A DNA stretch of 64,000 nt from Umbilicaria muhlenbergii (lineage: Eukaryota > Ascomycota > Lecanoromycetes > Umbilicariales > Umbilicariaceae), in NCBI GenBank assembly GCA_000611775.1, contig KK106985.1, positions 2,094,291-2,158,290 of the forward strand. Direction: 5' to 3'. The translations under genes were made by a program, and so were the position numbers. Below are positions 1 through 64,000 of the stretch, in pieces. The first letter of the stretch is position 1, and each line of letters begins with the position of its first letter. A model generated the notes under the pieces. It had not been told where the DNA came from, did not search any database, and saw nothing but the letters and a program-made list of their open reading frames with translations.

Positions 1-1900
1 TCCCGTCCACACTTGAAGCCCAGGGACTTATCGATATACGATTTAGGGGTAAAGTCTTGAGATTGTAGGGCTGGCTAGCGCTGAGCCGTTTGCGCAAAAG
101 ATCGAGTTCTGCTGATATCTGCTGGAAGGATTGAGAGCGCTCCTGGGCATGGGGTTCTATGCCTGTCTGTAACGACTCCAATGTCGTATCTTGCTTTGTT
201 TCAGGGATCGGTTCCTTCGCTTCAGGAGCCATGTGTTGTGGATTTGAGGACATCAGCTCCGTGATGATATCTTCCATCCCAGCTCTTTTAGCGACTCGTA
301 CAAATGCCGACCAATCTTCCCCATCTGGTTCTGCGCCTTGAGCGACAACAAAACGCACGAATTGGGTCCAAGATGACTTCATCATCACAGGATCGCGAAG
401 ACGTCCGGCTGCTGTTTGAAGCGAGCGAAAAGTGTTCGCATTTGGTGAGAAACCTGTACTTTGAAAATTGTGCATAGCAAATGCTATCAGCTCCCTGTGT
501 TTTAGCCTCCCACCCATTTCAATCAACGTGTTGAAAGTAGATGGGTCTGGACTGACACCCAGAATTCCGAAAACCTCATGGTGCAGCTCCACCATCCCGA
601 AAACCTTCTTATCCATTTTTTCTTGCTCGGACTGTGCTTGAAATGGCTCTGTAATATCATTTGGGGCTAACACGCTCAGAATACCTTTGAGCAGGACGTT
701 CATGTGAGGCGTTTCAAGCCTTCCAGCTGATCCGACAAAAGCATGAATAGCGTTGAACATAGCTCCCACAATGTCCTGGCTGAAGTTGCTAGCATTCCCG
801 TTGGGCATGGCCTTGTATAGGTCTTGAAGAAGTGTTGTGAGCAATGAGCTAGGTATTACATTACCAGCTCGGCAGGCCAAGCAAAAAACTTCGTAAGCTT
901 CTTGCAGAGGCCTCTCCATGAAGAACAGCTCGATGAAACGCGAGGGAATTTGGGAAGGATGAATCCGCAGGGCAGTATCTAATGTCATGTATGCATTCCG
1001 CCAGTCGCGGTGAAGCAGGCGTGCAGTGAGAATACCTTGCAGTAGTTGCATGCTAGTCCCTGAAGTAACCATATGTTGAGCCCGATCGGGGAGGATGGCT
1101 CCTGGGGAGAGATGATATTCGTTGAATTGAATCGCAAATCTTGTGAGAGCATGCTTGTATACCGCCTCGCAATACTCAAGATCCTTGCCGTAATATGCGA
1201 GTAGTTCAATTGCCGCTCCATAGGTCCCAAGACTGATGTAATTATCATCTTGTTCGATGACCCAATTCCAGAACTCAATCCCTTTGTCGTAGTTCTTTGA
1301 TTCTTTGAAGTAACCAATTAGGTGCAGGCTGACTCTAGGATCAGGTGGAACTGCCCTATTAACAAAGTCCCGCTGAAAGCTTTCAACATGGCTCTTTAGC
1401 GCTTCTCTTTTCGATCCATCCTTTTCTGCCCTGTACCTGTAATGGAGGAGTCGAGCTATTCCTACAGTGTCTCGGGAATCGAGGAGCTTGTTCCGGACCA
1501 ATTGTGGATAATTTTCCAGGACAGCATCTAGATCGCTCTCGACGAGGCGCTCTCGAAAAATGAGTAGCTATAATATCCACTTTGTCAGCGCACATCAACC
1601 AGAACATTAATACAGTATGTGGCAGACCTCGTGAGGCACTACTTGAGCAATTCTCTGTGGCAGTATTTGCTCCGAATACCTGCTGGAGCTCCATTTCCCA
1701 CGAGGTCCCTTCAACGGTTGAGCTCTGAACGCTGACGAACGACGCTCCACTGTAGACTCAGTCTTTTTCTTTTTGGATGCTCTCGAAGCATAGGACTTCG
1801 TTGCTACAAGAGGGAGCAGCGCAGCACGGGGTGGTAGCAAAAAGTATGCGTTTGGGCACACGACACTGGCAACAGCGCGGTATTGGAGCAATCGCGACAT
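1..1900 (-). CDS. Mitochondrial PPR-like helical-repeat protein (partial, C-terminus outside window)
   Basis: Two exons are visible: 1900-1628 and 1567 to beyond position 1, joined by a 60-nt intron (1627-1568) with a GCTGAC branch site and TATAG acceptor. At least 613 residues lie in the window with no stop. The N-terminus from the ATG at 1900 is basic, hydroxylated and rich in Arg/Ser/Ala (begins MSRLLQYRAVAS), as expected for a mitochondrial presequence. The body is a run of amphipathic helices with PPR-like phrases such as PDPSTFNTLIEMGGRLK and SPNANTFRSLQTAAGRL. Proteins of this type usually bind mitochondrial RNA and control translation or processing. I do not recognise the specific orthologue. 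An in-frame ATG at 2011 would add 37 residues, but the 1900 start gives a better presequence. The gene is divergent from UTP18. Confidence 0.65.
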
Positions 1901-2146
1901 ACGACCAATCCGGAAGTATGTACTATAGTTCGTCCACTTCTTCCCACGACATGCAGTAATGTATGACACGAAAAGCCTCCCTACGCAATCTTTGAATATT
2001 CTTAAGTTCAAGCACTTCGCAATGGCTTTAAGTTATGGGGAACAGGATCCGTGCCTTGCAGGGCTCGGGATTAGCCGCCCCCTGTACGTGCAGATCAAGA
2101 AAATAAAACAAATGCGACATAAGTTCCATTGCGGCAAGAAAGCAGT
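1901..2146. promoter_or_regulatory. Shared divergent promoter region, PPR-like gene / UTP18
   Basis: These 246 bases separate the two predicted start codons of oppositely oriented genes, so both core promoters and 5' UTRs must lie here or overlap the neighbouring coding sequence. No TATA box or other element could be assigned with confidence. Confidence 0.4.
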
Positions 2147-4175
2147 ATGACACGGTTGAGATCTCGAAAACCGGCTAAGAATGCAGAGGCGACCCAGCAC
2201 CCTTCTCCACCACCTCCAGATGAGTTCTCCGGCGGCGAGGACAACCTCGATGACCTCATGGAGAAGGACGAAACAGAGGTAGAATTAGAAAAACTGGTTT
2301 TTGGGGACGATGCAGGTTTCCTTGAAGGCCTAAAGGCACACAGACAAGATGCCGCCCGTCCAGACTTTGAGCAGTTTGAAGGGGGCGAAGACGTCGATGT
2401 CGACGTTGGGGATGATGAAGGACTGGAAGGCATTGCCGATGCGGATGTAATGTTCCTATTTTCGACCACCTGAAGGAATACTCTTATGGTTAACACGTTT
2501 ACAAGCTCTTTTTCCTTGATTCCGGACCGTCTGGTGGCGCAGTTAGCCAGGACGTTGTCGCCTTACGACATTCAGACGACGTGGATGATCCATCCAGCGG
2601 CGGGAACCCGCCCGCATGGGTGGACAGCGACGATGAACGTATGATGATTTCATTGGCCTCAAATCCACGACTACGCAAGTTGCGTGTCAGTGAAGCAGAA
2701 GATCTGGTCAATGGCATGGAATACACAAAGCGTCTCCGCAGGCAATTCGAACGACTGAATCCTATTCCAGACTGGGCAAATCCATCCGCAACAAAGAGAC
2801 CTAGGAAACGGCGACGGACATCAGGTGATGCAGATAGCTCAGAGGAAAGCTCGTCTGCTGATGAGATGGCTATCGACGACGACGACCTTTCCGTCCAGCC
2901 TCTCGCCAAGCTTCTTCAGAACGCTGATAGCCTTACCCGAACCACATCCACCACCCCCTCAGGCCGCAAGCGCCTTAGGCCCGAAGTCATCGACATTCAG
3001 CGCACCAAGGACGTCGGCGGCATCCAGCCAGTGAGTCTTTATATCCTCCCCCATATCTTTTTCATGTCTCCTTTCCTTCCTTTCGCAGAGCCACCCACCC
3101 TGACTGACCATCTCTTCACCTTGAATCCAGTCGGCAATAACCTCCCTCTCATTCCACCCCACCTACCCTCTTCTACTCTCCTCCGGTCCCGCCTCGACTC
3201 TACACCTCCATCACATCTCTCCAATACCCCCAACCCCCAACCCCCTCCTCACAACTCTTCACCTTCGCTCGACGCCCCTCGACACGACAGCATTCCACCC
3301 ACCTATTGGCTCACGCATCTTCCTTTCGGGCCGCCGCCGGTACTTTCACATCTGGGACCTCCAGTCCGGGAAAGTGGAGAAAGTTTCACGTGTCTATGGC
3401 CACCAGGATGAGCAAAAAAGCATGGAGAGGTTTAAACTAAGTCCGTGCGGGCGTTGGATGGGACTTGTAGGGAGCGGCAGGAAGGGAGGTGGAGTAATCA
3501 ACGTGCTGGATGCAGGGACGTGTCAGTGGGTAGCGCAGACTAGGGTGGAAAGTCGAGGCGGAGTTGCAGATTTCGCGTGGTGGGGTGACGGGAATGGCAT
3601 GACTATTATCGGCAAAAGTGGCGAAGTCCTGGAGTGGGATGGGCGGGAGAGGAGGGTCGTTGGACGATGGGTAGATGAGGGTGCGGTCGGAACCACGGTA
3701 CTAGCGTTGGGGGCCAAGAGCGGGAGGGACGGGGTGCTGGGAGGAGATAGATGGGTTGCGGTGGGGAGTTCGAGTGGGATTGTCAATATTTATGATCGTC
3801 GAGGTTGGGGAGGCAAGGAAGGTCTGGTCACCAATCCGAAGCCGACGAGGACGTTTGATCAGTTGACGACGGCGACAAGCCATCTCGTTTTCTCCGCCGA
3901 CGGGCAGATTCTGGCCATGGGAAGTCGGTGGAAGAGAGATGCGTTGAGGTTGGGTGCGTCACATACTTTCTTCCCCACGCGCTTACTGTCCACGATTGGT
4001 CCGAGCTAACTCACGTTTGCCAGTTCATCTCCCATCATGCACCGTCTACCGCAACTGGCCCACCTCATCGACGCCGCTCGGCCGCATCACATCCGTCGCT
4101 TTCTCACCTACCTCGGAGATGCTGGCCGTCGCTAACGAGCAAGGCAAGATTCGCTTATGGGAAATCCGTAGTTAG
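2147..4175 (+). CDS. UTP18: U3 small nucleolar RNA-associated protein 18 (WD40)
   Basis: Four exons: 2147-2446, 2506-3030, 3131-3953 and 4024-4175, giving 599 residues. UTP18 belongs to the t-UTP/UTP-B part of the small-subunit processome and acts in nucleolar 18S pre-rRNA processing. The acidic N-terminus is followed by the family segment LFFLDSGPS across the first junction. A WD40 propeller follows (ITSLSFHPTYPLLLSSGPA; RRYFHIWDLQSGKVEKV; ITSVAFSPTSEMLAVANEQG), ending in KIRLWEIRS. The third exon is cut by ORF-like noise in other frames, but the splice choices above keep one continuous frame and restore family residues. Its codon use is oddly skewed: third positions are C-rich in the first 200 bases of exon 3 and G-rich afterwards. 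The length fits fungal orthologues. Confidence 0.92.
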
Positions 4176-4409
4176 CTAGCTACAAACAGCTACTGATATG
4201 GACACCGCATCTGCCAGAACCTCACCGCTCGCTCCATAAGACACCTATGTTCAGTCCCAACAACTTGTGCCTCTGCCAATGAGCTAATCACCTATATCAA
4301 ACCCTGCCAACAAAAGCTGCAATCCCTAGCTGAGCTCTGCCTTCTGTTCAAGCTCCCAAACGCCGCTTTTGTCTACCAGACACTGTAACAAATCTCACGC
4401 CAGGAGACA

Positions 4410-7400
4410 CTAAGCCCTGCCTCTCTTCCGAAGTCCGTACTCCTGCGCCTGAAGTTCCTTGATCAGTCTCATACTGTCTTCATCGTCCGGCCCTATCAAA
4501 GGCTTGGACCGCTTGTGGCTGCCCTCTCGCGCCGTCACCGCAGTCACCGCGTCTACTATCGGCGACGCGCTCTTCTCCATCGTCGCACCGCCAGCTGTAC
4601 TCGTACTTGTCCTCCTACACGTCATCGTCATCCCGTCCGCCGTACTGCTGCTTGCCCTCCTCGCGGACCCCGACTCCGGTGTATACCGCTGCACCTGTTT
4701 TGGCTGCCGTGAAGAATGTCGTGAGGATAACGTCGAGGGGGTCATGTTGGCGTGAGGGGCTGGAGGGGATCCCTCAGCATCGGTGTGTGTCGAAGCAGGT
4801 GGTGATATAAAAGACGAAGCTGGGGGTTGAGGGAATGTCTGATTGGATTCCTGGGGCTCGGGAATGAATTTAGCTTCCAACTTCAGGTCCCGCGGTGGTG
4901 ACGTTGCAACCAGCTGGACTTCGTCCTCGAAACTGTCTGTGGCCTCTATGATGGCATAATCGAGAGGCGCCTGTAGGTCGGGAGATACTATTTCGACAGC
5001 AGGATGTGATACGTCAACAGAGGTTTCTTCGGTCGAGGGTGCTGAACTTGGATGATTAATTATATTTAGTTGGACAGTTGCTTGGTCCGCAAGACCCGAG
5101 ATGCTATTGGTAGCTGGCTGCACAGAGTGATTGTGATGCTGAGAACATGATTGCTGCATGGGACCCACCATCACTGCAACCGGCGCCCGTCGCTGAGCTT
5201 CCGCAGTTGACAGAGGTGGATTTTGATAGGCGGGTTCTGCAATGTCGTCAGGCTGGACTCCTGGGAACTTCTTCGACTTCTTAAGGATTGGGCCGCCCAA
5301 ACCCTCGCCGCTGGTGTGACGACGCTTTGGGGTACCCGCTATCCTTGGCATTGCGGCTTCTCGGAGCTTGATAGGATCCTCGTTCCCGAACTCGTCATGT
5401 ATGCAGCGTCGCTGGTAATTCTTGTCAGTCCTCAGAGCTGCTGAAAGATGAGACATACACACCTTGCTTTTCCGACATTCATTACAGGCTTTACTTCTAC
5501 TTCGCCGGCTATCGGGACTTTTCGAGCCACTATGAGACTTTTCCGGTAACGCGCCGCGAGCCATCTTCTCCGAGTCGGGCAGTTCCTTCGTTCCCTCTGT
5601 TGTAGTATTTATGTTGGCGGGTCCTAGTGAAGCTGGAATATGGGCTGATGTCGATGGTTCACCTCGGACGATTTCCACATGGAGCAGTTGCTGTATGCCC
5701 TTATCCGGTCTCCCATCTTCTGGCCCGGATCCGTATTGGGAATGCCATGAAAGTTCAGAGCTGGCGCATGGCATGCTTTCGCCGACGCCTGGCAGGTCAG
5801 TTCCAGTGCTATTACCCCACCTTTGCTGCTTCATGGCCCCATTCCCAGACGACCCTTCAGGCTGTTGCCAAGAAAGAGCATTTGCAAGCGGTTGCACATT
5901 CACTGTGATTGATGGTTCGATTGGAACCCTATCTTCGGGTGCTCCAACTGGAAGCTGTGGTTGATCCCTATGCTTGCAGGCTCTCCTTCGCTTCCGGCAT
6001 GACTCGCAAGCAGGCCCTTTGCTAGCAGACCCAGCAACTCCAGCTGTAACCCTCCGCCTTTTCGATGCGCCTCCAATCTTCTCACTCACCGAGACATCGG
6101 TGCTGTTCACAGAAGACTTTCTTTTGTGTGATGTCTTGATGCTGGTGATCGGAGTGACTGGACTCATCGATCCAGAGACACCGGGACCATCTCGCTGCTT
6201 GATGCCGTTCGACGCTTCTCCTTCGTGGAAAGCTTTCACATCATCAGATGTTGCGCCTTGTTTTTGCGACTGTCTTCGAGCAGATTGCCGCTCGGGGGCC
6301 ACTCTATACGCTTGCAAAGCAGCCTCTCGATCGAGCCTCCTAACTGCGGCAGTACTTAGTCTCTTCTCAGCCGTTTCGGGGGCACCACCCTCAGGCACAT
6401 GATCTGCATAAGCCCAATGGGGTATCGGCTCGTTGCCACGCTTCCAGGCGCACCATTTCGCAAAATTCTTCACGATTTCAAGAGGCTCACCATGGCCCTT
6501 GGGTATCGAGCGTTTGACTGCGTTCCGCGTTTCCACAGTGATACCTTCTGTGATGCTACCTATCGCTATCAAGGCAGTTCTCAGCAGATACCTTGTCAAA
6601 TCTGGTAAGCCTTCAAGCTCTGCTTGCGAATAGTATCGAGCATGGTAGTTCTCTTCCCCGGGCTTCGAATCGTTACCCCAGGCATCAAAGTCGTAAAAGG
6701 AAGGCTGTTCGCGATGAAATCGTTTTCCACTCTCGAATGACTGGGAGACAGTAGGAGGCAATGGATCTTCTTCCAGATAATTCAGGGCTGTGTACCATAA
6801 AACTTTCTGGAAGTGCGGATACCGAAACTTCCTGGCTACGCCAGTGACTTTTTCAATCTGGGCAATACGTATTTGCATAGCGTAGTTCATCCTGGTCAAG
6901 AAGTTGCCTCCAATAACCAGGCTATCTTCTGGAGTCCAAACGGCGTGGATCCATCCTGCAGGGATCAACATGGTATCACCCTCGGAAAGGTCAACACGGT
7001 AACATTCTTTTGTCTGATCTGCCAGGAAGGTCCAGTTCTGCGCGGGTGACATACACCACTCTTCATACTTCTTCAGATGCTTCTCTTTTGGTGGAATGAA
7101 GAGGAAGGTCTTCTTGCCTCTCAAAATATGGTAGAAGACTGAGGAACCACCGAAATCAATGTGAAAATCCGTAAAACAGTCAGCTACAGACATTAGACAG
7201 TAGAACTGAACCTTGGGGAAGTCGGCCTTCGCTTGCAATTCGGCGGGCCAAACAGCATCCTGGAGGTCAAGGTCTCGCACGATCCGAGGCCGTCGAATAA
7301 GACGACCTAGCTTACTCTGAGATACCTCGAGGCTTATAACGTTACGCACAATCTTGCTCCCACGACTTTCGTAGTAGTCGGCCCATCGTCGCATGTTCCA

Positions 7401-9314
7401 TTTCTTGTCCTCGCCGTTTTGTGATTTGACATCAATAACCTCCACCTTTTCTTCCAGACCATACATTTCAGCGACTCTTCTCACTGTGAGATTTTGGGGT
7501 ATAACCATGTCCAGGGCATCTTGCCCGTGATCTGGGACTTCTTCATACTTGAACCAGTCATCCACAACGGATTTTCCATATACAGCGCTTCCTTCAAGCG
7601 TCCCTTCTTCGTTCCTTGACTCATTGCTCGCGGACATTGGTAAAAGGCTGGGCCGTGGGTTCCAGCTTGCAGGTATCACCACCGGTTCCTTCATTCCACT
7701 TCCCCTTTCAAAGTACTCCGATGTAACTAGCTCAGGCCGCATGCGCGGGAAAGTCTCCGGTTGGAAGGTAATAGTTCCATCTTTAATGGGTTTTATGTAA
7801 TGATGCTCAGGGTTTTCGTCGGAAGTCTTGATTACACCCTCATTCAAACCAGCATAGTCGATGGCGGTGTGGGCGCGGGCGGACTTCCGGACGTAGGTCG
7901 TAGGTCCAAGAGATGGCCTGCATTTACGACACCGGTACTTATCAACGCTACGAACCTCGCGTTCGCTCTTAAAGCCAGCACACGCGAAGTGAAACCATGC
8001 TTTGCAGCCATCGCAACTGATCCAGGAGGTGGCATCGGTCTCACTTTCCGCGTTGAGGGTATTTCGTGTAAAATTACATGCTGCACATATGGCTTGCGCG
8101 TGAGCCTGACGAGCCTTGTATTCAGCGTCGTCAATGACACCCTCAGGGCTGGGATCGGGGGTTAGACTCTCCTGATCATCGAGGTTTCTGTTTGGCGCTA
8201 TCTCCGTGGGCATGTCACTGGCGACCAATGGTATAGACCTATCCCCATCTCTTTGCGGGCTGCTGGACTCGAGGCTTGCCTCGGGAGGCTGCGGCTCGTT
8301 TTGGGGTCCAGCTTCTTCTGAATGCTGCACATCCTCTTGCTTTGGTGTGTTAGTATCTTCAGGAAGCTCCCAGAAAGCGGTACTTGGTCCACTGCAATGA
8401 ATTGGAGGCCCGGTTGGGCTAATGCGTCTATGTGCAAAAGCATGGGATTGCGGATCGTTTGATCCAACTTTTTCTCCGTCCTTAATAACCATTGACACTA
8501 TCCTGTCCTCGACATCGACTTGTTCAGATGCTGCCTTGGCTGCTAAGCTTGTATCCAGGCGATCCGGCAGATGACTAGTAGCAACTTCTTGAACATTATC
8601 CAAGAGCGGTGGCGGAGGAGTCGAATTGATACTCTGCGGACCAACTTCGCGAGTTCGCGATATTTTCTGCCTATGAATCAATCCATGATCCGTACAAGAA
8701 TCAAGGTTTTGTTGCTCCGCAGCCGTTGGCACAGATGTCGGTTCAGACGAAAAGTTCCTTGAAGGCTCCGGTTCAGGTGCGGCCAAAGCACTGTTTGGTC
8801 CGTGAGACAAGATCTGCGGCCATAAGCCAAGTAGAAGCTCAGCGTCAGAGGTTGTGATGTCGGAGGATTGTGTGTAACTTGTGATAGGTCTCGCTCCTGT
8901 ACGATATTGTTCAGGCGATGGTAGCTTCTCCGAGCGCGAGCGTTTATGCGGACGTTCCTGGTGATTCTGCTGAGGTCTCTCGGGTTCTTCCATGCGCAGA
9001 CTGGATAGTTGGGCATTGTGGGTGAGAGCCGGATTCGCATCGGTAGCAAGGGCTATTGAAGCAAGTGTGTCGATGGTAGTTCGAGTATGCGCGGATGGCT
9101 TTCGACCACGCGCAATACCGGAATTGCAAATATTCCTGCGATCCTCGATCTCGTTGTGGTGTTTTCCCTCACTCTCCCAAATCATTCCAAGCTCGTCATT
9201 ACCATTGTTCGAGAAGAAGGTAGGCGAGTTGGGTTCGACAGCATCCAGAGGGGGAGATGGGGTTCGATACCGCGGCGGAGGAAGTCCCAAACCATGTTTG
9301 AAGGATCTTGCCAT
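4410..9314 (-). CDS. JHD1: JmjC histone demethylase with PHD finger (KDM2/JHDM1 type)
   Basis: Predicted 1,617 residues. A 51-nt intron (5462-5412; GTGTGT donor, CTGAC branch, CAG acceptor) is in frame and can be overlooked. The start is placed at the ATG at 9314 (MARSFKHGLG), not the longer frame to 9467, because this N-terminus with its RTPSPP motif looks like fungal homologues. Domains: PHD finger at about 405-465 (CAAC, SCDGCKAWFHFAC, CRKC), then JmjC at about 680-850 with the Fe(II) ligands H-x-D in FHIDFGG and the distal His in PAGWIHAVW, and a Lys in RGKKTF positioned for 2-oxoglutarate. Family members remove methyl groups from histone H3 lysines, classically H3K36. The C-terminal 750 residues are low complexity except for two short CxxCRK-type cysteine motifs near 1106 and 1278. 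The second is assembled only after splicing. Confidence 0.9.
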   Translation of the reverse strand: MARSFKHGLGLPPPRYRTPSPPLDAVEPNSPTFFSNNGNDELGMIWESEGKHHNEIEDRRNICNSGIARGRKPSAHTRTTIDTLASIALATDANPALTHNAQLSSLRMEEPERPQQNHQERPHKRSRSEKLPSPEQYRTGARPITSYTQSSDITTSDAELLLGLWPQILSHGPNSALAAPEPEPSRNFSSEPTSVPTAAEQQNLDSCTDHGLIHRQKISRTREVGPQSINSTPPPPLLDNVQEVATSHLPDRLDTSLAAKAASEQVDVEDRIVSMVIKDGEKVGSNDPQSHAFAHRRISPTGPPIHCSGPSTAFWELPEDTNTPKQEDVQHSEEAGPQNEPQPPEASLESSSPQRDGDRSIPLVASDMPTEIAPNRNLDDQESLTPDPSPEGVIDDAEYKARQAHAQAICAACNFTRNTLNAESETDATSWISCDGCKAWFHFACAGFKSEREVRSVDKYRCRKCRPSLGPTTYVRKSARAHTAIDYAGLNEGVIKTSDENPEHHYIKPIKDGTITFQPETFPRMRPELVTSEYFERGSGMKEPVVIPASWNPRPSLLPMSASNESRNEEGTLEGSAVYGKSVVDDWFKYEEVPDHGQDALDMVIPQNLTVRRVAEMYGLEEKVEVIDVKSQNGEDKKWNMRRWADYYESRGSKIVRNVISLEVSQSKLGRLIRRPRIVRDLDLQDAVWPAELQAKADFPKVQFYCLMSVADCFTDFHIDFGGSSVFYHILRGKKTFLFIPPKEKHLKKYEEWCMSPAQNWTFLADQTKECYRVDLSEGDTMLIPAGWIHAVWTPEDSLVIGGNFLTRMNYAMQIRIAQIEKVTGVARKFRYPHFQKVLWYTALNYLEEDPLPPTVSQSFESGKRFHREQPSFYDFDAWGNDSKPGEENYHARYYSQAELEGLPDLTRYLLRTALIAIGSITEGITVETRNAVKRSIPKGHGEPLEIVKNFAKWCAWKRGNEPIPHWAYADHVPEGGAPETAEKRLSTAAVRRLDREAALQAYRVAPERQSARRQSQKQGATSDDVKAFHEGEASNGIKQRDGPGVSGSMSPVTPITSIKTSHKRKSSVNSTDVSVSEKIGGASKRRRVTAGVAGSASKGPACESCRKRRRACKHRDQPQLPVGAPEDRVPIEPSITVNVQPLANALSWQQPEGSSGNGAMKQQRWGNSTGTDLPGVGESMPCASSELSWHSQYGSGPEDGRPDKGIQQLLHVEIVRGEPSTSAHIPASLGPANINTTTEGTKELPDSEKMARGALPEKSHSGSKSPDSRRSRSKACNECRKSKVCMSHLSAALRTDKNYQRRCIHDEFGNEDPIKLREAAMPRIAGTPKRRHTSGEGLGGPILKKSKKFPGVQPDDIAEPAYQNPPLSTAEAQRRAPVAVMVGPMQQSCSQHHNHSVQPATNSISGLADQATVQLNIINHPSSAPSTEETSVDVSHPAVEIVSPDLQAPLDYAIIEATDSFEDEVQLVATSPPRDLKLEAKFIPEPQESNQTFPQPPASSFISPPASTHTDAEGSPPAPHANMTPSTLSSRHSSRQPKQVQRYTPESGSARRASSSTADGMTMTCRRTSTSTAGGATMEKSASPIVDAVTAVTAREGSHKRSKPLIGPDDEDSMRLIKELQAQEYGLRKRGRA

Positions 9315-10369
9315 CGTTTTGTCTCGAAGTCTTTTGGTTGATACGCGCAGCGCGGTGGGGGGAGGGGGCCTCGAAGGCGGAGGTTCAAGCGGTTCCTTGC
9401 CCACTTCCAGCCAATCTCTGTACTGCAAAACGCAAGCGATCCCGGTCGCGCATCTGATTGAAGCCAAGGCCAGACCGCAAGTTGTGAACCATGGGCGGTG
9501 GTTGTGTTTGATGGGCGATGCGGTGTTGATTGTGGGAGGGGGGTGTTCAGTACTCTCTATCTGAGTCGTTGCCGAAAACGAAGCTAGAAGCTAAACGGCT
9601 ACTTCCGCTTGAGGGGGACAATCACTCCCGAGTCACCAAACACTCTGAAGACCTACCTTACCTACTCAATACCGAAGCATCATTGCTGGACTACGATGAG
9701 GTTTTTACTATTGGTCTACATGACCTCAGGGAGATATGCTGATGCTATCTGATCCTCATAAGCGGATAACGTCCAATGGCTAATGCATCAGGCCTCTCCC
9801 TTCCCTTCGAATGCTTGGTCTACTCCACAGCTTCAGTGCTCAAGCATCATGGATTTCGATACACAAGGTGCAAAAGAGGCTATGGATTAAGACAGTATCT
9901 ACTTGGAACCAAGGATGTAGATTCAATTACCCATGTTTGCATGTCTTCGCTGCGGCTTTGTGTTAGTTCTGATATAGTAACCCTTGACATTTTCATCTCA
10001 TAGTTTTGCATTAGTCCAAATTCTTACCACATCAACTGCATATCATGTATATGTTTATGAAGCCTTTGTTGCGTTCACTATGTCTACTGCGAGCAATCAC
10101 GAGCCTCTCCGCTATCGCAAACAAGAGATCTAGTGGCCCTAAACAGTGCCAATAGGGGAACATTAGGACAACCGGGTGTGAAAAGCAAACAGCTACCCTT
10201 GCGCTATCACCATCATCACATCATCCGACCATGGCTGAGAAATCCAAAAGCCTTGCGCTGTCGAAAATTCCACTCCAATGGTGACAGACGCGTTGTGATG
10301 TGATGGACCGGCACTGGGAAGACAGTCATTAGAGGCAGTCAGAATAGTATGTTTCTAGGAATACTAACC
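9315..10369. other. Gene-free stretch between JHD1 and the repeat-peptide gene
   Basis: The left half must hold the JHD1 promoter and 5' UTR, and the right end the 3' UTR of the peptide-precursor gene. The only open frames are short and without family features. Just downstream of the peptide stop codon, GCTATCACCAT (10203-10213) and ATGGTGACAG (10277-10286) could pair imperfectly as a hairpin in the transcript tail. No RNA gene was seen. Confidence 0.5.
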
Positions 10370-11761
10370 TTAGCGAATGTAGAAGTCGCAAGGAGCCGCA
10401 CACTCCTCTCCATCAGCGACGTCGTCAAACTTCTTTGCCAACCAGAGGTTACCAAGGTCATCGTCAGCAACATCTTCCTCCTCGACGGAACGGATGTAGA
10501 AATCGCAAGGAGCCGCGCACTCCTCTCCGTCCGCAACATCGTCAGACTTCTTTGCCAACCAGAGACCATTAAGGCCGTCGTGAGCATCGTCAGCAACGTC
10601 TTCATCGACGGAACGGATGTAGAAATCGCATGGCGCTGCACAGTCCTCGACATCTTCAGACTCCTTGACTAGCTCAGCATCTAGCTCAGCATCGCGCTTC
10701 TCTGGCAAATTCGAGCCTTCAGCAGGTCCTACGGGGAGCGGATGGACCAAAATGTCGGCAGATTCCTACAATATTCTCAGTATACTTCTAACAGAGCACT
10801 ACGAAGCGAGAAGTAGCTAGGAAAGACTTACCTCGGAGCGGATGTAGAAATCGCACGGAGCTGCGCAATCCTCAATGTCCTCGGAATCTTTGACTAGCTC
10901 GACCTCACGCTTCGCTGGCTCGGGCTCATCGACAGAGCGGATGTAAAAGTCGCACGGAGCTGCACAATCCTCAATGTCCTCGGCCTTGGCGACAATACCA
11001 ATGTCCTTGGGGTGACGCTTCACGAAGCCCGGGACAGCAATACGAGCTGTGAAGAGACGGTGTAGGAGATCAGCAGGTCGTTCCCAAGATAGGCAAGAGA
11101 TAATATGCAAAGCAAACTTCAGGAAGAGAGAAAATGTTGAGGGGAACGAACAAACGCGTCAAGAAAGATAATGTGGGCGATGAGTGGTCGTACATGTACG
11201 CAAAGACAGAAACGAACTGGAAGCGCCCTCTCCCAATAGGGTCTCTCGGTCGTGTTCACTACAGGACGGCGAGTCTATCTAGGATCAAAGATACAAGGAG
11301 CCGAGATGATTGGATGTTAAAACAGAACGACAACGCTTTACCAAAGAGAAAGGATACAAAACCATTGGTACAATAGAACACGATCAAACTAACAGGAAAA
11401 CTTAGACAGGAACTACGATGAAAGGAGGCTTACTCTCGCCACGCTTGCCGCCTACAAAGTGGATTGAGTCGCCGCCTGAGAACGTAACGGCTGCAAAGAC
11501 GGTTAGGCATCAAGGCTCTACTCGTATTGTGGACAATGTCATACTCTGCGGCTCAGGAAGAGCTGCAGCGACGCGCTTCTCGGAGTATCCGATCTGACCG
11601 TCTGGCAATTCTTGGACAACTGCAAGCATGATTAACGAAGAAACACCAAGTAGTGTGGACAGTGTTCTACCCTGCGGGCCTGGGAGAGCCGCAGCAGCCA
11701 CGCCTTTGAGGGTGAGAGTAGTGGCGACAATCGCGAGAAGTGTAGCAGGGAACGACTTCAT
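10370..11761 (-). CDS. Secreted repeat-peptide precursor with five CAAPCDFYIR cores (Kex2-processed repeat protein / putative RiPP or pheromone-like)
   Basis: Five exons: 11761-11671, 11619-11545, 11490-11434, 11046-10832 and 10765-10370. Every junction keeps frame (278 codons, 277 residues). The protein starts with a clear signal peptide (MKSFPATLLAIVATTL...). A pro-region follows with two related units, each ALPxPQ and then a segment ending in KR. Then come five repeats, each with the invariant 10-mer CAAPCDFYIR preceded by acidic residues (IEDC, VEDC, GEEC). Dibasic sites lie between the cores (AKR, EKR, AKK, AKK). The last core is the exact C-terminus of the protein. This is the architecture of alpha-factor-like precursors, Kex2-processed repeat proteins and fungal RiPPs: ER entry, kexin cleavage in the Golgi, secretion of short peptides. 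The two cysteines three residues apart could form a tight disulfide. The core lacks the W-C-...-G-x-x-C pattern of known Pezizomycotina alpha-pheromones, so function is unassigned. The largest intron (11433-11047, 387 nt) is the least certain part. Confidence 0.8.
10373..10966 (-). repeat. Five-copy peptide-core repeat within the precursor gene
   Basis: The codons for CAAPCDFYIR lie at 10937-10966, 10838-10867, 10613-10642, 10490-10519 and 10373-10402 (copies 1 to 5 in protein order). All five translate identically. Eight of the ten codons nevertheless differ between copies at the third base (for example Pro is CCG, CCG, CCA, CCT, CCT). Copies 3-5 share a longer acidic spacer unit (DVADD...LWLAKK), suggesting they arose by later tandem duplication than copies 1 and 2. 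Confidence 0.9.
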
Positions 11762-13393
11762 CTTGACTGATGATTCCTGGACCTGTCTTGGTGATCAGCG
11801 AAACTAGAGATTAGGTCTTGATAGGAAGCAGCCAGAGGGAAGGAGGCACTGGGATGGAGGTTGAGGACAAGGACTGGTACGTGTAGTGAGATTATACACA
11901 ATACGCGAGATCTTGGGCATCCGAATTTAGTGCCAAAGACTGGAGGAGATTGCTTACTGTGTACTAGAGAGTGTCGGAATGTGTTGTTGGGGCAAGAATG
12001 GATTGATTTGTTCAAGATGGAGCGTAGAGTGTGTAGGTGGACGGAAGATGGTGAGAAGGTGTGATGTGGAAAGAGGCAAAGGTTCATGGCAGAGATGCTG
12101 TCTTTTGTAGTCGTGGGAGAAATGGAAATTACGGCGTGAATGCGGAGCCAGAATCCGCTATCACTCGGTATCATCAGACACAGGAGATAAGACAAGTAAG
12201 TGAAGTAGCCGATTGAGATGATGGCCGATCAAAGTCACTGATAGCTGCCTCACTGATCAAAATCTACAGGTCTTCTATTTCACCACGGCAAAAACGATTC
12301 TAGATACTTCCTAGTATCAGTCTACAGAGCGGACCCGGGGCATTCTGATGCATGCTTCGAGTCTAGATGTATGCCTCCCAGACAATTTGTGCCGGAACGA
12401 AGAAGAGAGATGGGGAAGGCAAGATGAGGTGAGTATAGCCTGCCCTCACAGACAACGATCTACATGAAGGTCGTGGATTAATGTTTGATATCAGACTAGC
12501 GACCGATTGTAGATTATGCAGGAACACGGTTATCTGTCGGTGGCGCTTGCTCGTCAGCTCGGGAGCCAAGCCAATCGGGAGCCGCTGAGCAAGAGCCCTC
12601 AGGCAAATATAAAGCTGCCTGATGTGAATTCTGGAGAATTTGTCAGAAGCTTTTTGCGCCTGGATCTGGATCCGAGAGAAGCGGCCCTCGACGTCGACGT
12701 CTGGTCCAGACCCTCTAGCGAGGCCGCCAATCAAAATCAAGGTGGCTCCATGCTGACGCTAGCCGTCCAAGCATGCGCTTTGACGACGTTGTGCGGTGCG
12801 GAATTTCTTTCCGAAGACGTTCGACGTTCATGTTCGTCGTGCTCGATGCGGTCAAATCACCGTAAGTGGACAGCGGCCGCAGACCGTTCTTCTACGCATT
12901 CACATGGAGGTCAGGTGAAGAATGTTCAGTTTGCATGTGATGCACTTTTCCCCAGCATGTGCTGGTGGAGCGGGGCTTACGTAGAAGCAGCTTGCTTTTC
13001 GGACATGCTCGGAGATGAGGCTTGCTCCTGAAGGGGATGGAAGCGTCACTCGTCATAATTAGCACAGCAGATTGGCTGTGGCGAACAAGGTTCTACGGCA
13101 TGTTGAGGCGATGTATAGGAACAGGAACAGCATACATTTCGTTTGTTGTTGATGTGTCGAAGGAGGATATTGTACGAGATCTAGTGAGGATTACTGCACA
13201 GGGCCACCAGTACCACCGTAGTCGAGCCCTTGCAGCTCAAACTCGAGCACACATATGAAGAAAGCCAAACCCAGCATCATCAATCAATGAACCCCCCTCC
13301 TATGCCCCAACCTCCACCTCCACCGCCCGCTCCACCACCCCCCTCTCCTTTCCCCAGATCCCAAGACTCCATTCACCCCCTTCAACTTCTTCA
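11762..13393. other. Gene-free stretch upstream of the repeat-peptide gene
   Basis: The first several hundred bases are presumably the promoter and 5' UTR of the precursor gene. Open frames at 12516-13031 (+) and 12363-12740 (-) show no recognisable domain, signal peptide or splice-supported extension, and their translations look random. A proline-rich frame at 13230-13610 (+) is the shadow of the G-rich antisense oxygenase relic. No RNA gene or repeat was recognised. Confidence 0.5.
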
Positions 13394-14417
13394 CTACATG
13401 CCGTCCATAAACAACCCCTCCCCGCCGCCCACACTCCCAACCCAACACGCCGCCCCCGGCTTGAAGACAAACGGCACACGATACCTTCCCCTTCCCCTCC
13501 CACTCCCAGCACCAGTCCTCCTCACCCGCTGCACCGTCCCTCCGAACCACCCCTCACCAACCCCCCCTATCAAATCCCCGACATCGACAACAACACCGCC
13601 GGCACCATAAGGAGCTGGGATCCAGAACGCCGGCGGCATCGAGCACTTCGAGAACCGCCGGTGCGGTCTTGGTGCAGGAGCGTCCGAAGGCCGGAGTCAG
13701 CGTGGGGCGTGCAGCCAAAGGAGTGCGGAGGTGTGGACCAAGGGGGTAAAGTAAAGGAAGCGGGGTGGTGGGGAGGGAAGAGTGCTGGTGGGAGAGGAAG
13801 TGGGAAGAAGGGGTGTTGTCGAAGGGGGACGGCGAGGAGGGAGAGGATGTGGGAGGAGAGGGGTTGGGGCGAGGAGTGCAGGCGGGAGGGGTGCGGATGT
13901 GAACGCCCGATTTCGAAGCTTCTTTTTGGTCGGAGGAGCTAGGTTGGAGGGGGGGGGGGATAGCGGGTGGAGAGTTTGGGTTCGCTTTGGACTAGTATAT
14001 ATCGGTGATGAGTGTTCGAGGGCTGGTTGTGAGGTAATTTCGTTACTCAATGAGGACATAGGAGAGGCCTCCATACCCTCTGTAGGTAGGTGTTGTTGGT
14101 CTCGTCCCAGAAACGTCTTTATTGGTCAGCTTCATCTTCTCCTCTTCCGCAAGATTGAAGAATTCCTTCGCCATACCGAATACATCCTCGTGACTGAAGC
14201 TCAAGGGAGCATTGATGAGGTATGCAGAGCCAGTGGTCGCGAAGACGTCATAAAGCCGTTGGCCTAGAGCTGAGAGCTCTGATTCGGAATGGTTTGGCGG
14301 TAGATAAAGGGGCCAGTCGACGATAGGGAGACTTTCGAAGGAGGTAGTTATTTCGACTGTATGATCGAATAGACTGGAGGAATAGTTGATAAGACGGGAA
14401 AGAAAGGAATTTACCAA
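13394..14417 (-). pseudogene. Decayed 2-oxoglutarate/Fe(II)-dependent oxygenase (isopenicillin N synthase-like)
   Basis: The 5' part (14417-14043) encodes a DIOX_N-like segment: SLPIVDWPLYLPP, a helix LGQRLYDVFATTGSAYLI, FGMAKEFFNLAEEEKMKL and TYRGYGG. The rest of the family is present in order but scattered over three frames: LPLLYFTPL, PHADSGLRTLLHQDRTGG, LEVLDAAGV, then WIPAPYG...VDVGDLIGG...VQRVRR...YRVPFVF at 13639-13394. The HxD pair of the iron site survives (HAD). At the distal ligand the usual HRV reads QRV. At least two frame changes lie around 13630-13680 and more upstream, the 5' part ends in a stop codon, and no ATG precedes the N-terminal block. Such enzymes hydroxylate or desaturate small molecules in secondary metabolism. 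The combination of shifts and ligand loss argues for a relic rather than a spliced gene, though a poor assembly of this GC-rich tract is an alternative. Confidence 0.7.
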
Positions 14418-15062
14418 AGCATGAAGACTATCGGTGGAAAAGAACGAGATGTACGGGTGGATACTAGCTGTAGAGATTGAATGGAAAACGCTTGGATTTC
14501 AAACACAATACGATGAGTGCTGAAGATCTCTTGAACCTCTCAAGCGTGTAAGAAACATAGCGGAACATCCAGTTCCAAAGAGGTATCCAACATCAAACAC
14601 GCTGCATCGTGAAGCAATTCACCACCCACTGATGATGACGTCGACCTCAGCCCCCCACCGCACCATGACACCTCTCGGCACGGGAAACATTATAGCCGAC
14701 GGTACATTCCTCAGCAGTGTTGGTGGTTCGAATCAAGTTCAAGCACTGAATCAATGGGATAAAGGTGGTAAGATGTTGTGGCATGGTCGGATATCTCAGA
14801 CCGTTTTGCAAGTCACGGCGCTTACCTCGACGCCAGGAATTCAACCCGGGTGCGGTTGGATCAACTTTAATACCAACAACTGGACGCATGTAAACTCCTG
14901 ACCCAGGTCTGCTTTCCCTTATATCGCCGTCATTTCAAACCCTTGCATCCAGAACCGTACTACGGAAGAAAGCGTTGGTGCACATGTTCATACAGATGGA
15001 CGAAGTGCGCAACCCGCTCTGGTGCTTTGTACAAAATTCAATTCAGACGCGAAGCTCACCAG
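14418..15062. other. Gene-free stretch between oxygenase relic and complex I 24 kDa gene
   Basis: The only open frame of note is 14632-14901 (+), with a phrase faintly like copper-radical oxidases (ADGTFLSSVGGSNQV). No supporting upstream or downstream blocks could be joined to it, so it is not called a gene. The right end holds the 3' UTR of the complex I gene. Confidence 0.4.
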
Positions 15063-16087
15063 CTATAACGCTCCATCAGTCCTCAACTTCTCATTCCCCC
15101 ATGGCTCCTCCTTCAGACACGTCAGCCCGGCCAAAGGCTCGCAAGTCTTCCTCCCGCTCATTGGGCCCGGCGCTGGCATTTTCACGCCTTTGCCTCCATA
15201 CGTTCGCGGCGTATGTTGCTCTATTTTTGACTCTCCTTGGCCCCTCTCATGCCCTTGTGTGCTTCCCATACCCGTGGTGGAGTGTCCACCCAAACCCGCT
15301 GAGCCCCCTGCCACACCGGTGGCTTCGGCCGTTGCTTGGAGCGCTTTGAGAAGGCTCACCGTCGACTCCGGGGTGAGGTCTTCGTAATAGTCATCATTAA
15401 TTTGGACCATGGGGGCGTTGACGCAGGCGCCGAGGCATTCTACCTCGGAGAATGTGAATAATCCGTCTTTGGTCGTTTCGCCGGGGTGGATGCCGAGGTG
15501 GTCTTCAATGGCTTTCATGATAGCATCGGAGCCGCAACCTCCGAGTTGGCAAGGGGTCTAGAACTACCAGTCAGTGCATATGCGATTGACTAGGGCACTG
15601 GCAGGAGTAATACTGACCGTAGTGCATGCTTGGAGATGGAACCGGCCAACAGGCGATCGGTTGTACATTGTGTAGAAAGTAGCAACCTCGTAGACCCGCA
15701 TCGGGGGCATTTCCAAGATCCGTCCGACCTCATTCATGACGCTAATGCTTGTGAAGCCATGCTGCCGTTGTCCAAGGTCAAGAAGCGGCATCACCGCCGC
15801 TTTCTTGTACTGCGGGGGGTAGCGTTTGAGGATCTCATCGATAAGCTTCTTGTTGAGAGCGTTGAACTCGAACGGGATTTGGGGGTTGTTATTAGGAGCG
15901 TCTCGATGCTACATGGTACATGATCAGTACAAGACCCGAGGAGGTGTAGGCCAGCATCACATACGACTTGTAGCGCATCACTTGCCACGCGGGCGGTAAC
16001 TGAAAGGGTTCGGCATTGAGGACGCTGAGCTAGCCTTGAAGACCGCACGAGGCTCCGAGCTACAAACGGTAGGATTCTGGAAGCCAT
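15063..16087 (-). CDS. nuo24: NADH:ubiquinone oxidoreductase 24 kDa subunit (NDUFV2/NuoE)
   Basis: Three exons: 16087-15965, 15908-15618 and 15557-15063, with introns of 56 and 60 nt, giving 302 residues. This is the thioredoxin-like subunit of the complex I NADH-dehydrogenase module that carries the 2Fe-2S cluster N1a. The start [19 protein letters not shown] is a typical mitochondrial presequence. The family core is complete: [41 protein letters not shown] and [20 protein letters not shown], and the four cluster cysteines in [13 protein letters not shown] and [11 protein letters not shown]. Splicing after GTATGT at 15964 restores the conserved VHR motif. The C-terminus is unusual: about 40 Gly/Ser/Thr/Gln-rich residues sit between TAEATG and the conserved [13 protein letters not shown] tail, making the protein longer than the roughly 265-residue fungal norm. 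Confidence 0.93.
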
Positions 16088-16482
16088 GCTCGACGCCGCC
16101 GGCACTGTTCAAGGCAATGGGTGAGCTTTGCAGGCGTTCGATGCTAGATGATTTGGGTGTATCATGCTTCTGATTGGTAGGTCTGTTGAGAGTGTATTTC
16201 TAGGCACAACTGGCGAATGCTATAGCACTAACAGTCCGAACCCAAACAGGCAGCTGTTCAGCCTTCATTTCTTTGCCTGCCACAAAAGCATAGCACAGTG
16301 GTGTTATGTTGAGGCTTCTCTTGGACATGGCTATGGAGAAGTTTACGGTTTGGTGAGATGAAATCTTTCAATTGCCTAGATGCTCATGAGATCGTTACTG
16401 CATACAGAAGTCTGCATTCCATTGACATTCGTCCCTCATCATCCTGAAACAGCATGCAGAAAGAACATAAAGAAATTCGTCA
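16088..16482. other. Intergenic region, nuo24 promoter and DUF3824 gene 3' end
   Basis: These 395 bases lie between the start of the complex I gene and the stop of the DUF3824 gene, both on the minus strand. No coding or RNA feature was recognised. Confidence 0.45.
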
Positions 16483-19400
16483 TCATGAATGTCGCCGCCT
16501 CCTCCGCCTTTCATTACTACTCCTATCCTCATCACCACCGAACAGCCCATCCGTTAAACTCTTGAAATATTTACCTGCGGTTCCCTTGCCACTGAGCAAT
16601 TCCTCGATCTTCTCCATGATGGGATCCTCGCCTTTGTCTGGTATTCTTCGCCCGTGCTCATCAAAGCGATCGGGCAAGTCGATTGTAGCATCCGATTCTG
16701 CTGGAGAAGGCGATCTGGATTCGTCATGCGAAAGACGCCGACGCTGGTCCCGGTGTTGGCGCCCATCATCTATAGAGCTTTCGCTTTCGTAAATATCATG
16801 GTTACCATGGTGCGTTTTGCGATGTCGGCGGTTGCGGATCTTTTCAGGCGAGCTGGGGCCAGAGGAGTCGATATCAAATTGAACGGATTTGCTAGTGGGC
16901 GCAGGTTGCGAGGACGCACGAGGTTGAGTTACAGGAGGCGCTGCGGATGGTGATGAGGCTCGGGGTGTTCTTAAACCTATAGTAGAAAGTATCAGCGAGG
17001 AGATTTCTCCGTCAGCTCCGGATCGAGTGACGGATCACCCACCCTGGGCATCTTCAACAGTGTGGTGCTCGGTGACGGCAGCAGTGTAAGAGTGTTTATT
17101 GAGAGGTGGCTCAGCACTCACATTCTCCTCTGGTCTCCTCCCTCTCGCTCCCGCATTCGGGTCTGCTGGTTGAGGAGAGTAAGGACCCTGGGGTGGGGCA
17201 TAAGGCCCTTGTGGGGCGTAGCCGTAATCAGGGTGAATTTGAGCGCCCGGCGGAGGTGGGAAGTCTGCGGGATTGTAATTGGGGGACGGGGAGTATCCCG
17301 CGTTGGGCGGCGGAGGAAACGCGTTAGTTGAAGGGTAATAGCCCTCCTGCGGTGGTTGATATGCAGCTGCTTGAGCACCAGGAGGAGGTGGAGTTTGTGG
17401 GGCATATGGCCCAGGCGGATATGGCTGATTGTTGTACTGGCTTTGCTCATCGTATTGGCCATGCTCAGCTTCGTAGCCTAGATCATCGTTAGCTTCACTA
17501 CCCACAGTATGTGGGTACGCTGTTTCCTTACGTTTCCGCGCCTTCTCAGCTTTCTTGCGCTCCTTTTTCTTCGTGTATTCACTTGCAGCAAGGCCAGCCG
17601 CACCAGCAGCTATGCCAGCGGTCGCAAGATCTCTTGTTCGGCTTTGGCTGCGGCTAGGGCTCCTACCACTCTTCTTGCGTCTATGTCTCCTTTTTCGACC
17701 ACCCTCGGAGCTTGATGAGCTACTTCCCCGTCTTCTGTCCCTGCTTCGGCTCCTGCTCATGTCCTGGGCTTGGGCCTGAGCTGCCCCGTAGGCGGCACCG
17801 GCGGCAGCAGCAGGCACAATCTGATCACCAGGAACCTGGCCGTAGTAGCCTGCCTGGCTTGCCGGACGATTATAGTAATCCGGTATATACCCGTTATTCG
17901 CATACACGGGTTCATCCCCATACTCTATAAGTCCAGCACCAGCTCCTGGGACCCCGCGTTGCCCATCGTAAGCTGCGGACTGGGACCTAGACCTCGACCT
18001 CGACCTCGACCTCCTTCTCTCTTCTTTCTCTTCTTTCTCCAGGCTCTTTTTCTTCCTGTTCTCGTAAAGGCCCGCGATGGCAGCGCTGCCGAGGCCAGCA
18101 GCGGCGATAGGAAGTCCAGTGCGGACTCTGCTGCGAGAACGAGATTTGCCCTTGCGGTTTCGGGATTTGCTACGAGCGCGATCGACAAGCGCCGCAACAG
18201 CAGCACCAGCAGCACCAGCTTCTGCAATACGCTTGTTCCTATGACCTGGGTTTCGAGCGTCGGCTTTAGCATCATCGTCGGGGGCCCCAGAGACCGAGTG
18301 GCGTCTGGTCCTGGATCGGCTTCGTCTATCATCCTGATTGCTGTTGTTGTTTTCGTTGTTTCGTGTCCGTGCATAGGCCACTGCCGTTGCTATGGCGGCC
18401 GCTCCAAGACCAAGACCAGCTAACTGCTTGACTCGGGAGTGAGACCGGCTTCGGCTCTTCTTGCGGCGGTGCTTGCGACGGCCTTCACGCTCGGGTGATC
18501 CTTGACGGCTCTTGCTTTCACGATGTTTGCTCCTTGCACGCGAAACGACCTCTGCACCAACGGCACCTAACGCAGCCGCTCCCAAGTCTTTACCGATCCG
18601 CCCACCGCGACTGGACGTTTCCTCGCCCTGCTTTTTGCGATGGTGACGGAGCAACTCTGCCGCTCCAAGACCAGCGATTGCGCCCTCGGCAAGGTGCCGT
18701 CGATGTTCCGGATTCTCATCTCTGCCATATCCTTCTTCGCGGGTCCTCCTGACATACACTATGCTATCATCACTGCTGTATTCGCGGTCGTCCCGTCCAT
18801 GTTGCGAAACAGAGTCATGTGGACTGACCTCACGGCCGCGACGACCGTATCGGCGCTCATCAAAATACTCGTCATCGCTGCCACCACCTTCGATCTTGCG
18901 GACCCTCCGTTCGTAATGGTAATCCTCCTCTCGCTCGGGCTCACGGCGGGCTATTTGGCGGTCCTCTGCGACCTCGGAGCGTTGAACGAGTTGGAAATCC
19001 GACTCTTCACGTGCGGGGATGATAATCGGCGCGCGAGGTGCTTCCTGTATGATGATTTGTTGAGGTTCTTGCCGGATAATGATCGGCGGGGGAGCCTCGG
19101 GACGTTGGAAATACTCTGTTGATCTTGAGTATCGCGCCAGTTCGTAAGGATCACGACGAGGAGGCTCTCTTTCGATATCGCGTTCGTATCGATACTCCCG
19201 CTCGAAACGGCGAGGTGCGGGTTCGGGCGAACGCTCGTATCGTTCGATACGAATGTTCCTCTCTACACGAGGTTCTGGCTCCGGTTCTCGTTCCCTTCGA
19301 ATGATGCGGGTCTCCTCAAAGCGACGCTCCGGTTCCCGTTCGGTGCGGCGGTCATAAACGCTGATACGTTCTTCTTCCTCCTCGCGAGCGGGAGGGATTT

Positions 19401-19503
19401 TATAACGCTTTACGGTCTGGTACGATGCTCGAGGCGACTCGCGGTACGACGAACGGTTGTCATCGTAATCCCGCTCGCGCGATTCCCTGATGATGACTGA
19501 CAT
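16483..19503 (-). CDS. DUF3824-family Arg/Ser/Glu-rich protein
   Basis: Two exons, 19503-17043 and 16976-16483, separated by a 66-nt intron, giving 984 residues. The N-terminal third is dense in Arg, Glu, Asp and Tyr with repeated R-E-R-E-P-E-P units. The middle holds several short units of the DUF3824 type: small Ala/Gly-rich hydrophobic helices (LAGLGLGAAAIATAVAYA; GAAGLAASEYTKKKERKKAEK) set in Arg-Ser runs (RSRSRSRSRSQS, encoded at 17977-18015). A Pro/Gln/Tyr/Gly-rich tract follows. The spliced C-terminus carries KSVQFDIDSS and a short helix (IMEKIEELLSGKGTAGKYFK) before a poly-Arg tail. The family is restricted to fungi. No enzymatic motif or signal peptide is visible and the function is unknown. 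The composition predicts a largely disordered, possibly nuclear or RNA-associated protein. Confidence 0.82.
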
Positions 19504-19836
19504 TTTGAATGGTGTGAGGCCAATACAAGGACGAGTCTAGAGGGATACGGTGGCCAACTCGAACGGTCAACTGCAAGGTTCTCGATGAGGTGAGGTGATG
19601 CTGTAGTTTCGACTGCGGGATGCGGAAGAGCAGAGGTTGGGGGATGAGATAGCGTGGCGCTTATCGCTACCTGATCGTTCAGCTGAAGTGTGCGAGGTGC
19701 AACGGCCGGCTGCGCCTCGATTGTGCTTTAGTGCGACAGTGCGACAGTGAGAGAGAGCTGAGCGCCCGCGGGTTCAAAGTTAAAAGTTAAAATGGCGCAG
19801 GCAGCGAGTGTGACCAGATCGAAGGGGGCGTGACCA

Positions 19837-19868
19837 GGAAGACGGGAAGACGGGAAGACGGGAAGACG
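19837..19868. repeat. Tandem repeat, 8-bp unit GGAAGACG x4
   Basis: Four perfect consecutive copies of GGAAGACG, about 335 bp upstream of the DUF3824 start codon. A related purine-rich tract (GAGAAGGAGAAGGAGAAGGA) lies 50 bases further on. Confidence 0.85.
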
Positions 19869-20061
19869 AGAACTCGACGCTCTCGAAGATGTGTAAGGCG
19901 TATGAGAGATGAAGAGAAGGAGAAGGAGAAGGAGACAGACGGAGGATCAGATGACTGGCAGGATTGTTGAATTTGCGGCTGATGCAGTGACAAGCGTGAC
20001 AAGGGATTGGCTATTGGGAAGGCTGGGAGATGGCCGCGACATGTGTCATACTGGAGCTAAC

Positions 20062-20108
20062 CGTGGAGCGGTGGAGCGGTGGAGCGTTGGAGCGTTGGAG
20101 TGTTGAGC
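20062..20108. repeat. Degenerate tandem repeat, 9-bp unit GGAGCGGTG/GGAGCGTTG
   Basis: About five consecutive copies of a 9-bp unit that changes from GGAGCGGTG to GGAGCGTTG along the array, showing progressive divergence of a slipped repeat. Confidence 0.8.
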
Positions 20109-20742
20109 GTCGGCACGTGTGCGACGGAGCAGGCGATCGCGTAAGCGTATTTCTAGTCACTTCTAACTTCGAAGAGGGAGGGGCGACAAGGCCAAGAGGG
20201 CAAGAGGGGCAAGCCGCGTGGACCTCGGAACGGCCATATCGGCCCTTCACGCTATATCATTCATGCCGCCGCCACCATAGAATGAACGCGTGAAGCTCCG
20301 AGCCTTCAGGCACAAGCGCATATGTTGTCTGTCATGGCACACACATCGTTGCACGCACCTCGTTGCACCATGGCCCGGTCTTTGCCGGTCTTGGCGCCTG
20401 AAGAGTGCTGAGAAGCACGGCTTCACTACATCGGACACCAATCACGGCGTCGTCAGATATCTCATGAACCGGCCCTTCTCCATACACCCTCTAATCTTCT
20501 GCTTGCTCAGGCTAGCCTTGCCCACCTATATACAAATCGGGCGTCCAGCGTCGAAATGTCATGCAGCAGGCCATGACGGATTCGTGCCAGGCTCGGCTGG
20601 CAATGCCTGGGACAGCACAGCCACGTCGACCCAAACCAGGCTCGCCAGGCAAGCCCACCCCTCCAGTGTCAAAGTGACACGAGACAAAACATTAGGGAAA
20701 CACGGCCCAAGGCCTTCTAATCCCAATGCAGGCAACTTGCAT

Positions 20743-20770
20743 GGCCACGGCCACGGCCACGGCCACGGCC
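20743..20770. repeat. Hexanucleotide repeat GGCCAC x4
   Basis: Four and a half uninterrupted copies of GGCCAC, ending in a GC-rich GGCCCGGGC stretch, about 190 bp beyond the stop codon of VAC7. Confidence 0.85.
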
Positions 20771-20956
20771 CGGGCTGAGGCCCTTGGCGCAACCGATCTA
20801 ACTCAATTCATACTCTAAACAATGCGAATAGCCCCCTAAAAGTCGCAGGCCCTCTGGGTATACCCAAAAGCAGACTCCGTCGCTGCGTGAACTGGATACG
20901 TGTAGGAAATAGAAATACGTGAGCGGTGTAAAGAGCATCATCAGTCGTACCAGCGC

Positions 20957-23900
20957 TCAGGCAACGAACGGGCGAGAGCTCGGCTGATGATTGCCAACGT
21001 TGCGCACCACAATACTGCTCCCATCCGGGTCCGGGTGTAGCGTCTTCGAAAGGTTCATCCTCCCTGGCTCTCCCGCTGCACTTTCGGGGTGGACGGTGAT
21101 GCTGCTGCCGATGGACGCAGATCTGGTCCGCGAGCTGATCGGTAATGAATATCGGATCACGCCGCGGACGATCAGTTCGAACGGATGCTGGATGACTCTC
21201 TCCCACCTCTCGGATCCTCCTTCTTCGGTCCTGTTCCCTGGCTTGGCCAGCCGCACCTCCCCCACTGATGATAGCGAACGGCGTTTGAACGGTGATGCTT
21301 CAAAGATTAGCGGCGAGTCAAACTCAAATATTCGTCCAAGCAGCATGGTCTGCGAGTCTCCTTCGGGGTCCTCGATAGGATCCTTCCCCTCGTCGACCCC
21401 ATCTCGTCCGCGGTAGTCGGTTGAAGAAGTACGAAAGCGAGGCAGTGCTCGGAGCCAGACCGGTCTTGCCGACGAGCCTCTGCTCTTTGCTTCTTCAGAA
21501 CACGGCGATCTGTGGCCATCTCGCCATAGCGCACTGGTACCGACATGTTTACTTTTCGCGAAGATATTAACATCCAGGTCACTTACCTGGATGGCGACGA
21601 GGTTGGGATTGATTGCATGTACGTTCAAGTCGAGCATGATCTCCTGTTCAGAAGCCAGGATGTTCTGAATATCCTTGACGTGAACATCGATCAGCGGAGT
21701 AGAACACATGATCAGAGCCATCGTAATAGTAGCAATGAGCAACGCCATCAGGCCACCAAGTAATAATCCTGTGGTGACTCGTTTGCAGAGAGCTCGCCCC
21801 CTCTCCTCGTTATACTCTGCGAAGCGAGAGCTCCCCGTGCCCGGGCGCCGACTGTTGCGATTACGGCCCGATCTAATCGTTCCAACCAGAGGAGTGCGTT
21901 CGTCGTCAGCACCTTCGCCTGCAAGATCGTATGCCAGAAATTCGTTGGATTTCTTGGGACTTCCCGGCAAACGCAAGGTATGCGGGCTCTTAGCGCTGGA
22001 AATACGAGGAGATAGACGAGCCATACTGCTCGCAGCCGTTCGATGTGGCCTAGCTGCGTGAGGAAATGGAGATTCGTTGTCGAAGAGCGATGTATGTCCA
22101 GCCGAGCCACGTCCATAGCGCCCGATGTGGTGGTGTCCTCCACTGCCCCCATTGGCTCGACCAATAGTGCCAACACCTCTACCCACCCCTTGTTCGCTAG
22201 TTTCGCCTTGATATCCATTCGCATGGTACGAGTTGTTAGCAAACTTCATGCTCTTTTTCCCGATGAGACTGGGAAAACCGTCTGGCCTGATTCTACCCCC
22301 AAGTTGGTCTATCTGGCTTGCTATGGATGTGGCACTCGGGGTCCGTGAGTGAAAGCGATGTGGGCGTGCAGAAAGCGGTTCTGGCGGATTTGATTCATAG
22401 ACAAACGTCTCTTCCGAGTCTGAAGAGTTTGCCTCGTCGACAGCGCTCGCCACTTTGGCTTCGAAAATATCTGCTTTGGAGGACGCTGTGCGGACAAGAT
22501 CTTTGGTCAGTGTTGTACTTGAATTTCTGGACCTTGGGGGTAGTGATGCATCGTGCTCCACACTAAAGCTACGGACATGTCTCTCTCTAGCGATCTTTGA
22601 ACGCAAAACCGACGTGGACTGGAACAACTCTGGCATGTAGCCAGTCTTGGAGCTTTGGGAAATAAGAGATTGTGAAAATATGTTTTCAGAAGATGGAGCT
22701 CGAGAATAGATATGATGATGATGGAAACGTTTAAATAGTGACCCACCATGAGTAGAATTGATAGACAATGCTTTCCGCACCGTCTTCTTCTTATCTTTCT
22801 TGGCCCTAATAGTCTCAACGCTGGGCTTGAGACGTAGACTACCGCCAGTATCTGTTCGGCTCGGGACACCACGCTCACCAGCTCCACCACCAACGGCAAC
22901 CTGAGGTATTGAACTAACCGTTTCCGTTTCCACGGTCATATTCTTGACTGTTCCCTCGTTCCCAACCTTTCCTTTCGCTACGGTAAGTTGTGTGAAAGAC
23001 TTCCTCGGACGTACCGTTGGAGGTCGCGCAGAGTTGCTGGCAAGATTTGACCTTTGGCGTTGCCTAACCTCCGTTTTAGCTCCAGCACTTTTATTACCAC
23101 CGCTTTCGCTACCGCTTTCCGGAACTGATGTTGCGCCCTCTGCAGAGGCTTCTTCCATTGGATCCTCATCAATCCTCTCTGGTCGATCATCTTCAGATTT
23201 CCTATGCTGTTGAAGACGTCCTGGTCCGATGGCAGGTGTGGCTGGTAGACTGCTCTCTTGCACAGTCTCAAGTGCTGGCCCACCGCCGCTGGTGCCTCTC
23301 ACTGGCGTGCGGGTCCCCCCGCGAACCACCGTGTCATCTCCGTCTCTCCCAACTTCACTGCTTGTTGTGGAGCTTGGGGCTGCGCGATCGACGGTTATGC
23401 TGGGTGTCTGCAGATCGGGCTCCAATTTTTGTGAATAGAAAGAGGGTCTGTTGGCTGTCGCCGAAGGCGGCGGGGATTTTATTCGCGGTGAATTTCCTCC
23501 GCTCGGTCCTTTGTTGTGTTTTTGGGGCCTGATTGTTTCACTAGAAAGGTCCGCGTTGGTCGGGGAGTGTAACTGAGGGGTACCAGCGGCAGATATAGCA
23601 CGTTGTATGGCAGCAGCAGAAGGTATAGTCGGGACGAGGTGTGCGGAAGTGCTTTGTGCACGGCTAGGACTCATCTCCTGGCTGTTTTTACGAGACCTTG
23701 TGACTCTCGAACTAGATGCGATGCCTGGTTTGAGCGGCGGCCGAATTGGGGAGGTCTCGCGTGAGGGTTTCGGGGAGGTCACAGCTGATGTGGTGGCGGA
23801 GGGGAGAGGTGTGGTTGAGGCCCGCTTCAAAGGACGTAACGATGTCGTTGAAGACGAACGCTGTGGATGTGACAGGCCCGTAGCACCACCACTTACCCCA

Positions 23901-23992
23901 GGCCCGCTGTTGTTACTCTTGACTGCATCATTCGCCTCTGGCTGGCTCGGAATCCCGGTATTTGGATTGTCAGCACTCGGTTCCGCTGCCAT
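20957..23992 (-). CDS. VAC7: Vacuolar segregation protein VAC7
   Basis: A single exon of 1,011 residues. VAC7 is a vacuolar-membrane regulator of the Fab1/PIKfyve-Vac14-Fig4 complex that makes PI(3,5)P2. The first 730 residues are Ser/Thr/Pro-rich and disordered (cytosolic side). One transmembrane helix (about 738-763, LLLGGLMALLIATITMALIM) is followed by the conserved LEA2-like luminal domain: PLIDVHVKDIQNILASEQEI, VSDLDVNIFAKSKHVGT, GKDPIEDPEGDSQTMLLGRI, GEVRLAKPGNRTEEGGSERW and HPFELIVRGVIRYSLPIS. Between KSKHVGT and GKDPIED there are about 45 residues with poor family resemblance. An in-frame intron there is possible but not required. Confidence 0.88.
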   Translation of the reverse strand: MAAEPSADNPNTGIPSQPEANDAVKSNNSGPGVSGGATGLSHPQRSSSTTSLRPLKRASTTPLPSATTSAVTSPKPSRETSPIRPPLKPGIASSSRVTRSRKNSQEMSPSRAQSTSAHLVPTIPSAAAIQRAISAAGTPQLHSPTNADLSSETIRPQKHNKGPSGGNSPRIKSPPPSATANRPSFYSQKLEPDLQTPSITVDRAAPSSTTSSEVGRDGDDTVVRGGTRTPVRGTSGGGPALETVQESSLPATPAIGPGRLQQHRKSEDDRPERIDEDPMEEASAEGATSVPESGSESGGNKSAGAKTEVRQRQRSNLASNSARPPTVRPRKSFTQLTVAKGKVGNEGTVKNMTVETETVSSIPQVAVGGGAGERGVPSRTDTGGSLRLKPSVETIRAKKDKKKTVRKALSINSTHGGSLFKRFHHHHIYSRAPSSENIFSQSLISQSSKTGYMPELFQSTSVLRSKIARERHVRSFSVEHDASLPPRSRNSSTTLTKDLVRTASSKADIFEAKVASAVDEANSSDSEETFVYESNPPEPLSARPHRFHSRTPSATSIASQIDQLGGRIRPDGFPSLIGKKSMKFANNSYHANGYQGETSEQGVGRGVGTIGRANGGSGGHHHIGRYGRGSAGHTSLFDNESPFPHAARPHRTAASSMARLSPRISSAKSPHTLRLPGSPKKSNEFLAYDLAGEGADDERTPLVGTIRSGRNRNSRRPGTGSSRFAEYNEERGRALCKRVTTGLLLGGLMALLIATITMALIMCSTPLIDVHVKDIQNILASEQEIMLDLNVHAINPNLVAIQVSDLDVNIFAKSKHVGTSALWRDGHRSPCSEEAKSRGSSARPVWLRALPRFRTSSTDYRGRDGVDEGKDPIEDPEGDSQTMLLGRIFEFDSPLIFEASPFKRRSLSSVGEVRLAKPGNRTEEGGSERWERVIQHPFELIVRGVIRYSLPISSRTRSASIGSSITVHPESAAGEPGRMNLSKTLHPDPDGSSIVVRNVGNHQPSSRPFVA

Positions 23993-24782
23993 GCTGGCAG
24001 TGTGTTAGAGTTCACAGGGCGAAAACAGAAACAACCTCAATACGTCAGGCCGACGCAAGGCGGAATGCCATTCGACTGTGGCGATTGGAGGAGCAGGAGC
24101 ACAGTGACGGCGCATTAGAAAAGTGCATGTGGGGACCAAACGTTGTTGTTGAGTGACTAGAGGAGCAAAGTCCGGCATCAGTTGAAGGGAAGCAGGGAAC
24201 AGGCCATGCGCTTCGGGATCAGAGCGCCCCTTGTGGCTGACATCACCACCCATGCCACACGCAAGCAGCTCTGCCGCGATAGAACAACGGGAAGAATAAA
24301 TAGAATAAGAAGAATAGAAGATGTCGATCCATAAGATGCTCTGGCCCACGGCATTAATGTTAAGCATGATGGAAACGTACCGTAATCTAGCATTAAGGTG
24401 TCTCTCTCACATCATCTATACTATGTGCTACCGATATCTAGACATGGGTCGCATTAACTTGTTTAGACTTGTTGCTAAGTCGCAGAAGCATATTCCGAGG
24501 AGCACTGCAGTCTGCTATTCCTCCACGGATCGTACATGGTTTTCTCGAACTTGAGCACATTCGTTCAGTGTGGAGGCAAGCGTGGAGATGCACATGCTAG
24601 ATACCATCGCCTCCTGTTCAAAGGCTGTGCCGCTTGACTGCAATTTCTTTGCCGAAGGACGTCCATGTTTTGCCGTACTTGTTACCTCTCACACCTTCAT
24701 GACCACCATAGATTTATTTTCCCGAGGACAGTAAGAGAACCAGACACAGGTCATGCATAGGGAGAGAACCGCCAGCCCTCAG

Positions 24783-24798
24783 CTGAGGGGCCCCTCAG
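24783..24798. repeat. Perfect 16-bp palindrome CTGAGGGGCCCCTCAG
   Basis: A perfect self-complementary sequence. A near-identical copy (CTGAGGCGCCCCTCAG) lies at 26252-26267. A related split form, GAGGGGCCTGAGGAGCCTCA, lies at about 24900-24920. Confidence 0.85.
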
Positions 24799-24862
24799 TC
24801 ACTCAACAATCAAGACAGATATCTAGGATCAGTTAACGCAGTGATAACAGAAGCCGCAGCTT

Positions 24863-25283
24863 TCACTTATTTTCAGAGACTTAAGATGTATCACTTTCAG
24901 GAGGGGCCTGAGGAGCCTCAGCTAGAGATCATCACTTATAGTGGTACTCATACTAAGAAATTCGCAACAGCTTGCTTGGGGATTTAACTGAAGGACAGGT
25001 GCCGGCTAATGACCGCCGCGTACCCCCCCCCACCAAAGAAAACATGATCGGAGAGTACCCCCTCACTAACTTATGACTGCGCAGTACCCCATCCCCATAC
25101 TATTACCTTCTGTCTTCACTGAGTACCCCTCATCCCCGTCAAGCCTCAGGGTTAAGCATTGTAGCCCAGAGGCATGTGCTTTGTTTGGGAGGGGTGTACG
25201 CCTCAGTCTGAGTCTTGAGAGAATGGGGTACGCCGCGGTCCTGCAGGGGTACTCCCGAACAGGTGCATCATCAAAATAAGTGA
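24863..25283. mobile_element. Foldback / MITE-like element of about 421 bp
   Basis: The ends are an inverted repeat of at least 11 bp: TCACTTATTTT at 24863-24873 and AAAATAAGTGA at 25273-25283. Internally, a second inverted pair is visible: GACCGCCGCGTACCCC at about 25012 faces GGGGTACGCCGCGGTC at about 25226. Further GTACCCC motifs on the left face GGGGTAC motifs on the right. It has no coding capacity, as expected for a non-autonomous DNA element. I could not find a convincing target-site duplication, so the exact borders and superfamily are unassigned. Confidence 0.5.
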
Positions 25284-25448
25284 CAATTCACACACAGGAA
25301 GGCCCCTCAATATCTCAACGGTGAAACAGGTTTTGAGCTGCGCAAATGCTATCAGAGATCACTGAGCCTTTCATCTGCAGTTTCAGTTTACTTAATAAGA
25401 AGGTGCCTTTACACTATTGACTTGCTGCTGAGGATCCTTCAGGTTTCT

Positions 25449-25476
25449 CAGTTTGAGACTGCCACTTATTTTGATG
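25449..25476 (+). repeat. Second copy of the foldback element terminus
   Basis: CCACTTATTTTGATGGCACGCC here matches the reverse complement of the right end of the 24863-25283 element (CACTTATTTTGATGATGCACC) over more than 20 bases with few changes. It is either the end of a second decayed copy or a rearranged piece of the first. Confidence 0.5.
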
Positions 25477-26251
25477 GCACGCCTGGGGTCTCCCTTTATG
25501 CATGACTTGTGTCTGGTTCTCTTACCTTGCGGATAACGAAAGGATCATTAATTGCCCGAACTGGCTAGAAATAGAACTCATGAGATGAAGAGCTGAAGTC
25601 CGTGACAGTGTCCTGTGAAAAGCTTGCCTCCAAGGGCATTCAGGTTTGAACCTCGGCCATTCCATGCACTGAGTATTTACTCCCTTATCAGTGGATACTC
25701 TCCTGCAAGACAATAATGCGTTGATGTATGAAGGCGTCTTTATTCTACATCTGAGGACCTCGGATGACTGAAAGGTTATGCAATTGATTATTGTAGCCCA
25801 ACATATCACACATCGAAGGTGAGCTATCCGATACACCCCACAACACGAGTGCTCCTTCATTAGACGCCTATTGAGGTTTTTGATTGTATGCCTTGTCGAC
25901 TCAAAGGCTCCGCAAAGAGAGGTACTTGTTCATCTTCGGACCATGGAACATGGACACTCAGGTGCATTGTCAAAAGATGTTGCAGTCACCAGCTGAAGAC
26001 TCTGGCGGCGGTTAGAAGACAGGCAGCGGCATGTAAGCTACCTACTAGACAGACTCAGTTTATGAGGGTTGAAAGAGATCAACGCCCGCTATGTTGCAGC
26101 TGCCTGAGAGCTGACAAGCCTTGTCAAATTGGCAGCTTATTCAAGCAACGATCAGATGTGACAGAGGGCCTCCACGTCTTTGTTTAGATATTCTCTGTGA
26201 AGCAATGGAACAAGTCATTTGAACACTATGCAAAAGCGCGTTGAATCAAAA

Positions 26252-26267
26252 CTGAGGCGCCCCTCAG
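26252..26267. repeat. Near-palindrome CTGAGGCGCCCCTCAG
   Basis: Differs by one base from the perfect palindrome at 24783-24798, 1.45 kb away. The pair brackets the repeat-rich part of this intergenic region. Confidence 0.7.
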
Positions 26268-26579
26268 CATGGTGAGAAACGTTAATTGAAGGCCACTAGC
26301 TGCTAGTTTTCGTTGGTCTACACGCCGCTGGCTGCCTTGCAGACGGAACCACAACGAGAGGGATCTTTCACATCTTTACTTGAGGATTGCAAGGGAAAGT
26401 GACCAGGGGCTTCTAGCATTCACATGCTGAATTTTCCCCGATCCCTTCTGGCTCTTGAAAAAGTTAGTTATCTTCTCCCTTCGCCGGCTGTACAGGCACA
26501 ACACAGAGTTGCTCAAAGCGAGGTACCATGTCGAGAGGGAGCAGATGTTGTTGATGTTTAAGACTCTTGGCTCTCGTCG

Positions 26580-26604
26580 TACGTTGTACGTTGTACGTTG
26601 TACG
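26580..26604. repeat. Tandem repeat, 7-bp unit TACGTTG x3.5
   Basis: Three perfect copies of TACGTTG plus TACG, about 1 kb upstream of the Wee1 start codon. Confidence 0.85.
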
Positions 26605-27583
26605 CGACCCCGGAGCGACTTACTGAGTTTTGTTTCAGAAGGAAAGCGGATGGAGAAAGAAGACAATCCTGAGTTAACTCAACCTTCCCTTATCGATCTG
26701 ATAGGCTGTTTTATCGATTATCGACAACAAAGCGCAAAAGCCTGTGCTCACCAGCGTTTGGCGGACTCGGCGCTCTGCCGGGCCTGCCGGGAGAGTTCGC
26801 CACCAGTCCGTCAGCAGTGGCGCTAGTCGCATCGCGGACTAGTGAGACGCTGTTGTTTACCGCTAAGAAAGTATGGCCTTTTCGAGGCAACACGAACACG
26901 CGTGTCAGTCGAGGCCAGGTCAAGTGCATCTTCAACATTTCCGATCCATTCCTCATCCTCATTCTCCTCGCATCAGAACCATCCACAATCCTACCTCAGC
27001 GATATCATCGCCTTCTGACGAACTCCAAGGACATCAGAACTGGCTCCTGTATTGCTAGAACCCCGCCGAAGCCGCGAGCTGGTTACCGTGGTCAAATTCC
27101 CCAGTTTCCCGATCGAATTCCACTTGTCCGTATCTACAACCGTCGCAAAGGGCTCAATACAAGCAGAACCCACGGCACATTGCGCGCAGCTCAACGGTCC
27201 GCTCTCGGAGTCAGGGGAGGTATCGGTGGTGGATGGAGTAGAGGTGTCAGCTGGTCAGTTGCGGCCAATGCGAACCATCACAACTTTTGAAACACACGGC
27301 ACATTCCCTCTCTGCATTCCAAGCATCTCGCCCACATCATCGCGGGCACTTGTTTGTATACTAGGGGCGTGGCCTTCCAGAGTACTCGTACACGCCAAAG
27401 GCTCCCGCGCGCATCCCAGAAGATCATTATCCGTTCCGTCGAAGACTCTCGAGCAGCCACCCGAGTGTCAGCAGGTTGGACCTCACCGTTTACATTCGCG
27501 CCTACGTTCAGGTTAGCGTGCCGCTGTCAAACGTTCAAATCCAGACTCGCACTGTCATCTCTTGATCCTGAAGCGCGTTTCTC

Positions 27584-30500
27584 ATGGTCGCAACTTTCTC
27601 TCCGCACCGCGATGCGGGCGGTACGCTGCATTTCCCGTCACCAACTCACATGCACCACGTCGATGCGAGTTCCGCTATTAGACAGTTGCGCCGTTCGCTT
27701 TCAAGGTCTCCATCAAAGGGCCCGGCTTTCCGACTCATCACCTCGAAGTCCACCTCTCCATCTCCAAGTTCTCCGCTCTCGCCATCATTGCTATCGCCAC
27801 CTAACCGCTCAGCTTCCGCAAGTCTTGTTCCGCTCGCGACCGTCACAACAGGCTCGCCTCTAGCCGTGCCATTCCCACCAAGCGCAAAAAAGACTAGATC
27901 TATTCCACGGAGACTGAGTCCGATGCGCGCGTCCCTAAGGTCAAGCAGCTCTCAGCGAAGTCCCGCGAAGAGAGCTCTGAGTGACTCTACCGACGGTGGT
28001 AACGCTAGCCCGCCATCACCGCCTAGCTCTGGCATTGGTATAGAAAATAAAAGCACCAGTCCAAGCGAACAAGGCGGTGGAGAGAGCAAGGTCATCGAGC
28101 TTGGAACAGCACTACCAGAAACCTCCTATGTGCTGCACCCGGCTCTTGCGAGGCTCGAGAAGGATAATTTGGCGGCCCCAGGGGGGTTCGCAGCGAAGTC
28201 GAGCCCGCTCAAGCGAAGTGATGGGATTATGAACCTAGATCAGGCGAGTCTAGGTAATCCTTCGGCGAAGAGACGGAGTCTACATGGTGGTATGTTTAAC
28301 GCGGACTTTGATATCTTCGACCATGAGGCAGCGTCGTCAGGGCAGTTTGAGGTGCGCAGGATGGACAACAGTATGAATATTGACACCTCCGCCGCTATTG
28401 ATTTTCCTAACGTCTTCTCACCACTGCCGAAGCGGACCTCATCTCTAAGGAAGACTACACTGCAACAAAGACATGAGAAACCTACGTTTGCCAGATCGAA
28501 ACCTAATACTGATCTGGCCCACGAAATTTCTACCCATGGTCAAGCGGCTCCGAAAAGCCGAATCCGCATGTCCCTGGAGAATATCTTACCTTCAACGGCT
28601 AGAGAGAGTCCATTCTCCTCTCAAGGGAGTCTGCCGAATGCCTCTGTGCATGTGATATCTCAGCAGGCTAACGGGCAACAAGGCTTGGGCCAGCCTCTTC
28701 AACCCCAGCGACACCCTCTTTCACGAACAATCACCCAGTCATCCTCAAGTTCAAGTATGGCAGAAGAATCGCCGACTCATATACCTGTTCGCCTCCCAGA
28801 GACCCGGCGACCAATTGTGGACTTCTCCAAATCTCTCCCAGTAGGCGCTACAAGGCCCTTGGGGAGAGCTCCGGTTTCAAGAGAAGCATCAAACCAGGCT
28901 TCTTCGACAGAATCCTCTTTTGCGACGCCAGACAACTACAAGCTTGCAAAACCTTTACCAGCGGCTTTCATGTCGACTGGGCTAATTTCGAAACGGAACA
29001 AAAACATAGACAGTATACAACCTGGACTACGTGAGAGTAAAGCTCAGATGCCGGATACGCCTTGCAAGCGTTCCAATAACGTGGCTTCTGCTGCAGCAGT
29101 ACCTTTACCAGAGAGCGCCGTTGAAAAGGCACGCCAAGTTAGACATTCTTTTGGAACGCCCTCTACCCCCTTCAGTGCCCATGCTGTTCGCCCGGTGCCA
29201 GGGGCCTTTGGCAGAGGAGTGAGCATATTCGGAAGCAGCTTCGCGGGCGCAAACCACATTCGTCGAGGCAGCTTTGTTAGCCTTGATGGCGAAGAGAATT
29301 CACAATCTCCATCCGGCAAAGGAGACAGTCAGTCCAGCACCGACTTGGATATGCCTCCAACTCCGACAAGGCAAGCGACAATCCCAGCGAATACTCATCA
29401 ACCTCTTCACTCTGACGCAGGAGGGATCGTGTTAAGACAGCCGACTGCAACCCGTAGTTTCGGAGCTGTGGGAACCCAGCCATCCCGGCTTGGGCAGAGT
29501 TGTAAGTCAACTTCCTTAGGAACCCCTTCTAGAAGCACAGAAGAGGACAGTGACAGCGTGATGGACGATTCTCCTTCCGCAATCCTGAGCCTCAAGTCCT
29601 CGAAACCATCCTCCTTTACTCGCTCTCGTTCACTGCAAGGTTGCAAAACCCCTACACCGTTGTCTCGAAAATCCCATACTGCACCATCCCTTCATACAAT
29701 AAAGGTGGGAGCTAAACCAACTCCATTGTCTCCAGCGAGCCCACTTCATGAGCAATTCGAGCGGACATCTCCGCATACACCTCATGGCAACATTTTACCG
29801 CCGGATCCGAGCAGCCTTTCAATATCCGTACACGATTTTGGCAGCATAAATCAAGTCTCCAAAGACCTTGGCATCAGTACTTCGATGCTTCCACCAGCCA
29901 CTCCCACAGCATCGAGGGAATACTCGTCACATTTCGGTGGACGACGCCCAAGCCTCGCTCCGCTGCATGGATTCCCCACCGCAGAAGTGGATCCAGTCTT
30001 GACATCTAAATTTGATAAGGTGGAGCCGATCGGTACCGGGGAATTTTCTCAAGTGTATCGCGTTGCACAGAAGCCTGAGGTGAGAGTTGTCCACGGCTAC
30101 TTCTCACTTCCAGTGACGAGGAGCTCCCCAAAGAAACCCCTACCGGATCGTATCTGGGCTGTCAAGAAGTCCCGTAACCCATATATCGGCAACAAAGATC
30201 GAGAACGGAAGCTTCAAGAAGTCAAGGTGCTTAAGGCGTTGGGTCAGTCTGACCACGTTGTGCAGTTGTTTGACAGCTGGGAAGAAAATGGTCATCTTTA
30301 CATTCAAACTGAATTTTGCGAGGAAGGGAGCTTGGATGTGTTTTTGCAACAAGCCGGACAGAAGGCTAGGCTCGATGATTTCAGGATCTGGAAGATTATG
30401 TTAGAATTGTCTCTGGTTAGTTCTTTATTCGATGCGCATTTCACGAGGCTGAGCGCTAACTTCTTCCCTAGGGCCTCAAGCATATCCATGATAGTGGCTT

Positions 30501-31212
30501 CATGCATCTGGATCTGAAGCCTGCCAATGTATTGATTACCTTTGAGGGGGTGTTGAAGATTGGCGATTTTGGAATGGCTACCAGCTGGCCAGCTCAGTTA
30601 GGCATCGAAGGGGAAGGAGACCGTGAATATATCGGGCCGGAAGTTCTCAAGGGCCAATACGACAAGCCGGCCGATGTGTTCGCGCTTGGATTGATTATGC
30701 TAGAGATCGCGGGTAACGTGATGCTTCCCGATAACGGCGTCTCTTGGCAGCGACTACGAACAGGCGACATGAGCGACGTTCCCAGCCTTACCTGGAGTTC
30801 GGAGGCCAGTAATGTTTTCCGAGATTCTTCCGGCAAACCGCTCTCGTACGAGTCAGCCGAGGATTTCTACGGCTCGGACTCTGGCGACGACGATTTCGGC
30901 TCACCGAACTTCTTACGTCGCCGCAGACGAGAGCAACAAAAAGAGAACCGATCCCACCTATTACGAAGTGGCGAGCTTGCCGAGCCACCAAGCTTTATGG
31001 TAGACCCAAACGACCAGGAAGCGTTGGACAAGGTTGTAAGATGGATGATTTCGCCTCAACCAGAAGACCGGCCAGTCGTTGATCAAATTCTCGGTGCAGT
31101 CGGTGTTCAATGGGCAGGGACTCGTAGACGAGCGGGGGCCACCATATATGAGGGAAACTGGGGACCAGCGGATGATGTGCTTGCGGACGACGCGGAGATG
31201 ATTGATGTCTAG
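27584..31212 (+). CDS. Wee1/Swe1-family mitosis-inhibitor protein kinase
   Basis: Two exons, 27584-30415 and 30472-31212, with a 56-nt intron, giving 1,190 residues. Wee1 kinases put the inhibitory phosphate on the Cdk1 tyrosine and delay mitosis. The first 800 residues are Ser/Pro-rich with many SP/TP sites, suited to CDK feedback, and begin with an FSPHRDAGGTLHFPSPTHMH block. The kinase domain starts near 808: glycine loop IGTGEFSQVYR, catalytic Lys in WAVKKSR, EFCEEGSLDVFL, catalytic loop HLDLKPANV (the Wee1 variant with Leu for Arg), DFGMA and the Wee1 signature EGDREYIGPEVL. Catalytic residues are all present. A long acidic insert (SAEDFYGSDSGDDDFGSPNF) sits in the C-lobe. The intron falls just before the catalytic loop (GLKHIHDSGFMHLDL). 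In Aspergillus the orthologue is called AnkA. Confidence 0.93.
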
Positions 31213-31965
31213 GTTGCTTTACTGAAGGCACCTGGATATCGAAAACGCCTTTGGCGTTGGAAAACCCGCCACAATTATTTACGGGCGTTTGTGTATGATC
31301 GGAGGCAAAGGGCGTTCTATGGATCGATCGGACCGGTTGGGTTTGCGTAAGTCTCTTGGCTACGCAGCCTGGATGTGTGCTCACAGTGAGAATCATGGCT
31401 GTCCTGCATTTGCATTGTTGGCGCTTGATCTTGCTTTAGCCGAAGGGACCTTTTCCTGCATTTGCTATATGGCGCTTACGACTATGGACATGTTTTGACG
31501 ACACTTCGTTCACTTCTCTTCTCATCAAAAAGCTTGTTCGAGGATATGCTTCATTTGTACATAAAGCTACCACGGCCGAGATGCGGAAGAAGTTGCTTTT
31601 TCGAGAAGTCTTTCGGATATTTGCATCAGCTTGCGGCGTATTCTTTACTATCACGATGTGATGAGCCTTGGAGGCTTGTAGCTTTCTGACATTCTCTTCG
31701 TTGCTGCCGCGGAGAGGAACGTAGCCTGGCTGGTGTGGCAGTCTAGAGGGGATGCTTAGTCTTGGCTGATAGCTGACCATACCCTGCTCTTAGAGCACAA
31801 TCAATTCAAATAGAACACTCAATGAATAATACATCTTCTGTGCATATGAGGCGCTCAACTGTGCTGAAGAGCATGTCCTTGGCAGCCTTCTACACAACGA
31901 CTTTCAACGCCGATACCAATGCACCATCCCCAAACTCCTCGTCGTAAAAGCCAACGTGCCCTGTC
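31213..31965. other. Intergenic region between convergent Wee1 and IMP3 genes
   Basis: The two flanking genes point at each other, so this 753-bp stretch should hold both 3' UTRs and terminators. No gene, RNA or repeat was recognised. Confidence 0.5.
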
Positions 31966-32634
31966 CTACAACAAATCAAAATCATCCAAGTTATCCCGAT
32001 ACTTGAGTATATTCCTCTTAATCTTGCTCGAGTCCACCCACGTCACGAAATCCTCCCGGTTCCGCGTCACCAACATGGCCGTATCCGTCACCACCTCCGT
32101 CCCCACCCTCACATGCCCCTGCTCGACGAACTTGTTCGCCGCCTGCACCGTCTCCGCCATCCGCAACCTCGTCATCACGACCCCCAACCTCCGCCGCGCA
32201 AACGCCGACACCGTCACCTTCTTCTCCACCTCGCTCAATTTTCCCCGCCCCCCCGCCCCGGCTGTGCCGAGGATGCCCATGTCGTAGAGTTTTTCCAGCA
32301 GCAGCGCTTCGTGTTTGTGCCGGATCGGGTCGGAGGGGTCGAGCGCGGCGAGCCGGTGCGCTAGCTGTCGGAGGGATCCGCAGATGCGGTTGTAGGATGT
32401 GTAGTCGGAGGGGCGCGAGATGGCGTAGCGGCGCAGGACGGCGGCGTCGCGGTGGGAGGCGTCGGATTTGTAGGTTGTGAAGTCGACTTTGCGGAGGAGC
32501 CTGTAGGGGGGGGGGAGGGCGTTCGGGTTAGTTTTCTCTCCTCTGGTCTTTCCTTAAAGGTGGATAGGGTCTGGCAGAGCAGATTGGCAACAGAGGACGT
32601 ACTTTTGCTCGTGATGCTTGAGTTTGCGGACCAT
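31966..32634 (-). CDS. IMP3: U3 snoRNP protein IMP3 (S4 domain)
   Basis: Two exons, 32634-32603 and 32500-31966, with a 102-nt intron, giving 188 residues, close to the family norm of about 183. IMP3 is a ribosomal-protein-S4-like subunit of the small-subunit processome that helps U3 snoRNA pair with pre-rRNA. The 32-nt first exon encodes [11 protein letters not shown], the family N-terminus. After splicing the text runs [33 protein letters not shown] and [18 protein letters not shown]. The S4 RNA-binding fold follows ([36 protein letters not shown]), then [17 protein letters not shown]. It is the second SSU-processome component in the window after UTP18. Confidence 0.93.
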
Positions 32635-32965
32635 GGTTGTTGGGGCGTCTTTGTTGTGACTGAAAAGTACACTGGGGTGGTTACATTTCTCGAAATCGAG
32701 ATACTCAAATTCGCTTGGTCATTCACGTGACCCAGGGCATCTTTGAGGTCTGATAATTGAGCCCAGAAGTCTGAGGTAACCTGTGAAGTTTTACTTCAGT
32801 CGACAATATCTTGTAAAGAGACAGTGGCTAGATGAAAGATGTACTGCTAATCCTCTGAAAGCTACCACGGCAGCGGCATTGTGGGCTAGCCTTGAACCGC
32901 CAGTCACTTTCGGTGAACAAGACGTGCGACCTATGTACAAGCTATAGGGATCCGCATTTACATAT
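32635..32965. other. Intergenic region, IMP3 promoter and MDR-reductase 3' end
   Basis: 331 bases between the IMP3 start codon and the stop of the next minus-strand gene. No further feature was recognised. Confidence 0.45.
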
Positions 32966-34030
32966 CTACGGCGTCTCCGAAACCTTGTACACGAGTTTGG
33001 CGCCACTGACCTTACCTTCCCTCAACTCCTGGAGGCCCTCCAACACGCCCTTCAACCCACCCTTCCGCACACTCGGCGGGTGGACCTTGAACTTCCCTTC
33101 TGCCAACAGCTTCTCCGCAATGCCACCAAACTTCTTGGCAAACTCGAAGTCTTGCTGCTTGGCCGGGAACTCGGGACCTTGTTGACCCATTCTGAAGTAC
33201 TCGTTGGCGATGGTGTAGACCAAGGTATACTTGGTGTCAATGTCCTGGCGGGGTAGCTTGACCGGAAGAAGGGATGAGTATGCGCAGCCGCTTGTGGAAG
33301 AGAGCGCAGCAGCGCATATCGCGGCCGATTGCTCAACCGAGATGGTGTCAAATGCATATTTGAGCTTGTTGTCAGTATACTTGCGGATTTCTTCGGCGGC
33401 GGAGGGATCGTTGTAATCGAAGACTGCATCGGCGCCAACGGATTTGCAAAGGTTGAAGTTTTTCGGGGACGAGGTCGTTATCACCGTGAGACCAGACAGC
33501 TTTGCGAACTGAATTGCCAGGGAGCCAGTAGCCGTGCTGCCTCCATATATCAATATGGGAAAAGCTTCTGTAGCAGGTTCGGTTGGTAACGGTAGTCCCA
33601 ACGACTGGTAGAGACCTTGCCCCACGGTAAAGACACCGATGCCCAACGTCGCTGCCTCCTCGAAGCTTACATTGTCCGGTATGGCCATCTGAATATCTCC
33701 TTTCGCAACGATGTACTCTGCAAACGCTCCGTTCTCGTGCTGTACCACATCACCGCCGTGGGCAAATCCTGCGACACGGTCGCCCTTCTTCCACTTCTTC
33801 GTTACATCTTTGCCAACCTCCTCGATGGTTCCGGCGTAGTCACAGCCGGAGAGGGAGCCGTCCATGCCGAGCTTGTCAATGGCCTTCCAGTCGGTGGGGT
33901 TAAGGGCTACCGTCGCCGTCTTGACAAGGATGTAGTCATCACGGAGCTTCGGGATGGGTCGATCAGAGACCAGCTCGGCCTTCTTGAGGCCCCGAATGAC
34001 AACGGCATTTTGAGTGGCGGGGGAGGGCAT
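32966..34030 (-). CDS. Medium-chain dehydrogenase/reductase (ToxD / enoyl-reductase-like, zinc-less)
   Basis: A single exon of 354 residues from the ATG at 34030. The open frame reaches 34057, but only through a TTG. N-terminal GroES-like domain: ALNPTDWKAIDKLG, GSLSGCDYAGTIEEVGKDV, KKGDRVAGFAHGG and ENGAFAEYIVA. A Rossmann nucleotide-binding domain has the motif IYGGSTATGSLAIQFAKLSG and VITTSSPKN downstream. The catalytic and structural zinc-binding cysteines of true alcohol dehydrogenases are missing, as in the NADPH-dependent quinone/enoyl reductases of this superfamily (ToxD, LovC-like). Such enzymes occur both alone and as partners of polyketide synthases. No synthase is near, so a stand-alone reductase with unknown substrate is the fair reading. 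Confidence 0.88.
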   Translation of the reverse strand: MPSPATQNAVVIRGLKKAELVSDRPIPKLRDDYILVKTATVALNPTDWKAIDKLGMDGSLSGCDYAGTIEEVGKDVTKKWKKGDRVAGFAHGGDVVQHENGAFAEYIVAKGDIQMAIPDNVSFEEAATLGIGVFTVGQGLYQSLGLPLPTEPATEAFPILIYGGSTATGSLAIQFAKLSGLTVITTSSPKNFNLCKSVGADAVFDYNDPSAAEEIRKYTDNKLKYAFDTISVEQSAAICAAALSSTSGCAYSSLLPVKLPRQDIDTKYTLVYTIANEYFRMGQQGPEFPAKQQDFEFAKKFGGIAEKLLAEGKFKVHPPSVRKGGLKGVLEGLQELREGKVSGAKLVYKVSETP

Positions 34031-34849
34031 GTTGTCGAAGCGGGTTGGTTCCGACAAGATTATACAGATCTAGAGAACCGAGGGTCTTGCGGACGCATTG
34101 ATGATATACCGAAACGCTACATCAATGATAAGGTACATAGAAACGCCCGAGTACGCAAGTATGGATTGAGCATCCGGGGCGTGCCGTGGTCCAATGTCAA
34201 TCGATGTACCAGTACGAAAGAAGAAAAGAAGGGTCCAAGGGTCCAACGACGATGGGACGAGAGCGGGTCTTGGCGGTGTGAATATCAAGCTTAAGCTTGT
34301 TCTCGCTCACGCAAGAAGAGGGGCACAGCAGAGGGGCACAGCAGAGGGGCACGAGGCGTTTCGCCGGCACATCCGGTAGGATTGGACGGCACATGATCCT
34401 AGTGTGCGCGGAGCCAAAAGGCGCCGATACTGACTGCTATTGAGGAGATCCTAGTATTGTCGAGTAGAACCATCCGCTGCCAACGTGGAGTCGTGACTAC
34501 CTACCTACTTCTCTCAGACTTGGAGCAAATACTGCACTACGAGTATGCCTATAGCAACAGCATTGACCCTCGTGCTCGTATGAGTCCACAGCTATTGGAT
34601 TCATTCTTAGAAGCACTCCCGGAGAGAATGTCGTTCTCCCTCACCGACACCCTCGCAGTTGAGGACCCTGTCCTGTCCTTGACATGGTTCAGACGCTGCA
34701 CCATGAGCCACTCAACAGTGCGGAGCTAGTGGTGCTGGTAAAGCGGTGCCCAACGCTTCAGGTTTCAGCCATGGTGTAGTTAGGCATTTCAAACGGTGCA
34801 AGATTTCGCGCAGTATCTTGCAGAAGATTCTAGTCAAGCTGCCCGCACC
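34031..34849. other. Intergenic region with a 13-bp minisatellite
   Basis: 819 bases between the MDR gene start and the CIA84 stop. It holds the MDR promoter and the CIA84 3' region. The only distinct structure is the repeat at 34317-34352. Short open frames (for example 34457-34729) have no family features. Confidence 0.45.
34317..34352. repeat. Tandem repeat, 13-bp unit AGAGGGGCACAGC x2.8
   Basis: Two perfect copies of AGAGGGGCACAGC plus AGAGGGGCAC, about 290 bp upstream of the MDR reductase start codon. Confidence 0.85.
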
Positions 34850-37287
34850 TTACGCTGCAACGTCTCTCTCGATGTTGAATAGCGCATCGCCGTCTGGAGT
34901 CTGGGACTGGCCAATTTGTACCAGCTCCTGCCATGCTAATGGATACGCTTTAGCAGCCCAGTCCTCGACTTCTTTCTTCTTGCGTGTACCAGGGATGGCG
35001 TTGTAGAAGGTTCCTAATCTATGCACATGTCAGATACATATCGCTCCGACGACTCTTGGTGCATGTGACTCTCAACTTACACTAGAGCGTCTGGCCGGCA
35101 CCCAGTCTCCGACTCCATGTTATCAATCAGCTTCACGCCTTCGGTAAAGAGTGCTTGGTGCGCCAGAGCACCAATGTACGCAGCATATATTTCTCGGGTA
35201 ACCTCAATGTCGAATTTCTTCAGCCTAGCCCAGATGTCGCGGGCCGGTCTGTCACCAAATGGCATGGCTTCACATGCTCGAAGAGCGATTTGGATGCTGT
35301 TGTATGTCGGACCTTCGAGAGAGTATACGATGTCATCCCAGAATTCCAAGCTCCGGTATGGCATGTCGCACGCTGTGTACGCTAGCATCAGGGCGTTATA
35401 CAACCTGGTGTTGGGCTCGATCTCCGAGTCTAGTTTTAGCATGTTATGTATCATCTCTAGTGATTCCAGATCCCCCGCCCTTGCAATGCCTTGGAGGCAT
35501 TCAACGTATGTGTTCCCTACTGGTCTTTTATCCTTCAAGGGATTCTGCCGCATATGGCCGAATACGTGACACGCCATATCGCAGCGCTTGCGGGCAAAGA
35601 ACTCATTCATCAGCCGAGTGCGAATATCAATACCCGTTTCGGCAAAGATCGTCCGCAGTATGGAGTATGCGTCCCAGGCCCTGGAGGTGCTATTCGCTCG
35701 GTCGAGGCAAAACTGTACCATCACATCCCTTATCGCCGCACGTTGTTCCAAGCCATAGTGGAAAGTATGTGTTTGCAGTAGATCGATCACATCATGTAGC
35801 TCCTCCCGTCGAAGGTGGAGCATAGATAATGCAGCCACGGTGTCCGGCTCAAATCGTGCTTTCCGCTCGTTCAGATCTCCGACGAGACTCATAATAGCCT
35901 CGTAGTTTTGGCTTCTTGCGGAGCAGAGTGCGACAATAAGCTTGTTGATTAGAGGCACATCTTTGCTTTCCGGTACGTCCTCAGCCTGCAGTCGGCTGTA
36001 CGCAGCTCTTGCCCCCGCTATATCACCAACTTTGAGGCGATAATCCAATTGAAGAAGGTAGGTTTGAGCATTAGGCTGCAGCTTCCATTTGTGTCCAAGC
36101 GCTACATACCTTTCGGCAGTGTACGGGTCGTTTTTGAAGTTAGCTAGTTCAACCAGGCCGTTGATAGTCTCAATGTCTGGCCGTGCTTTACTACCTCGTT
36201 CTTCGTTTCTTCTGACCATGACATGCATCATCCTCTCAATCTCATCAACGCCTTTCCCGTTCGCCGCTGCCCATTGAAAAACGACGTTCCAGGATTTCTT
36301 ACTCGGTTCTTTCTCCAGCATGGATTTAAATATCGCATCACCCCACTGGAGTTCGTCATGACGGATGCATAGTTTGAGTACAAACTCGTTTGTATGCTCC
36401 AACGGCGTCACTTCTCCTGAGATTGGATGCTCGTACCACTTCTTTACCGCCTCTATATCACCTTTCTGAGCATAGTAAAAAGTGACGGCCTGATGTGCTT
36501 CGGCATCAAATGGGACACCATGAGTTTCCATTATTGTGACGGTGTTTAGGAGCTCTCCGTCATTGTTCTCTTTAGCAAATCCTTTGAGAATTCGATGCCA
36601 GGAAGAGCGGCCACCTTGCTCAAGATCGCTGAGCCAGTACTCTTCTAATATATTTCTCGCATCGAGAGAGTCACCCGTTAATGTGAGAACCTGAATAAAC
36701 GGTAGCAGATCCTTCTGGCCAAAGGGCAATTTTGTATCCTGAGCGTCCAAGCTAGAATCCCTCCGTTTCCTGACTTCTGCGAACAACAGCCGGGCTAACT
36801 GATTATGCGTGGCGCTCTCACCAGCCTGCGGTAGGTACGTTAAAGCAATGAGGGCTCTCTGTAAATCTTCGGTTGATAGTCCGAACCCAGCCACCTCGTT
36901 ATAGGTCTCCTGTAAATATTTGAAAGTAGTCTTAGCATTCTTAGCCTGGACTTCCTCCAAAGGTGTTGGAACCTTCTGCCTGGCGCAGAAGAAGTCGCTG
37001 AAAGCTTTGGCTAGGGCTGCAGCAGGTGGAGGCCTCGTCTGCATTCGAAGCATCATGGTGAGCTCTAGCATCGTACCAAATCCGGGATCAAGATCGGCTT
37101 CCTTGGTTTCTCGAGTAGGCTTGCGGGAGAAGCCAAACAAGTTTCGTTTCGTGACATTGTGTGGAGCTCGACGGTCGATTCTCCGGAGCTGGTCATACAA
37201 ATGAGCCCCGTAGCAGCAACGATGGTGTATGTGTGGTTCATTATTGAGGATCTGCCGGAAGACCTGGCGCGTTAACTGTGAACGCAT
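34850..37287 (-). CDS. CIA84: Complex I intermediate-associated protein CIA84 (PPR protein)
   Basis: Two exons, 37287-35081 and 35018-34850, with a 62-nt intron (GTAAGT donor), giving 791 residues. CIA84 is a mitochondrial PPR protein that binds a membrane-arm intermediate and is needed to assemble respiratory complex I. The start MRSQLTRQVFRQILNN and the phrase RNLFGFSRKPTRE match fungal CIA84. DLDPGFGTMLELTMMLRMQT and RPPPAAALAKAFSDFF follow, then a long array of helical repeats with PPR-like pairs. The splice after PDALV restores the family tail LGTFYNAIPGTRKKKEVEDW, and without it the protein would stop 55 residues short. Complex I is also represented in this window by nuo24, 19 kb away. 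Confidence 0.88.
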
Positions 37288-37580
37288 GATGGAAAGGTGA
37301 GGGGCCTGAGAATATGTACAGCTATATAAAGCATATCAGCAGGGTCATGTTCAACGCAACTATGAACACTCACGAGGAAAAGCATGGGTAATCAATACCA
37401 CAGCACCATAGAGGTTGTCTTGATGTACTGTACTATGGCCTAGACTTCGTACAACTTGATGTACGAGGGGCGCCGCTGCTTTTCTCGCGTAGAAATGCCG
37501 AGCATGGAAGCAGGCTGCCGTACGGATATCGTCAACCATGCAACGCTACTTTAAGTCTCATCTGTACAACGCACGACACA
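37288..37580. promoter_or_regulatory. Shared divergent promoter, CIA84 / mitoribosomal S18
   Basis: 293 bases between two start codons of mitochondrial-biogenesis genes. CTTGATGTAC occurs twice (37419-37428 and 37455-37464). The second copy lies inside an imperfect palindrome with 7-bp arms, TCGTACA (37447-37453) and TGTACGA (37460-37466). A regulator is not known to me, and the motif-function link is inference. Confidence 0.4.
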
Positions 37581-38395
37581 ATGATCTCAAGAACAACTCT
37601 ATCTCGGCCTCTGCTGAGATGGGCCGAAACGAAATGCATGTGTCGGCCATTCTCGTCCCTGAATCATACACTTGGAGCAGAGGGTGCACCCCAACGACGT
37701 AAGTTCACATTGTTGCAGGAAGCCCTCGAGGAGGCTAACCCTATCAGCCGCGGCTGCAGCACCTCCTTCTGCTAGAGCCCAGCAAGCGCCAGTCCGCGAT
37801 GCTGGTGAATACCAGCTACCTCAGCTTCGAAGCAGACACACAGAGAGACACCAAATGGCCCGATCGTTGTTAGAACAATCAGAAAGCGTTCGAAGCCAGG
37901 CTGCTACCAAGAGAAAGACTAGAGAAAACATGGAGGCGGTGCAAAAAGACGGGCAAATCAGAGATCTCGAGAAGTTCCAGACAAGGAAGTGGAAGCAAGG
38001 CGACGTTTACGCGCCCCATGACCTTACGCCAGCGGAGATGTATAAGTGGAAAACCCGAGGCCGGCCGACTATGGATGCATTTGATGCGTTGGCAATGAAT
38101 CCATTGAATGAGTACAAAGTCAGTGTTTCTCTAGTGTTACACCAATAGCTGTACGCGGGGTCGGCACTGATGACGAGGCTTCCTACAGAACTTTTCTATC
38201 ATGTCCGAATACATGACCTCCATGGGGAGGATAAGGCATTCGAAAGAAACCGGCTTACGGCGAGTCAACCAAAGACGAGTTGCGAAAGCCATCAGAAGAG
38301 CTATTGGGATAGGGCTAATGCCTAGTATACATAAGCATCCAGAAGTGTTGGAAATGGAGGCAAGAGGTCGGCGCAGTAAGGTCTCGCGCTTCTAA
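37581..38395 (+). CDS. RSM18: Mitochondrial small-subunit ribosomal protein bS18m
   Basis: Three exons, 37581-37698, 37748-38118 and 38189-38395, with introns of 49 and 70 nt, giving 231 residues. The first intron has a GCTAAC branch site and changes frame, joining APQR to [13 protein letters not shown]. The N-terminus ([18 protein letters not shown]) is a presequence. The family core lies around [20 protein letters not shown] and continues across the second junction into [40 protein letters not shown] and [14 protein letters not shown], the S18 fold that packs on the 12S-type rRNA. It is divergent from CIA84. Confidence 0.92.
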
Positions 38396-39418
38396 GTTGA
38401 ATGTTCAATTCTGTATGATACCAGTGGCCTCCCACAATAGTTGATGCAAGGGGAAGGCCGAACAATTCTGTCTCCGGCGTTGTCCTTTGCTTGTGACGCT
38501 TTGAGCTCACTTTCCCTCTTGCATACATCAGGCAGTGGCTGTGAGATTACAGCCCACTGCTCAGCAGATGCTACGGGTATATCACTCACAACTTGCTTTC
38601 TTAATCTTGGTTTCATTGGCACTGAAGACTACATGATAGCCGCGAAATCACAACGAAGCTTTGCACATTTTGATTAAGATCTCTCTTCGGGGACAATCAT
38701 CAAACCACTAACGGGCCACAAGAAAACCATCTACCTCGACTCAATATCTGGCGATTCGTTGAGGGCAACTCACATTGACATGGCTTCCCTCAGGTGATAG
38801 CCTAGGTTTGGCCATGCATGCAACTTTTCTGGCAGTTGCACAGTGGTACCATTGAAAAGCGCTGCTGATACCAAAGGCTCTGAACTCTCTGACGGCTGGG
38901 GATGTTAATTCCGGTACATGCGAGGATTGTGTCGGAGTCGGAGGCATAGCAGGTTATGGATCCTGAGCGTTGTTGAAGTGTCTTAAGAAGCTGTGGGCCA
39001 TGGATCAGGAGAACCTCAAGTGATATTAACGCTGTTATATACTAAGGCAGAGCGGTCACATATCTAAGATCTCGACACGAAGGACTTCAAAGCTTCTAGA
39101 TGGCCTAAAGAGAGAATAGAGTCTTTACAAGTGAGGCGCAAGAAAATGCAGCTGCTCCGACATAGTCCATGCGTTAACTCTCAAAGCCGTGGCTGCCCTC
39201 CGAGTAATCCCTCAACAGAGCTCGTCCTAACTCCTGAGTAGTAGATCGCAACCCTGATGCTAGGCAGCAATCGCCACCAAGTGTGCCCTGTACGCGTCCA
39301 TAAGTAAGCGAAACCCTCGGGGCAACAGTGCTGGTTGTGATATCAAGCTTCTCTCATCCGCAATAACATACGTTGTCCCGTGTAACTAACTATATGTCGC
39401 TTGAACCACATCCAAGAC
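38396..39418. other. Gene-free stretch between S18m and AIP1
   Basis: 1,023 bases. The left end is the S18 3' region and the right end the AIP1 promoter. Open frames here are short and without family features. No tRNA-like or repeat structure was recognised. Confidence 0.5.
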
Positions 39419-41360
39419 ATGTCTATTAAGGCAGGTGAGGGAGCCCTGGAGGAACTTTGTCCACTTAGGGTTCTAATGCATAGTAGGCGCGATATGGGCG
39501 CCCTTACCCAGCACCATACGTGGTCAGCCAACCCAGCTGTCAGCAGATTCAAAAGGCGAACGTATAGCATACGCAGTAAGACATCCCCAGATCTGCTCCT
39601 GCCAGAAGCTAAATGTGTACTTTCAGTCCAACAAGTCCGTCTTCCTGCGCTCGATCGATGATCCCTACAACAGCACTCAGTACACAGGTCATACCACAGC
39701 GACCACCGTCGCCCGCTTCTCACCATCAGGATATTATGTTGCAAGTGGAGACGTTTCAGGGAGCGTCAGAATATGGGACTGCGTTGGCGAAGGTTCCACA
39801 AAAGGAGAATACCATATCATTGGGGGGAGGATAAATGACTTGGCTTGGGACGGCGATTCTCAGCGCATAATTGCCGTTGGCGACGGGAAAGAGCGCTTCG
39901 GCCACTGCATTACTGCAGATAGTGGGAACTCCGTTGGAGAGATTTCCGGTCATAGCTCGCAGATCAACAGCGTCTCTATACGGCAGCAGCGGCCACTACG
40001 TGCGGCCACTGGCAGCGATGATACGAGCTTAGTTTTCTACCACGGTGCTCCGTTCAAGTTCAACACGAGTCTACGGGGTCAGCATAACAGATATGTGTAT
40101 GGTGTGGCTTTTAGCCCTGATGGGTCATCGCTGGTTTCTGTGGGCGCTGACCGCAAGATTTGCCTGTACGACGGAAAGACTGGCGAAGCCAAGGGGCAGA
40201 TTGGGGACGGTGAACACAAGGGAAGCATCTTCTCTGTAAGCTGGGCAAAAGACTCAAAGCGCTTTGTCACATCAAGCGCAGACCAGACTGTCAAGATATG
40301 GGATGCAGAAGCGGGAAAAGCCATCCAGAGCTGGAGAATGGGCGAGGAAGGTTCTGTTAGTATTCCCGATCATCAAGTTGGAGTCGTCTGGCCGGCAGGC
40401 CGATCCGATGGCTTGATCATAAGCTTGGGTCTTGCAGGGAACCTTAATTACCTTACGGAGGGAAGTCAGCGACCACAGAAAGTTATCCAGGGGCATCAAA
40501 AAAACATCACGTCAATATGCACAAGCGAGACTAAGGGGTCAGAACAGACTCTTTGGACTGGAAGCAGCGAAGGTCGCGTCTGTGCCTGGGATGTCTTAGG
40601 GGGCAGTGGCGAGACAGTCGATGGAGAGGCTCATACAAACTATGTCTCCGGTATCGCAGCTGCGTCCGGGGGTGGCGGTCCGGTATACAGCGTTGGCTGG
40701 GACGATACGTTACGATCTCTCGATTCGTCAGTGAAAACTTTTACGGGAATTTCGGTCAAGACAGATGGGCAGCCAAAAGGGGTTGCCGTATCTGGAGCGT
40801 GTGCTCTCGTGGCAACTCACAAGGGCGTCGAGGTCTTTAAGGATGGCCAGAAGATAGGAGCTATCAGTACCAAGTTCTCGCCGACAGTCGTTGCGGCCAG
40901 CGGAAAGAACGTAGCTGTCGGTGGCGATGACAATACACTACATGTATTTCACCTCTCCTCGAACACGCTCCAGCCACAGAAAGACATTGCGGATCCCAGC
41001 TCTCTGATTACCGCTCTCTCTTTTGCACCGAATGGCTCTCTGTTGTCAGTTGGCTTCTCGTCCGGGAAGATCTCTGTCTACAGGTGCGATGACTGGAGTA
41101 TTGCCATCAGTCGCTGGTCGTCCCATACGGGGCGGATCACTTCGATTGCATGGAACAGCTCCGGTACTCATGCTGTCAGTGGAGGGCTGGATACAAACAT
41201 ATTCGTCTGGAGCGTTTCTAAGCCCGGATCGAGAGTGAATGCCGCAAATGCGCACAAAGATGGAGTCAACGGCGTTGCATGGACCGACAATGACAAAAAG
41301 GTGATTAGTGTCGGTGGTGACGCTGCGGTCAAGGTGTGGAAAGTTGAGAACTTGTCATAG
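39419..41360 (+). CDS. AIP1: Actin-interacting protein 1 (WD40)
   Basis: Three exons, 39419-39434, 39487-39575 and 39627-41360, with introns of 52 and 51 nt, giving 612 residues, the usual AIP1 length. AIP1 works with cofilin to disassemble actin filaments. The first exon is only 16 nt (MSIKA plus one base). It is supported by the N-terminal text it creates, AIWAPLPSTIRGQPTQL and ADSKGERIAYASNKSVFLRS, which matches the family. Two seven-bladed propellers follow with many GH...WD units, for example TTVARFSPSGYYVASGDVSG, RIWD, YVYGVAFSPDGSSLVSVGAD and GSIFSVSWAKDSKRFVTSSA. It ends in DAAVKVWKVENLS. Confidence 0.93.
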
Positions 41361-41671
41361 ATGAGACGTGAAGCTGTCATACATGTAGATTACATCAGGA
41401 AGCGGAGCATTCAATTTTTCCCAATGTGTCGCGCGGCTTCTGCCCTCTCTTAAGGCTGAATGGCGGATTGACCTCCGTACGGTAAGCGGGACGTGCCGGC
41501 ATCAGTCGACCCCCCGGATTTAGATGTCAGCTGTGCCGGGGCTCAAGGCGTCCCTGAAGGAGCTGTCACCTGCGCAGCAATGTGGATAAAAGGACCCAAC
41601 ATCGGCACAGTCATCAACCAGAGATTCCATACTCGTACGAGTTGGTGCATGTTGTCCAAGATGAAATCACC
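41361..41671. other. Intergenic region, AIP1 3' end and FUSC-gene promoter
   Basis: 311 bases between two plus-strand genes. No extra feature was recognised. Confidence 0.45.
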
Positions 41672-44600
41672 ATGACCTCCAACGCGAATGAAGGCATCGA
41701 GCCTCGACAAAGCCGCCGCTTCCTACGACCAAATGTATGTCCCTGTCAACAACAAAACAGTCTACTTGCAGGCTACTGATTCTGTCTCCAGTTGCGTCAC
41801 GCGACACTCATTCTCCCCCGAACCGGTGAGCGTGTCAAACGGAAGGTGACGCTTCGAGAATCGGATTTCTTAGGCGCCATAGATGGCGCTGGCCGTGCTA
41901 ATGACCGTTCGCCCCTACTCGATGGAAGGGACCATCGATGCCGGGAGACTGGTGTATTGCGCAGGATATGGGACGGCTGCGAGAAGTTGCTCGGACGAAC
42001 ATGGATGTTTATGACATCGAAGACCGCAAAAGGTGTCTTGAAATGCAGCATTGCATATTTTCTGGGGAGTCTAGCCACTTTCCTGCCACCCATCGCCGCT
42101 TTCTTAGGTCACCAAGACGGAAAACACATGGTGGCTACGATCACTGTTTATTTCCATCCTGCAAGGTCTCAGGGAAGCATGTTCGAGGCCATACTCGTCG
42201 CCATCTTGGCCTTCTTGTACGCAGTATTTATATGTTTCACGAGCATGGGTGTCTCCGTCCTTTTTGGTCAGATTTGGAACCGCATCGTGCTAGGCCACAT
42301 TGTTGTACTTATCGTGTTCTGTGGCGGTGGTCTCGGCTTTGTAGGCTGGATCAAACAGCGACTGGCGAAACCTCTGGTCAATGTTGCGTGCTCCCTCACC
42401 TCTCTTGCTATCATAACAGTTCTTACCAAGGAAGGGGCAGTACAAGCCGCAACCTTTTCGAACGACAAAATTACGCAAGTACTCAAGGTTATCATTATGG
42501 GGGTGTTGGCAACCACTGTGGTGTGTTTTTGTGTTAGCCCGATATCAGCCAGGAAAGAACTGCGAGAAGATATGATCTCAGTTACCGACTCGTTTGCGGA
42601 TATGCTTACCATGATCACTCGGAGTTTTCTGACAGGAGTGGAAGAAGAATTGGAACAGCCAATCTCAACACAGGTGTCGGATCGTTACAGAGCTGCCCTT
42701 GCTTCACTGTCCAAAAATCTAAAAGAGGCGAGATTCGAACACTATGTCATGGGTACTGAGAAAGAGTACGATCTCGAAGCAAAGTTGGTAAAATGTATGC
42801 AGAGGCTCGCCCAGAACATCGGTGGTTTGCGTAGTGCAGCAACTACGCAATTTAATCTATTGTCACAATCTGCTGCCGCAGGCACCGCAACGCCGACCAA
42901 GACAAACGATTTAGCTGCCAGTATATCCTCAGCTCAGGAGGAATACGGTGTGCTGCCTGTCATCGGGGAAGTACCAGAAGGAGGAAGTCCTGAAGATTCA
43001 CCCTCTAGTACCAGACGACGCTCTATAGATTCATACCAGACTCTACCTCCTGTCAACACTCCCGCCGAGGTATTTTCGAGATTCATAACTCAGCTGGGAC
43101 CTTCTATGGTAGGTCTAGAGAACTCTCCCCGGTGAAACTCGCTAATGCATCGCTAGAAATCTCTCGCGTTCACTTTGGTTGGTAGAAAATTGGTTCTCGC
43201 CGGTATCCACTAATCCGTTGTAGAAATTAATTCTAGACGAGCTCCCTTATGGCCCTAGCCCTGAATTCCGCATTGCGGTCAATGAAAACTTCAAGTCAAG
43301 TCTTGTCGAAGCCGTCGATCTGTACAGTGCCGCAAGAAAGGAGGCCCTGGCATTACTCTATAAGCACAAGGACTGGAATAAAAATCGCCCCACGGAAGTC
43401 GAAGCTGGCTTCGAAGAGGTTGCCGCAAGCTGCGGTCATTTCAGTTTCTCACTGCAGGACTTTGCTGAAGAGATGAAGGTATACCTTGAGGTATTGGATG
43501 ATCTCAAACAAGAGAGTGAAAAAGTTCCCCGTGGGAGATCATGGCATTGGCTTCAGTTTTGGCGTAGAAAGAGGCGTCTCTTGAACCTCGATCTCAATCA
43601 CTCTGGCGACCCGGGTAAGTATATCGAGGTGTTTGCAAATATAAATGCTAACAGGATGGTCTGATTGATGAGAATGAAGACCCTGATGTAGCTGGTGGAG
43701 TGTTAAGTCCAATAGAAAGGAAGGGTACCACTGCTTTCGACTCAGAAAAGCCACCAAATCCTTCGTACACCTATCGACTTTGGAAGGCTCTTGGCGTCTT
43801 CCGTAGGGATGACACAAAATTCGCTATCAAGGTTGGCGCTGGTGCTGCACTGTATGCACTTCCATCTTTCATTGCGGCGAGTCGTCCCATTTACCAACAC
43901 TGGCGTGGTGAGTGGGGGTTGCTATCATATATGTTAGTATGCTCGATGACTATTGGTGCGTCGAACACGACTGGCTTCGCTCGATTTTTCGGCACTTGTC
44001 TGGGAGCTATCTGCGCAATCGCGGCTTGGATTGCGTCTCAAGGAAATCCGTACGCGCTAGCAACTTTTGGCTGGCTTATGTCGCTGTGGACATCCTATAT
44101 CATTGTAGCACAAGGGAAAGGCCCAATGGGCAGATTTGGTTCGTTAGACATTCATTAACTCATTTCTATTGCCTGAATACTACTAATTCAAGTCCAACAG
44201 TCCTTTTGACATACAACCTAACTGCGCTATATGCTTACTCCTTGTCGGTCCGGGATGACGATCACGATGATGACGAGGGTGGCGTCAATCCTAGTATCAC
44301 AGAGATTGCACTCCATCGAGTAGTGGCAGTCTTAAGTGGCTGCCTCTGGGGCCTTTTCATTACACGCCTCGTCTGGCCTATCAGCGCAAGACAGAAGTTT
44401 AAAGATGGTCTAAGTCTGCTTTGGCTGCGCATGGGACTCATATGGAAACGGGATCCTTTAGCCACGCTACTCGATGGAGAATCGCCGAATGCCTACATGA
44501 ACCTTCGAGAGGAGTTTGAACTTCAGCGTTATCTGTCAAGGCTAGAGACTTTACGATCCAATGCATGTTCGGAGTTCGAGCTTCGGGGCCCTTTCCCAAA

Positions 44601-45144
44601 CGCGGCCTACAGTAGCATCTTGAGTAGTACAAGCAGGATGTTGGACGCATTTCATGCTATGAACGTCGTCATCATGAAGGATACAGTAGCTTCCAAGGGA
44701 GAAGCAGAGATTCTGAAGGCTACTGCTGGCGAGAGAGCCCAGCTATGTTCGAGGATCAGTCACTTGCTCCAGGGTACGTTAGAGTACATGAGGAAACATA
44801 TGAAAGCCTGCTGACCGTACTGTAGTGCTGGCATCGTCAATGAAACTCGAATTCCCTCTAAATGATGCCTTGCCCAGTACTGAGCATGCACGACACAGAC
44901 TGCTGGCGAAGATCTTCTCTTATCGCAGAAACCTCAAAGTCGAGCACGACACAACCGACGAAGATTTCGCACACCTTTATGCTTATGGTGAGCTGCCCTT
45001 TGGTCCACTCCAGTACACAACGGCTAACTTATACAACGCATAGCTTTGGTCACTGGCCAGCTTTCAAAGGAGATTCACCATGTGGGATTGGAGATCGAAG
45101 GACTGTTTGGCGTTCTAGATGAGGATTTGCTAAAGCTGCAATGA
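41672..45144 (+). CDS. Two-module FUSC/DUF2421-type membrane protein (BRE4-like putative transporter)
   Basis: Seven exons: 41672-41734, 41792-43108, 43224-43614, 43680-44138, 44201-44773, 44826-44987 and 45044-45144, about 1,021 residues. Each half has a cluster of hydrophobic helices followed by a soluble helical region, the layout of aromatic-acid-exporter/FUSC proteins. Half one: VLKCSIAYFLGSLATFLPPI, MVATITVYFHPARSQGSMFE, and helices through GVLATTVVCFCVSPISARKE. Half two: FAIKVGAGAALYALPSFIAA, GEWGLLSYMLVCSMTIGASN, and helices through LSGCLWGLFITRLVWPISAR. The paired phrases VSPISARKE and VWPISARQK show the internal duplication. In yeast the related BRE4 affects brefeldin A sensitivity. 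The transported substrate is unknown. All junctions keep frame. The fourth acceptor (at 43679) is unusual because the better-looking CTAACAG at 43654 would shift frame. Confidence 0.82.
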
Positions 45145-45656
45145 TATTGTAAGGGCCCTCTCTGGGAGTTGGTGGACTAGACATGGATAGGCCTTAGATA
45201 GAGTACTCGGGCGACGGAAAGGGGTAAGCAAATCGCAGACTGGTGGACGGGGTACAGGAACCCTTCTGGCTTGCGAGGTCTGATATCATATGTTCCATGG
45301 TGAAAGTGCATTCAACGTTATAATGGAAGGGCTTAGCATTAATACCGAAAGAAAGTGGCACTTCTCGTATTTCAACTTTCCCACAAGGAGTGAGCAGGTC
45401 AGGCGACCCTGGAATGCTTGAGGCTCTGCCATTTCAGTGCGGTTTGGCGATGCGGCGGAGATGACCGCACCCCATCGTCCATCCCAATGCGCTCGTGAAC
45501 GTCCAAGCTGGCAAGCACCCATTGGCGTCAAAGCATCCGTTGCATTCAAACGGCATGAACCGTCCAATAGAGTGCAAAGTAGCTCTGACCACCTAATGGG
45601 GCGCCCGCGGCCGTGAAGCACTCAGGCGCATCCGCTGAGAAACCAGCCAGTCCACC
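45145..45656. other. Intergenic region between FUSC gene and HFI1
   Basis: 512 bases between two plus-strand genes. The HFI1 promoter is expected in the right half. Nothing further was recognised. Confidence 0.45.
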
Positions 45657-47147
45657 ATGCCCGACATCGACCCGGCGGCCCTAAGTCGCTCAGATTCCAT
45701 CTCGGGGGCTGCTCCAATGCCATTGACTCTCAAAGTCAATGGACCCTCCTTGCCCTTGTCGCAGAAGGCTTCAAAGAGCGTCAACGCTGCACAGCGCATC
45801 GACCTTGAGCCGCTATACACTAGCTTGAAGGCCGCAGTCGGAGAGCTCTGGGGCCAATACAAAGAAGCCGTCAGCCTATTTCTACTCGGTACGTTCAGAA
45901 GTGAAATCCTTAGGACCTCTTTCCCATCCTCAGTGGCAATCTGATTGACGCGGATTTGCCGAAGGTCATCTGAATCAGAATGAGCTCTCCCATCGCATAG
46001 ACTCTTTCGTCACTACAGATCCTATTGTCGAGCATCTACACAATCAGCTGATAGCTGCAATCTACGGCAATGTCGTACGGGATCTTCCTGACCCTGGCGT
46101 CGCCCCCTGGGTATCGGCCAATGACAAACCAACGGTGCTTTCGAAACCGGTATCTGGGGACGCAGCGGAGCAACGACTCAAGACTGAGGTCATGCAGTTA
46201 CCGGCAAGAGACAGAAGGAGACTGAAGGAGGTTCCGGAAGTAAGTGTTTGATTTTTGGTCTCACACCGTGACAAGATTATTGTAACTAACAATCTAGCAG
46301 GTGGACTCTTTCAACCCTTACCCAAACCCGATGGTAGAATACCATCATGCGAAGCAGATCAAGCTCCCAGATACGGTGCCTGCAAGTGCTGGAGGACTAA
46401 ACAAGACGAGTAACTACACACCACCCCGATCTTTCCAGAGCTTTTGTTGATGAACCACCCTTAGATTGGGACCTTGAAATCCGCAAACGCTACTCTCAAG
46501 CGCTCGCCTCTGAAACGGGCGAATTCCCCGATGCTGATGCGATACATGGCCGTATGGTTCCGATCTGCTACGAAGAATCCCTCGTCAACGGCTGTAGTGC
46601 TGCATGCGCCGATTTCATGGCCACGGCTACAGAACAATACATCAAAGAAGTGCTGTCGGGCATATTCGGTCGCACCCGGAGCAATATCTCTGCTAGCAGT
46701 GGTAACGGTATCATGACGAGGAAATACCGCCAGCAACTGGAGCGGGAAGAGGAGGCCTGGTTAAGGGGAGATGTGATTAAAGGTGCCGGGAATGGCATGT
46801 TACCTGTAGAAGCAAGGGAGGCGATGGGAAGGCAGCCGCTGGGAATGGGGGATTTAAGACTGGCGCTTGAGGTGGGAAACTGCTCGTTGGGGCAGATGCC
46901 GCTGGTGGTGGAGAGGGTGATGGGTGGATATCTGGAAGGGGAATTGGAGGAGTGGGGTCAGGACGGGTCAAGTGAAGCTAATGAGAAGGGAGGGGTTATT
47001 GGCGTTGAGGGTGTCAACGGAGTCCACGGGGTTAACAGCGACGAACCCCCGATAGACGAGTCGGACTGGGGATGGGAGGGCGGAGGAACAGCAGACCGGG
47101 AAAAGTTGAATTCTCTGCTGGACGATTGCCTTGCCATCGGGTTGTGA
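45657..47147 (+). CDS. HFI1: SAGA complex subunit HFI1/ADA1
   Basis: Four exons: 45657-45888, 45965-46239, 46301-46409 and 46465-47147, giving 432 residues. HFI1 (Ada1) is a structural histone-fold subunit of the SAGA co-activator. The N-terminal block [20 protein letters not shown] and [11 protein letters not shown], then [13 protein letters not shown] and [13 protein letters not shown], are the SAGA-Tad1 signature. The middle has [20 protein letters not shown] (completed by the last splice). The C-terminal histone-fold region is [40 protein letters not shown] and ARE. The tail is Gly/Val/Asn-rich with a short [11 protein letters not shown] repeat. The exon 3 acceptor is a TAGCAG tandem, so an isoform with one extra Gln is possible. 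Confidence 0.9.
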
Positions 47148-47643
47148 GTTGCGCTCGGATGCGGCATCGGCTTCTTCGAGGAGTCTTCGTGTCCCATTTG
47201 ATGGACCTAGTCCGTTGATCACTTGCATGGTGGGTTTTTGCAAACGGAAGTATGGACGATTGCGCTTTTTTTCCATTGCATGGTTGCGCGGGAACGGCGT
47301 TCCGGGTTGTACACGGGCGTACCTGTCGCAGAAATACCCAAAATGGATGTACGCTATTTGGACAAGAAGATCCTTGGGCAAAGGGGGGAGGTCAAAGTGT
47401 TGTATAGAAGCAAGACACGTAATCAGCTACAAATGGGACTGTCATGTAACTCTCTCATGAAACCAAACGATGTGGCCATCAATGGTTCTTGCGTATCATG
47501 AGCTTCGCCCGATATCTGTAATCTGCATCATACAAAAACGAGGTCGAAACTGAATACCAACGCAGTATCACCAATCAGTAGACCCTGTACTGGTTTAACA
47601 CCCATAGACGCCACGAGCCATTGCCATTTTGAATTTCAATATT
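47148..47643. other. Intergenic region between convergent HFI1 and PRP6
   Basis: 496 bases holding both 3' ends. No other feature was recognised. Confidence 0.45.
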
Positions 47644-50627
47644 CTATTCCAACTCCTTGACTACCATTTTGAGGATCTCCTCGGTCCCTTTCGATGCGTT
47701 TCGTGGGTCTTTGGCTACTTTCTGCCATATCTCACCATGTTTTGGTTCGCTCAGAACACACTTGGAGATGACGTCTTCTCGTTTCTCCTATCGACCGACA
47801 GCCGTTAGTAGATGAATGGATTGAATATGGACGGCCGGGAGAAGACTTACGTCTGTACCGTGCTGTAGTAGGAACTTGTAATACCAGCCCCATGTATCTC
47901 CCAGGTCACTGTCTAGTAATATCGCCTTCTCGAACCAGCTCGATGCTTTTTCCAGCCTCCGCTCACCCCAGAAAATTCGAGCGACGGTGACGAATAGGAT
48001 CGGATCGTTGTCTACTTTCTTGATGGCCTCCAAACTCCGTGGTTTGCGCTGTGTCCTTGGTTCCAGGTGCCAAATGCTCTCGCTCCACAATAGACCAGAG
48101 TTTGGAACTTCTTGCAACGCTTTCGCCATCAGGTTTTTCGCTTGTGCAATATTGTTTGCTCGCCTTTCCACACGCACGCTCTCGGTCCATAATTCGGCGT
48201 TTTTGGGAACGGCGAGCCGAGCACGATCGAGCACCGACCTTGCCTTCACAACGACGCCAGCCTTTTCTTCAAGGCGAGAAGCAAGCAGCCACAAAGGTAC
48301 TGACTTCGGGCATGCCCGGGTTCCAGTGCCGTATGCTTCACGTGCCTGAGGGAGCTTATTCTCGGACTCGTAAATCTGGCCCTTCATCATCCAAAGCTTA
48401 TCAGCTTTAGGATATATTTGCAAGGCCTGATTGACGAGGTCAAACGCTGCCTCAACATTACCAAGTTGCCGTTCAAAAGCTACGCTTTTGACCCAGACCC
48501 TATCGGTACCAGCTTCTTGTCGTGCTTGTTGAAGTAACTCTCGAGCTTGATCAGTTTGCTTATTGTCCGCCTCGAGTTTGACTGCCGCAAGCCAAATATC
48601 CTCATTGTTGGGGTTTTGAACGAAAGCCCTCCCTAGCACCCGTCTGGCCTCATCAATCTCGCCGGACTGCCACTTCTCCTTCGCAAGTTGCATCCACAAA
48701 ACTTCACTTTGCGGACATGCTTCCACGGCCTTTTCCAGCAGTTGCCAAAGCGCTTCCTTTGTTCCATGGTTCTTTTCCAGGTCTGCAGCAGCCAGCCAAA
48801 TCGACTTCTTGTTGACAAATACTCGCAATGCATAGCCATATATGGCTCTCGCGGTCTCATACCTCCCCCTGGCAATACTTGACTTCGCATCCTCCATCCA
48901 TATCTCCTTTCTGTCATCGTCCTCGTCAAGGCCGTATCCTAACGTCTCTCTAACAATCGCCCCACATGTAAGCACGGCACCCTCTTCTTCGCACTTCTCC
49001 GCCTCGGCGATCCACTCCTCGCGCTTGAGCATAGCAGATTCTCGAGCAAGCGATTGCACAGCCCGCTTCATGACGTTCACCTTCGTAGCATTCCCCATCT
49101 GCTCCTGCAACCTCGCGGCCGCAATCCAGATTTCATAGCTCGTGGGTACGGCCATTCTGGCCTTGTTGAGGACTTTCTGTGCTTGCTCCGGAGTTTCCAG
49201 GCGCGCAAGAGCGAGCCACAACTCCACAGACAACGGGATGACTTCCGTTGCTTTGGCCAGTAGTAGACGAGCATCGGCAGGATCCTCTTCCAGATTCACA
49301 GCCTCCTTCCAGATAGCCACAGACTGGGGTATATTGTCGATAGCTCGACGCAGTACCCTTTTCTTGGCTCTCGGATCGTTTTCCAGCCTCATGGCTTCAA
49401 TCCAGAGGCGCGTTGATTTGTCATTATTCTTGATGGCATTAGCCGCGATGATTTTGGCATTATGGTTGTCGTTCAAGCGAATGTTCTCCAACCAAGCATC
49501 TTCGCTCTTAGGACAGAACTCACACCCTCGTGCAATCACGTTCCTTGCTGCCACTATTTTGCCGGCAACCTCTTCCAAACGAGCGGCTGCAATCCAGCCG
49601 GGTGCATGCTTAGGGTTAGTTTTGATAACGGACTCTAAAAGTACCCGAACTCGCTTGATGTCGCCAACTTCTACCTCTCCTGCCTTCACCTCTGATTTCG
49701 TAAGACTGGTAAGATAGCCCTTGGGATCGATATTTGTGGCGCTACCGGCTGCAGCATCAGTGCCGGACCCTTGGGCAGCCTGATCCAGACGCACTTGCAG
49801 AACCTTGTCGCGGGCTGCACCAATGTCTGCAAAGTTAGTCATTGTTCCATCTACGTTGTCTGGCCCAGACCCGTTCGTATGAGCCCCATCGTCGGTAACA
49901 CTGGTCTCAAATTGCGTTGAATCCCTTGCACCAGCAATGACACTGTCTGGTACAGCATAGAACCTCTGGCGCAGAGCCTGCTTCGTCCGCCTGTTTTTGC
50001 CCGTCAGATCCCCCACTTCTGGTATATTTGCCCATTCTTCGTTGGAGACCTCTGCGAGGTTTCGCTTCAGATCGGCGAACTGTTGTTGAATCTTCGGGTT
50101 GTTCCGCTCGTATTCTTCTCGTTCTTGACGTTCTCGTGCTTCCCTATACGAATCGAGAGGTCTCAAGTCGGTAATCTGCCCAGCCAAATCCAAAGGATAG
50201 AATAAACCATATGCTTCACCAACAAGCGAGGGCAGGGGGCGGTAGGGAAACGGAGGGAGACAAACCTTCTAATCTTTCGCCGCCTGTCCATTTTCTCGTC
50301 TACCTCCTGATATATTCTGTCTGCCTCATCATCCTCCCTGTCGTAAGCTCCATTCGCGAAGAGACCGACTTCGTTCTCCGGATCTTGAAATCGCTCGTCG
50401 TCGTCGTCATTGTCGTCCTTCTTCTCAGTGGCGCCGTACGCCGTTGGCGGGGCAGCCCCGAGCTGTTGTGCGCGCTTGGCTAGAGCTTCTTTGATCTGGT
50501 CCTCACTTGGTCCTTCTCTTGCCGGTCCAAGATCTGAGCGGGTGGTGAAGCCAGTAGCACCTCGACCAAGCCCAGCAACATAGTTTTCGGGCGCCGGCTG
50601 GCTCAAGAAATCTTTCCGCCCCGACAT
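47644..50627 (-). CDS. PRP6: Pre-mRNA-splicing factor PRP6/Prp1 (U4/U6.U5 tri-snRNP)
   Basis: Three exons, 50627-50266, 50143-47851 and 47787-47644, with introns of 122 and 63 nt, giving 932 residues, the normal family length. PRP6 bridges U5 and U4/U6 in the tri-snRNP. The PRP1 N-terminal domain is clear: [31 protein letters not shown], then [16 protein letters not shown] joined by splicing to [20 protein letters not shown] and [16 protein letters not shown]. The rest is a continuous superhelix of HAT/TPR repeats (for example [20 protein letters not shown] and [19 protein letters not shown]). The last exon supplies [20 protein letters not shown] and [14 protein letters not shown], which the unspliced frame lacks. 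It is divergent from DIM1. Confidence 0.94.
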
Positions 50628-50913
50628 GATGCGGATCTTTTCCGGTGCAAGGTGCTGCTTAACCTTTCAGATACAAGATATGAGGGGGATGAGTAAGGTA
50701 GGTAAGGGCACTGCGCAATACATCTGTAAGGCGGTATGTGGAGACTAAGCCGCGAGAGGCTAGCTCGGCTGCGAAGCTGTTGCATGGAAACCTTTTCCTT
50801 AAAGCTTCAACATCTCGAATATCAACGGCATTCAGCATAGGCGTAACCTCACATGCTGTGTACAGGTGAAAACAAGTCAGCATCACGCACTCAGTCATAT
50901 TCAGGTCGCTGCT
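50628..50913. promoter_or_regulatory. Shared divergent promoter, PRP6 / DIM1
   Basis: 286 bases between the start codons of two RNA-processing genes in opposite orientation. No individual element could be assigned. Confidence 0.4.
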
Positions 50914-52172
<1,259 letters not shown>

Positions 52173-52438
52173 ACCGAGGAAGTTGTAGGTCTTTTGATAA
52201 TGTTGATTAGCGTGGCGTTTAGGTTGAGATACTGCAAACTCAAGGCAGCGTGATGGCATTGACTTGGCGTTTGCGACACTTATTCGCGGCAGTAGAGAGA
52301 GGGTTCCAACCGCATCAACCTTTTCTTCCACCAAAAACCACTTTCGGCCTGCAATGTCTACGCCTCCAGGCAAGGAGAAAGTGTGGACCGTGACTCGGTT
52401 CTGGTTTATGTATTATGTAGTAGTAGTATACATTAGCC

Positions 52439-54268
52439 TTATATTGTGGCAGATGTAGTGGCAGTTGAGCTTCTTAGATGAGCACTGGATCCGCGGAAAA
52501 GGCTCTGCCAGATGAAGGCCTCGCTCAACAAGAGTTCTATGTCTTTTTCAGTCCAGCCACGCGTTGGCAAGGCTTGAAGAAACATCATGACTTCCTGATA
52601 GTAATTTTAGCGCGGTTCGAGCTTGGTTCGCTCGGAAGGCTGTCCGGAGCTTTGCACATTGAAGGCCATACCTGAAAGTCCATCTTTACTAACTGCTCCG
52701 ACCATTTCACCAAGAAGGCAGCGCAGACATACAAGTGGAACTCCGAAAACCCCTGCTCTTCCGCGAGATAGGTATCCCACATTCTAATTGTATTTCTGAC
52801 ACTCACTTCTCGCATCAGGAGACAATTCATCCACCGGAAGCTGAACTGCATGAACTCGACCCCTTCATTTTCAAGGTGTTTTGCCAAGCCTGAATCAATT
52901 CGGGTAGTAAGATCTCGAAGCGCACCAACCTGTCGTTGTATTCCTGGCTGAGCAGAGATGTAGTTATCCTGAATGCCGTCTAGTAATTTGGTCAGGCACC
53001 AGAATGAATCCGCTTCTACTGCATCAAGTACCGACCGTGGTAGTTGACCAGGATCCATGCCGCTCTCAACGTTGGAATCAGTGATATAACTGCCCAGGAA
53101 AACTTGCCAGAATGGAGTGACGAGGTCATTTATGCCCTGTACATAGCCACTTGCTGGGTGCCTGATAGCCCAGAGGTACAGAATTCTCTCCAGTGACCGT
53201 TGTGTTGCTTCATAACCGTACAGCTCTAGATGTGGATTTGTCCGGGGGACATCAATGGATATTTGGTGCCAAATCGTTTCATCAAGGCCTCGACCACGCC
53301 CAGCATTGGAGGACGAGCTCTTCCCTCCAGGGTATGTAACAGTAGACGCGCCTCGCTCGAAAGCCTGTCGAACCCCGTCAAGATACTCTTTGCGTTTCCT
53401 TTCTAAGGTTGCCACGCGGCGCTCGCTACTGGTGGGCAGGTATCCTAGCAGTAATTGCCAAGACATAGCGCGTACTTCTTCAGGAATTCCTGACCATGAT
53501 GAATCTCGAAGGTCTGACAGAGATATTGAGCTTGCTTGGAGGATACGTTTGAACTTGTTTATGCGAGAAATTCGCGTAGAATGAGCCTCAAATTCCTTGG
53601 GCGTGGCATTTTGCGGGATAGATGGATGATTTATAAGATGCAAAGAGTTTGCGGGATCTAGAATGCCACTGGTGTTCAGTGTTTGTTGGCCATCATGCAG
53701 AATCAAACGTACCCCGAAGTATATCTTTGTACTGAGGTCGCAATATCTTTCCCTCGCTCTTCTTCGCCGTGGGATAGCTTGGAGGCCCTCTTTCTTCAGC
53801 AATATCTGTGCTATTCGCCCTTCCCCGGCTTGCGATTACGGAAGGATTCAGGTCAGGAACAGTGGTGCCGGCTTTAGTCAAGCCACCGCCAGGGTCGTTG
53901 CTTTTATTGGCCGGTATGCGCTTGGTTTTCCGACGGGTGCTCGATATGCTAGGGAGCCCGAACTCGTCCTCGTCTTCGTTATCTTCGTAGACAAACTGCT
54001 CATCGGTCTCGTCGTATTCTTCTTCAGCATTCCAACCGTCGTCGGTGCGGGACACAAGTTCTGCGTAAGTGAGACGGGAAGGAGGTGAAGACAAGCCGGA
54101 CGGCGGCTTGCCTGGAGGGGGTGTATTGGCGTTGCGACTAGCACTTTGAAAAGACGAGGGTGGTGTCCGCGGTCTTGATGTAGTTGACGTCAGAGCCCTT
54201 AGGACACTGGTCAGTATGCTGGGAAGACTCAATACAAGAGACTCCTACAAAGAATCGAACTTCAGCAT
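52439..54268 (-). CDS. GYP1: Rab GTPase-activating protein GYP1 (TBC domain)
   Basis: Four exons: 54268-54249, 54197-53713, 53657-52672 and 52594-52439, giving 548 residues. GYP1 is a TBC-domain GAP for Golgi Rabs such as Ypt1. The 20-nt first exon (MLKFDSL) is the only way to give the second exon an ATG. Its intron has an ACTGAC branch. The disordered N-terminus is Ser/Pro-rich, then acidic. TBC domain: LRDSSWSGIPEEVRAMSWQL, the arginine-finger motif SIDVPRT, the glutamine-finger motif YVQGINDLVTPF, FQFSFRW-type MQFSFRWMNCLLMRE, and LAEEQGFSEFHLYVCAAFL. Both catalytic fingers are intact. The final exon encodes EVMMFLQALPTRGWTEKDIE and LLLSEAFIWQ. Its start lies only 40 bases past the stop of the next upstream gene on the same strand. 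Confidence 0.9.
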
Positions 54269-54308
54269 ATCCGCATGTGAGTAGGAAGCGCCAACCACCA
54301 CGTTAGGA

Positions 54309-54678
54309 TCATAACTTATCCCGGAGCCCTGGCGGCTGTTCGATGGGCGATTTCGCCAGAAGGGCAAGGCAGATCTGCTGTTTAGGCGTAAGCTTCGATC
54401 CAACGTAGCTTCCCCTGGAGGCTAGGGTCTTCGAGATGGTAGAGTACATACTCCGATCGCTCTGTGATAACCGCACATAAGAGATCAGCCTCTGTAAGTA
54501 TGTAACAGGGAGTTGGTAGAATAGCTAGGGCAAGGCTGGGCATAGATAGATAGACTGCGTTGCTGAAAGTACGAACCGACCTGGACCATTTCCTGCATGT
54601 GTTGACAGATATCAGTTGAGATGGTTTCGAGAAGTGGCCGGAGCCATTTACCTGCTGCGGGGGTTTCTTCGAACCCAT
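54309..54678 (-). CDS. Small protein of unknown function, 73 residues, with a 12-nt microexon
   Basis: Proposed exons 54678-54652, 54592-54581 and 54491-54309. The middle exon encodes only EMVQ. All junctions are phase 0. The introns (59 and 89 nt) have GTAAAT and GTCGGT donors with CAG acceptors. The product starts MGSKKPPQQEMVQRLISYV and continues RLSQSDRSMYSTISKTLASR, KLTPKQQICLALLAKSP, ending GLRDKL. It is basic, soluble and helix-prone, without signal peptide or membrane segment. I do not recognise it. Support is the clean frame and the even amino-acid composition. The second donor (GTCGGT) is weak. It could be part of a larger model or a conserved fungal small protein. Confidence 0.5.
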
Positions 54679-55184
54679 TTTTGCGAGGGCTTGGGCGACA
54701 GGTACACAGCAGACACACTGTCTGTCAGGATAAGACCCGAAGTACCTTACGTTATGTTCTCGACCACATGATGCATCGAGCCTCGAAACATCGAACCATG
54801 GCATCTCCCCACATTGATGCTACGGCAGCCGGATAGGGCTTAGTGTCGCATTCTCCTGAAACCGTTAGAAGCGAAAAGCGAAGACGCATCAACGTCTCTC
54901 ACTTTCAGCTCCACAGCCTGTTCTATTCTTTCCACCTTCAACATCGACCGACGACCATCTTACCAAAACCTGTCGGTCGCATCAGAAGCCGCTTATCAAG
55001 AAATCTCCACCATAGCTACCATAATTCTCACGCTTCGACGCGTCCCTCTTCCTTCCCTCGTACTCGAGAGCTTCATCAGTTCGGGTAATACTAATCGTGC
55101 TCCTTTTTACCTTTACCTTGTAGTAGAGCTTGAAGGCCTAGAATTCTTTCCCATCGCTTCTATACAATAGCAAGTTTCACAGTC
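54679..55184. other. Divergent promoter region between the small gene and HRP1
   Basis: 506 bases between two oppositely oriented starts. CT-rich stretches (CTATTCTTTCCACCTTC and similar) occur on the HRP1 side, typical of fungal promoters. No further feature was recognised. Confidence 0.4.
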
Positions 55185-58100
55185 ATGACAGAACCAGAGG
55201 AGCTCGACGAGGATCTCTTCGCTGACCTGTAAGTGTACATGTCACGCTTGCTTATATACTTCGCTGAGCTAAATCCTATCTCTTTCCAAGCGTGCTGACT
55301 CGTTGATCTAGTTACGATGGAGATGAGCCCGCAACAACGATAGCACCTCCTGCTCCGCAAGCACTCGTAACTCAACCTGCAACAGTAGCCCCAGCTCCTG
55401 CGATAGACTTATCGGTCCAAGACCCCGTGAAAGAGGAAAGTGGGCTGCAGGAGCACCATAGCCCGTCTGATCAGGAGCAGCAGACTTATGCCAGTGGTCA
55501 GACTGGGAACGGTGCACAATCTTGGAATGATGGGCTGGGAGATGATTATGGAGATATAGCTGTGGAGCCGGAAACACATGGCACTGGTATCAAAGAGGAT
55601 GGGTGAGTTCATATTTCTGTGTATTCGTAGTCAGATGCACTTTTCCTTCTGCGTTTTCTCCTTGTCGCGATTCGAGTGCTTGGTGCTTAGCCTTAGTGCA
55701 TCCGCTGCACCGCCGGTATACGGGGTACTTTATTTTGTATCCCAAGGAATTTAGTCTTCTCGACTTGGAGAGTACTATCTATGATGTCCCAGAGAGTGGA
55801 TCGGCCCATTTGATACATTCTGGCCTAGATGTTACAGATTGCAAGCAGCAATGGTCTTCGTTCTAGGTGGAGGGGACTGTGAAAGTCGGCATCGAAAACA
55901 TGGATGCGAAGCACAAACACAGCAAGAGGGCGCGAGTCATGCGTTTCAATAAGATGAATGATAGGAGAAGTAGGGTGGGGGACTCGTTGACACAGGAGGC
56001 AACTGTCGTACAATTTGACTAGAGAGATCTCAATTGTGGGCCGAAGTTGTCGCAAGGGGCGGGCAGAGCAGTGCTACGGTGCCGAAGTAACAGAACCAGA
56101 GTTCTCAGGCTTTACAGGGGCTGTAAAGTGACAGAGACTGCAAGTATCACCACAAGGGGTTTTCTGGAGTGGTCTGGGTTGGCATGCTATCCCGCTGTGC
56201 GCACCACCTGGAGAAGCGACCATAGCACTACTGCTACTACTTAGCTTATTGTCGATATCATCTTGATAGAGCAGGACAAGAGGTAGACGCTTGTGTCGTA
56301 CTCGGCTCGAGCAGAGTATGGCACCCGCGTACCAGAACCTAGCACTCGACTCTATAGCAAAAGACGAATCATCCGAACATACATGTGCCAGTCCTTGTAC
56401 TCCTGCGTGGTACACGACGTATGGGATCGCTATCTGCTGTTTGCTTCTCAGTGGGCTACGTTCCACCCCGGCAATCATGTTCCCATGGATATTCGCCAAT
56501 CCACCACCCTGAAGTGCCATATCTACAGCAGACAAACCTCATCTCAGAAAGCGGAACCAGGGATATCTCCGAGACAGGCCACGATGGATACTGGCGGTGA
56601 AGGGCGCATCTTAAGTCTATGGGCTTGCCATGGGTGGATTGAAATTTCTCAAAATCGGGGCTCTCATTGTTTTATCGATATTTCGTTCTTCGAGAGAATC
56701 TTCTGACTACTAATCTAATGTTCTAAGCTGATCACTGGTCTATAATATGTAGGAAAATGTTCATAGGTGGTTTGAATTGGGAGACAACCGACCGTGCGTT
56801 CAGCCCCAATTGATCCCCTCTTGTCAAACCCTCCCTGGTATACTAAATATCTTTGTTCTAACAGAATCGCTCAAGGAGTACTTCTCGCAATTTGGAGAAG
56901 TACAGGAATGCACAGTGATGAGAGATGGTGCCAGCGGGCGTTCTCGCGGGTTTGGGTTCCTCACATTTCGAGACCCCCGGACAGTGAATATAGTGATGGT
57001 CAAAGAACATTATCTGGACGGTAAAATAGTAAGGCCTTCTATCTCAACTTCAACCAAAGCTCCCTCAAAAATTTCCCATCCTAGTTCTGGAAGCTCACAC
57101 CTAACCAAGATTGACCCTAAACGGGCTATTCCCCGCGACGAGCAAGAGAAAACGAGCAAAATCTTTGTAGGCGGTGTCAGTCAGGATGCGACCGAGCAGG
57201 ACTTCAAGGAATACTTCATGCAATATGGACGAGTCGTTGACGCCACGCTGATGATCGATAAAGACACTGGCCGACCAAGAGGTTTCGGATTCGTTACGTT
57301 CGACAACGAGTCGGCCGTCGATGCCACGCTCCAGGGTGATTTGAGGATCTTAGGGAAGCCTATCGAGGTTAAAAAAGCTCAACCCCGGGGTAACATGCGA
57401 GACGAAGATGAAGGAGCCGGGCGTGGTAGAGGTGGCCGCCGTGGCGGAAAGGACAACGATCGATTTCGAGACAACGATCGCGGCAATTTTGACGTCAACG
57501 ACAACGGCAGCAACCAGAACCAAGGTCAGAATCAGCAAGGCGGCCAAACAATGTACAACGGCATGACACCACAGACCATGGCTGCTTACTGGCAACGTAT
57601 GCAACAATACTTCGCGACGATCCAGCAGCAGATGGCAGCGGTAGCAGCCGCTCAGGGCGGTATGATGGGAGGGCCGATGGCAATGGGCGGGATGAATCCA
57701 GCGATGATGCAGCAAATGCAGCAAATGCAACAATTTAAGCAGATGCAAGCCATGCAGCAGCAGATGGCTGCTGCACAACAGCAACAGCAGCAACAACAAG
57801 GTTCGCAGAGCCCCAATCCGCAAAGTCCTGGAGCACAGGGGATGCAGCAAGCCATGAACCCGGCTATGATGCAGCAAATGCAGCAGCTTCAACAGATGCA
57901 GATGCAGCAACAACAAGCTCAAGGCGGTGCAGGGTTTGGCGGTGCGAGTCCGATGGGTGGAGCTGGGATGGGCCAAGGGTCGGGTCAGGGTCCGGTGGCA
58001 GCCGGTCCTGGTGGAGGAAATTTCGGAGGGCGACGTGGCACTCCTGGGTACAATGCGCAAGAACAGTTGATGTTTGAGCAGCAAAAGTACGAACAACAAC

Positions 58101-58474
58101 AAGCTCGACGAGCCGCCCAGGATGTCCAGCAGTTCCAGCAGTATCAGCCAGGTGGTCCGACGTCGTGGGAAGGCATGTACGACGATGTGCCGCAACCGAA
58201 CATGGGCGGCGGGCCCCTGGGCGGTATGGGTCGGGGTGGAATGCAGCAAGGTGGATACAGCCGCCAGATGTCTCAAGGTGCCAATGGCGGCGGAATCAAA
58301 GGGCCTCAAGGACCGAACCGAGGTTCTCAGACACCCGCTTCAGGCCCACAGCCAGCCCCGCCGGCCAATGCACCCACCGGACCCAAGAACGCTGGCAAGC
58401 CAGGCTCGAACTATCGAGGAGGTGGACGTGGTGTCGCACACCGGGGTGGCTTCCATCCGTACGCCAGAGGTTAG
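55185..58474 (+). CDS. HRP1: hnRNP HRP1/NAB4-type RNA-binding protein (cleavage factor IB)
   Basis: Five exons: 55185-55228, 55312-55602, 56753-56793, 56865-57028 and 57110-58474, giving 634 residues. HRP1 binds UA-rich efficiency elements, helps 3'-end cleavage/polyadenylation and shuttles with mRNA. Two RRMs: first with RNP2 MFIGGL and RNP1 RGFGFLTF, second with RNP2 IFVGGV and RNP1 RGFGFVTF, linked by DPKRAIPRDEQEKTSK. The C-terminus begins with Arg/Gly repeats, then a Gln/Met-rich, prion-like tract (encoded about 57480-58150) and a final GGGRGVAHRGGFHPYARG. Intron 2 is 1,150 nt (55603-56752), very long for this genome. Intron 4 (81 nt) is in frame, so it is easily missed. Splicing it gives the conserved GKIIDPKRAIP. 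Confidence 0.93.
55603..56752 (+). other. 1,150-nt intron of HRP1
   Basis: It begins GTGAGT after KEDG and ends TATGTAG before KMFIGGLNWETTD, so the flanking coding text is the continuous family sequence. The interior has open frames on both strands (largest antisense 56074-56535) without recognisable domains. No snoRNA C/D pair or other RNA motif could be confirmed by eye. Confidence 0.85.
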
Positions 58475-59548
58475 TGAGTCGCGATTCTCACGGCTTCCGG
58501 TGCACTGGTCCTGAGACATGTTTCATCATTTTTGTCTTTCGTGTACCGCCAACTGTCCGGCGCCACTTCCCAATGGAAGAGGTTATTGAACAGATCTTCG
58601 GGGTTGCAATAGGTGCACGTGATGGCGTTTCTGACCCACTTGATCCGCTGGTCTAATTGGACTGGGGGAAGGACCAGGTGGTTTTGTATCTGACATTCGA
58701 AGTCTGTGGGCGAGTTTCCATCGACGGGGTTTGTTCCTAATTTCTCCCCCTCTCCACTTGGGAGTTTATTTTTGCGCAGTACAAGGCGGTGCAGTGGTGA
58801 AAATTAAGTCGCACTAGTCTCTGAGACCTTGAGGACCCAGTTCCGATTGGACTTCAACACTACTTCGAAAATACTCGTGGGATAAGATAGATTCGGGAAA
58901 TCAGAACATTTGCCCATCTACATGAATCAGGTGAACTAGATACAATAGCGTGACCAGGACTTGACCCCTTGATGAGTGCAGTTACAGCTTTTGTATGTGC
59001 GTGCCTTTACCCAGCTCAAAATCACATCTGCATCACAAGCTCGACCCGCCCCCAAGCGTCCACGCCGGACCGCAGAGTACAGGGCGGAGACCCTTTGATA
59101 TCAGGATTAACACACTTGAAGCCTCAAAGCGTCCTGGCCTGATGTTGCTAGTATGTCGGTTGCATTCAACGGTCTAATGTCGTGCCGACGAGGCTCTGAG
59201 ATCACAAAGAAACAATGTGAAGAACTGATTTGGAAGAGCGTCGCTGGAAAACAACTTTGGACTATCTTAGCATTATTATAAAATAATAGAGTAAAATGTA
59301 TGCAAAGTCTCCAACAAGAAGCCTCGAGGTTTCCAAACCATCACCGGGCTGGATAATAAGCCGTCATGACTGATTGGCTATTTTGTACACTATAACAGTC
59401 AACTTTACAGGCTTCCAAATGCGCTGCTACCCTGCCATTAGCATGCAACGCCGAACCATGATGAATGCTGCGATCTTAGGACCCTTCTATACCCATCCTT
59501 CTAGCCTGGCCCAACATGAGAACGCCCCCCGCGGTCTATCCAAATCGC
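58475..59548. other. Intergenic region between convergent HRP1 and GH128 genes
   Basis: 1,074 bases with both 3' ends. An AT-rich stretch (TTATTATAAAATAATAGA, about 59273-59290) is the only compositional feature. No gene or RNA was recognised. Confidence 0.45.
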
Positions 59549-60527
59549 TCACAGAAGAAACCAAAAGCCAACCAAGGTAACCAGAAGGCCCGACCCGGCG
59601 AACATGGCGTTCCGGCTGGCGGAACCTTTGGGTACATTGTTGGTCTTCGCACCTCCCAGATACCAGCTCCCGATGCTTGTGAGCTTTCCCTTCTCCGTCA
59701 ACATGGCCGCGCTCGGCCCCACGTTCGACACGCTACTACGGAACGCGCCGAAGTAGGAATAATGCGTGATGTAGCTTCAACTGCGGTCAGCAAATAGGAA
59801 TCAAGTGTTCTGCTGGCAGATGGTGAACATACTCGATGCGGTCAAAGAACTGGGAACTCTGGTTGTAGAAGCTCTGCGAGTCGGCCAGATCAACGTTGGC
59901 GTCCGCATATTCCGTGATCCACATCGTCATGTTTGGGTAGGCCGCCCTCACCTGCCCGACGTGACTGGCCAGGCCCTCGAAATTGCCGTACCAATGGACG
60001 GGGATGAAGTCCGCACTGCAGTTTCCGTTGCAGGCGCTGAAGAAGTTCTGCAGCCATATGAAACCCGAGGGTGCTCCGGTGACAGCGGGCGCGCCGAGCT
60101 TCACGCCGTGCTTCTTCAGCGGTTCCATTTCTCGGATCCACGTCTGCGCGGCCAGGTCGGCCGGGACGCCGCTGCCGCCATTGCTTTGCCCATCCGGCTC
60201 GTTGAAGGCGAGAACGTAAGAGACGTTCGTACCCCCGTTGATCTGCGACATGACGTCGTTGAGGAAGGTGTTATCGGATGTATCGCTTGGGGCTCCCCAC
60301 AGCATCGGGACGAATTGAAGTTTTGTGGAGTTGCTGTACGCCGGCGAGGGTGTGGAGCCGTAGTTATAGTACCAGGTGAGGTCCGACGTGTCCGAGTTCC
60401 ATATGGCGTCGTCTTCTGGATATTTTGCGTTGGGGACATACACAAGCCCACGCTTTGAGGATTTCGAGACTTGGCAAAGGGCCGATGGTAGCAAGGCGAG
60501 AACATTGAGAGCGAGCGTAAGGTGCAT
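59549..60527 (-). CDS. Secreted glycoside hydrolase family 128 protein (Asl1-like)
   Basis: Two exons, 60527-59833 and 59774-59549, with a 58-nt intron, giving 306 residues. The start is the ATG at 60527 (MHLTLALNVLALLPSALCQ, a signal peptide). The frame extends to 60533 only via TTG. GH128 enzymes are beta-1,3-glucan-acting (alpha/beta)8-barrel proteins of the fungal cell wall. Family motifs: RGLVYVPNAKYPEDDAIW, TWYYNYGSTPSPAY, FVPMLWG, the acid/base YVLAFNEPDG, PVHWYG and the nucleophile motif MWITEYAD. After splicing the text is DYITHYSYFGAFRSSVSNVG and KLTSIGSWYLGG. The C-terminus ends in a small-residue site plus a hydrophobic tail (FAGSGLLVTLVGFWFLL), so a GPI anchor is likely. The acceptor used (TTGAAG) is weaker than the nearby CGCAG, which would break the frame. 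Confidence 0.9.
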
Positions 60528-61572
60528 TGTCAAAAAGCGCGAAAGAGCGGATTGAGAAATAGGTATGTGCAGACGAATGTGGCCAAATCGATGTCAATAG
60601 GGTGTCGTGGAGTCTTCTCGACGGCCGAGGTTGGTATTCGAGGGATTCGATACGGATGTGAAGGATGCAGGATGGAGATGATAATTCGACAAACTGAACG
60701 AATGGATTCCGCGTTTCAACGACTGTGGAACCAGCGATTGATATGAATGACAGGAGAGGTCAAGACATGGAAAAACGAGGATTCAGGGCTCGTAAGAGTG
60801 TTTTGGGAGGAAAGAGGGCGCAGAGAGTGCTGAGTGCTGACACGACGCGAAACCAGCTGCGGAGGAAGATCGGCGAAAGAGGAAGCAAGAAAATATGTGT
60901 TAAATATTTCTTGTATCCGGGATGGCAGCGTTAAGGATGACGGAAGACGAAAGGGGACGAGCCCCCTTCTCGAAGCAGCATAGCGGCGCCCGTTTCTATT
61001 TGCGCTTCTATTTCGGCCTGCTAGGACTGGACCCTCGGCCGCAGCGTGGCCCAATGAAAGGCGCAGGCACACGCGAGCCCTTTGTTTTCGCCCGCGCATC
61101 CCTGCTCGATCCCGCATCGCAGCTGGGGGCCACGCCTGCAGGCAAATTATCCAATATCAGTTCTCGCTATCGCTATCGCCAACACCCGACCCAGTGGCGA
61201 ATTTCACCGATCCCATCTTTCCGGAACGGCACGCAACTGCATGTTAAGACACTGTCCTCGTCCTTCCGACACACTCGAATCTTTTCTCGGCGGCAATCAA
61301 AAGAATAGTGCTATGTACAACTCTAATTGATTTGACTGAGATGATCCGCCATGCGCTTTCAAAGGGAGTTGAAGTACCTGAAGATACCCTGAAGATCCAT
61401 TCTACAGTCTCATATATACACGTGATCCGTAATCTATTAGAGAGAACATCGAAGCCGATTGGTGACTCCCGGACACCCCACCGACCAGCTCCCGGCCGGC
61501 ACTGCAGGCTATCGCTCAAACGCTGACATGAAGCATCGCACAAAGAACCAAACCAACCCCACCTGTCGCCCC
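60528..61572. other. Intergenic region between GH128 and FLC genes
   Basis: 1,045 bases containing the GH128 promoter and the FLC 3' end. Open frames are short and without family features. No RNA gene or repeat was recognised. Confidence 0.45.
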
Positions 61573-64000
61573 TTAATGGGCGATCCCTCGATACCCCATG
61601 CCTGGCTGTGTCGGCTGCCTTCCCACCGGCGGCGGACTGATGCTGTCGCTGTCGTTACTGGGCCTTCGGTTGCGTCCATGGCCCATGCCGGCGGCCCCCT
61701 GCACAAGGTTCTCATGGCTCTCCCCTCGCCCCCACCGCCGGGGCGGAGGCGTCTGGTCCCTGGACCATGGAGTGGCGTCGCCATGTGTGTCATCGCTGTA
61801 CGTGCTTGGAGGATAGCCATAAGCTCGTGCTCCCTTTGCAGTCGAGCTCTTGTACTCGATGGGGTCCATCAAGAGGGAGTTGCGCGCATCCAGGGGCGTG
61901 AGATCTTCGAGGTCGCGGTGCAATTTCTCTGTTCGCACAGTCAGCCACAGCCGCCACAAGTTTGGTAGCCACCACCGGGCTTGGGGCCGAGACAAGCGGC
62001 AGTCTTCACTGGGGACCTCTCAATAGCCCAGCAGTGAAAGGCAATGCTCAAAAATCCTAGGTGTGCAAGTGGGAAAGCTCAGTGGTCCCGGGGTTTGCAC
62101 TTGGAGTTCTTCAACATTTCTTTTCCCTGGTGTCTATACGAGAAGGTTCCCTGCTGCAAAGTGCCACTTGTTCGGATAGAGGTTTGCCACTTACCAGCTT
62201 CCTTTCTCCGCTTGCGGTGCGGATTTAATTTACAGCAGTTGATGATCGCGTTGACCGCAATCAGGATCGCAAGTGCCGCCGTCAACGCAGATTGGACTCC
62301 TATCAAGATGACGCCAGTGATGGTTTTCGTGGTTTGCGCAATACCAAGCTCTTCCACAAACAGCAGAATGCAGATGACGGAGAGCGCCCTGACGACTTGG
62401 ATGACGATGTTGATCCAATTGCCGGCTTTGGTCGCGTAAGGCCTGCTCCAAAGTAGAAGAACCAGCATCAGAGACTCGATTATCAGCTGCCCAGCCGTCT
62501 GCGCTAGACCGTGCCCGTCACCAGCTGCAAGCACGCAGCCTTTGGCGAACATGTAGACAATAGCCGGCATGAAGAGCCACCAATACCCTTGCTTGTAATT
62601 GTCATAGAACAAGCTGTACTTCAGCCAAGTTTCCTTGTCTTCGTAAAGAACTGAGGCATCCCCTTGAGTTTTCTTATGCCTGCGCGCCAGCTGCCAAATA
62701 CGAAAGGTGAAGTAGCCCAATATTGCGGTGAAGACCCCCAGGGTAAGACCGGCGAGCAGTTTTGCCGCCCACGAATCGCCTTTGCGGAACTGAAAAATGC
62801 AATATAACACCCATACACCATATAGCAAGAGTATCAAGTTGGTGATAGTTTTTGCCAATAAACCCCAATACCGCTTTCGAAAGTTCGTCAGCTTCTTGGG
62901 AAATGATCCAAATAGTGCCCATATCTCCAAGGCGACCTTGAACAACAGTATACCAACAGCGATTGCCGCGACAATGATTGCGAATATCAGAAGAACAGTC
63001 ATGAAAGTATTCGCTTGCGGAATAAGAAGCTGCTCCACATAGCCCTCGATTCCGGATACCACGTGAGTGACCTTGTTGCCGGTTACAGTACCCGTACCGT
63101 TGCTGCTAACGCCTCCAACCTGAGTGCCGTTGACGTCCGCGGAGACTTCTCTCGCGCCGAGAGTAGCACCATTAAAAATGAACGTTATGCCACGCTTCGT
63201 TACAGTGCTCTGATTGGAAGCTGATCCATCGCTGTAAACAAGTGTTGCGTTCTCCAAGTATTGTACGCTGTTTTCCGTTAGGTTTCCTCCGGTGGCTTTC
63301 CTGAAGTCATCGATGGAAGTTTGCATAGTTCTCCAAGGTACCAGACCTCCGGAGAAGGCAAAGTTCTTGGTGAAGCTTCGATAAACTGGTGGATAGTTTA
63401 CACTGAGCATCCCGTTCATAGCCACCGATTGGAAGTAGCTCAAGACCTGGCCGAAACTGGGGCTCGCTGCATGACCGCCCGCCCCTCCTGCACTGCCGAG
63501 CGCTGAGACACCCGTGAGGAGCAAGGCTGCGCCAGCAACGCCAACTGCAACATACGAGACAGCAGGAACATCAAGAGTCTTGCCATTTCTAACCGTGGAC
63601 TCTATGCACGCAAGGTCTTTCTTATCGTCGGCGGATTGTAGTTCAACCTTGGCTTGGCCATCGAGATCGGGGACGGAGAATGCGATGGAAGGTATTTCAT
63701 TGACATAGTTCGAAGGTATGCTCTGTGAACCACGGGCTGCAAAGCTTCCAGCGGGGACTTAAGAATCCCAGTTAGTAAAATGAAGGAGTAGAGGATGGAG
63801 CGGGGTTGGGGTGGACACAAATGGCAATTCTCAGCGCGGAGGCTCCAACGATATCCCAACAGCAGAAAGAGGCTTCGCAAGAACTCCCAAGAGAGTAAAT
63901 TGTAGAGGTCTTTCCACTGTTGAGTTATCGAGAGCGTCCTCCATTGAAGATTGTCACCTGTCTCCACCAGTCAGACGTACCAGGACACAATTGTTCGACT
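61573..64000 (-). CDS. TRP-like FLC-family channel / flavin carrier (partial, N-terminus outside window)
   Basis: Visible exons: 61928-61573, 63757-62195 and the 3' end of another at 63981 onward to beyond 64000. At least 645 residues are visible. FLC proteins are polytopic ER/Golgi/plasma-membrane proteins related to TRP channels and linked to FAD transport, calcium and cell-wall integrity. The edge exon (VEQLCP) joins to VPAGSFAARGSQSIPSNYV and IPSIAFSVPDLDG, the ML-like luminal domain. The TRP domain with about nine helices follows (for example FMTVLLIFAIIVAAIAVGIL, SLFYDNYKQGYWWLFMPAIV, LLLWSRPYATKAGNWINIVI). The final exon has EKLHRDLEDLTPLDARNSLL, the family tail, then a Pro/Gly/Arg-rich end. 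Its two introns, 223 and 266 nt, are longer than most here. The signal peptide lies outside the window. Confidence 0.88.

Follow-up and report, generated by a model that had tools for sequence, protein, structure and literature searches.

Alpha-type mating pheromones of ascomycetes can have a W-C-x3-G-x2-C core with six residues between its cysteines, and the precursor of the h-type pheromone, HPP1, is marked by a C-terminal CaaX motif. A second form of the alpha-pheromone core, PYG[LM]P[IV]G, is given in section 8 of PMC6339444; Kex2-processed repeat proteins (KEPs) are defined there as having a signal peptide and no fewer than three internal repeats that are separated by Kex2 sites, and conserved KEP cores are named in its section 10, i.e., EDYXI, DADAATXYV[A/V]D, YVW[G/A][G/S], SPPHKT, QKLKVD, and XSDW. 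One survey counts 7,878 KEPs and names Y-x-I as the core motif of the dikaritins, the group of ustiloxin (PMC7329392, in part), and the functions of KEPs are called largely unknown in the abstract of PMC9769878.

Here, we describe a locus of Umbilicaria muhlenbergii found in a window of 64,000 nucleotides (the whole stretch of DNA that was analysed) and a partner gene elsewhere in the genome. The first of the two genes (gene 1) is probably a KEP, predicted to release an acidic-armed, disulfide-looped peptide that we take, with fair confidence, for an extracellular signal.

A predicted five-core precursor and its gene model

Gene 1 is predicted to encode 277 residues and a stop codon in five exons read on the minus strand from position 11761 to 10370 of the window. 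The coordinates, the sequence and the five-exon model proposed in the initial annotation hold, the exons joining into one open frame, and the five CAAPCDFYIR cores reported there are exact copies of each other (Table 1).

Table 1. Features of the two predicted precursor genes (positions refer to the window unless a contig is named).
Feature	Position	Strand	Basis
Gene 1, KEP-type precursor model, five CAAPCDFYIR cores, 277 aa	10370..11761	-	open spliced model, GT-AG introns
Gene 1 exon 1, signal-peptide-like N-terminus, AALPGPQ at its end	11671..11761	-	spliced model and hydropathy
Gene 1 exon 2, 75 nt, phase 1-1, unit with EKR end, then VAAALPEPQ (four XA/XP dipeptides after KR)	11545..11619	-	spliced model
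Gene 1 exon 3, 57 nt, phase 1-1, unit TVTFSGGDSIHFVGGKR	11434..11490	-	spliced model
Gene 1 intron 3, 387 nt, unusually long	11047..11433	-	spliced model
Gene 1 exon 4, holding core 1 and core 2, each preceded by KR	10832..11046	-	spliced model
Gene 1 exon 5, from residue 147, phase 0, cores 3-5; KR before core 3; KK between 3-4 and 4-5; protein end ...CDFYIR	10370..10765	-	spliced model
Gene 1 core 1, CAAPCDFYIR	10937..10966	-	pattern match
Gene 1 core 2, CAAPCDFYIR	10838..10867	-	pattern match
Gene 1 core 3, CAAPCDFYIR	10613..10642	-	pattern match
Gene 1 core 4, CAAPCDFYIR	10490..10519	-	pattern match
Gene 1 core 5, CAAPCDFYIR, then stop codon	10373..10402	-	pattern match
Gene 2, predicted precursor, 236 residues, nine exons, one CAAPCDFYIRR core	G000:C6:1592459-1593696 (L006 1123-2360)	+	open spliced model

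All four introns of gene 1 start with GT and end with AG (51, 54, 387, and 66 nt); the third exceeds several-fold the length of the eleven remaining introns in the two gene models (51-92 nt) and may hide an alternative exon, although a scripted search of it for an extra exon in a compatible phase that has a GT[AG]NG donor and carries a dibasic site returned none. The branch-point motif CTRAY is present in two of the four introns of gene 1 and in four of the eight of gene 2, and a total of just 6/12 counts against the KEP reading. Neither predicted product matched a Pfam family up to an E-value of 1, and the PDB search with the product of gene 1 gave three rows only, all at E 0.9.

The composition of the predicted protein would suit a secreted and proteolytically processed precursor. 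Its most hydrophobic 10-mer spans residues 4-13, as judged by hydropathy rather than by a dedicated signal-peptide predictor. It contains five KR and two KK dipeptides; the count of KR, against a shuffle mean of 0.60, was reached by one of 5000 shuffles, and all ten cysteines belong to the cores. The gene agrees with the KEP definition in its five internal repeats and in the Kex2 sites between them (with KK as a weak form), and its N-terminus resembles a signal peptide in hydropathy. The “Kex2-processed repeat peptide” put forward in the initial annotation as one option fits this gene.

Two further features were seen outside the cores. A second short repeated segment, with a tryptophan and a KK end, is formed by GLNGLWLAKK between cores 3 and 4 and LGNLWLAKK between cores 4 and 5 (window 10370-10765). 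At the other end of the protein (window 11761-11434), AALPGPQ and VAAALPEPQ precede the first two units as XA/XP runs typical of STE13 processing, and QVVQELPDGQIGYS and QTVTFSGGDSIHFVGG from the same region could be further, single-copy peptides of gene 1.

Conservation of the core across two mostly dissimilar genes

Among the five copies in gene 1, the core codons vary at C1, A2, A3, P4, D6, F7, I9, and R10 and are invariant only at C5 and Y8, so that eight of the ten codons differ between copies, as was initially annotated. These differences amount to at least nine changes, or ten once the sixth copy (see below) is added, and all of them are synonymous. If every single-base change is taken as equally likely, 21% of the changes in these codons are silent and the chance of nine all-silent changes is about 8e-7; with transitions weighted threefold, 26% are silent and the chance is about 5e-6. 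The comparison of core and spacer codons suggested by the initial annotation was made over the 15 pairs of the six copies. In the core, 86 of 150 codon pairs are identical, 64 synonymous and none non-synonymous. The corresponding counts are 35, 37 and 138 of 210 in the 14 codons preceding the core and 9, 8 and 63 of 80 in the 8 codons after it (fewer pairs, since copy 5 is the protein end), with the reservation that the flanks were compared ungapped, so that differences in arm length inflate their non-synonymous counts, and that the pairs are not independent. The contrast between the core and its flanks is plain nevertheless.

The same record bears on the origin of the repeats. Over a stretch of 101 nt, copy 4 has 82% identity to copy 5, hence units of gene 1 were duplicated, and the duplication is old enough for the silent sites to have diverged. 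The initial statement that the pattern reflects selection “rather than recent duplication” is, accordingly, right as to the time available for silent divergence and has to be amended as to duplication itself, which did take place.

A degenerate pattern for CAAPCDFY matched six places in the whole genome (34.79 Mb), i.e., the five cores of gene 1 and one site on contig C6 at 1592837; the reversed pattern, searched genome-wide as a control, had no match. The site on C6 lies in the predicted gene 2, the most hydrophobic 10-mer of which spans residues 7-16 (hydropathy only). This product contains six KR dipeptides against a shuffle mean of 0.65, a count reached by none of 5000 shuffles, and two of its three cysteines are those of the core, the third (residue 15) being within the hydrophobic N-terminus. 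Its other repeats come in pairs, GTLA[DE]AT...GPRSKR twice and PASGGY[VA]SGAPK twice, with one paired unit per phase-0 exon, and all its introns are in phase 0. Aligned with each other, the two 75-nt exons of gene 2 agree in 57 of 80 columns; the introns preceding them agree in 43 of 58, the closest match among the intron pairs that were compared, suggesting that whole exon-intron units were duplicated in tandem; such a history fits growth by units. With the core present once and the other repeats paired, gene 2 alone stays below the minimum of three repeats set for KEPs in the definition quoted from PMC6339444.

The two genes are largely dissimilar outside the core. A genome search with gene 2 at E-values up to 10 gave 12 matches, seven to its own locus and five to gene 1, and nothing else; the core-bearing part of gene 1 gave three, only to gene 1 itself and gene 2, and the N-terminal part of gene 1 another three, all to gene 1 itself. 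What the two proteins have in common is one unit that surrounds the core, at residues 43-103 of gene 2. Compared with copies 2 and 3 of gene 1, it is identical in 10 of 10 core residues and in five or seven residues of the 13-residue arm. A weak likeness of the two genes before KR (10/22 residues, reached by 7 of 2000 shuffles) is helped by the common KR end. A phase-0 border opens exon 5 of gene 1 as well as exon 3 of gene 2, lying 41 residues ahead of the core in the former and 37 in the latter, and for this reason one exon-sized unit may be common to both genes.

Since a mostly dissimilar second gene on another contig carries the identical core, what is conserved as a product would seem to be the peptide itself. 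The selection on the peptide proposed in the initial annotation is, therefore, supported by the silent-only divergence of the core and strengthened by gene 2. The possibility that the repeat is not translated, or is misread, has to be considered for gene models known from genomic sequence alone, and it is extremely improbable in view of six copies, spread over two loci, that diverge only at silent sites, the frames staying open across five and nine exons, and the uneven GC content of exon 5 by codon position (0.70/0.37/0.55).

Matches to the core outside this genome were few. In a collection of viral contigs, 11 stretches matched the core pattern, of which none was confirmed, and a longer pattern had no match. 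A collection of genome contigs (“genome_contigs”) yielded 63 pattern stretches with a sole surviving candidate, from a Verrucomicrobiia MAG (L014; 41% identity, E 6e-6 among the candidates only); it was taken as a chance match, for its CAAPCDFY shares the reading frame of a 552-codon bacterial gene-like frame (GC content 66%) and stands ahead of the point where that frame probably starts. Neither CAAPCDFYIR nor parts of it were found in the literature searched, which comprised running text.

In KEPs, it is hard to pick out the active peptide among the repeated stretches. In the present case, silent-only divergence and the presence of the core in two mostly dissimilar genes pinpoint ten residues, which brings a receptor assay, the deletion of both genes and work with a short synthetic peptide directly within reach.

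Processing sites and the likely product

The dibasic sites between the cores of gene 1 are, in order, KR, KR, KK, and KK, situated 8 to 24 residues from the nearest core. In both genes, the nearest dibasic site precedes each core by 9 to 17 residues; the nearest site after a core is 8 to 24 residues away in gene 1. In gene 1, none of the cores is directly flanked by a Kex2 site, a point against the KEP reading; RR adjoins the core on the C-side only in gene 2. Cores “separated by dibasic sites”, as initially annotated, are thus a correct description of the order of elements, with the qualification that the sites stand well off the cores and that the last two are KK, the weaker Kex2 site.

With cutting at KR or RR, core 1 is predicted to lie in a piece of 36 residues and core 2 in one of 49, and gene 2 would give the core piece DAVLVEKSDELEDCAAPCDFYIRR. 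The last three cores of gene 1 are separated only by KK, which Kex2 also cuts, “to a lesser extent” in the wording of PMC6339444. These KK sites may escape cutting, leaving a single 108-residue piece with cores 3-5, and this outcome speaks against the KEP reading. In its favour are the two open gene models, their hydrophobic N-termini and KR counts far above those of the shuffles.

The sequence before the core, its arm, is acidic in every copy, with ED or EE directly before the first cysteine. The C-terminal arginine of the core is invariant; it is the last residue of the gene 1 protein and is followed by another R in gene 2. Therefore, ...CAAPCDFYI or ...CAAPCDFYIR with the acidic arm is the likeliest mature peptide, the exact ends being predicted from these residues. 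As the cysteines outside the N-terminal hydrophobic stretch are all core cysteines, a disulfide loop within each core is the natural reading.

The following sequence of events can be proposed. The protein of gene 1, having a hydrophobic N-terminus, would enter the secretory pathway, where a Kex2-type protease would cut it at KR and KK into pieces composed of the acidic arm followed by CAAPCDFYIR. The two core cysteines may then close a small disulfide loop, and the C-terminal basic residue would be trimmed or kept to give ...CAAPCDFYI(R). Gene 2 would supply the same peptide once, among other units. The released peptide most likely acts outside the cell, where a specific partner would read it as a signal. 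Work with such a partner is the proposed reason why the core tolerates no amino-acid change while the arm and the spacers do.

An effector, antimicrobial or wall-surface peptide, acting on another organism or on the hyphal surface in the manner of Rep1 or the effector-type KEPs, is a further reading. Such roles have been described or proposed for KEPs (PMC6339444, in the part considered), and no measurement made here separates an effector-type role from a signal. Still, perfect identity over two loci with no variant would be more typical of a ligand with a fixed partner than of a host-facing, diversifying peptide, and we regard this role as rather unlikely.

Pheromone and RiPP readings and the described systems

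The extracellular signal that we favour could, in principle, be an unusual alpha-type mating pheromone, i.e., a ligand of Ste2 encoded by two genes like MF(ALPHA)1 and MF(ALPHA)2 of yeast. The genome has a STE2 match at C1:9778946-9779833 (L008) of 350.7 bits over the whole model, the single in-frame TGA of which is within a possible 51-nt GTATGT...CAG intron, removal of which keeps the frame, and a STE3 match is present as well. A two-gene, multi-copy layout is known from the yeast alpha pheromone, as far as the text of PMC6339444 considered here goes. The canonical W-C form was tested by one protein consensus query built on two-cysteine alpha units, and this query had one match in the genome, at E 0.023. 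The match (L060) was read as chance: it falls in a 199-residue frame, and the matched stretch contains neither C-x3-G-x2-C nor KR. Simulated precursors with at least two WC-x3-GQ units outscored it in 198-200 of 200 cases, a sensitivity that refers to scoring and not to the first look of the search tool and that was obtained with simulated spacers resembling those of the query. The Pleosporales form was not found as a repeat genome-wide; a single PYGxPxG match, one copy in a 65-residue frame, was likewise taken as chance.

Hence, given the presence of STE2 and the lack of a recognised alpha ligand within the reach of these searches, the peptide is a candidate Ste2 ligand and a non-canonical pheromone is possible. 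Several observations weigh on the other side. The core, CAAPCDFYIR in all six copies, fits neither PYG[LM]P[IV]G nor W-C-x3-G-x2-C, the latter misfit having been pointed out in the initial annotation. No STE13-type XA/XP run leads to it: a single such dipeptide follows the preceding site in three of the six copies (HP, DA, DA), ending at least 11 residues short of the core, and the other three have none, while the long run VA-AA-LP-EP after KR precedes another unit of gene 1. Moreover, the consensus query catches just 112 to 188 of 200 looser C-x3-G-x2-C cores, so the searches may have overlooked a gene of canonical or near-canonical form. Taken together, we consider an alpha-type pheromone doubtful, although worth keeping in view. 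A bolder form of the idea, which is slightly more doubtful still, is that of a new class of fungal pheromone, in which a C-x3-C disulfide-loop ligand, with five copies in one gene and one in a mosaic second gene, would replace alpha-factor for Ste2 (or serve another receptor) in a lineage that has lost the usual core. Should CAAPCDFYI(R) be the ligand of Ste2, the accepted alpha-pheromone motifs would fail for this lineage and motif-based pheromone searches would need rethinking. A C-terminal CaaX box of the a-type or of the h-type HPP1 precursors is absent from both products, gene 1 ending in ...CDFYIR and gene 2 in ...SEVDH.

The “RiPP core” mentioned in the initial annotation was considered as a precursor of the ustiloxin (dikaritin) type. 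The tyrosine present in every core and the Kex2 sites of the repeat precursor would suit it; the core, however, reads F-Y-I-R and not Y-x-I. A genome-wide search for UstYa (PF11807), which cyclisation of the ustiloxin type requires, gave five matches, at C1:5.89 Mb, C1:9.24 Mb, and C6:2.20 Mb. Contig C5 had none, and the nearest was some 610 kb away from gene 2, while UstYa genes are on average 3.09 genes away from the KEPs that they accompany (PMC7329392, in part). The neighbours to which a Pfam family could be assigned among the frames scanned are housekeeping genes at both loci. For gene 1 (16 of 73 window frames scanned), they are a JmjC/PHD protein, a 2Fe-2S thioredoxin-like protein, which we take to be the 24-kDa subunit of complex I, and Vac7; for gene 2 (10 of 48 flank frames scanned), DNA polymerase epsilon, a mitochondrial carrier, COG3, and a ribosomal S2 protein. 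Several scanned frames, e.g., 6 of 10 in one set, had no Pfam family. With the nearest UstYa match this far off and none near either locus, an ustiloxin-type RiPP is very unlikely, and this version of the initial suggestion was dropped. Three of the UstYa-family matches form a group at G000:C6:2203281-2207559, about 30 kb from the contig end, which is possibly an unrelated RiPP or other biosynthetic cluster.

Compared with the described systems, gene 1 shares with the ustiloxin and phomopsin precursors the plan of a Kex2 repeat precursor with tyrosine, and both genes differ from them in the absence of a nearby UstYa match and of a Y-x-I core. Like the MF(ALPHA)1/2, Ppg1, and Ccg-4 precursors, gene 1 is multi-copy, predicted to be secreted and equipped with Kex2 sites, and yeast also has two genes; unlike them, its core follows neither of the two alpha-pheromone forms, lacks a preceding STE13 run and has its cysteines three residues apart instead of six. 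Rep1 of Ustilago maydis is similarly a Kex2 repeat precursor, as gene 1 is predicted to be, yet it yields 37-residue wall peptides (PMC6339444, in part; compared by description and not by sequence).

The closest likeness is to the KEPs as treated in the parts of PMC6339444 and PMC7329392 considered here, with a signal-peptide-like N-terminus, a repeated identical peptide and KR or KK between the repeats. Genes 1 and 2 also resemble about 78% of KEPs in having no DUF3328 (UstYa) gene nearby, 22% being so accompanied (PMC7329392, in part). Section 10 of PMC6339444 names no core that CAAPCDFYIR would match. The gene may be listed, without a name, in a supplementary table. A new core alone would be ordinary, since most KEP types are confined to a single genus in the portion of PMC7329392 considered. 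Gene 1 departs from the KEPs in processing sites that do not border the core. Less ordinary is the identical, exact core in two mostly dissimilar precursors.
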